A stretch of DNA of 37,039 nucleotides. Source: Desulfovibrionaceae bacterium. GTDB lineage: Bacteria > Desulfobacterota > Desulfovibrionia > Desulfovibrionales > Desulfovibrionaceae. Of the stretch, positions 1 to 37,039 are shown piece after piece. The first letter of the stretch is position 1. Every line of letters begins with the position of its first letter. The stretch spans positions 1 through 37,039 of the forward strand of contig JAQVCS010000019.1 in assembly GCA_028689675.1 (NCBI GenBank), written 5' to 3'. The notes beneath the pieces are model-generated. The model saw nothing but the letters and a program-made list of their open reading frames with translations, made no database searches and had not been told where the DNA came from. Position numbers and translations under genes: made by a program.

Positions 1-46
1 ACACAGCGTCTGAGATATCGTGTCTGCGGTGTGCTACTGCTTCCAT
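1..46 (-). mobile_element. IS5-family-like transposase, N-terminal fragment cut by the window edge
   Basis: An ATG on the minus strand at 46 is preceded by an AAGAGG ribosome binding site (52-57) and opens a frame that reads MEAVAHRRHDISDAV before leaving the window. The RRHDISDAV string is typical of the first residues of IS5-family DDE transposases (usually followed by a WxxxxPLLPG motif, not visible here). Only 15 residues can be seen, so the family call rests on that short match. The terminal inverted repeat would be expected some 50-70 bases upstream of the ATG, around 100-115, where the minus strand begins GAGATTGTAAATC; this could be the IS end but cannot be proven without the other end. 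The AT-rich character of 1-340 differs from the rest of the window and fits a recent insertion junction. Confidence 0.55.
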
Positions 47-147
47 AATAACCTCTTGATGGTGAACTTATGAAAACAGAGTACACTATTTTTTAATGAT
101 TTACAATCTCGTGACTACACAGTCTAACAAGAGAATATTGTTTACAT

Positions 148-188
148 AAAAAAGTGCTGGAAGCCGCAAAGGTCACCAGCACTTTTTT
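148..188. terminator. Strong intrinsic terminator, probably bidirectional
   Basis: Perfect inverted repeat: AAAGTGCTGG (151-160) pairs with CCAGCACTTT (176-185), extended by A and T runs on both sides (148-150 and 186-188), with a 15-base loop. Runs of A on the left and T on the right make it usable in both directions. It lies downstream of hypE, the last gene of the minus-strand operon, and upstream of the transposase fragment. Confidence 0.85.
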
Positions 189-348
189 TGTGGTTTGTAG
201 CATTATTGTCGTATTAAAGGTTTACATAATCACGAAGTGTTACTATTTTTTATATTCCTAACGCGTTAAGCCTTTCCGAAAATTTCAATTTATAGATAAC
301 CATACACTACACAATAAACCCTACCAAAAAGAGGGCGGCATAGTCAGC
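189..348. other. AT-rich non-coding spacer between terminator and hypE
   Basis: No convincing reading frame, RNA gene or hairpin was seen. The decamer GTTTACATAA occurs here (221-230) and again at 140-149 as a short direct repeat flanking the terminator. The base composition is clearly more AT-rich than the coding regions to the right. Confidence 0.5.
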
Positions 349-1368
349 CTAACAAATGCGTGGTAATTGCGCCCCTTCAAGCATACTCAGCAGGCGTTTG
401 CCGCCAATGGGGGTTTGGACAATTACCTGCCCAGCGCGCAGGGGGGCTTGTGCTGCCAGCACCTTGCCAACACAGGCGGCATGTTCCCCATAGGGCATGG
501 AACGCATCAGCGCCAAGGCCTGCTCGGCATCTGCCTGTGGCACAATACAAATAAGCTTGCCTTCGTTAGCAAGGTACAGCGGGTCTAGCCCTAAAAAAGA
601 ACAGCCATTTTTTACGCCATCGCGTACGGGTATGGCTTCTTCCTCAAGCTCAATGGCAACGCCAGACTGGGCGGCAATTTCATTTAAGGTTGTCGCCAGC
701 CCTCCGCGTGTGGGGTCTCGCAGCACATGCACATCGGGCAGAGTGGTCACCAGCTTTTCCACCATGTGATTGAGTGGGGCAGAATCTGAATGTATGCTGC
801 TGTCAAAGGTGAGCCCCTCACGGCTGCCCATAATGGTAAGGCCATGGTCGCCCATTGTGCCACTGACCAGCACAGCATCGCCAGCACAGGCTTTGTGCCC
901 AGAGGGGCTGTTTTCTGTGAGTATCCTGCCTATGCCTGTGGTATTGATAAAGATTTTATCGCATGCTCCGCGTGGCATCACCTTGGTATCGCCTGTAACA
1001 ATGAGCACACCCGCTTCTTTAGCCGCGCGCGCCATATCGGCCACAATGCGATCAAGCACAGAAAGTTCAAGCCCTTCTTCAAGAATGCAGGCACAGCTCA
1101 GGTAGGCAGGCTTTGCCCCCAGCATGGCAACATCATTTACTGTGCCGTGTACAGCCAAGCTGCCTATGCTGCCCCCGGGGAAGAATAGCGGCGTCACGGT
1201 GTAGGAATCGGTGCTCATGGCAAGAGGGCCTGTAATGTCCAGCTTTGCCGCATCGTCCATGACCGCCAGCAGCGGATTAGAAAAATGTCGAAAAAAGCAT
1301 TCGCTAATAAGCCTTTGCGAAGCTTTGCCACCGCTGCCTGCGTCCAAAAGAATAGTACCCTGTTCCAT
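349..1368 (-). CDS. hypE: Hydrogenase expression/formation protein HypE (carbamoyl dehydratase)
   Basis: HypE accepts a carbamoyl group from HypF on its C-terminal cysteine and dehydrates it with ATP to a thiocyanate, the source of the cyanide ligands of the [NiFe] hydrogenase iron. The 339-residue product has the usual family length. It starts MEQGTILLDAGSGGK, carries the PurM/SelD-type ATP-binding signatures STDSYTVTP (52-60) and GDTKVM (126-131), and ends exactly in PRIC, the hallmark tail with the reactive cysteine at 339. The ATG at 1368 lies two bases after the hypD stop, so HypE is translated right behind its partner HypD. No hypA, B, C or F is in this window; they must be elsewhere if the pathway is complete. 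HypE is related to SelD, but the terminal PRIC excludes selenophosphate synthase. Confidence 0.97.
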   Translation of the reverse strand: MEQGTILLDAGSGGKASQRLISECFFRHFSNPLLAVMDDAAKLDITGPLAMSTDSYTVTPLFFPGGSIGSLAVHGTVNDVAMLGAKPAYLSCACILEEGLELSVLDRIVADMARAAKEAGVLIVTGDTKVMPRGACDKIFINTTGIGRILTENSPSGHKACAGDAVLVSGTMGDHGLTIMGSREGLTFDSSIHSDSAPLNHMVEKLVTTLPDVHVLRDPTRGGLATTLNEIAAQSGVAIELEEEAIPVRDGVKNGCSFLGLDPLYLANEGKLICIVPQADAEQALALMRSMPYGEHAACVGKVLAAQAPLRAGQVIVQTPIGGKRLLSMLEGAQLPRIC

Positions 1369-1370
1369 GC

Positions 1371-2474
1371 TTACTCCAAATTGTATTTATAATAGGCGGC
1401 GCAGCTGCCTTCGGTAGAAACCATGCACGGCCCCACAGGCTGGGCTGGCGTGCAGCGCTTGCCAAAGAGGGGGCAGGCATTAGGCATAATGCGCCCCTTG
1501 AGCACGTCACCGCAGCGGCAGCCTGTCACCTTGGTGGTGGCGGGCAGGTGCAAATCAAGGCGGCGCATGGCATCAAAGTCTGCCAGCTCAGGGCGAATAA
1601 CCAGCCCACTTTGCTCTATACAGCCCAGCCCGCGCCACAGAGCATCGGCAGGGGCAAAGACAGCGTCCATAATTTCACGGGCGCGGGCATTGCCTGTGTC
1701 TGCTACAGCGCGGCGGTAGGCATTCACCACAGCGGGCTTGCCCTCGCGGCGCTGCTCTGCCATAAGGCACAGTGCCAGCAAAATATCGGCTGGTTCAAAG
1801 CCTGCCACCACCCCCGGCACATGATATTGCTGTGCTAAAAAGGCATAGGGCTCTAAGCCGAGAATGGTGGAAACATGCCCCGGCAGCAAAAAAGCATCAA
1901 TATTGCATTCCACATCTTGCAGTAAAACCTGCAAAGCAGGGGGCACAAGCTTGTGAAAGGAAAGCACACAAAAGTTTTTAATACCTTGCTGCTGTGCCGT
2001 AAGAATAGTTGCCGCCACAGTGGGGGCTGTGGTTTCAAAGCCAATGCCCAAAAAAACAACAAGGCTTTGGGGGTTGGCTTGTGCTAGGCGCAAAGAATCG
2101 AGCGGAGAATAAACAATTTCTATATGTGCCCCTGCGGCTTGTGCATGCTTTAAGCTTGTGCCATCGGGGCCGGGCACACGCAACAAATCGCCAAAGGTGG
2201 CAATAATAACGTTTTTTTGTTGTGCCAGTTCAAGAAAGGTGGCCACCTCGGCATCGTGGGTAACGCATACAGGGCAGCCGGGGCCAGAAAGGTGCGTAAC
2301 ACATGCTGGCAGCAAAGAACGCAGACCACTTTGAAAAATAGCCACAGTATGCGTGCCGCACACTTCCATAAAACGCAATTCCTTACCCTCAAGGGCACGT
2401 TCCAGACGTTGCAGCAGGGGGGCACATAAATGGGGGTCGCTAAAAGCAGCAAGCGGGTTCGACCGAGCAGTCAT
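1371..2474 (-). CDS. hypD: Hydrogenase formation protein HypD
   Basis: HypD is the iron-sulfur scaffold on which, with HypC, the Fe(CN)2CO group of [NiFe] hydrogenases is built; it receives cyanide from HypE. The 367 residues contain the family motifs EVCGTH (37-42) and GPGCPVC (64-70), and a C-terminal cysteine block beginning GCRCGDVLKG and ending near GSCAAYY that holds the [4Fe-4S] cluster. The frame is open upstream to 2579, inside argC, but the ATG at 2474 is chosen: it has a good AGGAG site at 2480-2484, gives the normal family length, and starts eight bases after the argC stop instead of overlapping it by almost 100 bases. It forms a pair with hypE, two bases downstream. Confidence 0.97.
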   Translation of the reverse strand: MTARSNPLAAFSDPHLCAPLLQRLERALEGKELRFMEVCGTHTVAIFQSGLRSLLPACVTHLSGPGCPVCVTHDAEVATFLELAQQKNVIIATFGDLLRVPGPDGTSLKHAQAAGAHIEIVYSPLDSLRLAQANPQSLVVFLGIGFETTAPTVAATILTAQQQGIKNFCVLSFHKLVPPALQVLLQDVECNIDAFLLPGHVSTILGLEPYAFLAQQYHVPGVVAGFEPADILLALCLMAEQRREGKPAVVNAYRRAVADTGNARAREIMDAVFAPADALWRGLGCIEQSGLVIRPELADFDAMRRLDLHLPATTKVTGCRCGDVLKGRIMPNACPLFGKRCTPAQPVGPCMVSTEGSCAAYYKYNLE

Positions 2475-2482
2475 ACATTCTC

Positions 2483-3541
2483 CTAGGGCATAAGCGGGGC
2501 AAGCAACAGCCCCGTGCTGACAGGTAAACCACACATCAGGTTTGCATTGGCAAGCGCTTGCCCAGAAGCACCTCGGCATAAATTATCTATGGCCGAAACC
2601 ACAATAAGCCGCCCTGTGCGTTGATCAAGCGCAAGGCCAATATCGCAAAACATAGTGCCGCGCACATTGCGGGTTTCGGGCAGCTTCCCCTTGGGCAGCA
2701 CGCGCACCCATTGGCTGCCCTGCCATGTTTGGCAATAGGCTTGGTGCACAGCATCAAGCGTGGTGGCAGGGTCTTTCAGCTTGGTATAGATGGTGGAAAG
2801 AATGCCGCGATTGATGGGCAGCAAATGCGGGTTGAAGGAAACAATAACCTCTTTGCCCGCCATACGCGAAAGTTCCTGCTCAATTTCTGGCGTGTGCCTG
2901 TGCTTGCCGCCAATATTGTATGCGCGGAAGGAATCGACCACTTCACAATAGAGTGATGAAACCGTGGCCTTGCGCCCAGCCCCTGTTGTGCCTGATTTGG
3001 AATCGGCAATAATATCTTCAGCCTGAATTAAATCGTGAGCAAAGGCTGCGTGCAGGGCAAGAATAATGGAGGAAGGGTAGCAGCCAGGGTTAGCCACAAG
3101 GCGCGCTTGTGCTGTTTGTTCGGCATAGAGCTCGGGCAGGCCATAGGCTGCTTCTGGCAGCAAATGCTGGCGTGTGTGCTCAACGCCATACCATTCTTCA
3201 TACACCTTGGCATCGTGCAGGCGAAAATCTGCCGAAAGGTCAACGACCTTAACTCCGGCCTCCAGCAATTCTGCGGCCAATTCCATAGCTGCCTTGTGGG
3301 GCACGGCAAGAAAGACAAGGTCGCACAGGGCAGCGGCAGCTTTGGCATCGGGCGGGGTAATAACAACGTCTGCCCCTGGTTGATTGGCAAGAAAAGGATA
3401 GTGCTCGCCCAGCTTTTTGCCAGCTTCAGCGCGCGAACAGGCCATAACAAGGCGCATGGCTGGGTGAGAAACGAGCAGACGGGTTAATTCCATGCCTGTA
3501 TAGCCAGTAACACCAATGAGCCCCACAGTAATTGTTTTCAT
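2483..3541 (-). CDS. argC: N-acetyl-gamma-glutamyl-phosphate reductase
   Basis: ArgC reduces N-acetyl-glutamyl-5-phosphate to the semialdehyde with NADPH, the third step of arginine biosynthesis, in the cytoplasm. The 352-residue protein begins with a Rossmann motif, GVTGYTGMELTRLL (10-23), and has the catalytic cysteine in NPGCYPSS (Cys154). Length and motifs are those of the long bacterial ArgC type. The ATG at 3541 follows the upstream DUF1844 gene by nine bases, with AGGGG as ribosome binding site. It shares the transcript with hypD/hypE, but no arginine gene is next to it; the grouping looks like co-transcription without a metabolic link. Confidence 0.97.
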   Translation of the reverse strand: MKTITVGLIGVTGYTGMELTRLLVSHPAMRLVMACSRAEAGKKLGEHYPFLANQPGADVVITPPDAKAAAALCDLVFLAVPHKAAMELAAELLEAGVKVVDLSADFRLHDAKVYEEWYGVEHTRQHLLPEAAYGLPELYAEQTAQARLVANPGCYPSSIILALHAAFAHDLIQAEDIIADSKSGTTGAGRKATVSSLYCEVVDSFRAYNIGGKHRHTPEIEQELSRMAGKEVIVSFNPHLLPINRGILSTIYTKLKDPATTLDAVHQAYCQTWQGSQWVRVLPKGKLPETRNVRGTMFCDIGLALDQRTGRLIVVSAIDNLCRGASGQALANANLMCGLPVSTGLLLAPLMP

Positions 3542-3550
3542 TCTCTGCCC

Positions 3551-3820
3551 CTAGCGGGTTTTAATAACATATTTCATGCGCACTTCATACAGCACGCCAT
3601 CCAGCAGCTTTTTTTCTTCATCATCCAGACCATTGCGCGTTTTTTCCTGTAACATTTCAAGCATATCAATGGTGTGTTTTGCCATTTTTAAATCTTCTTG
3701 CAGGGCATTGGTTTCTGGGTTGGGCACTTCCCCCAATTGCACCAAAGCAGACGAGGCCAGCGAGAGTACAAAGGTTGAAAAGGTCACCTGAGGCAGCATA
3801 AATTCTTGTTCAGTAGGCAT
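3551..3820 (-). CDS. Small DUF1844 family protein
   Basis: An 89-residue cytoplasmic protein beginning MPTEQEFMLPQVTFSTFVLSL. The pattern TFSTFVLSLASSALVQLGEVPNP followed by a helical stretch with a MAKHTIDMLEMLQEKT-like segment and KKLLDGVLYEVRMKYV is characteristic of DUF1844, a short family of unknown function found widely in delta-proteobacteria and other phyla. The frame is open up to a TTG directly after the aminotransferase stop, but the ATG at 3820 is preferred because it has a G-rich ribosome binding site (GGGGGGA) and matches the family start. It lies between the aminotransferase and argC in the same direction. Its role cannot be told from the sequence. Confidence 0.85.
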   Translation of the reverse strand: MPTEQEFMLPQVTFSTFVLSLASSALVQLGEVPNPETNALQEDLKMAKHTIDMLEMLQEKTRNGLDDEEKKLLDGVLYEVRMKYVIKTR

Positions 3821-3874
3821 ATTCCCCCCATAGACAACAGGCGGCACAGGCTGTTGTGCCCATGCCGCCCGCAA

Positions 3875-5059
3875 TTAGCTGTGAATAAAGGCAGGCACTT
3901 CCCCAACCTTGCCTTGCAGGGCAGCCTGATAGGCCGCAAAGGCGCATTCCAAATAGTCACGAGAGCCGCAATAGCCGCCAGCATGTTCAATGGATGCTTT
4001 AAGGGCGGCAAGCCCCGCAAGAATGTCAGACCAGTCTACCCAGCCCATATGCCCAATGCGTACAACCGAGGGCTTGAGCTGGTCTTGCCCGCCAGCAAGA
4101 TAGACACCATAGGCTTTGGCCGCATGGCTAACCACCTCTGGCGCAGGCACGCCAGCAGGCAGCACCACACTGGTAAGCCCCCAAGTGTACGACTGGGGGG
4201 CAAGCATGCCCAGCCCCAGAGCCAGAGCCCCTGTCCGCGCCATCATGGTTAATGCCCATTGTTTACGGTAAATGCTTTCCAGCCCCTGCTCCAGCAGCAT
4301 GTCCAAGCTTTCAACCAGCCCAAGAATAAGGCTTACTGGAGAGGTGAACAGAGTTTGGCCTTTTTCTACATTGGCTCTTTCTTTGCACAAATTGAAATAA
4401 AAGCAGCTGGGCGCAATTTGTTCTGCCTTGCGCCATGCGCGTGGCGAAAGCGCCAGCAAGGCCAAGCCAGGGGGCAGCATAAGGCCTTTTTGTGAACCTG
4501 TGAGCAGGCAGTCTATGCCCCAGTCATCCATAGGGCAGGGGGAAATGCCCACAGCCGAAATGCCGTCGGCAATAAGCAGCACATCGCGCTGGCGCGTTAC
4601 CGCCGCCACTGCCTGCACAGGGTGCAATACACCTGTGGATGTTTCAGAAACCTGCATGCACACGGCTTTGATTTCGGGGTCGGCATCCAGCGCTGCGGCC
4701 ACAGCCTGCGCTGTGACAGCTGTGCCCCACGGCACAACAAGTGTGCTGACCACAAGGCCGCGCACTGCGGCAATTTGGCTCCAACGCTGACCAAATTTGC
4801 CGCCTTCTACCACAAGTATTTTTTCGTGCGGGGCAAGCAGGCCATGCAGGGCAGCTGTCATAGCGCCTGTGCCAGAGCAGGTAAGGGGCAGGACTGGCTC
4901 TGTTGTGCCAAACAATATTTTTAAACGCTCTTGTGCCGCAAACATGGCGCTTTTAAACGCATCTTTGCGGTGGTGAATCATATCTTGAGCCAAAACAAGG
5001 CGCACGCGTTCGGGCAGGGGCGTGGGGCCAGGGGTGAGCAAACGGGTTTTATTCAGCAT
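3875..5059 (-). CDS. Class V aminotransferase, alanine-glyoxylate / serine-pyruvate type
   Basis: A pyridoxal-phosphate enzyme of the alanine-glyoxylate, serine-glyoxylate or serine-pyruvate aminotransferase group. The 394-residue product opens with the group signature TPGPTPLPE (9-17), has the cofactor phosphate loop GTGAMTAA (63-70), an aspartate in IADGISAVG (163-171) that holds the pyridine nitrogen, and the Schiff-base lysine at 191 in TGSQKGLMLPPG. The exact amino donor and acceptor cannot be deduced; the family includes phosphoserine-independent serine routes and purine-catabolic relatives (PucG). The ATG at 5059 has a strong AGGAAGG site. The 114 bases upstream contain an extended -10-like sequence on the minus strand (complement of 5142-5147) and a GTGACA/TGTCAC inverted repeat (5160-5177), so it may head its own transcript covering DUF1844-argC-hypD-hypE. 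Confidence 0.88.
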   Translation of the reverse strand: MLNKTRLLTPGPTPLPERVRLVLAQDMIHHRKDAFKSAMFAAQERLKILFGTTEPVLPLTCSGTGAMTAALHGLLAPHEKILVVEGGKFGQRWSQIAAVRGLVVSTLVVPWGTAVTAQAVAAALDADPEIKAVCMQVSETSTGVLHPVQAVAAVTRQRDVLLIADGISAVGISPCPMDDWGIDCLLTGSQKGLMLPPGLALLALSPRAWRKAEQIAPSCFYFNLCKERANVEKGQTLFTSPVSLILGLVESLDMLLEQGLESIYRKQWALTMMARTGALALGLGMLAPQSYTWGLTSVVLPAGVPAPEVVSHAAKAYGVYLAGGQDQLKPSVVRIGHMGWVDWSDILAGLAALKASIEHAGGYCGSRDYLECAFAAYQAALQGKVGEVPAFIHS

Positions 5060-5173
5060 GATTTCCTTCCTGAGGGCACAAACACTAAGAGAAAAGGGTG
5101 CAGGTCTGACCTGTTGCGCCGCAATGTGCTGCGCTGTGCGTGGTATAGCACGCTTTGCAGTGACACGCTACTG

Positions 5174-6592
5174 TCACCGAGGGGTATTGGAGCCAAAAAG
5201 TTGAGCCGCTCGCTGGGCAATATCCTTCTTGCCTGCACTAACCGTGCTTTGCATAAAAGCAGCAGGGTTTGCCACAATGCCTAAAAAGTGCGACAGGCTT
5301 TGGGCTTTGCGTAAATTAAGGGCAAGCGTGCCACCTTGCTCTAAAAATAGCTTAATATCATTATAGAATTTTTTTTGCTCAGTACTGTCTTGTGGTATAG
5401 TGTTAAAGTAAGACTTGAGCAATGCCGTGGCATTACCGCCACAATTGCCAATAAGATAAGGAAGAAAGCCCAAATCATGCACACTGGCGCTCAGGTCAGT
5501 TACCATGGCTGCCAACAGGTTTTCGGCAGCTGTTCCTTGGGGGCTGTGCGGCCTGAGCAGGGTTAGGCTCAGGCTTAGCCGGGCAAGCTCTGGGCTGAAA
5601 ATATTCAGCGTTTGCGTGCTGCTTATGCCTTCTGGCAGGTCTTTTTCTGTGGTGGTGAACTGAGCAGTAAGGCAGATAGTGGCAAGCTCTGGCAAGGAAA
5701 AGCCCGCAAGCAAAGCAATATCCATAGCAGGAAAGCGGTATTGCTGAAGTATAAAATGTAATTGCTGCGGGTGTGATTGCGGCCAGTCAAAGGTAATGCT
5801 TTCCACTTCATGCGCCCCACCAATAAAGGTGGTACTGCGGCCTTTATTCAGTGTTATTTGCTGCACCAGTGGCTCTGGGGCAGCCAGCAGCGCATTGAGT
5901 GCATCTTCGGGGCTGTGCTGCTGGGCTATGCCCTGCCAAAAAGCGGCTGGCGGCAGGGAAATTTGCCTTGCCTGCAGGTTTTCGGCAGCCAAAAGCACAG
6001 TATTGTTTTCGCTTAGGCTCAACTGCATCATATTGGCTTGGCTGCAATGCCTGCCATTCCACGCCAGCATATGCAGGCCTTGTGCGTTCAGCCTATAGTT
6101 TGGCAGGCTTTTTTGGCTATATTCCATATTTTTTGCATACAGCTGCGCCCAGCCTACAGCCTGCCACAGCACGTTTTGTGTGCGGTCAAGCGTCAGGTCT
6201 GTAATTTGCACATGCTCCATGCGTAAGGCTTGGTCAGCATCGCGCAAAATAAGGTTACTGAGCTCGGTATTGCTGGCCAGCAGTGCATCTTCGGCATTAG
6301 CCTTGCTTGGCAACAGCAAGGTACGCACCGTTTGCCACGGTATTGTTGTTTCCAGCATTTCAGCGCTGGCACGCTGCTGGGTGCGGCGATCTTCAAAAGC
6401 AAGATGCTCCAGCGTGAGCTTTTGCTGCCAAAGGGAACAGGAAACAGCACTGACAGAACAATGCACCCCTGCGTAAGGGCTGGTGATAAGCGTATGCTTT
6501 ACCAGTGCGGCAATGCCCTGTTCTGCCGCGAAGGGAAGCAGCGCAAGCAAGGCAAGCGCCCCAGCAGCCCACCAAAAGAGTGACTTTTTCAT
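5174..6592 (-). CDS. Unrecognised membrane-anchored or exported protein
   Basis: A 472-residue protein that I do not recognise. It starts MKKSLFWWAAGALALLALLPFAAEQ, a lysine-rich start followed by about 18 hydrophobic residues: an uncleaved signal anchor or a signal peptide, so the body should lie in the periplasm. The segment around residues 35-65, with CSVSAVSCSLWQQKLTLEHLAF, resembles the beta-rich first repeat of AsmA-like proteins, but the resemblance is weak. Four cysteines are visible, two close together near residues 45-52. The ATG at 6592 has a GAGGGG site and lies 18 bases after the nadB stop, so it appears to be the last gene of the nadCAB transcript. There is no obvious link to NAD synthesis. 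Confidence 0.75.
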   Translation of the reverse strand: MKKSLFWWAAGALALLALLPFAAEQGIAALVKHTLITSPYAGVHCSVSAVSCSLWQQKLTLEHLAFEDRRTQQRASAEMLETTIPWQTVRTLLLPSKANAEDALLASNTELSNLILRDADQALRMEHVQITDLTLDRTQNVLWQAVGWAQLYAKNMEYSQKSLPNYRLNAQGLHMLAWNGRHCSQANMMQLSLSENNTVLLAAENLQARQISLPPAAFWQGIAQQHSPEDALNALLAAPEPLVQQITLNKGRSTTFIGGAHEVESITFDWPQSHPQQLHFILQQYRFPAMDIALLAGFSLPELATICLTAQFTTTEKDLPEGISSTQTLNIFSPELARLSLSLTLLRPHSPQGTAAENLLAAMVTDLSASVHDLGFLPYLIGNCGGNATALLKSYFNTIPQDSTEQKKFYNDIKLFLEQGGTLALNLRKAQSLSHFLGIVANPAAFMQSTVSAGKKDIAQRAAQLFGSNTPR

Positions 6593-6610
6593 TATGCCCC
6601 TCGCATAGCT

Positions 6611-8194
6611 TTAGTTAACCCTGTGGTGGCAGCCAAGGCTGTCTCGGTTGCGCAAGGCCGCCTGCGTAATGGCATAGGCTGTGTGTGCACCATGAAACAG
6701 GGTGATAAGGCGCGGTGAAATGCGGGTCAGTTTATAAAAATCATGAATGTGGCTTACGAGCTCGCGCGTATCTTCAAAGGCACGGCGCAGGCGGGCTGTA
6801 GAGCGGGAAATGCCCACATAGTTCCACATAGTATGGCGGATTTGTGCCCAGTCCTGCGCGACAAGGGCAGGGTCATCATTATTTTCATTTCCCAGATTTT
6901 CCCAATCAGGAATAGCATTACGCAAATCGGAGGGCAGCGGGTCTTCCTGCTGGGCGCGTTCACTAATGTCAAGCCCACTTGATGCCCCCCATACCACACC
7001 TTCAAGCAGCGAAGTGCTGGCAAGGCGGTTTGCCCCGTGCAGACCTGTGCAGGCACATTCCCCCACAGCATATAGGCCGTGCAGGGTGGTGCGCCCGTGC
7101 AAATCGGTTAAAATACCGCCGCAGAAATAATGCGCGGCGGGCACAACTGGCGCTGGCTCTTTACGAATATCTATGCCAATTTTTTGGCAATGTTCAAACA
7201 CGGTAGGGAAGCGGGTGGGCAAGTCCTGCTCAATGTGCGAGGCATCAAGGTACAGGCAGGGCGCGCCTGTGTGCAGCATTTCATACATCATAGCCTGCGC
7301 CACAATATCACGCGGGGCAAGGTCGCCGCGCTGGTCGTGGCGCTGCATAAAGGGCTCGCCCTTGCCATCCAACAGGCGCGCGCCTTCACCGCGCATAGCT
7401 TCAGTAATTAAAGGGCGGCGGTTAGAGCGTTCCTGATACAGCGCAGTGGGGTGGAATTGCATGAACTCGAGGTTGTTCAAAGTAACACCCGCGCGTGAAG
7501 CCATGGAAAGCGCCGAGCCAACGCAGCCGGGCGCATTGGTGGAATGTAAAAAAACCTGCCCAACCCCGCCCGTGGCTAAAATAGTCCAGTCCGCCAAAAT
7601 GGTTTTGGGTGTGCCTGCTTGCTTGTCAAAAACATAGGCGCCAAGGCAGCGGTTGTTAACATCGTAGCGATATTGAGAACGGCGGGCATGGTGGTGGTTG
7701 GTGAGCAGGTCAATGGCAAGGTGATTGGTGCACACTGTAATGCGGGGGTGCTCTTGCACACGGGCTATCAGCCCTTCCATAATGGCTCGCCCTGTATAGT
7801 CGGCCTTATGCAGAATGCGCTGAGTGCCATGCCCGCCCTCACGGGTCAGATTCCATGAGCCATCGTCATTTTTATCAAAAGGCACAGCAGCTTTTTTCAG
7901 CAATATACGTTCTATAAAGCGTGGCCCCATGGTGCATAAATATTCCACAGCCTTGGTTGAATTGTAATGATGACCAGCAACGTAAATATCTTCTGCCAGT
8001 GCATGGGCATCATTGCCGCCAGCGGCTTCATAAATAATGCCGCCCTGCGCCAATTCGGAATTGCCGCCAGCAAGGTCTTGCCCAGCATTGAGCAGCAAAA
8101 CAGACAAACCAGCATCGGCAAGAGTGAGTGCTGCTGTGCAGCCAGCTATGCCAGAACCAATAATAAGAACCTGAGTATAGATGCGAGAATCCAT
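6611..8194 (-). CDS. nadB: L-aspartate oxidase
   Basis: NadB oxidises L-aspartate to iminoaspartate with FAD, the first step of de novo NAD synthesis; under anaerobic conditions fumarate serves as acceptor. The 527-residue protein starts MDSRIYTQVLIIGSGIAG with the FAD-binding GxGxxG at 13-18, has GGNSELAQGG (43-52), an ITEAMRGEGARLLDG active-site block, and near the C-terminus HYFCGGILTD followed by GLYAVGECACTGLHG, all typical of NadB and not of the related fumarate reductase subunits. The frame is open into nadA up to 8419, but the ATG at 8194 has a GGGAGAA site and follows the nadA stop by one base, so nadA and nadB are translationally coupled. Confidence 0.97.
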   Translation of the reverse strand: MDSRIYTQVLIIGSGIAGCTAALTLADAGLSVLLLNAGQDLAGGNSELAQGGIIYEAAGGNDAHALAEDIYVAGHHYNSTKAVEYLCTMGPRFIERILLKKAAVPFDKNDDGSWNLTREGGHGTQRILHKADYTGRAIMEGLIARVQEHPRITVCTNHLAIDLLTNHHHARRSQYRYDVNNRCLGAYVFDKQAGTPKTILADWTILATGGVGQVFLHSTNAPGCVGSALSMASRAGVTLNNLEFMQFHPTALYQERSNRRPLITEAMRGEGARLLDGKGEPFMQRHDQRGDLAPRDIVAQAMMYEMLHTGAPCLYLDASHIEQDLPTRFPTVFEHCQKIGIDIRKEPAPVVPAAHYFCGGILTDLHGRTTLHGLYAVGECACTGLHGANRLASTSLLEGVVWGASSGLDISERAQQEDPLPSDLRNAIPDWENLGNENNDDPALVAQDWAQIRHTMWNYVGISRSTARLRRAFEDTRELVSHIHDFYKLTRISPRLITLFHGAHTAYAITQAALRNRDSLGCHHRVN

Positions 8195-8195
8195 G

Positions 8196-9242
8196 CTATT
8201 CTCCCGCGCGGGCGCACACATCCAGCATGCGTTCCAGCGCAACTTTGGCCGACTGCTGTTGCGCTTTCGGCACGGTGATACAGGGGGCAGTGTTGTTTTG
8301 CACCTGCTGCAAGGTAGCCAGCAGCTTTTCTTCTGTGCATTTGGCCATGTCCGAGCATTGAATGCGGCGCACAGGCAGCACGGTGCATTGCTGGGCGTAC
8401 TCGCGGCGCAGGCGGTCAACTAAGCTGCATTCTGTGCCCACAGCAATAGTGCTGCCTTGGGGTGCTTGCCGTACAGCATTAATGAGATAGGTGGTGGAGC
8501 CTGCACCATCTGCAGCGGCAACCACGTCGGGGGCGCATTCGGGGTGCACCACAATATGTGCCTGCGGGTGGGCAAGGCGCAGGGCAGCAATGTGCTCGGC
8601 ATGAATTTTAGCATGTACAGCGCAGCAGCCAGGCCACAACAATAATTGCTTCTGCAAGGCCTCTGCCAGAGGGAAGGCTTCACCCTGCTTGCGAATATTG
8701 AGGGTCATGCATGCGGCTTCGTTCAGCCCCAAAGCGCGGGCTGTATTGCGCCCAAGGTTGGCATCGGGCAGAAAAAGCACGCTGTCGCCTTGCTCAAATG
8801 CCCAGCGCAGCATGGCGGTGGCATTGGCAGAGGTGCAGACAGCCCCGCCAAATTCGCCCACCACAGCTTTGACAGCCACGGGGGTGTTCACATAGGCAAG
8901 GGGCACAATTTTTTTACCAGCCGTATGCAGGCGCATCAGCACGGCGCGCACAAGGCTGGCTGGTGTCATTTGTGCCATCACACAATGGGCGTCTTCAGCA
9001 GGCAAATGCACCTGCTGCCCAGCGCGTGCCAGCAATGCGGCCGATTCCGCCATAAAATGCACACCGCAAAAAACAATATGCTGTGCGTCTATGGCGGCTA
9101 CGCGCCTAGCCAGCTCGAGCGAGTCGCCTGTAATATCACAATGGCGTATCACGGCGTCGTGCTGATAGTGATGCCCTGCTATGCACAGGGAAGAGCCAAG
9201 TTGTTTTTTGAGTGCTTCTATTGCTGTAGCTGTCTGCGTCAT
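8196..9242 (-). CDS. nadA: Quinolinate synthase A
   Basis: NadA condenses iminoaspartate with dihydroxyacetone phosphate to quinolinate, using an oxygen-sensitive [4Fe-4S] cluster. The 348-residue product shows the family motifs AGHHYQHDAV (22-31), GVHFMAES (60-67), VCTSANA (135-141), WPGCC.VH (203-210), VVHPEC (231-236) and a cysteine at 296 in QCSDMAKC. The three cluster ligands are most likely Cys136, Cys207 and Cys296, from alignment of these motifs with known NadA proteins. An ATG at 9242 starts six bases after the nadC stop. Order in the transcript is nadC-nadA-nadB. Confidence 0.97.
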   Translation of the reverse strand: MTQTATAIEALKKQLGSSLCIAGHHYQHDAVIRHCDITGDSLELARRVAAIDAQHIVFCGVHFMAESAALLARAGQQVHLPAEDAHCVMAQMTPASLVRAVLMRLHTAGKKIVPLAYVNTPVAVKAVVGEFGGAVCTSANATAMLRWAFEQGDSVLFLPDANLGRNTARALGLNEAACMTLNIRKQGEAFPLAEALQKQLLLWPGCCAVHAKIHAEHIAALRLAHPQAHIVVHPECAPDVVAAADGAGSTTYLINAVRQAPQGSTIAVGTECSLVDRLRREYAQQCTVLPVRRIQCSDMAKCTEEKLLATLQQVQNNTAPCITVPKAQQQSAKVALERMLDVCARAGE

Positions 9243-9248
9243 TGTTTT

Positions 9249-10133
9249 TTACCTCGTGCATCCTGTCAATGTCATGCTGAAGTCGGCAGCCACGGCGGAA
9301 TGGGTGAGCCTGCCAACAGAAATAAAGTCTGCGCGGCGCTGTTTGCCGCATTGAGCCAAAGTGCGTATGGTTTCAAGGCGCACACCGCCGCTGATTTCTG
9401 CCTCTATGCTTGCGGGGATGAGGGGCAGGGCAATGTCGAGCTGCTGGGCATTCATATTGTCCAGCATAATGCGGTCTACTGTGCAGGCTACAGCCTCGCG
9501 CACATCGTCATAGGTGCGGCACTCCACCTCTATGGGCGGGCAGGGCGCATAGGCATGGCGCAGGGCGGCTACTGCCGCAGTAATAGAGCCTGCGGCGTCA
9601 ATGTGATTATCTTTAAGCATAAGAATTTCTGCCAAGTCTCGGCGGTGGTTGCCCCCACCGCCCACGGCCACGGCATATTTTTCTGCCCAGCGCAGGCAGG
9701 GGGTGGTTTTTCGGGTATCCAGCAGGCGCACGCCCGTGCCTTCCAGCGCTTGTACATAGCGCTGGGTCAGGTTGGCAATGCCAGAAAGGTGCGTCATGAA
9801 ATTCAAAATAATACGCTCTGCCTTGAGTGCCCCGCGCGCTGTGGCATGAATGCGCGCAACCTCTGTCATGGCGGGCACGGCGCTGCCCTCGGCTACCACA
9901 GCCTGCCACTGGCAATGTTCACCCATTACTTCAAAAATAAGAGGAATAAGGGGCAAGCCCACCACAAGGCTGGCTTCTTTGGCGCGAATGGTGGCGTGCA
10001 TGGGCGCTTCGGGGCTAAAAACCCCTTCGGCAGTGAGGTCGGCACCGTCTTCATCCAGCGCTAATTGTATGGACTGAATAAGCTGTTCTCTCCCCTTGGG
10101 AGAAAAATATGTCGAAAAAGAAATACCTTGCAT
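9249..10133 (-). CDS. nadC: Nicotinate-nucleotide pyrophosphorylase (quinolinate phosphoribosyltransferase)
   Basis: NadC converts quinolinate and PRPP to nicotinate mononucleotide, completing the pathway started by NadB and NadA. With the start at 10133 the product has 294 residues, the normal size. Motifs seen are ERIILNFMTHLSGIA (106-120), LDTRKTTP (138-145), GGGGNHR (158-164), LKDNHI (173-178) and a C-terminal SGGV block. The frame stays open to a TTG at 10196, but the ATG at 10133 has AAGGGG just upstream and starts where the family does. It is the first gene of the minus-strand nad transcript, preceded by a long inverted repeat at 10211-10242. Confidence 0.96.
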   Translation of the reverse strand: MQGISFSTYFSPKGREQLIQSIQLALDEDGADLTAEGVFSPEAPMHATIRAKEASLVVGLPLIPLIFEVMGEHCQWQAVVAEGSAVPAMTEVARIHATARGALKAERIILNFMTHLSGIANLTQRYVQALEGTGVRLLDTRKTTPCLRWAEKYAVAVGGGGNHRRDLAEILMLKDNHIDAAGSITAAVAALRHAYAPCPPIEVECRTYDDVREAVACTVDRIMLDNMNAQQLDIALPLIPASIEAEISGGVRLETIRTLAQCGKQRRADFISVGRLTHSAVAADFSMTLTGCTR

Positions 10134-10210
10134 AAAACCCCTTGTAATAGGGAAAGAGACGCAGACAGTGCTGTGTTTCTGCCTCTTGTTCATCAAAAGA
10201 TTGAGTTACA

Positions 10211-10242
10211 CTATGGTTAAGAATAAACAAATTTAACCGTAG
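10211..10242. promoter_or_regulatory. Long inverted repeat upstream of nadCAB, candidate operator
   Basis: Arms CTATGGTTAA (10211-10220) and TTAACCGTAG (10233-10242) are complementary at 9 of 10 positions around a 12-base AT-rich spacer, so the half-site centres are about two helical turns apart. It lies 78 bases upstream of the nadC ATG, in the region where its promoter must be, and about 180 bases from mgtE on the other side. Known NAD-regulator sites (NrtR, NiaR, NadQ) were not matched with confidence. Reading this as a repressor site is inference from position and symmetry. Confidence 0.5.
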
Positions 10243-10249
10243 CTCTTTA

Positions 10250-10325
10250 CGCCCAAGGGTGAGCCTGTTACAAACTGTGCGGCGGGAAAGCACGCCTTGG
10301 CATCACCGTTAGAGGCATTCTAACG
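10250..10325 (+). ncRNA. Structured leader upstream of mgtE, possible cis-regulatory RNA
   Basis: Several complementary pairs occur in short space: CCAAGG (10253-10258) with CCTTGG (10295-10300); GGTGA (10258-10262) with TCACC (10303-10307); GTGC with GCAC and GGCG with CGCC inside them (about 10277-10296), which would cross as in a pseudoknot; and a perfect hairpin CGTTAGA/TCTAACG (10307-10313 with 10319-10325, loop GGCAT). The start, GGTGAGCC then ACAAAC, faintly recalls the M-box magnesium riboswitch, but the match is too poor to call it. The location, about 100 bases before a magnesium transporter, makes a metal-responsive leader plausible. Confidence 0.35.
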
Positions 10326-10423
10326 CGTAGTGAACTTCTCGTCCAGTCTGTGCATTTTTTCTCTTTCTCCAGAGCAGGACAGCGCAGAAACTGTGCGTGT
10401 GTTGTGATACAGGAGGAGTATTT

Positions 10424-11800
10424 ATGGAAGAAAAAGATATCAACACCAGCAAAGACAGCCAGCAGCTTGCTGTAGATGATGAGCATACCTATGTTGTGCC
10501 CGCTATTTGCGGTCAGGGTGAAGATCAAGAATTTGCCCACCCTGCCGACATGGCAGACCATCTGGAAAATTTAAGTCTGGAAAAACAGGTGTGTGCCCTG
10601 CGCCACATGCCTACTGAAGACGCTGCCGATGCGCTGGCAGAACTGGATGAGTATGTGGCTGTAGACGTGTTGGAAAACATGGATGCAGACGTGGCTGCGC
10701 AAATTATTGCTGAAATGTCGCCAGACGATGCTGCCGACGTGCTGGATGAACTGGACGAAGACCACAGAAATGTGCTGCTCGACAAGCTGGAGCGCGAAGA
10801 TTCGGAAGAATTGCGCACCCTGCTGAACTTTGACCCAGAGTCCGCAGCGGGCATTATGAACACGGAAATTATCTTGCTGCAAGAAGATATGACCGTAGAT
10901 GGTGCTATTTTATATATACGCAAAGAAATGGAATCGGACTATGAATGCCCCTATTATGCCTATGTGGTAGATGAGTGCGAAATACTTGTGGGGGTGCTCT
11001 CTTTGCGTAACCTTTTGCTGGCGCGCCCCGGCGAACATGTGGGGGACTTGCTGCCCAAGCCGCATAATGTGGTGAGTGTGCCCTTTGATATGGATCAGGG
11101 GGAAGTGGCCAAGCTGCTTTCGCACTATAATTATATGGCCATGCCCGTGGTTGATCATCAGGGGCATTTGATGGGCATAGTGACCTATGACGATATTATG
11201 GACATTATGCACGAAGAAGCCAGCGCCGATATGCTGGGCATGGTGGGCGCTGACCCTGATGAAAGTGTGGACACCCCGTGGCTTGAATCGGTACGCAAGC
11301 GCTTGCCTTGGCTTTTGGTGAACATGGTTAATTCGGCGCTTTCAGCCTCGGTTGTATATATGTTTGAAGGCAGCATAGCGCAAATGGCCATTCTTGCTGT
11401 GCTTATGCCCATGGTGGCAAATCAGGCGGGGAATACAGGGCAGCAGGCCTTGGCGGTGATGATACGTCAGCTTGCCAATGACCGTTTTGATAATAAAAAG
11501 TCGTGGATAGCTGTGCTGCGTGAGGCCAAAATTGGCTTTATTACAGGGGCGGCTATGGCTTTGGTGGCCTTTGTGGGCGCGTGGCTGTTTACCAGTAATA
11601 TGCTTGTGGGCGCTGTCATGGGCGGTGCTCTTTTATGCGATATGCTGCTGGGCGCTGTGGCAGGCGGCTCTATTCCGTTAATTTTCAAGGCCATGGGGCG
11701 CGACCCTGCACAGGCTTCCAGTATTTTTTTAACAACTATTACTGATGGTGCTGGTTTTTTTATCTTTTTGGGGCTGGCTACCAGCATCTTGGCATTATAG
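10424..11800 (+). CDS. mgtE: Magnesium transporter MgtE
   Basis: MgtE is a dimeric inner-membrane magnesium channel gated by cytoplasmic magnesium. The 458-residue product has the full layout: an acidic superhelical N-domain (about 35-160, with repeats such as DAADALAELDEYVAVD and SPDDAADVLDELDED), a pair of CBS domains (about 160-285, with AMPVVDHQGHLMGIVTYDD), a connecting helix, and five membrane helices from about 300 to the end. The pore motif VANQAGNTGQQ and the conserved aspartate in TTITDGAGFFIFLG are present. The ATG at 10424 is preceded by an ideal AGGAGGAG. It is divergent from nadC and followed by proC 45 bases downstream; the leader may be structured. Confidence 0.97.
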   Translation: MEEKDINTSKDSQQLAVDDEHTYVVPAICGQGEDQEFAHPADMADHLENLSLEKQVCALRHMPTEDAADALAELDEYVAVDVLENMDADVAAQIIAEMSPDDAADVLDELDEDHRNVLLDKLEREDSEELRTLLNFDPESAAGIMNTEIILLQEDMTVDGAILYIRKEMESDYECPYYAYVVDECEILVGVLSLRNLLLARPGEHVGDLLPKPHNVVSVPFDMDQGEVAKLLSHYNYMAMPVVDHQGHLMGIVTYDDIMDIMHEEASADMLGMVGADPDESVDTPWLESVRKRLPWLLVNMVNSALSASVVYMFEGSIAQMAILAVLMPMVANQAGNTGQQALAVMIRQLANDRFDNKKSWIAVLREAKIGFITGAAMALVAFVGAWLFTSNMLVGAVMGGALLCDMLLGAVAGGSIPLIFKAMGRDPAQASSIFLTTITDGAGFFIFLGLATSILAL

Positions 11801-11845
11801 CAAACACTGTTAGCCTTCGCTTGGCATGGGCGAAAGGAGAAGACA

Positions 11846-12643
11846 ATGGCACAAACAATAGGCTGCATAGGCTGTGGCAATATGGGTGGGGCAATTCTTG
11901 CAGGGCTTGCTGCCACGGGTGATGATATTCTGCTTGGCTATAACCGCAGTGCCCAGCGCCTACTGCCCCTGCAAGAGCAGGGGGTGAAGGCTGTGCCCAC
12001 CATGCAGGCTGTAACAGCAGAAGCGGACATTATTGTTATTGCGCTCAAGCCGTATTTGGTGGCTGCGGCCTTGCAGCAAATTCAGCCTGTGCTGACTGAA
12101 AATAAAATACTTATTTCTGTAGCGGCAGGGGTAAGCGTTGCTGCCCTGCGCACGGCCTGCGGGCAGCGCTGCCCCGTGGTGCGCACCATGCCCAATACAC
12201 CAGCCTTGGCAGGCAAGGGCGTGTATGCCCTGTGTATGGAAGATGCCGCCTTGACAGAAACACACAAAGCAACAGTGCGTGCCCTCTTTGCCCGCATAGG
12301 CTTGCCCTTGGAAATGCCCGAAAGTAAATTCCCCGCTTTTTCTGCTTTAATTGGGGCAGGGCCCGCCTATGTGTTTCATTACATGAATGCTCTTGTGCAG
12401 GCTGGCGTAACGCTGGGCTTCCCCCGTGCAGAGGCGCGGCAAATGGTAGATGCCCTTGTGGAAGGCTGTGCCGCTATGGCGCAAAAAAGCACAGCAAGCC
12501 ACAGCGATTTGCGCGATCAGGTTTGTTCACCTGCTGGTTTAACTATTGCTGGCGTAAATCATTTGGAGCGCAATGCCCTGACAGGCACAGTGATTGATGC
12601 TGTGCTGGCTGCTGATAAGCGCGGTAAGGAAATGGAAGGCTAA
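11846..12643 (+). CDS. proC: Pyrroline-5-carboxylate reductase
   Basis: ProC reduces 1-pyrroline-5-carboxylate to proline with NAD(P)H, the last step of proline synthesis. The 265-residue product starts with a Rossmann motif IGCIGCGNMGGAIL (5-18), has VRTMPNTPA in the middle, the dimerisation/active-site block GAGPAYVFHYMNALVQAG (about 168-185) and the C-terminal SPAGLTIAGVNHLE in place of the more usual SPGGTTIAG. The ATG at 11846 has a GAAAGGAG site. It follows mgtE closely in the same direction, and a strong terminator at 12785-12828 ends the unit. Confidence 0.96.
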   Translation: MAQTIGCIGCGNMGGAILAGLAATGDDILLGYNRSAQRLLPLQEQGVKAVPTMQAVTAEADIIVIALKPYLVAAALQQIQPVLTENKILISVAAGVSVAALRTACGQRCPVVRTMPNTPALAGKGVYALCMEDAALTETHKATVRALFARIGLPLEMPESKFPAFSALIGAGPAYVFHYMNALVQAGVTLGFPRAEARQMVDALVEGCAAMAQKSTASHSDLRDQVCSPAGLTIAGVNHLERNALTGTVIDAVLAADKRGKEMEG

Positions 12644-12784
12644 GGCATTCTAGCTTGGAACATGCTGGCAAGGTTTTATAAAATTTTTTTGCCACGCAAA
12701 GCGTATATGAGGAATGCATTTTCCCGTTACATGCGCTTTGTCAGTGAATTTGCTCTGGAATTACCATACAGAAGAGTTTTGTAC
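12644..12784. other. Non-coding spacer between proC and its terminator
   Basis: About 140 bases with no supported gene. It contains an AT-rich stretch with a T run near 12680-12690, but no stable hairpin was seen before the terminator at 12785. Confidence 0.4.
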
Positions 12785-12835
12785 AGGCGCGTATGTGCAT
12801 CATAGAATAATGATACACATACGCGCCTTATTTTA
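12785..12835. terminator. Convergent terminator between proC and recN
   Basis: Perfect 13-bp inverted repeat AGGCGCGTATGTG (12785-12797) and CACATACGCGCCT (12816-12828), with an additional inner ATCAT/ATGAT pairing, followed on the plus strand by TATTTTATT. It serves proC on the plus strand; recN ends at 12833 on the other strand, so it probably also stops the recN operon, though the minus-strand T run is weaker. Confidence 0.88.
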
Positions 12836-14428
12836 TTGTAATAACGATTGCGCCATGGCTTTACCCTGTGTGCCGCCGCCTGCCATGCGCTCCAGCTCTG
12901 CCATGCGCTCTGCTTTGTTTAGGGCATGGCACAGGGTAAAGGTTTCTTGTGCAATTACGCGCTTTTGCACCTGAAAATGTTTTTTGGCCTTCAGGGCAAG
13001 CTGCGGCCAATGGGTAATAAGCAGCATTTGGCGGCTGCCCGCAAGCAAAGCCAGCTTTTCTGCCACAGCGTTGAGGGTAAGCCCGCCCACGCCAGCGTCC
13101 ACTTCATCAAAGATCAGTGTGGCATCTTCTGCAATGGGCTGCACACTTGCCAAGGCCAATAAAAAGCGTGAAAGCTCGCCGCCAGAAGCAATATGATCTA
13201 AGGGCTGCGGGGCTTGCCCCGGGTTGGGTGCCCACAAAATATAGGCCTTCTCTTCCATAATATCTTGCCATGCAGGGCTGGGGCTAAAGGCAATATGCAC
13301 ATGCACATCGCTTGAAAAACCCAGCTCACACAATTCTGTTTCCAGCTTTTGCGCAAGGGCTGCCCCTGCGGCTTGCTTGCAGGGCAAAAGCTGGGCAAGC
13401 AGGCTGTGCAATTCTGCACGCAAGACCTGTTCTTTTTTATCAAATTGCTTGATATCAAGAGCACAACTATCTAAAAACGATAAGTTTTCTGCAATCTCGT
13501 CACGCAGGGCAAGAATTTCATCTAGAGAGCGGTGCATTTTTCGTTTGAGCTGTGCCAGCGCAAAGAGGCGCTCTTCCACCTCTTCAATATCAACATCCAC
13601 AGCGCGGGCAGGAGGGCGGCGCAGCCTGCCTGAAAGATGCTGCAAATTTTGCCGCAGGGCGCTTACGGCACCAGCATCTTCGGCAAGGCTTTCGTCATCG
13701 CGCTGCATGGCGCGCATAAGGTGCTCAAAATCCCCCAGTATGTGCAGCAGGCCATCGCCATTTTCCCCATGCAGCAAGAGCAGGGCTTTTTCAAAATTTT
13801 CTCGCAATTGGCTTTGCTGGCGGGCTTGGGCGCGCAGGGCTTCCAGCTTTTCTTCTTCGCCTTCTTCAGGAGCAAGGGCATCAATTTCTTGTTGCTGCAT
13901 TTCGAGCAGGTCACGCTTTTCAACAAGGTTGCGATATTTTTCTGTCAGCACCTGACGGGCAGCGGCATTTTCTTGCAAATTTTTTACAAGGGCAGCTTTT
14001 TGTGCCAGCAAATCGGGGCGGTTCATGGCCGTATTGACCAAAGCATCCTGAAAGGCCGCTTGCAAAAGCTTTTGCTGCCCATGCTGGCTGGTGTGCACCA
14101 TAAGCTCTGTGCGCAGGCCTTTGGCGGCTTCTTGAGAGCGCAAAATGTCGTTAATATACAAGCGGCTGCGCCCTGTTTCGGCAATGAGCTCTCGGCGTAT
14201 AACCAGTTCTTCGCCATGCAGCACAAAAAGGCCGCTTATTTCTGCTTTTTCTGCGCCGCTGCGCACCATTTGCGCGGGGAGTTTATCCCCCAGCAAAAAG
14301 GAAAGGGCTTTGATGATAAAGGTTTTACCCGCGCCAGTTTCGCCAGTAAGCACATTCATGCCCGCGGCAAATTCTAGTTCCATATCTTCAATAAGAGCAA
14401 GGTTATGAATGCGTAATACTTCAAGCAT
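12833..14428 (-). CDS. recN: DNA repair protein RecN
   Basis: RecN is an SMC-like ATPase that acts at double-strand breaks with RecA. The 531-residue product carries the Walker A motif GETGAGKT (29-36), a central coiled-coil region rich in E, A, L and R (about 150-360), the ABC signature SGGELSR (415-421), Walker B TLIFDEVDAG (437-446) and the switch histidine in LLITHWPQLA. This is the complete head-coil-head arrangement at normal length. The ATG at 14428 has an AGGAACAGG site and lies 43 bases after oppC. It is the last gene of a minus-strand unit that begins with the two rdgC halves. Confidence 0.97.
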   Translation of the reverse strand: MLEVLRIHNLALIEDMELEFAAGMNVLTGETGAGKTFIIKALSFLLGDKLPAQMVRSGAEKAEISGLFVLHGEELVIRRELIAETGRSRLYINDILRSQEAAKGLRTELMVHTSQHGQQKLLQAAFQDALVNTAMNRPDLLAQKAALVKNLQENAAARQVLTEKYRNLVEKRDLLEMQQQEIDALAPEEGEEEKLEALRAQARQQSQLRENFEKALLLLHGENGDGLLHILGDFEHLMRAMQRDDESLAEDAGAVSALRQNLQHLSGRLRRPPARAVDVDIEEVEERLFALAQLKRKMHRSLDEILALRDEIAENLSFLDSCALDIKQFDKKEQVLRAELHSLLAQLLPCKQAAGAALAQKLETELCELGFSSDVHVHIAFSPSPAWQDIMEEKAYILWAPNPGQAPQPLDHIASGGELSRFLLALASVQPIAEDATLIFDEVDAGVGGLTLNAVAEKLALLAGSRQMLLITHWPQLALKAKKHFQVQKRVIAQETFTLCHALNKAERMAELERMAGGGTQGKAMAQSLLQ

Positions 14429-14471
14429 ACCTGTTCCTGAGCACTCTTTTCTGTTCCATCGTTACAAAAAG

Positions 14472-15332
14472 TTAACGCTGTTCTTTAAGTCTGGGGTCAA
14501 AAATATCGCGCAGGCTTTCCCCCAGCAAATTATAGCCCAGCACGGTTATCAAGATAGCCAGCCCCGGGTACAGGGAAAGCCAAGGGGCAATTTCTAGCAC
14601 ATTTTTGCCATCCATAAGCATATTACCCCAACTGGCATCGGGGGGCTGCACACCCAAGCCCAAAAAACTGAGGGAAGACTCAAGCAAAATAGCCCCAGCA
14701 ATGCCCAATGTGGCAGAAACAAGCACAGGCGCTAGGGCATTGGGCAAAATGTGCATGAATAATATTTTGCTGGTGCGGCTGCCCGAAAGGCGCGCTGCGG
14801 CAATAAAATCACGCTGTTTCAGGCTCATAGTTTCTGCCCGCACCAAGCGCGCTACGCCCATCCATGAAGTTAAGCCTATCACAACCATAATATTGAGCAA
14901 ACTGGGCTCTAAAAAAGCAATAACAGCAAGAACGAGAAAAAATGAGGGGAAGCAGAGCATAACATCCACACCGCGCATAATGCATTCGTCAACCCAGCCG
15001 CCAAAATAGCCAGCAACAAGCCCCAGCGTAAGCCCTATGCTCACAGAAATGCCCACGGCAACAAAACCCACCCACAGCGAGACCCGCCCGCCATACAGCA
15101 TACGCGAAAAAACATCGCGCCCCAGTACATCGGTGCCCAATAAAAAGTCAGGGCAGGGGGGCTGTAAAATGGCATCCAAATGCAGGGCATCGGGCTGATA
15201 GGGCGCAAGCCATGGGGCACACAGGGCTGCCAAAGACATAATAAGCACAATGCCGCCGCCCAGCACAGCCATGCCATAGCTGCCAGCCACATAGCGCAGC
15301 CAGCGCGCAGGTGCTTTAGAAAAAAATGCCAT
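14472..15332 (-). CDS. Oligopeptide/dipeptide ABC transporter permease, OppC/DppC type
   Basis: One of the two inner-membrane subunits of a peptide (or nickel-type) ABC importer. The 286-residue product begins MAFFSKAPARWLRYVAGSYGM, has six predicted membrane stretches, the periplasmic segment LLGTDVLGRDVFSRMLYGGR (broken here by the family's LGTDxLGRD pattern), and the cytoplasmic EAA loop RDFIAAARLSGSRTSKI that docks on the ATPase. An upstream open stretch overlaps oppB, but the ATG at 15332 has GGAGG and starts one base after the oppB stop. No substrate-binding protein or ATPase is encoded nearby, so these must come from elsewhere; the substrate cannot be told. Confidence 0.92.
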   Translation of the reverse strand: MAFFSKAPARWLRYVAGSYGMAVLGGGIVLIMSLAALCAPWLAPYQPDALHLDAILQPPCPDFLLGTDVLGRDVFSRMLYGGRVSLWVGFVAVGISVSIGLTLGLVAGYFGGWVDECIMRGVDVMLCFPSFFLVLAVIAFLEPSLLNIMVVIGLTSWMGVARLVRAETMSLKQRDFIAAARLSGSRTSKILFMHILPNALAPVLVSATLGIAGAILLESSLSFLGLGVQPPDASWGNMLMDGKNVLEIAPWLSLYPGLAILITVLGYNLLGESLRDIFDPRLKEQR

Positions 15333-15333
15333 G

Positions 15334-16359
15334 CTATGCCTCCTTCTGGCTGCCACGAATGCGCGGGTCTGCCAAGCCATAGCACACATCAGCAAGAATA
15401 TTGCCTGCCAAAGTCAGCACAGCAGCAAGCACCAAGTTTCCCATAATCATGGTATAATCACGCGCCATAACCGCGCCATAAAAAAGCTGCCCCAAGCCCG
15501 GCAGGGCAAAAATAGATTCGACAATAACGCTGCCCCCAATCAGCCCCGGCACAGAAAGCCCCAGCAGGGTAATAAGCGGCAGCAGGGCATTACGCAGGGC
15601 ATGGCCAAAAATAACGGTGCGGGCTGGCAGCCCCTTGGCGCGCGCGGTTAAAATAAAATCCTGACGCAGCACCTCAAGCATGCACGAGCGCATAAAGCGG
15701 GACATGCCCGCAAGGCTGCCCACGGTGTACACAATAATGGGCAAAAGCAGGTGGGCACTGACATCGCGCACCTTTCCCCACACAGATAATTGGGCATAGT
15801 CCATAGAGGTCAGGCCAGAAATGGGCAGCCATGCATGGTCTATGCCGCAATACATCATCAGCAGCAAGGCCAGCCAAAAAGAAGGCATGGCAAAGCCCAA
15901 AAAGACCAACACCGTTACCGCACGGTCAAACAAAGAATTTTGCTTCCATGCAGAAAGTATGCCCAAGGGCACGGCAAGGAGCAGCGTGAGTATGAGAGAA
16001 ATAACATTCATGCCCACGGTAAGGGGCAGGCGCTCCAGAATTTTTTCTAGCACAGGGCGGCTGTCGGCAGATAGGGAATTGCCAAAATCCAGATGCGCAA
16101 GGCGGCTGAGCCATTCCCAATATTGCACATACAGGGGCTGATCAAGCCCATACAAAGCCTCAAGTTGCTGGCGCGCGCCCTCGCTTGCTAAGGGGTTCAA
16201 GGTAATTTCCATATCGGTGGGCGAGCCTGGGGCAAGGTGTATTACCCAAAAGGAAATAAGCGTGATGCCCCACAGCACCAGCAGCATCCAAAGAATTTTT
16301 TTGCCACAGCGCATGGCCAAAGCCCCAAGCTGTACAGAAAAGAGAGTAGGGCGCTGCAT
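15334..16359 (-). CDS. Oligopeptide/dipeptide ABC transporter permease, OppB/DppB type
   Basis: Partner permease of the downstream OppC-type subunit. The 341 residues include the N-terminal helix [18 protein letters not shown], the family's [15 protein letters not shown] segment, and the EAA loop [21 protein letters not shown], followed by the conserved C-terminal GVIVE-like [14 protein letters not shown] block. The start at 16359 lies two bases after the upstream RdgC C-half and lacks a clear ribosome binding site; the ATG at 16314 is an alternative, giving a product 15 residues shorter. Position inside a recombination operon is odd, since the operon holds no other transport component. Confidence 0.92.
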
Positions 16360-16361
16360 TG

Positions 16362-16892
16362 CTATTCGGTGCGGTCAAGCCATTGTTGCAGGGCATTTAC
16401 CTCTTCAGCCCATTGTGGAGCAAGGCGCAGCGTGAGGAAGCGGGCATACAGGGCATCCAGCATGGCCAGTGCTGTTTCAATAAGGTAAAATTTTTCCAGC
16501 AAAAGGGCGTCTGGCTCATCATCGGCATCGTTGGTATCAATTTTTGGTGTTTTCAGGCTGCCTAGGGCAAAATCTTCTGCCTTCAGGCTTACCTGCCAGC
16601 TCATGTCATCTTTTTCTAAAAGGAGCAGGGCGCGCGTAACCTTTTTGCCTGCGGCTATGCCATATCGTGCTTCACGCAAGGGGGAAAGGTTGCCAGAAAC
16701 CGAAGTAGTTTCGCGGGCATCGCCTTCACCGCCCTGCACAACAATGCGCTGTTCCATAGAGGCAGAAAAGGGCGCACCGTCTTTCATAGTAAACGAGCCA
16801 GGGGCTGTATCATTTTTGAACCAAAGCCATGTCAAAAATTCCTGCCCGAGAATAAGGTCGGTGGTATCGCCAAGGTAGGGGGTATCACTCAT
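16362..16892 (-). CDS. RdgC-like protein, C-terminal half as a separate gene
   Basis: A 176-residue product matching the C-terminal part of RdgC-like recombination-associated proteins: [13 protein letters not shown] near the start, then a block with [14 protein letters not shown] that aligns with the E. coli RdgC segment IEAGKVVTKLAL, and a helical acidic tail. Its ATG at 16892 comes after the upstream gene's stop as TGATCATG, in a different frame, so the two are coupled. It cannot be read through from the N-half without a frame change. Whether the two proteins assemble into a RdgC ring is inference. It is not a pseudogene by appearance: the frame is open throughout and its own start is well placed, with GGAG 11 bases upstream. 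Confidence 0.65.
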
Positions 16893-16894
16893 GA

Positions 16895-17521
16895 TCAGTC
16901 GCGCTCCGTAGCAAAGGTAGTGGGTTCAAGGGCATCCAGCGCAGGGGCTGCGGCTTCGGGCAGCAGAGAAAGGGCAAGCGTGTAGGGCGTCATAGGCTCA
17001 ATATGCAGATCAAAAGTGCGAATAAAATATTCGGTAAAGAGCTCAACAACCTTGCTTTGCGTGGAAGCGAACCAAATTTCGCCAGTATCTGTTGCCCACA
17101 CCACATTAAATTCTGCGGGTACAGGCAAAAAGCGCATGCGTAATTTTAGCAAAACTTGTTCTTTCAGTTCTTTTTTACGCTCGCGGCTGACAAATTTCTT
17201 ACCTTGTTCAGCCATTTTGGCTTTTTCGTCTTTCAGCGCAAGGGCAAGGTGTTTTTTTATTACCCCAGCAGGCACACGGCGCGTATCAAGGCGCAGTGAA
17301 AAGACAATATATGCACCTTTTTCTGGCGGTGCGCTCAGCCATTCCATATCAAGCATATCTTCAAAGCTCGTCCAGCCCAAAGCACGCTCTTCGGGAAGAT
17401 CGTCAATATCACGAAAAGCAAATTGCTTTAGCTTTTCAGGAACTTGCCCCCAAAGCTCGGCAGGAACAGCGTCCACCAGACGAAAACGGGTGAACGAACA
17501 GGAAGAATTAAAAAAGCCCAT
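16895..17521 (-). CDS. rdgC: RdgC-like recombination-associated protein, N-terminal half
   Basis: RdgC forms a ring around duplex DNA and restrains RecA activity. The 208-residue product starts MGFFNSSCSFTRFRLVD and has the family segments LGWTSFEDML, DTRRVPAGVIKKHL, a basic helix SRERKKELKEQVLLKLR, and VVWATDTGEIWFAS, comparable in order to E. coli RdgC (GWVPP, PSPVIKQAL, KDSLKDEVL, IDTVNGLIMV). The protein is about two thirds of the E. coli length and stops where the C-terminal half begins in the next gene. The ATG at 17521 has a clear AAGGAG; an upstream start at 17545 lacks one. It heads the operon rdgC-N, rdgC-C, oppB, oppC, recN. Confidence 0.75.
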   Translation of the reverse strand: MGFFNSSCSFTRFRLVDAVPAELWGQVPEKLKQFAFRDIDDLPEERALGWTSFEDMLDMEWLSAPPEKGAYIVFSLRLDTRRVPAGVIKKHLALALKDEKAKMAEQGKKFVSRERKKELKEQVLLKLRMRFLPVPAEFNVVWATDTGEIWFASTQSKVVELFTEYFIRTFDLHIEPMTPYTLALSLLPEAAAPALDALEPTTFATERD

Positions 17522-17935
17522 AAAAACTCCTTGGCACGGTAACAAAGCAAGCCCTGCGGTAAAAAGAACACAGGGAATTGGGTCACCTTTCTTTACGCTG
17601 TGCCTGCCTTCATGGCAAGTGCTTGTATGCCTTGTGGGGATGAGCCTTTGTGTTATGATGATGTGAAATGAGGGATGGATAAGGCGTTTTGAAGGCGTAT
17701 TAAAAATACGCGCATAATGTTAATTATGTAAACTTTTATTTTGTTAATTTTGCCTTTTGCTGAGTATCAAACACAGAGCAAGCCTAAGCCTTAACATAAG
17801 CCACTCTCCACCAATGCTGCTGTAGCAATACAAAATCAGCCCTGTAGAAAGCGACTTCCCAAGCACAGGCTTTTGTCGTAGCGTATAGGCCTTGTCACAC
17901 GGTATTTTAACAGCATCCAAAGCATATCAATCCTT
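17522..17935. other. Divergent intergenic region between rdgC and sbcDC
   Basis: About 410 bases with no supported gene. It holds the promoters of two divergent repair transcripts. The only clear structure is a candidate promoter with a palindromic spacer at 17689-17718. The sbcDC start at 17936 has no recognisable ribosome binding site. No E. coli-type LexA box (CTGT-N8-ACAG) was found by eye. Confidence 0.5.
17689..17718 (+). promoter_or_regulatory. Candidate promoter with palindromic spacer
   Basis: A -35-like TTGAAG (17689-17694) and -10-like CATAAT (17713-17718) are 18 bases apart. The spacer is filled by the perfect palindrome GCGTATT-AAA-AATACGC (17695-17711), an arrangement typical for repressor-controlled promoters. 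It would give a leader of about 210 bases before sbcDC, so the assignment is uncertain. Confidence 0.35.
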
Positions 17936-20900
17936 ATGAAAATTCTGCACACATCAGACTGGCATTTGGGGCGCAGCTTGTACACCAAAACGCGCTATGC
18001 CGAGCACGAAGCCTTTTTAGATTGGCTGGCACAGTGCATTGAACAAGAGCATATTGACGCCCTGCTGGTGGCTGGAGATATTTTTGACAGCAGCACACCC
18101 AGTGCCAAGGCACAGGAGCTCTATTTTTCTTTTTTAGCGCGTGTGGCAAAACTGCCTTGCTGTCGGAATATTATCATCACAGGCGGCAATCATGATTCGC
18201 CAGCTTTATTGCAGGCCGCGCGTGCCCCCTTGCAGGCCTTGCGCATTCATGTTGTTGCCTCAGCCCCAGCAGACCCAAAACACTGCGTGCTCCCCCTAAG
18301 CGATGCACAGGGCTGCCCTGCCCTGCTACTGTGCCCTGTGCCTTTTTTGCGCGATAAAGATGTGCGTCAAGTCAGCGCTGGGGAATCGCTTGAAGAAAAA
18401 AGTGCTAAACTGGTGCAGGGGGTGGCGGCATATTATCAGACTGTGTGCAAACAGGCCGAAAGTATACGCGGCACGCAAGACATCCCGCTTGTGGTTATGG
18501 GGCATTGCTTTACGGCTGGGGGGCGTATTTCTGAAGGCGATGGCGTGCGCGAGCTCTATGTAGGCTCACTGGCACATATTCCTGCTGAAGCCTTTTCGCC
18601 TGCTATTGATTATCTTGCCCTAGGGCATTTACATGCGCCCCAGCTTGTGGCCAACAAAGCACATTGGCGCTATAGTGGTGCGCCCCTGCCCATGAGCTTT
18701 AGCGAGGCCGAGCAGGAAAAAAGCGTGTGCATTATTGAATTTTCAGGGCGGCATGCCCATGTTCAGCCTATGCCCATCCCCTGCTGGCAAGCCTTGCACA
18801 GCCTGAAAGGCGATAAAGAAAGCCTTTGCCGCGCTTTGCAAGCCCTGCGCATGCAAGGGCAGCCCTGCTGGCTTGAAATAGAGCACACGGGGGATACCCT
18901 TGCCGCGAACCTTCATGAAGAACTTGAAGCTTTGGTGCAGGGCAGCCCGCTTGAAATTGTGCGCATTAAAGAGCGTAGCCTTAGTGCCCGCACCATGGCG
19001 CTGAATACAGCCGAATCGCTGGAAGACCTCAGCGTGCAAGAAGTGTTCACGCGCTGCCTCAACAGTGAGCATGTCCCCGATGCAGAGCGCCCTGCCCTGA
19101 TGCACTGCTTTGCTGAAATTGCCCATGCTGTGGGCACAGAACCAAGCCCAGCCACGGGGGCTGGCTGCCTTGCCGCCCTACACAGTGTGCGCTTTGCCAA
19201 CCTGAATTCGCTTATGGGCGAATGGAGCATAGATTTTTGTCATGAAGCCTACCGCACAGATGGCATTTTTGCCATCACAGGCGCAACAGGCGCGGGCAAA
19301 AGCACTTTGCTGGATGCAATTTGCCTTGCCTTATATGGCATGACACCGCGCTTGGGCAAAATTACCGCCTCGGCCAATGCTATTATGTCACGGCAGGCAT
19401 CTTTTTGCTTTGCCGAAGTCACCTTTGCCACCACCACAGGCCTGTACCGTGCCCATTTCAGCCAAAAAAGAAAAACACGCGGCAAAAATAAAGAAGGCCT
19501 GCAAGAGCCTAAATATGAAATAAGCCAGCTGCCAGAAGGTACAGTGCTTGCCTCAAAAGCCCGCGAGGCAGCAACGCTTATAGAAAATATTACGGGCATG
19601 AATTTTGACCGCTTCAGCCGTGCAATTTTGCTTGCTCAAGGAGATTTTGCGGCCTTTTTGCGCGCTAATGCCGATACCCGTGCCCCCTTGCTGGAACAAA
19701 TTACCCAAACCGAAATATATAGCCAAATATCTAAAGCAGTACATGAACGTTTCAGCAAGGAAAAAGAAGCTCTTATTCCCCTTGAGGCACAAAAAAAGGC
19801 ACTACAGCTTGCCACAGAAGCCGAACAAAAAGAACAGCAGCAAGCCTTGCAGAGGCACCGTGCTGCCCTAACAGCATTGCAGCACTGTACCCAACAAGTA
19901 GACGCTGCCCTAGCTTGGCAGCGCAGCCTGTGCAGCCTGCAAGAGCAGCAAAGCCTCTTGAACAGCGCCTCGGCAAAGAATCATGCAGCTCTATTGGATT
20001 TTCAGCCAGAGCAAGCACGCCTCGACGCAGCCCAGCGGGCAGAAAGCATAGCCCCGATTTATAGCGAGGCTGTACGCCTGCGCCAACAATGCCAGCAGCT
20101 GGAAGAGGAAAAAACAAGGCTTACGGCAGCACTGTGCAGCAAGGCAGCGCAGAAAGAAGCACAAGAGCGCCTTGCCGCACAGGCTCTGACCCAGCAAGAA
20201 CAGGCAGAAGCGCAATGGCAGGCGCAAGCCCCTCTGTTTTTGCAAGTGCGCACCTTGGACGCCCGCCTTCAAGATAAAGCTCAAGTGCTGCTCACAAGCC
20301 AGCAGCGTATGCAGGAAGGTGCCGCCCTTTTGGCCGAAAGGCAGCAAGCCTTGCTGCATAACCAAAGCCTGTTACTCGAAGCGGGCAAAGCACAGCACGC
20401 TGCCAGTATTGCCCTGCATGCCCACCATGCCGATGCCCCTTTGGTTGAGGAATATTCGGGTTTGGCGGCACAGCTTTCGGCTTTGGCTGCTGCCTTTCTT
20501 CAGAAAAAAACAGTGCGGCAAGAACAAGAAGCAGCACAGGCTGCCGTGCAGCAAGCGCAAGAAGCTCTTGCCCTGCTTCAGGAAAGCCTTGCTCAGCAAA
20601 AACAGAGCTGCGCCGCGCAAGAGCAACAAAGCAGCACGCTGGAGCGGCGCTATAGCGTGTTGCTAGCGGGCAAAAGCCCCGCCCAGTGGCGGGAAGCCTT
20701 GCTTGCCCTAAGCCAAAAGCACACACAGCTTACCACGGCGGCACAGCACCTTCAGGCATTGCATGCCCTGCAACAAGAGCAGCACAACCTAACATCAGCG
20801 CACGAAAAGACCATTGCGGCATTACAGCTGCACGAGCACAGCACCGCCAGCGCCCGCAGCGAGCATGTCCGATGCACAGCGGCTTTTGATCATGCTGTGC

Positions 20901-22843
20901 AGCTCTTGCACCTTGTTAAAAAAATTCAAAGTCTTGAGGAAGAACGCGCCGCGCTTCAGCATGGGCAGCCCTGCCCTTTGTGCGGGGCAAGGCAGCACCC
21001 TTATTGCGAACAGGCCACCCTGCCCCCTGTTTCTGAAAACGAGGTGGAGCGTTGCCGTACCCTTATGGATGCTGCCGCTCAAACCCTGCTGGAACAAGAG
21101 CAAAGCCTACATAGCCTGCGCACACAGTTGTCGAACATACACAGTGAGCAGGAAAAACTGGCCAAGGAAGAAGCCCTGCACACACAAGCCCTTGCCGAAC
21201 TTGTGCCAAGCGCTGCTAAAGACGCAAAGCACAGCATGGCTGAGCACCTTAGCCACTGCCAGCAGGCAACAGCGCTGGAATATCAGCATTGCCTGCATAC
21301 CATGACTGCAATTGACACGCAGGGGCAGGCTTTAGAGGAACACAAGCAGCGCTACCAGCAAGCACATACAGCACTGCTGCACGCGCAGGCCGCTGAAGAA
21401 CGCACAGCCAATGCCTTGCAACAGGCACAGCAGCAAGAGCAGGAAAAAAGCACAGCGCTGCACACCATACGGGCGCATTACGCGGAAAAATGCGCCGCCC
21501 TGCTGCTTAACCTGCGCCCCTATGGCATAAGCGCACTGGAGGCCGAGGCTATCCCCGAGCTTCAGGAAAGCCTGCGGCAGCGCAAAGAACAGTACAGCCT
21601 TTTACAGCAGGCCGTGCAGCAGGCCACACAGGAGCATGAGGAGTGCAACAATGCGCTCCTTGTTGTGCAACAAAGCCTGCAACAGGCTGAAAAAGAAGCA
21701 AAAATAGCACAAGAGCACTATATTGCTGTGCTGCATGAACATACTGCTCTGCATACAGAGCGCCAAAACCTTTTTGGGGAAAAGAATGTCGACGCAGCAG
21801 AGCGCAGCCTGCGCCAGCACATAGAGCAGGCCAAAGCCAACTATGCTGCGGCACTTCAGGCTGCGTCTATGGCTGCCCAAGCATGGAGCAGCACAGCGGC
21901 CTTGCTGGAACAGGCAGAGCGCACAGGCATACAGGCGAGGAAAACCTGCCGCGAGGCAGAAGAGGCGCTTATGCTTGCCCTTGACCAAGCATATTTTGCT
22001 GACGAAGCAACATATTGTGCTGCCTGCCTTAGCCCACAAGAAAAACAAGCTCTGTGTGCCCGCCGTGACGCCCTGCACACCGAAAAACAAAGCCTGCACT
22101 TGCAGCTGCATGAAGCAGAGCACAAGCTCAGCAATCATAAGGCGCAAGAACACAGCATGGCTCAGCCCGAAGAACTGCAAGCCTTACTTGAAGAATTGCA
22201 GGCGCTCATACAGTACAATCATGAGCATGTGGGGGCTTTGCAGCACAGCATTGCCCAGCAAGAAAAGCAGCAGCAAATAAGTAAAGACCTTGCTGCAGCC
22301 ATTGCAGCGCAGCAGCGCGAACTTGCCCTATGGGCATACATGCACAAACTTATTGGCTCAGCAGACGGAAAAAAGTTCCGCAACTTTGCGCAGGAACTTA
22401 CCTTCGAGCATGTTGTCGCCTTGGCCAATGGGCAGCTGCAAGCTATGACAGACCGCTATATTTTGCTGCGCGACCCTGCCCTTCCCCTTGAGCTGCATGT
22501 GCTTGATACTTGGCAAGGAGGGTTAAGCCGCACCACCAAAAACCTTTCTGGCGGCGAAAGTTTTTTGGTCAGCCTTGCCCTTGCGCTGGCTTTATCCCGC
22601 ATGGTGAGCAAGCATGCGCGCGTGGAATCACTCTTTTTAGACGAAGGTTTTGGCACATTGGACGAAGAAACACTGAATACAGCTTTAGAAGCCCTTGCCA
22701 ACCTGCAAAAAACAGGGCGACTTATTGGCATTATTTCACACATTCCTGCCTTGCGCGAACGCATAGCCACGCAAATTTGGGTAAAAAAAGAAAGTGGGGG
22801 CAAAAGCTCATTGCATGGGGCTGGCTGCTCGTCAGGCGGCTGA
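17936..22843 (+). CDS. sbcDC: SbcD-SbcC fusion: Mre11-type nuclease joined to Rad50-type ATPase
   Basis: Normally SbcD and SbcC are two proteins that form a complex which opens hairpins and processes DNA ends. Here they are one 1635-residue chain. Residues 1-400 are a full SbcD: TSDWHLGR (6-13, metal ligands Asp8, His10), AGDIFD (46-51), GGNHD (83-87), MGH (188-190) and GHLH (230-233). After a short linker (about 400-414) comes SbcC: FANLNSLMGEWSIDF, Walker A GATGAGKST (449-457), long coiled coils rich in Q, A, L and E, the zinc hook CPLCG (Cys1013, Cys1016), signature LSGGES (1537-1542) and Walker B LFLDEGFGTLDEE (1566-1578). The whole frame is open with no internal ribosome binding site at the junction. 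The start MKILHTSDWH is canonical though no ribosome binding site is seen. It is divergent from the rdgC operon. Confidence 0.95.
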   Translation: MKILHTSDWHLGRSLYTKTRYAEHEAFLDWLAQCIEQEHIDALLVAGDIFDSSTPSAKAQELYFSFLARVAKLPCCRNIIITGGNHDSPALLQAARAPLQALRIHVVASAPADPKHCVLPLSDAQGCPALLLCPVPFLRDKDVRQVSAGESLEEKSAKLVQGVAAYYQTVCKQAESIRGTQDIPLVVMGHCFTAGGRISEGDGVRELYVGSLAHIPAEAFSPAIDYLALGHLHAPQLVANKAHWRYSGAPLPMSFSEAEQEKSVCIIEFSGRHAHVQPMPIPCWQALHSLKGDKESLCRALQALRMQGQPCWLEIEHTGDTLAANLHEELEALVQGSPLEIVRIKERSLSARTMALNTAESLEDLSVQEVFTRCLNSEHVPDAERPALMHCFAEIAHAVGTEPSPATGAGCLAALHSVRFANLNSLMGEWSIDFCHEAYRTDGIFAITGATGAGKSTLLDAICLALYGMTPRLGKITASANAIMSRQASFCFAEVTFATTTGLYRAHFSQKRKTRGKNKEGLQEPKYEISQLPEGTVLASKAREAATLIENITGMNFDRFSRAILLAQGDFAAFLRANADTRAPLLEQITQTEIYSQISKAVHERFSKEKEALIPLEAQKKALQLATEAEQKEQQQALQRHRAALTALQHCTQQVDAALAWQRSLCSLQEQQSLLNSASAKNHAALLDFQPEQARLDAAQRAESIAPIYSEAVRLRQQCQQLEEEKTRLTAALCSKAAQKEAQERLAAQALTQQEQAEAQWQAQAPLFLQVRTLDARLQDKAQVLLTSQQRMQEGAALLAERQQALLHNQSLLLEAGKAQHAASIALHAHHADAPLVEEYSGLAAQLSALAAAFLQKKTVRQEQEAAQAAVQQAQEALALLQESLAQQKQSCAAQEQQSSTLERRYSVLLAGKSPAQWREALLALSQKHTQLTTAAQHLQALHALQQEQHNLTSAHEKTIAALQLHEHSTASARSEHVRCTAAFDHAVQLLHLVKKIQSLEEERAALQHGQPCPLCGARQHPYCEQATLPPVSENEVERCRTLMDAAAQTLLEQEQSLHSLRTQLSNIHSEQEKLAKEEALHTQALAELVPSAAKDAKHSMAEHLSHCQQATALEYQHCLHTMTAIDTQGQALEEHKQRYQQAHTALLHAQAAEERTANALQQAQQQEQEKSTALHTIRAHYAEKCAALLLNLRPYGISALEAEAIPELQESLRQRKEQYSLLQQAVQQATQEHEECNNALLVVQQSLQQAEKEAKIAQEHYIAVLHEHTALHTERQNLFGEKNVDAAERSLRQHIEQAKANYAAALQAASMAAQAWSSTAALLEQAERTGIQARKTCREAEEALMLALDQAYFADEATYCAACLSPQEKQALCARRDALHTEKQSLHLQLHEAEHKLSNHKAQEHSMAQPEELQALLEELQALIQYNHEHVGALQHSIAQQEKQQQISKDLAAAIAAQQRELALWAYMHKLIGSADGKKFRNFAQELTFEHVVALANGQLQAMTDRYILLRDPALPLELHVLDTWQGGLSRTTKNLSGGESFLVSLALALALSRMVSKHARVESLFLDEGFGTLDEETLNTALEALANLQKTGRLIGIISHIPALRERIATQIWVKKESGGKSSLHGAGCSSGG

Positions 22844-22946
22844 ATAAAAATACACAGCCCCCTCAGGAGGCTGGCCTTTCTAAAGCAAGTGATGTATGTA
22901 GCGCCCCCGATGTATTTTATGCCACTTTTACCGTATTGAGTATGCC
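22844..22946. other. Short spacer between sbcDC and mnmH
   Basis: Contains a small hairpin, CAGCC with GGCTG (about 22854-22873), followed by a mixed CCTTTCT tract, at best a weak terminator. The start region of mnmH has no obvious ribosome binding site. Confidence 0.35.
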
Positions 22947-23987
22947 ATGCCTTGCTATCACGATGCCCATGAATTTTTGAGCCTTTCCGAGCATTCCCTT
23001 CTTGTTGATGTGCGTTCTCCGCAGGAATATGCGCAGGGGCACATACCCCACGCACTCAGCCTGCCCTTGTTCAGCAATGCAGAGCGGGCTGCCGTGGGCA
23101 CATGCTATGCCCAGCAGGGCAAACAGGCCGCCGTGAGCATGGCACTTAGCCTTGTGGGCGGGCAATTGGCAGGCAAGCTGCAGCAGGCATTGGCACTGGC
23201 CGCAGGTGCAAAAGACATCTATATGTATTGTTGGCGCGGTGGTATGCGCAGCGGCAGCATGGCATGGCTGCTTGAGGCTGGGGGTTTTCAGGTGCACCTT
23301 TTACGCGGCGGCTACAAAGCATACCGCACGCTGGTGCGTCAAGAGCTGGCCGCAGGTGGGTCTGTGCATGTGCTGGGCGGTATGACTGGCTCTGGCAAAA
23401 CAGATATTTTGCTTGCCATGCGGGCAGCGGGTGCACAAGTTATTGATTTAGAGGGCTTAGCCTGCCACCGTGGCTCTGTATTTGGCGGCCTTGGCATGCC
23501 GCAACAGCCCCACTCTGAAATGATGGAAAATTCTCTGCATCAGGCTTGGGTGCATATGGATTTTTCCCGCCCTGTCTGGGTGGAAGACGAAAGCCGCCGC
23601 ATAGGCAATATAACCTTGTGCAATGAGTTTTTTAGCCACATAGAACAGGGCATACTGGTCACTATAAGCATACCGCGCGCCGCAAGGGTGCACAGGCTGG
23701 TTTCCATGTATGCAGAGGCTGAAAGCAGCCCAAAGCAGGAAGCCCACCTGCTGCATGCTATAGCCCTGCTGGAAAAAAGGCTGGGCAATGCCCTGTGCCG
23801 CCAATGCCAACAAGCTGTGCAGCAGGGCAACTATGCCACTGCTGTGGCAGGCCTGCTTGACTATTATGATAAAGGCTACCAGCATGCGCTGCTGCGTAAG
23901 GCAAAGCCGCCGCAAGCGCACTTTGCCTGTGAGGCTGATATGCCCGAAGCCAGCGCGGCCAAAATTTTAGCCCACTACCCAGTCTAA
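22947..23987 (+). CDS. mnmH: tRNA 2-selenouridine synthase
   Basis: MnmH (also SelU, YbbB) replaces sulfur by selenium at the wobble 2-thiouridine of certain tRNAs, through a geranylated intermediate, using selenophosphate. The 346-residue protein has an N-terminal rhodanese domain with VDVRSPQEY (20-28) and the catalytic cysteine at 95 in YCWRGGMRS, and a C-terminal P-loop domain with GGMTGSGKT (144-152), LEGLACHRGS (168-177) and VEDESRRIG. All elements of the E. coli enzyme are present at similar length. This implies that the organism makes selenophosphate (SelD elsewhere). It follows sbcDC by about 100 bases; they may share transcription. Confidence 0.95.
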   Translation: MPCYHDAHEFLSLSEHSLLVDVRSPQEYAQGHIPHALSLPLFSNAERAAVGTCYAQQGKQAAVSMALSLVGGQLAGKLQQALALAAGAKDIYMYCWRGGMRSGSMAWLLEAGGFQVHLLRGGYKAYRTLVRQELAAGGSVHVLGGMTGSGKTDILLAMRAAGAQVIDLEGLACHRGSVFGGLGMPQQPHSEMMENSLHQAWVHMDFSRPVWVEDESRRIGNITLCNEFFSHIEQGILVTISIPRAARVHRLVSMYAEAESSPKQEAHLLHAIALLEKRLGNALCRQCQQAVQQGNYATAVAGLLDYYDKGYQHALLRKAKPPQAHFACEADMPEASAAKILAHYPV

Positions 23988-24070
23988 GGCTGTCCTATAG
24001 TCAACAATAAAAGACACGCCCTTGCCCTGCATTGACAAAGCTTGGGGTGAAGTTTAGATTTATTCGTTTT

Positions 24071-24098
24071 TTGACATACTGTTATTTGTTTGTATTTT
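24071..24098 (+). promoter_or_regulatory. Sigma-70 type promoter for upp
   Basis: A perfect -35 box TTGACA (24071-24076) and a -10-like TATTTT (24093-24098) are separated by 16 bases, in an AT-rich stretch about 35 bases before the upp ATG. Transcription would start near 24105. Confidence 0.65.
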
Positions 24099-24132
24099 CG
24101 TACCATAGAACCTTTCGATGAGGAGCATTTCC

Positions 24133-24759
24133 ATGGCCGTACATGTTGTTGATCACCCTCTGGTGCGCCACAAGCTGGGCATTTTACGCAAAGATGCCAC
24201 GTCTACCAGTGAATTTCGTCAAGTAACCAAAGAATTGGCGCGCTTACTGGTGTATGAAGCCAGCAAAAACCTTGAGGTAGAAACAACCACAGTGCAAGGC
24301 TGGGCTGGGCCTGTGGAAGTGGAAGAAATTTCTGGCAAAAAAATTACTGTTGTGCCCATTTTGCGCGCTGGCATAGGCCTGATGGATGGCGTGCTGGACA
24401 TGATACCCGGTGCTAAAATCAGCGTGGTGGGCTTGTACCGTAATGAAGAAACCCTTGAACCTGTTGAATATTATGTCAAGTTGGCCAAGGGCATTGAAAA
24501 CCGCTTGGCGCTTATTCTTGACCCCATGCTTGCCACAGGCGGCTCGCTTATTGCCACTATTGATTTGCTCAAGCGCCACGGCTGCACCAAAATTTGCAGC
24601 CTGAATATGGTCTGCGCCCCAGAAGGGATTAAAAAAGTGCTTGAAGCACACCCCGATGTGGAAATTTACACAGCGTCCATTGATGATTGCCTAAACGAGC
24701 ATGGCTATATTCTGCCAGGCTTGGGAGACGCTGGAGACCGACTCTTTGGCACAAAATAA
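24133..24759 (+). CDS. upp: Uracil phosphoribosyltransferase
   Basis: Upp makes UMP from uracil and PRPP, salvaging the base taken up by UraA encoded next. The 208-residue product has the normal length, starts [16 protein letters not shown] and shows the PRPP-binding loop [17 protein letters not shown], the base-contacting region with [17 protein letters not shown] at the C-terminus, and [15 protein letters not shown] in the middle. The ATG at 24133 is chosen over one 15 bases upstream because it starts where the family does and has GAGGAG ahead. A TTGACA promoter precedes it, and an intrinsic terminator separates it from uraA. Confidence 0.97.
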
Positions 24760-24765
24760 CAGCGT

Positions 24766-24804
24766 AAAACGCGTACTGCCTTCCCCGATGGTACGCGTTT
24801 TTTT
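24766..24804 (+). terminator. Intrinsic terminator or attenuator between upp and uraA
   Basis: AAAACGCGTAC (24766-24776) pairs with GTACGCGTTTT (24791-24801), followed by further T residues. It lies inside the upp-uraA unit, so partial read-through would set a lower level of uraA than of upp. No separate uraA promoter was seen in the short gap. Confidence 0.82.
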
Positions 24805-24855
24805 GCGTTCGCAGTGCAAGATATCAGCCTGATACAGAACTCAGTGGAGCTCCCC

Positions 24856-26100
24856 ATGCAGACCGACTATGCTTTCCGCCTTAAAGACGCTGCCATAGGA
24901 ATGCAAATGCTTTGTGTTGCCTTTGGTGCTTTGGTGCTTGTGCCCCTGTTAACAGGAATGAACAGTAATGTGGCGCTCTTCACCGCAGGGGTGGGCACAT
25001 TATTATTTCAAGTTATTACTAAGGGCAGCGTGCCCATTTTTTTGGCGTCTTCCTTTGCCTTTATTGCCCCTATTATCTATGGCATTCAAACATGGGGCTT
25101 GCCCGCCACGTTGGGCGCAACCGCTATTTCTGGCCTTGTGTATGTGCTGATAAGTTTTGTTATTCGCTTTCGCGGCACAGAATGTATTTTGCGCCTGCTG
25201 CCCCCCATTGTGACTGGGCCTGTGATTATTGTTATTGGCCTTGTGCTGGCACCAGTGGGTGTAAACATGGCACTGGGCAAAGCTGGGGATGGCACGGTTA
25301 TTGTGCCAGAGCAGACTGCCCTGATTATTTCCATGACCTCGCTTGCCGTGACTGTGCTTGTTTCTTTGCTGGGGCGCGGCTGGCTGCGGCTTATCCCCAT
25401 TTTGTGCGGCATTCTTGCTGGCTGCCTATGCTCTTTTGCATTGGGTGTGCATGACTTTAGCAAAGTGGCAGAAAGCCCGTGGTTTGCCATGCCTGCCTTT
25501 GTGTTTCCTGAATTTCAATGGGAAGCTATGCTCTTTATTATTCCTGTTACCTTAGCACCTGTTATTGAGCATTTTGGAGATGTTATTGCCATCAGCTCCG
25601 TAACGGGCAAAGATTACCTGAAAGAGCCCGGCATAAAAAACACCATGTTGGGTGATGGCCTTGCCACCATGCTGGCCTCTTTTTTAGGCGGCCCGCCCAA
25701 CACAACCTATTCTGAAGTAACAGGAGCCGTGGCGCTGACCCGTGCCTTCAACCCCGGCATTATGACATGGGCAGCCATTTGCGCTATTATACTTTCCTTT
25801 GTAGCAAAAATTGGGGCTGTGCTCAGCTGCATACCCATGCCTGTTATGGGCGGCATTATGATTTTGCTCTTTGGCGCTATTATGGTGGTGGGTTTGAACA
25901 CTCTTGTGCGCGCGCAGCAAGATTTGATGGAAGCACGCAACCTTGCCATAGTTGCCCTGATTATCATTTTTGGCGTTGGGGGCATGACCTTTACCATAGG
26001 CTCATTCCGCCTTGGCGGTATTGGGCTTGCCGCGGTAACTGGTGTTTTGCTGAACCTGATTTTGCCCCACGACAAGCTCATCAAGAAAGTTCGTAAATAG
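24856..26100 (+). CDS. uraA: Uracil permease, NCS2 family
   Basis: UraA imports uracil with protons across the inner membrane. The 414-residue product has the multi-helix NCS2 layout, with AFGALVLVPLLTG in the first helix, APVIEHFGDVIA carrying the substrate-binding glutamate, and GGPPNTTYSEVTGAVALTR followed by IPMPVMGGIMILLFG, all close to E. coli UraA. An upstream GTG (24814) is in frame, but the ATG at 24856 has a GGAG site and removes an extension not found in the family. Adjacent upp supports uracil rather than xanthine as substrate. Confidence 0.93.
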   Translation: MQTDYAFRLKDAAIGMQMLCVAFGALVLVPLLTGMNSNVALFTAGVGTLLFQVITKGSVPIFLASSFAFIAPIIYGIQTWGLPATLGATAISGLVYVLISFVIRFRGTECILRLLPPIVTGPVIIVIGLVLAPVGVNMALGKAGDGTVIVPEQTALIISMTSLAVTVLVSLLGRGWLRLIPILCGILAGCLCSFALGVHDFSKVAESPWFAMPAFVFPEFQWEAMLFIIPVTLAPVIEHFGDVIAISSVTGKDYLKEPGIKNTMLGDGLATMLASFLGGPPNTTYSEVTGAVALTRAFNPGIMTWAAICAIILSFVAKIGAVLSCIPMPVMGGIMILLFGAIMVVGLNTLVRAQQDLMEARNLAIVALIIIFGVGGMTFTIGSFRLGGIGLAAVTGVLLNLILPHDKLIKKVRK

Positions 26101-26116
26101 CAAAGAGGATTATGTG

Positions 26117-27301
26117 ATGTCACATGCTGCGGGCTTACAGCCGCGTACCGCTGGTTCGCATGAACTTTGTGCCTTATTGTGGATAGCATATTGCACCTTT
26201 GCCGCTATGTACAGCCCGCAGCCTCTTTTGCAAAGCATCAGCATTGATTTGGCAACAGACCGCGCTGCCGCTGGCCTTTTATTAACTGTAGTTATTTTGC
26301 CCTTGGGCATTGCCCCCCTGCTCTATGGGCTTTTTTTAAACAGCGTGCCTTTGCGCCCCCTGTTATGCGCGGGCATGGTTTGCACCTGCCTTAGCCTGCT
26401 GCCCCCTGTTTTTATAGATTCGTATTGGCTGTTTTTAGCCATGCGCTTTGTGCAGGGGCTTATTGCCCCCGCCATGCTGCTTTCACTCATGATGTATGTC
26501 TCCACACATTATTCGGGCACAAGCATGCAGCGTGCCATGGCGCTGTACACAGCATTTACCATGATTGGCTCTTTTTCGGGGCGGCTTATTTGTGGCTATG
26601 TGGCTTCGCTATACACATGGCGCGGGGCTTTGGTGCTGTTGGCGCTTTTGTGCGCTAGTGCCGCCTGCGCCTCGCTGCTGCTGCACAGCGAGGGCAAAAC
26701 AAAGGCAAGCCATATTGCCCCCAGCAAAATTCTGGACATCCTGCGGCAGGAAGATGTGCGCAAAATTATTTTATGCTCGCCTCTCTGTATTTTTGTGCAT
26801 GCCTCCGTGCTGAATTTCATTCCTTTTTACATGCATGATTTGGACAATTCCGTCAGCGAATTTGGCATTAGCATTATTTACCTTGGTTCGTTACTCTGCG
26901 CTATGCTGGGCATTTTTTCCCGCTATGTTGTGCCGCTGCTGGGTGGGGAAGTGCGCACGGTTATGGTGGGTTTGTCTTTGTTTGTTGTTTTTATTCCGCT
27001 GCTTTTGCTGCATTCTGCACTTATTTTGTTCATTTCATTGCTGGGCATGAGTGCAGGTTTTGCCTTGGTGTATACCACCATGCCTGGTTTGGTGAACCGC
27101 GCCAGCACCAGTGAGAAATCCATCACCAATGGCGTGTATCTTTCTGCTTATTATATTTTTGCAGCATCGGGCACTTTTTTCCCTATGTTGCTCTATTCTC
27201 ATTATGGCCTGCTGCCCTATGTGCTTTGTTTACTTGGCGTTATTTTTTTGGCCTTATACTTTGCTTTTGGCGCACGCAGTGTGCAGGGGCATTTGCAGTA
27301 G
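26117..27301 (+). CDS. Major facilitator superfamily transporter
   Basis: A 394-residue protein with about twelve hydrophobic stretches, typical of the MFS. The segment ATDRAAAGLLLTVVILPLGIAPLLYG and MRFVQGLIAPAMLLSLMMY resemble the YnfM-like and sugar-efflux-like drug/H+ antiporter group. The start is taken at ATG 26117 (a GTG lies just before it), with AGAGG upstream. It begins 16 bases after uraA and probably shares its transcript, which could suggest a nucleobase- or nucleoside-related substrate, but nothing in the sequence proves this. Confidence 0.85.
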   Translation: MSHAAGLQPRTAGSHELCALLWIAYCTFAAMYSPQPLLQSISIDLATDRAAAGLLLTVVILPLGIAPLLYGLFLNSVPLRPLLCAGMVCTCLSLLPPVFIDSYWLFLAMRFVQGLIAPAMLLSLMMYVSTHYSGTSMQRAMALYTAFTMIGSFSGRLICGYVASLYTWRGALVLLALLCASAACASLLLHSEGKTKASHIAPSKILDILRQEDVRKIILCSPLCIFVHASVLNFIPFYMHDLDNSVSEFGISIIYLGSLLCAMLGIFSRYVVPLLGGEVRTVMVGLSLFVVFIPLLLLHSALILFISLLGMSAGFALVYTTMPGLVNRASTSEKSITNGVYLSAYYIFAASGTFFPMLLYSHYGLLPYVLCLLGVIFLALYFAFGARSVQGHLQ

Positions 27302-27514
27302 AGCAGATCACCTTGTAACGTATAGCCTAGTAACAATAAAAGCTATGCCCATTTCGGTATGTAATAGCGCACTCTCTTGTCAGAGCAATTTCGCTTTACA
27401 TGAGTCGCTCATGTACAAATAGATCCTTGCAGATAGCAAATACACATTATTCCTGCTCAGTGGCTCTGCAAGGTTAGGCACAAAGTATATTTTTGGCTTT
27501 TGGAGGATGTCTTT
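27302..27514 (+). promoter_or_regulatory. Intergenic leader with two inverted repeats before the prenyltransferase gene
   Basis: No gene supported. A perfect palindrome TACATGAG-TCG-CTCATGTA lies at 27397-27415, and a second inverted repeat, CCTTGCAGA (27425-27433) with TCTGCAAGG (27465-27473), encloses 31 bases. They could be an operator and a leader hairpin for the downstream gene. No clear -35/-10 pair was assigned. Confidence 0.45.
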
Positions 27515-28465
27515 ATGCACTGCCGCCTTTCCCAAGCCTTTGCCCCCCGCAAGGCCAATGCCCCTGCCCTAACAACAAAACAAAAAGCCAAGGCGTGGTG
27601 GCTGGCCTGCCGCCCACCTTTTTTTATTGTTGACCTTATCCCCGTGGGGCTGGCCTTTGTGCTGGCTAAAGAACATTTGGGCTTTTGGCCTTGGCTGGAA
27701 TGCCTTGTGGTGCTACTGGGCTGTTTTTGCCTGCACACCATAGCCAATATTGCCAATGATTTGTTCGATTATCTGGAGGGGGTGGATACAGAAGACAGCA
27801 TAGGCGGCACGCATATTATTCAAAATGGCTGGATCAGCCCGCGCGAAATAAGCATAGCTATTGCCCTCTTATTGCTGGGCACAGTGCTCAGCGGCGCTTG
27901 GCTTATCAGCCACAGCGGGCAAACATGGCTGTGGGCACCTGTGCTTTTTGCCATTCTTTCTGCCGTCTTTTATGTTGCCCCGCCCATACGCTATGGCTGC
28001 CGTGGCTTTGGCGAACTTTCTGTGTGTCTGAACATGGGCTTTATTATGCTGACAGGTGCTTATGCTGTTATGGCGAAGGATTTTGACCTGCACTGCCTTG
28101 CCTTTGCCCTGCCCGTGGGGCTGATGGTAGCGGGTATTCTTTATTATCAAAGCCTGCCCGAAATTGAAACAGACCTTCAGGCTGGCAAGCACACCTTGGC
28201 CAATATTCTGGGCAAAGCAAAGGCCACCCTTGTTTTTTACCTGTGGTGGCCTGCGGTGTGGCTGCTTTTGCTCAACCTGTGGTGGTGCGGGCTGGTAAGC
28301 TGGCATATTGCGCTGTGCTTACTCACCCTGCCCTTATATATCATTCCCTGCCGCCGTATTGCCACGGCCACAGAATGGCTTGAGCTTGACCAGTATGGGC
28401 ATTGGGTGCGCAAGCTCTATTTGAGCAATGGCGCATTGCTTATTGTGGCCTTGTTGCTAAAATAG
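27515..28465 (+). CDS. UbiA-family prenyltransferase, MenA-like (probable menaquinone step)
   Basis: An integral membrane enzyme that attaches a polyprenyl chain to an aromatic acceptor. The 316-residue product has about eight or nine hydrophobic helices and the first aspartate-rich motif ANDLFDYLEGVD (80-91; N81, D82, D85, D91). The second motif is weaker than usual: LPEIETDLQAGKHTLA (215-229), where the usual pattern is RDIEtDxxaGKxTL. In Desulfovibrio-type bacteria menaquinone is made by the futalosine route, whose prenyltransferase (MqnP) is also of this family, so this may be that enzyme. The start at ATG 27515 has a GGAGG site; an upstream TTG is in frame. Confidence 0.8.
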   Translation: MHCRLSQAFAPRKANAPALTTKQKAKAWWLACRPPFFIVDLIPVGLAFVLAKEHLGFWPWLECLVVLLGCFCLHTIANIANDLFDYLEGVDTEDSIGGTHIIQNGWISPREISIAIALLLLGTVLSGAWLISHSGQTWLWAPVLFAILSAVFYVAPPIRYGCRGFGELSVCLNMGFIMLTGAYAVMAKDFDLHCLAFALPVGLMVAGILYYQSLPEIETDLQAGKHTLANILGKAKATLVFYLWWPAVWLLLLNLWWCGLVSWHIALCLLTLPLYIIPCRRIATATEWLELDQYGHWVRKLYLSNGALLIVALLLK

Positions 28466-28487
28466 GCTACACTCTTGCTTGCGGGGG

Positions 28488-28519
28488 TATACTGCCGCGC
28501 TCTTGTGCGGGGCAGTATA
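28488..28519. repeat. Hairpin between the prenyltransferase and Sel1 genes
   Basis: TATACTGCC (28488-28496) pairs with GGCAGTATA (28511-28519), with additional CGC/GCG inside and a TCTTGT loop. It sits just after the prenyltransferase stop between two convergent genes. There is no T run, so it is either a non-canonical terminator or mRNA-stabilising hairpin. Confidence 0.5.
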
Positions 28520-28611
28520 AAGCAGCGCCTTTCTGTGCCCAAGGTGGGATATGCAGGAATTAGGCTGATAAGCAAGGAAATAGAGCTTTTTGCTGCATTT
28601 TACCCGTACTA

Positions 28612-29157
28612 TCAGCATTGCATGGCAAAAGTGAGCATTTCTGGCGTGCGCAAAAGCTCTGCGGCAGGGCTGATGCCTTGCTTGGCTGCCTGACGCAGTA
28701 AATGAAAGCCCTGTGCTTTGTCTTGTGCCACACCATCGCCCACAAAGAGCGCCCTTCCATAATAATATTGTGCCGTGGGCTCTGCCTGCTCTGCCGCTTT
28801 TGCCCACCATGCCATGGCCTGTTCTTTGTTTTGCGTACAGCCAATACCTGCATAGCACAGCGCCGCAAGCGAGCTTTGCGCTTCTGCCAGCCCCATGGCT
28901 GCCGCCTTGCCAAAGCAGCGAAAGGCTTCTTCCACATCCTGCCGCACCCCGCTGCCCTCTGCATAGGCCAGCCCCATAAGATAATGGGCTTGGGCATCGC
29001 CCCCTTCTGCGGCTTTTCTGGTTTCTGCCACAGCAAGGGAAAGCAATGTTTCAGGGTTCTTGCCCTGTAAAGCCCCCTTAAAGGCAGCGCTGTGGGCTTT
29101 TTTGCTTTTGCGTGATTTTGTGCGCCCCATCTGGACAAAAACTTTTCTGCTTGCCAT
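28612..29157 (-). CDS. Sel1-like repeat protein
   Basis: A 181-residue protein starting MASRKVFVQMGRTKSRKSKK, with a strongly basic first 25 residues and no signal peptide, then three Sel1-like (TPR-related) repeats of about 36 residues: GDAQAHYLMGLAYAEGSGVRQD, LAEAQSSLAALCYAGIGCTQN and PTAQYYYGRALFVGDGVAQD patterns with the typical A..W..KAA spacing. Such repeats mediate protein contacts. The ATG at 29157 has GGGAGG and fits better than the upstream start, which lies before this site. The other long frame over this region is a shadow. The binding partner is unknown. It is separated from lolA by a strong terminator, so it needs its own promoter. Confidence 0.85.
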   Translation of the reverse strand: MASRKVFVQMGRTKSRKSKKAHSAAFKGALQGKNPETLLSLAVAETRKAAEGGDAQAHYLMGLAYAEGSGVRQDVEEAFRCFGKAAAMGLAEAQSSLAALCYAGIGCTQNKEQAMAWWAKAAEQAEPTAQYYYGRALFVGDGVAQDKAQGFHLLRQAAKQGISPAAELLRTPEMLTFAMQC

Positions 29158-29226
29158 AACTGCCTTGCCTCCCTGCCGTATCCGCATCTGTGCACAGTGT
29201 GCCTATATTGTCCATGCTTTGTGCAT

Positions 29227-29253
29227 AAAAAGCCCCATGGACAGGGGCTTTTT
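29227..29253 (-). terminator. Strong terminator after lolA
   Basis: AAAAAGCCCC (29227-29236) pairs perfectly with GGGGCTTTTT (29244-29253), loop ATGGACA. It lies about 50 bases after the lolA stop on the minus strand, with T residues on both sides, so it works in both directions. Confidence 0.88.
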
Positions 29254-29301
29254 GAAAATATCAATTTCGCTACAGCGCATTGGCTGCGCACCTGTACAGC
29301 C

Positions 29302-29970
29302 CTAGTTCAGCAAAGCCTTTTCCTGCACAGAGGCATCCATGCGGTCTTCCACTTCTACACCCTTGGGCGGCGTAAAGCTAAAGGCTGAAGCGGCCACAGG
29401 GGCGTCGGGCTTGAGGTCGTTCATGGTAATATCGTTGGTATTACCGTAAAAATCCACAATAACAGCACGGCGAATCAGCATATTGGCTTCATCCACCCAA
29501 ATTGTTGCCTCCACCATTTGCGGCAAGGGCTCTTTGGGGTACAGGCGCAGCTTCACCAAGCCTTTTTCCTTGTCTTGCTGCTTTACGGTAAAGTCAGTAT
29601 CTAAGCGTGCCTGCCCTGTAATAACCTGAATAATAGAGCGGGAATCTTGCACCAGCACCAGCGGCATGCGGTAGGCAATGGCCTCATCGGGCAGATAATT
29701 CCAAATATCCTTGCTACTCACCACAAGCAATTCCTTGCTGGTGGAAGGCTCTTTTGTTTCCCAACGAATTAAAAGGGGCTTAGAAAAATCAAGCGTGCCG
29801 CGGCGCGATTCGCGCATGCCGCTTTCTTTATGCACCAGCACCTGCTCAAAGCTGGCAGTAAAGCTTTTCATGGCGCTGTATTTTTGCTGCAAGGCTTCTG
29901 TTAATGAAGCAGCCCCTGCTGTTTGCGCCAGCAAGCACACACATAAAGCACTCAAAACCAAACGTAGCAT
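29302..29970 (-). CDS. lolA: Outer-membrane lipoprotein carrier protein LolA
   Basis: LolA carries lipoproteins through the periplasm from LolCDE to the outer membrane. The 222-residue product has a signal peptide MLRLVLSALCVCLLAQTAGA, likely cleaved at Ala20, then LTEALQQKYSAMKSFTASFEQ and the beta-rich fold with GTLDFSKPLLIRWETKEP, a LolA-like pattern. It contains the family element YRMPLVLVQD and GVEVEDRM near the end. The ATG at 29970 has an AAGGAG site. It follows ftsK by 23 bases in the same direction, a pairing common in Desulfovibrionaceae, and a strong terminator follows it. Confidence 0.9.
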   Translation of the reverse strand: MLRLVLSALCVCLLAQTAGAASLTEALQQKYSAMKSFTASFEQVLVHKESGMRESRRGTLDFSKPLLIRWETKEPSTSKELLVVSSKDIWNYLPDEAIAYRMPLVLVQDSRSIIQVITGQARLDTDFTVKQQDKEKGLVKLRLYPKEPLPQMVEATIWVDEANMLIRRAVIVDFYGNTNDITMNDLKPDAPVAASAFSFTPPKGVEVEDRMDASVQEKALLN

Positions 29971-29993
29971 TTCATGCTCCTTACCAATAATTG

Positions 29994-32525
29994 TTATTTT
30001 ACCACGGGGCGCGGCCGTGAGCTACCATCAGAAGGCCCCACTACGCCATCCCGCTCCAATTGCTCAAAAAGACGTGCCGCTTTATTAAAGCCAATGCGGA
30101 AGCGCCGCTGAATGAGAGAAATAGAAGCCTTACCCTGTTCATTCACAAAAGCAAGGATTTCTGCATATAATTGATCATCAGGGCCTCCATCCCCTTGAGA
30201 GGCCGCCGCAGAGGCCGAGCCCGCAGGCGGGGCGCTTTCTTCCATGCCCCATTCTGAAAAATCAACCTTATATTGGGGTTTTTGCTGTTTTTTCCAATAG
30301 TTCACCACGGCATGCACTTCGTCATCGCTCACAAAAGGCCCGTGCATACGCAGCATACGCCCACCGCTGGGCTTGAACAGCATATCACCGCGGCCAAGCA
30401 AGGCCTCTGCCCCCATGGCGTCCAAAATTGTGCGCGAATCCACCTTTTGCGAAACCTGAAAAGAAATGCGGCAAGGGAAGTTGGCCTTGATAAGCCCTGT
30501 CACCACGTCCACCGAGGGGCGCTGTGTGGCAAGAATCATGTGAATGCCAGCCGCACGCGCCAGCTGAGCCAAGCGCACAATGCTTGTTTCCACTTCACGG
30601 CGCGAGGTGGTCATCATCAAATCAGCAAATTCGTCAATAATAATCACCAAATATGGCATGTGCGTCAAGTCGCTCAGCTCTGGCGGCAGCTTGCCTGCCA
30701 TCTTGCGCAACGTTTCATTATAGCCAGTGATATTGCGCACCTGTAGGCGCGCCATAGCGTCATAGCGATGCTCCATTTCTTGCACAGCCCATTCCAGCGC
30801 GGCCTTGGCATGCTCCATTTCCGTAACAATGGGGTGCACCAAATGCGGCAAATCTGCATACACAGCCATTTCCACCCTTTTGGGGTCAACGAGCAAAAGC
30901 TGCATGTCTTCAGGGCGGGCTTTATATAAAAAGCTCATTAAAAAGGCATTGATGCACACACTTTTGCCCGCGCCCGTCGCACCAGCTACCAGCAAGTGCG
31001 GCATAATGGCAAGGTCTGCGGTAAAGGGGCGGCCAGCCACATCTTTGCCTATCACCATGGTGAGCGGGCTGGCTGTTTTTGTAAATGTTTCATTTTCCAG
31101 CATTTCGCGGAAATTCACCGTTTCGCGCTCTTCATTGGGAATTTCAATGCCCACGGTATCGGAACCGGGAATGGGCGCTTGAATGCGAATTGCCTTGGCG
31201 CGCATGGCCAGCTTCAAATCATCAACCAGCCCTTCAATTTTTTTTACGCGAATGCCCGGGGCTGGCTTATATTCATACATAGTCACCACAGGCCCGGGGG
31301 TGATGCGCTCAAGCGTGCCTTCCACATTAAAAGTAGCCAAGCAGGCAACCAGCTGCTGCCCCCTACCCTCGCGGTCTTCTTTGGAAGGCTTGGGCGGGCG
31401 GGGCGGGGTGAGCAAATCAAGACTAGGAAAGGGCACTTGCACCTTGCGTATTAGCTGCGCCACGCTTTCTATCACACCCTTAGCGGGCTTTTCTTTTTTG
31501 GGGCGGGAAATAATATCGCCATTTTCATCATACACCAAGGTGACAGCCTCGGCTTCTGTAACGGGCACAAGGGGCGGCAGGGCTTCTGCTTCCAGCACGG
31601 GTGTGGCCACAAAAGAATCGGGGGTGGCATCAAAGGGGGCGGGTGCAGGGCTTGCCGCTGGGGCTGGTGTTTCTTCACATTCAGCAGAGGCCACAGCAGG
31701 GCTTGGCTCTACAGTGCCCGAGTTGGCAGTATAGTCTTTTAGGGCAACAAAATCTGCCTTTAGCTCCTGCTCATCGGCAGGGGCAGCAGGCAAAGCCATG
31801 TCTGACTTTTTTTTCAAAGCAAAACGAGGTGGTAAGGCGCGCAAGGCCGCCACAAAGCGCTGCCAATCTGGCTTATGCACTGCAAAAGCCAAAGGCTGCT
31901 TTTGTTTTATGCAGTTTTGCACAAGCGCCTGCACCTTGGTCAAGGCCGATAAACCCAGCGATTTCCACGAAATGTTAAAGGCAAGCTGCGTGCCTACCAG
32001 CAAGGCAAAAAAAAGCAATAGCAGCGAGCCATAGGGCTTTAAATAGGTGTCGCATGAGGTGTACAGCAAATCCCCCAGCATGCCGCCGCCATTCACTTCC
32101 AGCAAAGAAAACTTCCATGCCGAGCCCATGCCAATGAGGCACAGCCATAATAAAAGGTAGCCGCACCAGCGCCACCAGCAAATATCCAAACGCCATGAAA
32201 TAAAGCCCGCACCCAGCGCCGCCAAAATGCAAGGCCAAGCATAGGCCGTAACGCCAAAGACATCATTAAGAAAACCAGCAACATAAGCACCAAACAAGCC
32301 AGCCTTATTCTGCACTGTTGCGCTGCTGATAACATGATTAAGGCTGGGGTCATGCACACTAAAGGTGAGCAGGCTTAACAGCATAAGCAGGGCTAAAAAA
32401 AGCAAAAAAAGCCCAAAAAGTTCCCGAAAAAGTTTGCGCCCGTCCGTAGCTGTATCCTCCTCATAGTCTTGCCTGCCGCTTTGGCAGGGTGGCGGCCATA
32501 CGCCAAGGGGCGTGACCAATGCCAA
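29994..32525 (-). CDS. ftsK: DNA translocase FtsK
   Basis: FtsK pumps chromosomal DNA at the division site and activates XerCD. The product has four or more membrane helices in its first 200 residues, a proline/alanine-rich linker (about 230-360), the motor with Walker A GATGAGKS, LLLVDPKRVEM and LVIIIDEFADLMM, and a C-terminal winged-helix gamma domain with SISLIQRRFRIGFNKAARL. The start is doubtful. The ATG at 32525 gives 843 residues but has no ribosome binding site and adds a non-homologous MALVTPLGVWPPPC leader. A perfect AGGAGGA at 32455-32461 lies eight bases before an ACG (32445-32447) that opens the normal-looking TDGRKLFRELFGLFLLF, giving 817 residues. No ATG, GTG or TTG is available there in frame. 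Confidence 0.95.
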   Translation of the reverse strand: MALVTPLGVWPPPCQSGRQDYEEDTATDGRKLFRELFGLFLLFLALLMLLSLLTFSVHDPSLNHVISSATVQNKAGLFGAYVAGFLNDVFGVTAYAWPCILAALGAGFISWRLDICWWRWCGYLLLWLCLIGMGSAWKFSLLEVNGGGMLGDLLYTSCDTYLKPYGSLLLLFFALLVGTQLAFNISWKSLGLSALTKVQALVQNCIKQKQPLAFAVHKPDWQRFVAALRALPPRFALKKKSDMALPAAPADEQELKADFVALKDYTANSGTVEPSPAVASAECEETPAPAASPAPAPFDATPDSFVATPVLEAEALPPLVPVTEAEAVTLVYDENGDIISRPKKEKPAKGVIESVAQLIRKVQVPFPSLDLLTPPRPPKPSKEDREGRGQQLVACLATFNVEGTLERITPGPVVTMYEYKPAPGIRVKKIEGLVDDLKLAMRAKAIRIQAPIPGSDTVGIEIPNEERETVNFREMLENETFTKTASPLTMVIGKDVAGRPFTADLAIMPHLLVAGATGAGKSVCINAFLMSFLYKARPEDMQLLLVDPKRVEMAVYADLPHLVHPIVTEMEHAKAALEWAVQEMEHRYDAMARLQVRNITGYNETLRKMAGKLPPELSDLTHMPYLVIIIDEFADLMMTTSRREVETSIVRLAQLARAAGIHMILATQRPSVDVVTGLIKANFPCRISFQVSQKVDSRTILDAMGAEALLGRGDMLFKPSGGRMLRMHGPFVSDDEVHAVVNYWKKQQKPQYKVDFSEWGMEESAPPAGSASAAASQGDGGPDDQLYAEILAFVNEQGKASISLIQRRFRIGFNKAARLFEQLERDGVVGPSDGSSRPRPVVK

Positions 32526-32580
32526 GCATAACGTATTTTATCCATGAAAACAAAGGGGAAAGCACAACAAAAAAAAGCCA

Positions 32581-32610
32581 TAAAAAAAAGGCCCTTGCAA
32601 TAAGGGCCTT
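32581..32610 (-). terminator. Terminator after efp
   Basis: On the minus strand AAGGCCCTT (complement of 32602-32610) pairs with AAGGGCCTT (complement of 32588-32596), loop of five bases, followed by a run of eight T. It is just after the efp stop at 32619 and separates efp from ftsK. Confidence 0.9.
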
Positions 32611-32618
32611 GCTGCGGC

Positions 32619-33176
32619 TTATTCGCGCCCCAAATATTCTTTGGTGCGGGTGTCTATCTTGATGCGGTCACCCACGTTCACAAAAATGGGAACCTGAATG
32701 GTGATGCCTGTTTCAACCTTTGCGCCCTTGGTCACGTTGCTGACGGTGTCACCCTTGGCGCCCGGCTCGGTTTCTACCACTTCCAGCACCAGCGAAAGGG
32801 GAATGTCAATATCCAGCGGGTTGCCCCTGTAGAGCAGCACGCGGCACTGCTGGCCATCTTTCAAAAAGCCAGCCTTACCATCGGTAGATTCTTCTTTAAT
32901 TTCAATCTGTTCAAAGGTTGTCAAATCCATAAAAATCAAATTTTCGCCATCGTGATATAAAAACTGCATATCGCGCGTTTCCATATCGGGCTTATTGACT
33001 TTTTCACCAGAGCGGAAGGTAATATCCTGCATGCGGTCAGTCAGGAAGTTACGCAATTTGGTGCGCACCATAGCCCCACCCTTGCCCGGCTTGAAATGCT
33101 GAAAGTCAACAATTTCATAGGGTGTGCCTTCAACTTCAATTTTTAAGCCTTTACGAAAATCAGTTGTAGAATACAT
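32619..33176 (-). CDS. efp: Elongation factor P
   Basis: EF-P binds between the P and E sites of the ribosome and relieves stalling at polyproline. The 185-residue protein has the three-domain EF-P pattern, starting [14 protein letters not shown], with [13 protein letters not shown] carrying the tip lysine (Lys32) that is beta-lysylated or otherwise modified in many bacteria, and ends with [11 protein letters not shown] longer frame starts 48 bases upstream, but the ATG at 33176 has a perfect AGGAGGA and the family start. A 5-bp hairpin, GTGGC-ATAA-GCCAC (33192-33205), lies just upstream of the site. efp is divergent from engB. Confidence 0.97.
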
Positions 33177-33395
33177 GCTTTTCCTCCTGCAGTGGCATAA
33201 GCCACAATAATGTATCAGCGCCACCGCACAACGGGGGCAAGCGCCATAACGCCAGAACCCCGCGCAAAAGCATTTGCCTTTTCACGGCAGGGCAGCTAGT
33301 ATGCCTGTAAATTGAGCTAGAAATTTTTGCCTAACACGCGGCAATTGTCAACTGTAATTATCGGGCATACTTTTTGTATGACCTTTGGAGTTTTT

Positions 33396-34019
33396 ATGCG
33401 CCCCACCCTTACCCTTGAAACAACAGCATATACCATCGAGCAGCTTGCCCGTATGCCCCAAGCACAAATTGCCCTTGCTGGGCGCTCAAACGTGGGCAAA
33501 TCTTCCCTTGTCAATGCCCTTGCTGGGCGCAAAGCGCTGGCCAAGGTCAGCTCCACCCCGGGCAAAACCCGCTCGGTCAACTATTACCATGTTGACCCCG
33601 ACGGCTTCTATGTGGTGGACTTGCCAGGCTATGGCTATGCGCGATGCAGCCAGCAAGAACGCCAAAAATGGGGCGAACTGCTAGAAAAATATTTGGTGGA
33701 ATGTTCCAGCCTCAAGGCGCTTGCCGTGCTGCTGGATTGCCGCCTGCCCCCACAAAAGCTTGATGTGCACCTTACAGCTTTTGCTCAGGCGCACGGCATT
33801 CCCCTGCTGCCCGTGCTGACCAAGGCCGATAAATGCACCCAGCGCGAGCGCTCAGAGCGCCAGCAGGAATGGGCTGCCCTCTTGCGTGGCGTCAAGCCCA
33901 TTATTACGTCCTCCAAAAGCAGGCAAGGCGTTGACGGGCTGTGGGCAGCCTTGCGTCTGGCGGCTGGCCTGCCAGAAGAACAGGGCGCTCAAACAAGCCC
34001 AGACCAGTCTTTGGCATAA
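33396..34019 (+). CDS. engB: Ribosome biogenesis GTPase EngB
   Basis: EngB (YsxC, YihA) is a small GTPase needed for large-subunit assembly. The 207-residue product has all G motifs: GRSNVGKSS (29-37), TPGKT (54-58), DLPGYGYA (75-82), TKAD (142-145) and TSSKS (171-175). A longer frame begins 69 bases upstream at 33327, but the ATG at 33396 has a TTTGGAG site and starts the normal MRPTLTLE N-terminus. A strong terminator at 34058-34108 follows. Confidence 0.96.
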
Positions 34020-34057
34020 TACGCCACATAGCATAAGAAATAACTACACTGAGCATA

Positions 34058-34108
34058 ACACAAAGCAAAACATAGGCACATTGCCTTTTGTTTGCTTTGT
34101 GTTTTTTT
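34058..34108 (+). terminator. Strong terminator after engB
   Basis: Perfect 12-bp repeat ACACAAAGCAAA (34058-34069) and TTTGCTTTGTGT (34091-34102) enclosing a second small hairpin AGGCA/TGCCT (34074-34086), followed by a T run. Confidence 0.9.
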
Positions 34109-34114
34109 GTTCTC

Positions 34115-34143
34115 TTGTCTTCTTTTGCAGGGCATTTTATAGA
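34115..34143 (+). promoter_or_regulatory. Candidate cstA promoter
   Basis: TTGTCT (34115-34120) and TATAGA (34138-34143) are 17 bases apart, just after the engB terminator. This would give cstA a leader of about 250 bases. Confidence 0.5.
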
Positions 34144-34300
34144 CAATTTAAATACTGCAGAGTCTATTTTGCTCTGAAAAGCGGAAAATAAGAAAAAGCT
34201 GCCAACCTGTACAAGAAGCTGAAAAAAGCATACTACTTTTCTTCATCAAAATTCACCATAGAGAGTGAGTGCGATTGCCGCATGAGCTGCAAAAGGGGCA

Positions 34301-34355
34301 AAAACAGACAAAAGAATTGTGCTCAGGCCAAATTCTTGTTTACGTCTGTTTTTTT
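34301..34355 (+). terminator. Terminator-like hairpin in the cstA leader, possible attenuator
   Basis: AAAACAGAC (34301-34309) pairs with GTCTGTTTT (34344-34352); inside, AAGAATT (34312-34318) pairs with AATTCTT (34331-34337). A run of T follows (34349-34355). It ends about 44 bases before the cstA start and lies after the engB terminator, so it would stop transcription inside the cstA leader. No antiterminator partner was identified. Confidence 0.6.
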
Positions 34356-34398
34356 GGGCACAGGGAGGTCGCACTGTCTGGTCAGGAAGGAGGTCAGC

Positions 34399-35826
34399 AT
34401 GTCTGGTGTTTGGTACTTTTTGGGTTCATTTGTGCTCTTGTTGGCGGGGTATACGCTGTACGGCGCTTTTGTAGAAAAAGTGTTTGGCATTGATCGCAGC
34501 CGCCCCACCCCACTGCAAACACATCGCGATGGTGTGGACTATGTTCCCCTGCCGCGCTATAAAATATTCTTGGTGCAATTGCTTAATATTGCTGGCCTTG
34601 GGCCTGTGCTGGGGCCCATTTTGGGCGCGCTGTATGGACCTTCTGCCCTGCTGTGGGTTGTATTTGGCTGCATTTTTGGCGGCGCTACCCACGATTTTTG
34701 CGCTGGCATGATGTCTTTACGCTACGGTGGGGCTTCCTACCCCGAAATTATTGGCCGCAACCTTGGCACAGGTGTGCGCCGTTTTATGGAAGGCTTTACC
34801 ATTATTTTTATGATTATGGTGGGCGCTGTTTTTGTGCTTGGCCCTGCAAAACTCTTAGAAAGCATGAGCGGTGTAGGCTTTATTTGGTGGTCAGCGCTGA
34901 TTTTTGCCTATTATTTTGTAGCAACCATTATGCCTATTGATAAAATTATAGGCCGTATTTACCCCATTTTTTCTGTGCTTTTGCTGCTCATGGCCTTTGG
35001 GCTTACTGTGGCTCTGCTGTGGCAAGGCTATGAAATTTTGCCCAATACGAATTTCTTTGTGAATACAGACCCCTCTGGCCTGCCCATTTGGCCGCTGCTG
35101 TTCATCACTATTGCTTGCGGTGCTATCAGCGGTTTTCATGCCACGCAATCGCCACTTATGGCGCGCTGTATAGAAAATGAGCGCGATGGCCGCATGCTTT
35201 TTTATGGCCCCATGATTGCCGAGGGGGCTTTGGGGCTTATTTGGGTCACATTGGGCTTGTCTTTTTATCAATCCCCCGAAGCTCTTGCCGCGGTAATTAA
35301 AGCAGGTTCACCCACCTTGGTGGTGAAAGAAATTTCTGTAGCCTTGTTGGGGCCTGTGGGCGGGGCTTTGGCTCTGCTGGGCGTGGTGGTGCTGCCCATT
35401 TCTACTGGTGACACGGCCTTTCGCAGTGCGCGCCTGCTTGTGGCAGACACCTTTCATATTCAGCAAGCAACGCCCAATAGCCGTGTTTTAGTAGCTATAC
35501 CGCTGTTTTTAGCAGGTATTGCCTTAACGTTTATTGATTTTGCTGTTATTTGGCGTTATTTTGGCTGGGCAAACCAAAGCATGGCTTGCGTTACTTTGTG
35601 GAGTGTCAGCGTATACCTTGCCCGCCGCCAGCTCTTGCATTGGATAAGCACCCTGCCCGCTGTTTTTATGACAGCAGTATGCACAAGCTATTTGTGCTAT
35701 GCAAAAATAGGCTTTGGCCTGCCCTTGCCGCTGGCCACAGGCATAGGCATTGCCCTCAGCCTTGCCTGCCTGCTTATTTTCTTAAAAAAAGGCGCTTCAC
35801 TGCCTGAAGAAGAAGCGGCCTATTAG
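34399..35826 (+). CDS. cstA: Carbon starvation protein CstA family transporter (short form)
   Basis: CstA-family proteins import pyruvate or peptides and are induced by carbon limitation in E. coli. The 475-residue product has about 12-13 hydrophobic helices and the CstA segments LQTHRDGVDYVPLPRYKIF, LNIAGLGPVLGPILGALYGP and FGGATHDFCAGMMSLRYGG, and SGFHATQSPLMARC. It is the short version; E. coli CstA has about 700 residues, and the C-terminal extension is missing. The frame is open from 34282, but the ATG at 34399 has an ideal GGAAGGAGG. The substrate is not known from sequence. Confidence 0.92.
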   Translation: MSGVWYFLGSFVLLLAGYTLYGAFVEKVFGIDRSRPTPLQTHRDGVDYVPLPRYKIFLVQLLNIAGLGPVLGPILGALYGPSALLWVVFGCIFGGATHDFCAGMMSLRYGGASYPEIIGRNLGTGVRRFMEGFTIIFMIMVGAVFVLGPAKLLESMSGVGFIWWSALIFAYYFVATIMPIDKIIGRIYPIFSVLLLLMAFGLTVALLWQGYEILPNTNFFVNTDPSGLPIWPLLFITIACGAISGFHATQSPLMARCIENERDGRMLFYGPMIAEGALGLIWVTLGLSFYQSPEALAAVIKAGSPTLVVKEISVALLGPVGGALALLGVVVLPISTGDTAFRSARLLVADTFHIQQATPNSRVLVAIPLFLAGIALTFIDFAVIWRYFGWANQSMACVTLWSVSVYLARRQLLHWISTLPAVFMTAVCTSYLCYAKIGFGLPLPLATGIGIALSLACLLIFLKKGASLPEEEAAY

Positions 35827-35867
35827 GGCATATTCACACGCTCTAGCCGAGAGCGGAACAGACCAAG

Positions 35868-35903
35868 CAAAGCACCCAAAAGCGCAAGCCATGGGTGCTT
35901 TGT
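35868..35903 (+). terminator. Terminator after cstA
   Basis: CAAAGCACCC (35868-35877) pairs with GGGTGCTTTG (35893-35902), 15-base loop. Some T residues follow. A smaller hairpin CGCTCT/AGAGCG (35839-35855) precedes it. Confidence 0.75.
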
Positions 35904-35950
35904 TGTATGATAGCGTCTCTACGGCCTCCAACGGGCTGGATTTTTCCCCC

Positions 35951-35985
35951 TTGACCATCTCCTTTATTGTACATATATTTGTACA
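35951..35985 (+). promoter_or_regulatory. yefM-yoeB promoter with paired TGTACA operator
   Basis: -35 TTGACC (35951-35956) and -10 TATATT (35974-35979) are 17 bases apart. Two TGTACA boxes (35968-35973 and 35980-35985), centres 12 bases apart, flank the -10 box directly, forming the symmetric TTGTACA-N6-TGTACAA. In E. coli the YefM operator is made of TGTACA-core palindromes with the same spacing, so autoregulation by the YefM-YoeB complex is strongly suggested. Confidence 0.85.
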
Positions 35986-36003
35986 AAATAAAGGAGAAAA
36001 ACA

Positions 36004-36252
36004 ATGCCCGATGCCATTGCCTATTCCGAAGCACGCCAAAACCTTGCAGCTACTATGGCGCAAGTGTGTGATCACCACGAGCCTGTTATCATTACGCGCC
36101 AAAAAGCCCCTTCCGTGGTCATGATGTCGCTGGAAGATTATTCCGCACTTATGGAAACCGCCTACTTGCTGCGCTCTCCCCGCAATGCCCAACGCCTGCG
36201 CGAAGCACTTGCCGATGTTCCCACAGCTCAAAACCATGCCTTGCAGGACTAG
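36004..36252 (+). CDS. yefM: Antitoxin of the YefM/Phd family
   Basis: YefM binds and neutralises YoeB and represses its own operon. The 82-residue product starts MPDAIAYSEARQNLAATMAQV, the Phd/YefM N-terminal DNA-binding fold, has the middle segment VIITRQKAPSVVMMSLEDYSALMET typical of YefM, and ends in a variable, charged tail that would wrap the toxin. The ATG has AAGGAG seven bases upstream, right behind the paired TGTACA operator. The gene is two bases from yoeB. Confidence 0.93.
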   Translation: MPDAIAYSEARQNLAATMAQVCDHHEPVIITRQKAPSVVMMSLEDYSALMETAYLLRSPRNAQRLREALADVPTAQNHALQD

Positions 36253-36254
36253 CC

Positions 36255-36515
36255 ATGTTGCTGACATGGACAGCCCCCGCATGGGAAGACTATATTTATT
36301 GGCAGCAGACAGACAAAAAGATCCTGAAACGTATCAATGAACTTATTAACAATGCCCTACGTAGCCCCGCCGAGGGACTGGGCAAGCCAGAAGCCTTGCG
36401 CTTTGATTTGGTGGGCTGCTGGTCGCGCCGCATCAACCAAGAACACCGCCTTGTCTACACCGTAGACAAGGCTCAAAAGGCTCTCGTTATTCTGCAATGC
36501 CGTTATCATTATTAA
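36255..36515 (+). CDS. yoeB: mRNA interferase toxin YoeB
   Basis: YoeB cuts mRNA in the ribosomal A site. The 86-residue product starts MLLTWTAPAWEDYIYW and has all the catalytic residues of E. coli YoeB in place: Glu46 in KPEALRF, Arg65 in QEHRLVY, and His85-Tyr86 at the end in CRYHY. The toxin is therefore likely active. Its ATG lies two bases after the yefM stop, so the pair is coupled. No terminator follows at once; hairpins occur about 90-190 bases downstream. Confidence 0.94.
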   Translation: MLLTWTAPAWEDYIYWQQTDKKILKRINELINNALRSPAEGLGKPEALRFDLVGCWSRRINQEHRLVYTVDKAQKALVILQCRYHY

Positions 36516-36606
36516 GCCCAGTACCCTGCCAGCTCCACCGCTTTGGGAATTTTTTTATGCTTTTGAACGCATACAGGCGTACGCAACATAATCCATTATA
36601 ATAAAA

Positions 36607-36639
36607 GAGAAAAGACCAGAAGGGTGCTGGCCTTTTCTC
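36607..36639 (-). terminator. Terminator-like hairpin, mainly minus strand
   Basis: GAGAAAAG (36607-36614) with CTTTTCTC (36632-36639), and inner CCAG/CTGG, one mismatch. On the minus strand a T-rich tract (complement of 36596-36606) follows, which fits a terminator for the autotransporter transcript. Confidence 0.6.
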
Positions 36640-36748
36640 AGAGTCTGATGTTGCACTGTGTGTGCGTATCCCCATGGCTCACAATAAAGCCTGCTACTGG
36701 CTTTTGTTTGTTGAGCATGAGAAATTGGGAAAGCTGTGCCTTTTTCAT

Positions 36749-36770
36749 GGGGGGAGGTTGCCCTCCCCCC
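36749..36770. repeat. GC-rich hairpin directly after the autotransporter stop
   Basis: GGGGGGAGG (36749-36757) pairs with CCTCCCCCC (36762-36770) around a TTGC loop, 18 bases after the autotransporter stop on the minus strand. No T run follows on either strand, so it is more likely a stabilising hairpin than a simple terminator. Confidence 0.6.
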
Positions 36771-36788
36771 TGTATTCCTGCTGTATGT

Positions 36789-37039
36789 TTAGAACTCGTA
36801 ACGGAAGGTAGCCTGCACACCATGGTCTGTGGTGTGCGCGCTGGCCTGCAGGGTATAATTTATGCCTACAGACACGCCGTTGTCGTTCTTGGCGCTCAAG
36901 CCAAGGCTGCCTTGATAGGAAATAGCATCCATAATGTTGCTTTCCATAGAGGCCGTGCCGTTCACGCCCACAATCTTGATATCCTGCTTGGCTTCAATGT
37001 CGCCAGCGGCGGGAATGATTGCCAAATCAAGCGAAGGCT
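36789..37039 (-). CDS. Autotransporter beta-barrel, C-terminal end, cut by the window edge
   Basis: The frame is open to the right edge and ends at 36789 with the sequence VQATFRYEF, an alternating polar/hydrophobic strand ending in phenylalanine, as recognised by the BAM machinery. The preceding strands, SYQGSLGLSAKNDNGVSVGINY and ISYQGS-like repeats, are also typical beta-hairpins of autotransporter (type V) barrels. About 83 residues are visible. The passenger and any signal peptide lie outside the window, so the function is not known. Confidence 0.8.
   Translation of the reverse strand, partial: PSLDLAIIPAAGDIEAKQDIKIVGVNGTASMESNIMDAISYQGSLGLSAKNDNGVSVGINYTLQASAHTTDHGVQATFRYEF

Follow-up and report, generated by a model that had tools for sequence, protein, structure and literature searches.

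SbcCD is a widespread nuclease involved in the repair of DNA breaks, and its two subunits are usually encoded by two adjoining genes. In the window (the whole stretch of DNA analysed here, 37,039 nucleotides long), counterparts of both subunits are found in a single gene. The open reading frame at 17936-22843 of the forward strand is unbroken from its ATG to its stop over 1635 codons, and encodes one protein of 1635 amino acids, just as the initial annotation had read it. The features of the locus are given below, the motifs (Walker A, signature, Walker B and others) under their usual names.

17936..22843, forward strand: sbcDC fusion gene, an open frame matched by the SbcD and SbcC models, with the joined form also present in the proteins P0002 and P0003
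17936..19132, forward strand: SbcD part, residues 1-399, with the nuclease, the capping domain and the Rad50-binding helices (about 360-399)
19133..19183, forward strand: linker, residues 400-416 (17 residues), without a possible start codon at 400-417
19163..19169, forward strand: GGCTGCC within the linker (codons 410-412), a possible relic of the spacer before an old sbcC start
19184..22840, forward strand: SbcC part, residues 417-1635, with the ATPase lobes, the coiled coils and the hook, matched by AAA_23, SbcC_Walker_B, NF007600 and TIGR00618
19280..19306, forward strand: Walker A GATGAGKST (449-457), invariant in P0002 and P0003
20972..20983, forward strand: zinc hook CPLC (Cys1013, Cys1016), invariant in P0002 and P0003
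22544..22663, forward strand: signature LSGGE (1537) to Walker B LFLDEGFGTLD (1566-1576), from Pfam and the motif positions
16895..17545, reverse strand: short RdgC-like protein of 216 codons (PF04381, 31.3 bits against a cut-off of 25, profile positions 20-159 of 298)

Pfam places Metallophos and SbcD_C within the first 377 residues, AAA_23 (PF13476) at 419-634 and SbcC_Walker_B (PF13558) at 1524-1588, the latter two above their cut-offs. Among the NCBIfam models, the best matches are the SbcD and SbcC models of the E. coli type. Residues 1-378 score 193.1 bits against TIGR00619 (SbcD), above its curated cut-off of 77.65, and 367 bits against the narrower SbcD model NF008206, under its cut-off of 450. 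From residue 417 onwards, the scores against the SbcC models NF007600 (503.5 bits, cut-off 750) and TIGR00618 (332 bits, cut-off 478.5) also stay under the cut-offs, as do those of P0003. The TIGR00618 cut-off is attained by just one of 14 control genomes, although all 14 match the model.

The initial annotation had also described a complete nuclease with its metal-binding motifs, followed by a zinc hook, and both were located. The five metal motifs of SbcD are DWHL at residue 8, GDIFD at 47, GNHD at 84, GHCF at 189 and GHLH at 230, while the hook CPLCG, a CxxC in the middle of the coil, occupies residues 1013-1017. When the protein was compared with the PDB by phmmer, E. coli SbcD 1-397 aligned to residues 1-402, and E. 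coli SbcC to 416-893 and 1329-1624 (its residue 4 falling on 416 and its residue 1039 on 1624), the intervening coil aligning poorly. By this nearly end-to-end alignment with the two E. coli chains, the join cost no domain. E. coli SbcCD (PDB 6s6v, 6s85, 7yzo, 7yzp) provides the best sequence and fold matches, and has full-length domains, motifs and the zinc hook in common with the fusion; it differs in being two polypeptides rather than one, and the SbcD model is 33-38% identical to its chains. By its sequence, the 1635-residue fusion is a full-length SbcD-linker-SbcC protein of the E. coli type, and it likely acts as a single-chain SbcCD; to this reading as a whole we assign a probability of about 0.8.

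Around the join, in-frame ATG, GTG or TTG codons are present at 370, 389, 399, 418 and 427, and the scan for such codons found no SbcC start at codons 400-417. A search of 5.8 billion proteins recovered the same joined form in two further clusters, P0002 (1634 amino acids, 94% identical to the fusion) and P0003 (1640 amino acids, 62% identical). The linker has an identical length in all three, and 11 of the 16 residues at 401-416 are kept in P0003. Elsewhere, the fusion and P0003 are 82-83% identical in the nuclease and in both ATPase lobes, 69% in the hook, 56% in the capping domain, 54% in the Rad50-binding helices and 39-49% in the coils. With its single frame, the missing start and two more fused clusters, the natural SbcD-SbcC fusion proposed at the outset is upheld.

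The same search gave 3261 matches, of which the best 120 were considered; scoring was confined to the 7997 candidates with the most words in common, and a distant fusion may thereby have escaped. Apart from P0002 and P0003, the remaining 118 of the best 120 score at most 649 bits, and 117 of them show no phosphoesterase domain. The one other protein among these 120 to carry this domain together with the ATPase is the shortened P0102 (1307 amino acids) of E. coli O25b:H4-ST131. Like the fusion, it has SbcD and SbcC in one frame; unlike the fusion, its SbcD breaks off after residue 272 (1-272), SbcC following from model position 8, so that the C-terminal part of SbcD is absent. It is known from one member sequence and represents either a deletion or an assembly fault.

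The genome (2.36 Mb in 26 contigs) is 99.49% complete. The SbcD model finds in it the fusion above the cut-off and one 22-bit match below it; both matches of the SbcC model lie inside the fusion gene; and the fusion protein, used as a query, returns one place, which is the fusion itself. It is, thus, the only SbcD and the only SbcC found in this genome, and presumably performs the SbcCD work of the cell. Besides the fusion, AAA_23 matches the RecN-like neighbour (12833-14428), one protein just above the cut-off and five below it; two of these six weaker matches were read, and appear by eye to be ABC transporters and UvrA. The RecN neighbour shares 61-62% identity with proteins assigned to a Desulfovibrionaceae bacterium and to Desulfovibrio piger, which makes a host from the Desulfovibrio family likely.

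The RdgC-like gene is the divergent upstream neighbour of the fusion and the sole RdgC match in the genome. Among the 14 control genomes, RdgC is present in E. coli only, and no RdgC-like gene was seen beside SbcD in the other loci, most of which have less than 1 kb of flank. This neighbour is not shown to belong with the fusion. Transport genes, a rhodanese-like gene and a uracil phosphoribosyltransferase make up the further surroundings. No mobile-element family was met among 20 scanned neighbours, the tRNA scan and Rfam (at the gathering threshold) gave no match around the fusion, the phage search of the upstream region and the plasmid megablast returned no match, and the promoter and terminator scan showed no clear promoter for the fusion gene. 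By its gene content, the contig is chromosome-like.

The spread of the fusion over related genomes, which the initial annotation had suggested checking, is narrow. In the class, an SbcD above the cut-off is present in 73 of 348 genomes and is fused in one of the 73, that of the window, where the SbcD frame measures 1653 codons from stop to stop; the other above-cut-off matches listed lie in frames of 91-767 codons. The E. coli type of SbcCD is patchy in the family, with 78 of 288 genomes matching the fusion protein at E 0.001. Besides the genome itself, 77 were thus matched, and the DNA of 64 was read, the 13 omitted being weak or partial matches. The phylum search (395 genomes) matched at least 114 genomes besides that of the window, 40 of which were read. 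Together with one locus from the order (G042) and a second contig of one genome (G178), these 64 and 40 loci make 106, to which the window is added. This census comprises one fused locus, 91 adjacent split pairs, nine pairs more than 100 nt apart and six loci with one half missing; in other words, 91 of the 92 adjacent pairs are split, and the window is the one that is fused. A scan of contigs for further loci returned three, all of them split pairs.

Several long open frames were suspected to be fusions as well and were rejected. For G123 (1583 aa), G169 (1810 aa), G155 (1680 aa) and G157 (1221 aa), the DNA has stops between the genes, and in G462 (1748 aa) SbcC begins at its own Met, the part preceding it overlapping, by eye, a gene of the opposite strand.

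The split pairs of the family and the phylum (for example, in G002, G353 and G545) have the same gene order as the fusion, and many of their junctions are of similar length. The genes were initially said to be usually overlapping in other bacteria; this did not hold here, as only 31 of the 91 adjacent split pairs overlap. The genes of the other 60 are separated, out of frame in 42 pairs and in frame in 18. These 18 in-frame pairs (L071, L072, L073, L078, L080 and L141-L153) have their genes 3-30 nt apart and come from several families of the phylum. All but two, L151 and L152, which have more, are parted by a single stop, and at these 16 junctions, as the sequence stands, read-through would yield a fusion. 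Among the matches listed for the phylum, five other genomes have a full-length match to residues 1-1632, each with exactly one internal stop, and one genome of the family matches residues 2-1634 with one stop. Unlike the fusion, all 91 adjacent split pairs have both a stop codon and a putative start for sbcC. At L099 and L104, sbcD and sbcC also share a frame, but are 168 and 321 nt apart.

It had been expected that relatives with two genes each would speak against the fusion. Every other pair read is indeed split; nevertheless, on the sequences compared, this shows that the fusion is a derived state and not a false one.

Measured over 98 pairs, the split SbcD extends beyond the position of residue 399 by a median of 8 residues (range 0-82), while the start of the split SbcC precedes the position of 417 by a median of 4 (range 4-22). 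The distance from codon 399 to codon 422, which is 66 nt in the fusion, falls at 60-72 nt in 41 of the 98 pairs, with 65 nt as the commonest value, and 65 nt is also the median for the 77 out-of-frame pairs. Among the 21 in-frame pairs, L148 and L149 have exactly 22 codons (66 nt), one of them a stop, and another five pairs have 21 (63 nt). Many other split junctions are shorter (44-59 nt) or far longer, the whole range being 26-1561 nt. By these distances, the linker is as long as it should be if a former stop, together with the bases once lying between the genes, has come to be translated.

A weak hint of the same kind, suggestive only, is given by GGCTGCC in the linker as a relic of the spacer before sbcC. 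Its offset equals that of the GGCTGCC before sbcC in L149. The 7-mer is found four times in the 4908-nt frame; RGCTGY stands in the 25 nt preceding the sbcC start in 8 of 100 split pairs, hardly more often than in 25-nt stretches drawn at random from the fusion frame (5.5%), and all of those eight copies lie 7-9 nt before the start.

The similar junction lengths and the 18 in-frame pairs, 16 with a single stop, make it likely that the fusion arose by the loss of one stop. The gene would have formed in place from an in-frame sbcD-sbcC pair when its single stop codon was lost, after which the sbcC start would have decayed. The parentage was approached with a concatenated tree of SbcD and the SbcC heads (86 rows, none of them a non-canonical fusion). 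From this tree L027, L030, L118, L128 and L141 were left out where present, along with rows having an SbcD of less than 300 residues or an SbcC not in one frame; the first two trees had contained several long rows, which made the placement doubtful. The fusion, P0002 and P0003 group together as a fully supported clade, whose stem is long (0.91 changes per column), and owing to this stem the parent, and hence the stop-loss route, is not proven.

The canonical fusion may, alternatively, have been acquired by transfer from another lineage instead of being formed within the genus, which we regard as a tenable though somewhat doubtful account. It agrees with the free tree, in which the trio is not grouped with the same-genus genome G002, and with the surroundings, since the 12 genes around the fusion that were compared are all without a counterpart next to the pair in G002 (the one weak match is of RecN to SbcC). 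The junction of G002 itself is a 4-nt overlap, out of frame. Against transfer, a tree constrained to unite the trio with G002 passes the AU test (p 0.269), and constraining it with a 13-row clade that includes G002 and L149 raises the likelihood by 8.7 units above the free tree (p 0.631), this clade having been picked after the tree and the junctions had been seen. As neither constraint is rejected, formation in place, in the genus or close to it, is allowed and not shown.

Fusions of Mre11 and Rad50 (SbcDC) as such have been described since 2011, when Yoshida, Claverie and Ogata presented thirteen cases (PMC3175470). Among their hosts are Mimivirus (R555), Clostridium kluyveri plasmids, Anaerostipes, Ruminococcus, a Deferribacter megaplasmid, a Bacillus phage and several eukaryotes, and an origin from a mobile pool was proposed. 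The cellular hosts other than Deferribacter also keep a split set. The window could hold one more of these non-canonical fusions of viruses, plasmids and some bacteria. They do resemble it in being single chains in which a short linker leads from the nuclease, in front, to the ATPase, and the long stem of the trio would suit such an origin. Yet the 2011 fusions fall outside the canonical clades, whereas the protein of the window scores 367 and 503 bits against models of the E. coli type. The plasmid case of Deferribacter, the one among them that was compared, has no SbcC or SbcD match in NCBIfam, only weak Rad50 and SMC matches, and its BLASTP comparison with the window is not significant (E 0.37). 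By tblastn, none of 161 matching plasmid records and none of 30 matching phage records cover 80% of the protein, which counts weakly, as split pairs of the E. coli type themselves cover only about 47%. A non-canonical origin is, thus, very unlikely.

An error of sequencing or assembly that removed a stop or shifted the frame between two genes would be thinkable in a draft genome of 26 contigs, all the more when every other pair read in the relatives is split. The loss of a stop alone would, however, have left the sbcC start behind, and none exists at codons 400-417; two separate clusters, one of them only 62% identical, have the same join and the same linker length; and the gene sits in the middle of a 37-kb contig. 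The missing start and the two clusters make such a slip improbable in the extreme. It is also conceivable that the translated chain is cleaved and that the two subunits then work separately in the ordinary way. The linker is predicted, with low confidence (residues 401-430), to be without structure; its conservation in P0003, at 11 of 16 residues, speaks, indirectly, against cutting, which we consider improbable.

The single-chain reading was further examined on predicted structures. A joint alignment of SbcD and SbcC for a 700-residue fragment (A2) had SbcC rows of 12-17% identity with misplaced columns and was dropped, the alignments A3 and A4 being used in its place. The folded fragment retains the SbcD fold, with a Foldseek match to E. 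coli SbcD (7yzo_A) at E 4.7e-40; the E. coli structures that it matches show SbcD in four states (endonuclease, resting, cutting and hairpin-bound). Predicted helices at 367-377 and 385-399 correspond to the Rad50-binding pair, and both models let the last helix run as far as 399. For SbcC, pLDDT is below 50 over nearly all of 398-625 in one model, and the lobe is resolved poorly in both.

The linker connects the end of the Rad50-binding helices in SbcD with the beginning of the ATPase lobe in SbcC. For the fusions of 2011, an argument of this kind from the T. maritima structure gave about 28 A, or nine to twelve residues (PMC3175470). A review describes the Rad50-binding helices as remaining on the base of the Rad50 coiled coil in the closed and the cutting states (PMC7260605). 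Since the helix pair is a fixed contact between the subunits in known structures, a tether at its end would probably leave the swing of the nuclease dimer unhindered. As these helices are kept, two chains are likely to pair into the usual M2R2 nuclease-ATPase, which is predicted to cut blocked DNA ends and hairpins. The initial annotation had raised the possibility that the tether changes the assembly; the anatomy lends this no support, and a normal M2R2 is the simpler prediction. Its other proposal, a forced 1:1 ratio of SbcD to SbcC, would follow from the single frame if the chain stays uncut.

What is new is a canonical fusion that is the sole copy found in its genome, lies on a chromosome-like contig and is present in at least two diverged lineages. 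It differs from the earlier cases of 2011, which are non-canonical and, in cells other than Deferribacter, stand beside a split set. Among the papers listed by a literature search over open-licence papers, there was no report of a canonical SbcD-SbcC fusion. A wider proposal, to which we would give even odds, is that a canonical housekeeping SbcCD became an obligate single-chain enzyme by the loss of one stop between in-frame genes and was kept over at least two lineages (62% identity), so that the bacterial Mre11-Rad50 cycle would need no exchange of free nuclease and no varying ratio of the two subunits.

The Mre11-Rad50 field is concerned with the movement of the nuclease with respect to the ATPase heads and with the assembly of the subunits. 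If the fusion works as predicted, it would exclude, for its host, the models that call for unattached SbcD or for an excess of SbcD over SbcC. The fusion would, in addition, offer a ready-made natural 1:1 construct for structural studies, and the split relatives, in which a single stop lies between in-frame genes, point to a short path by which a fusion may be reached.
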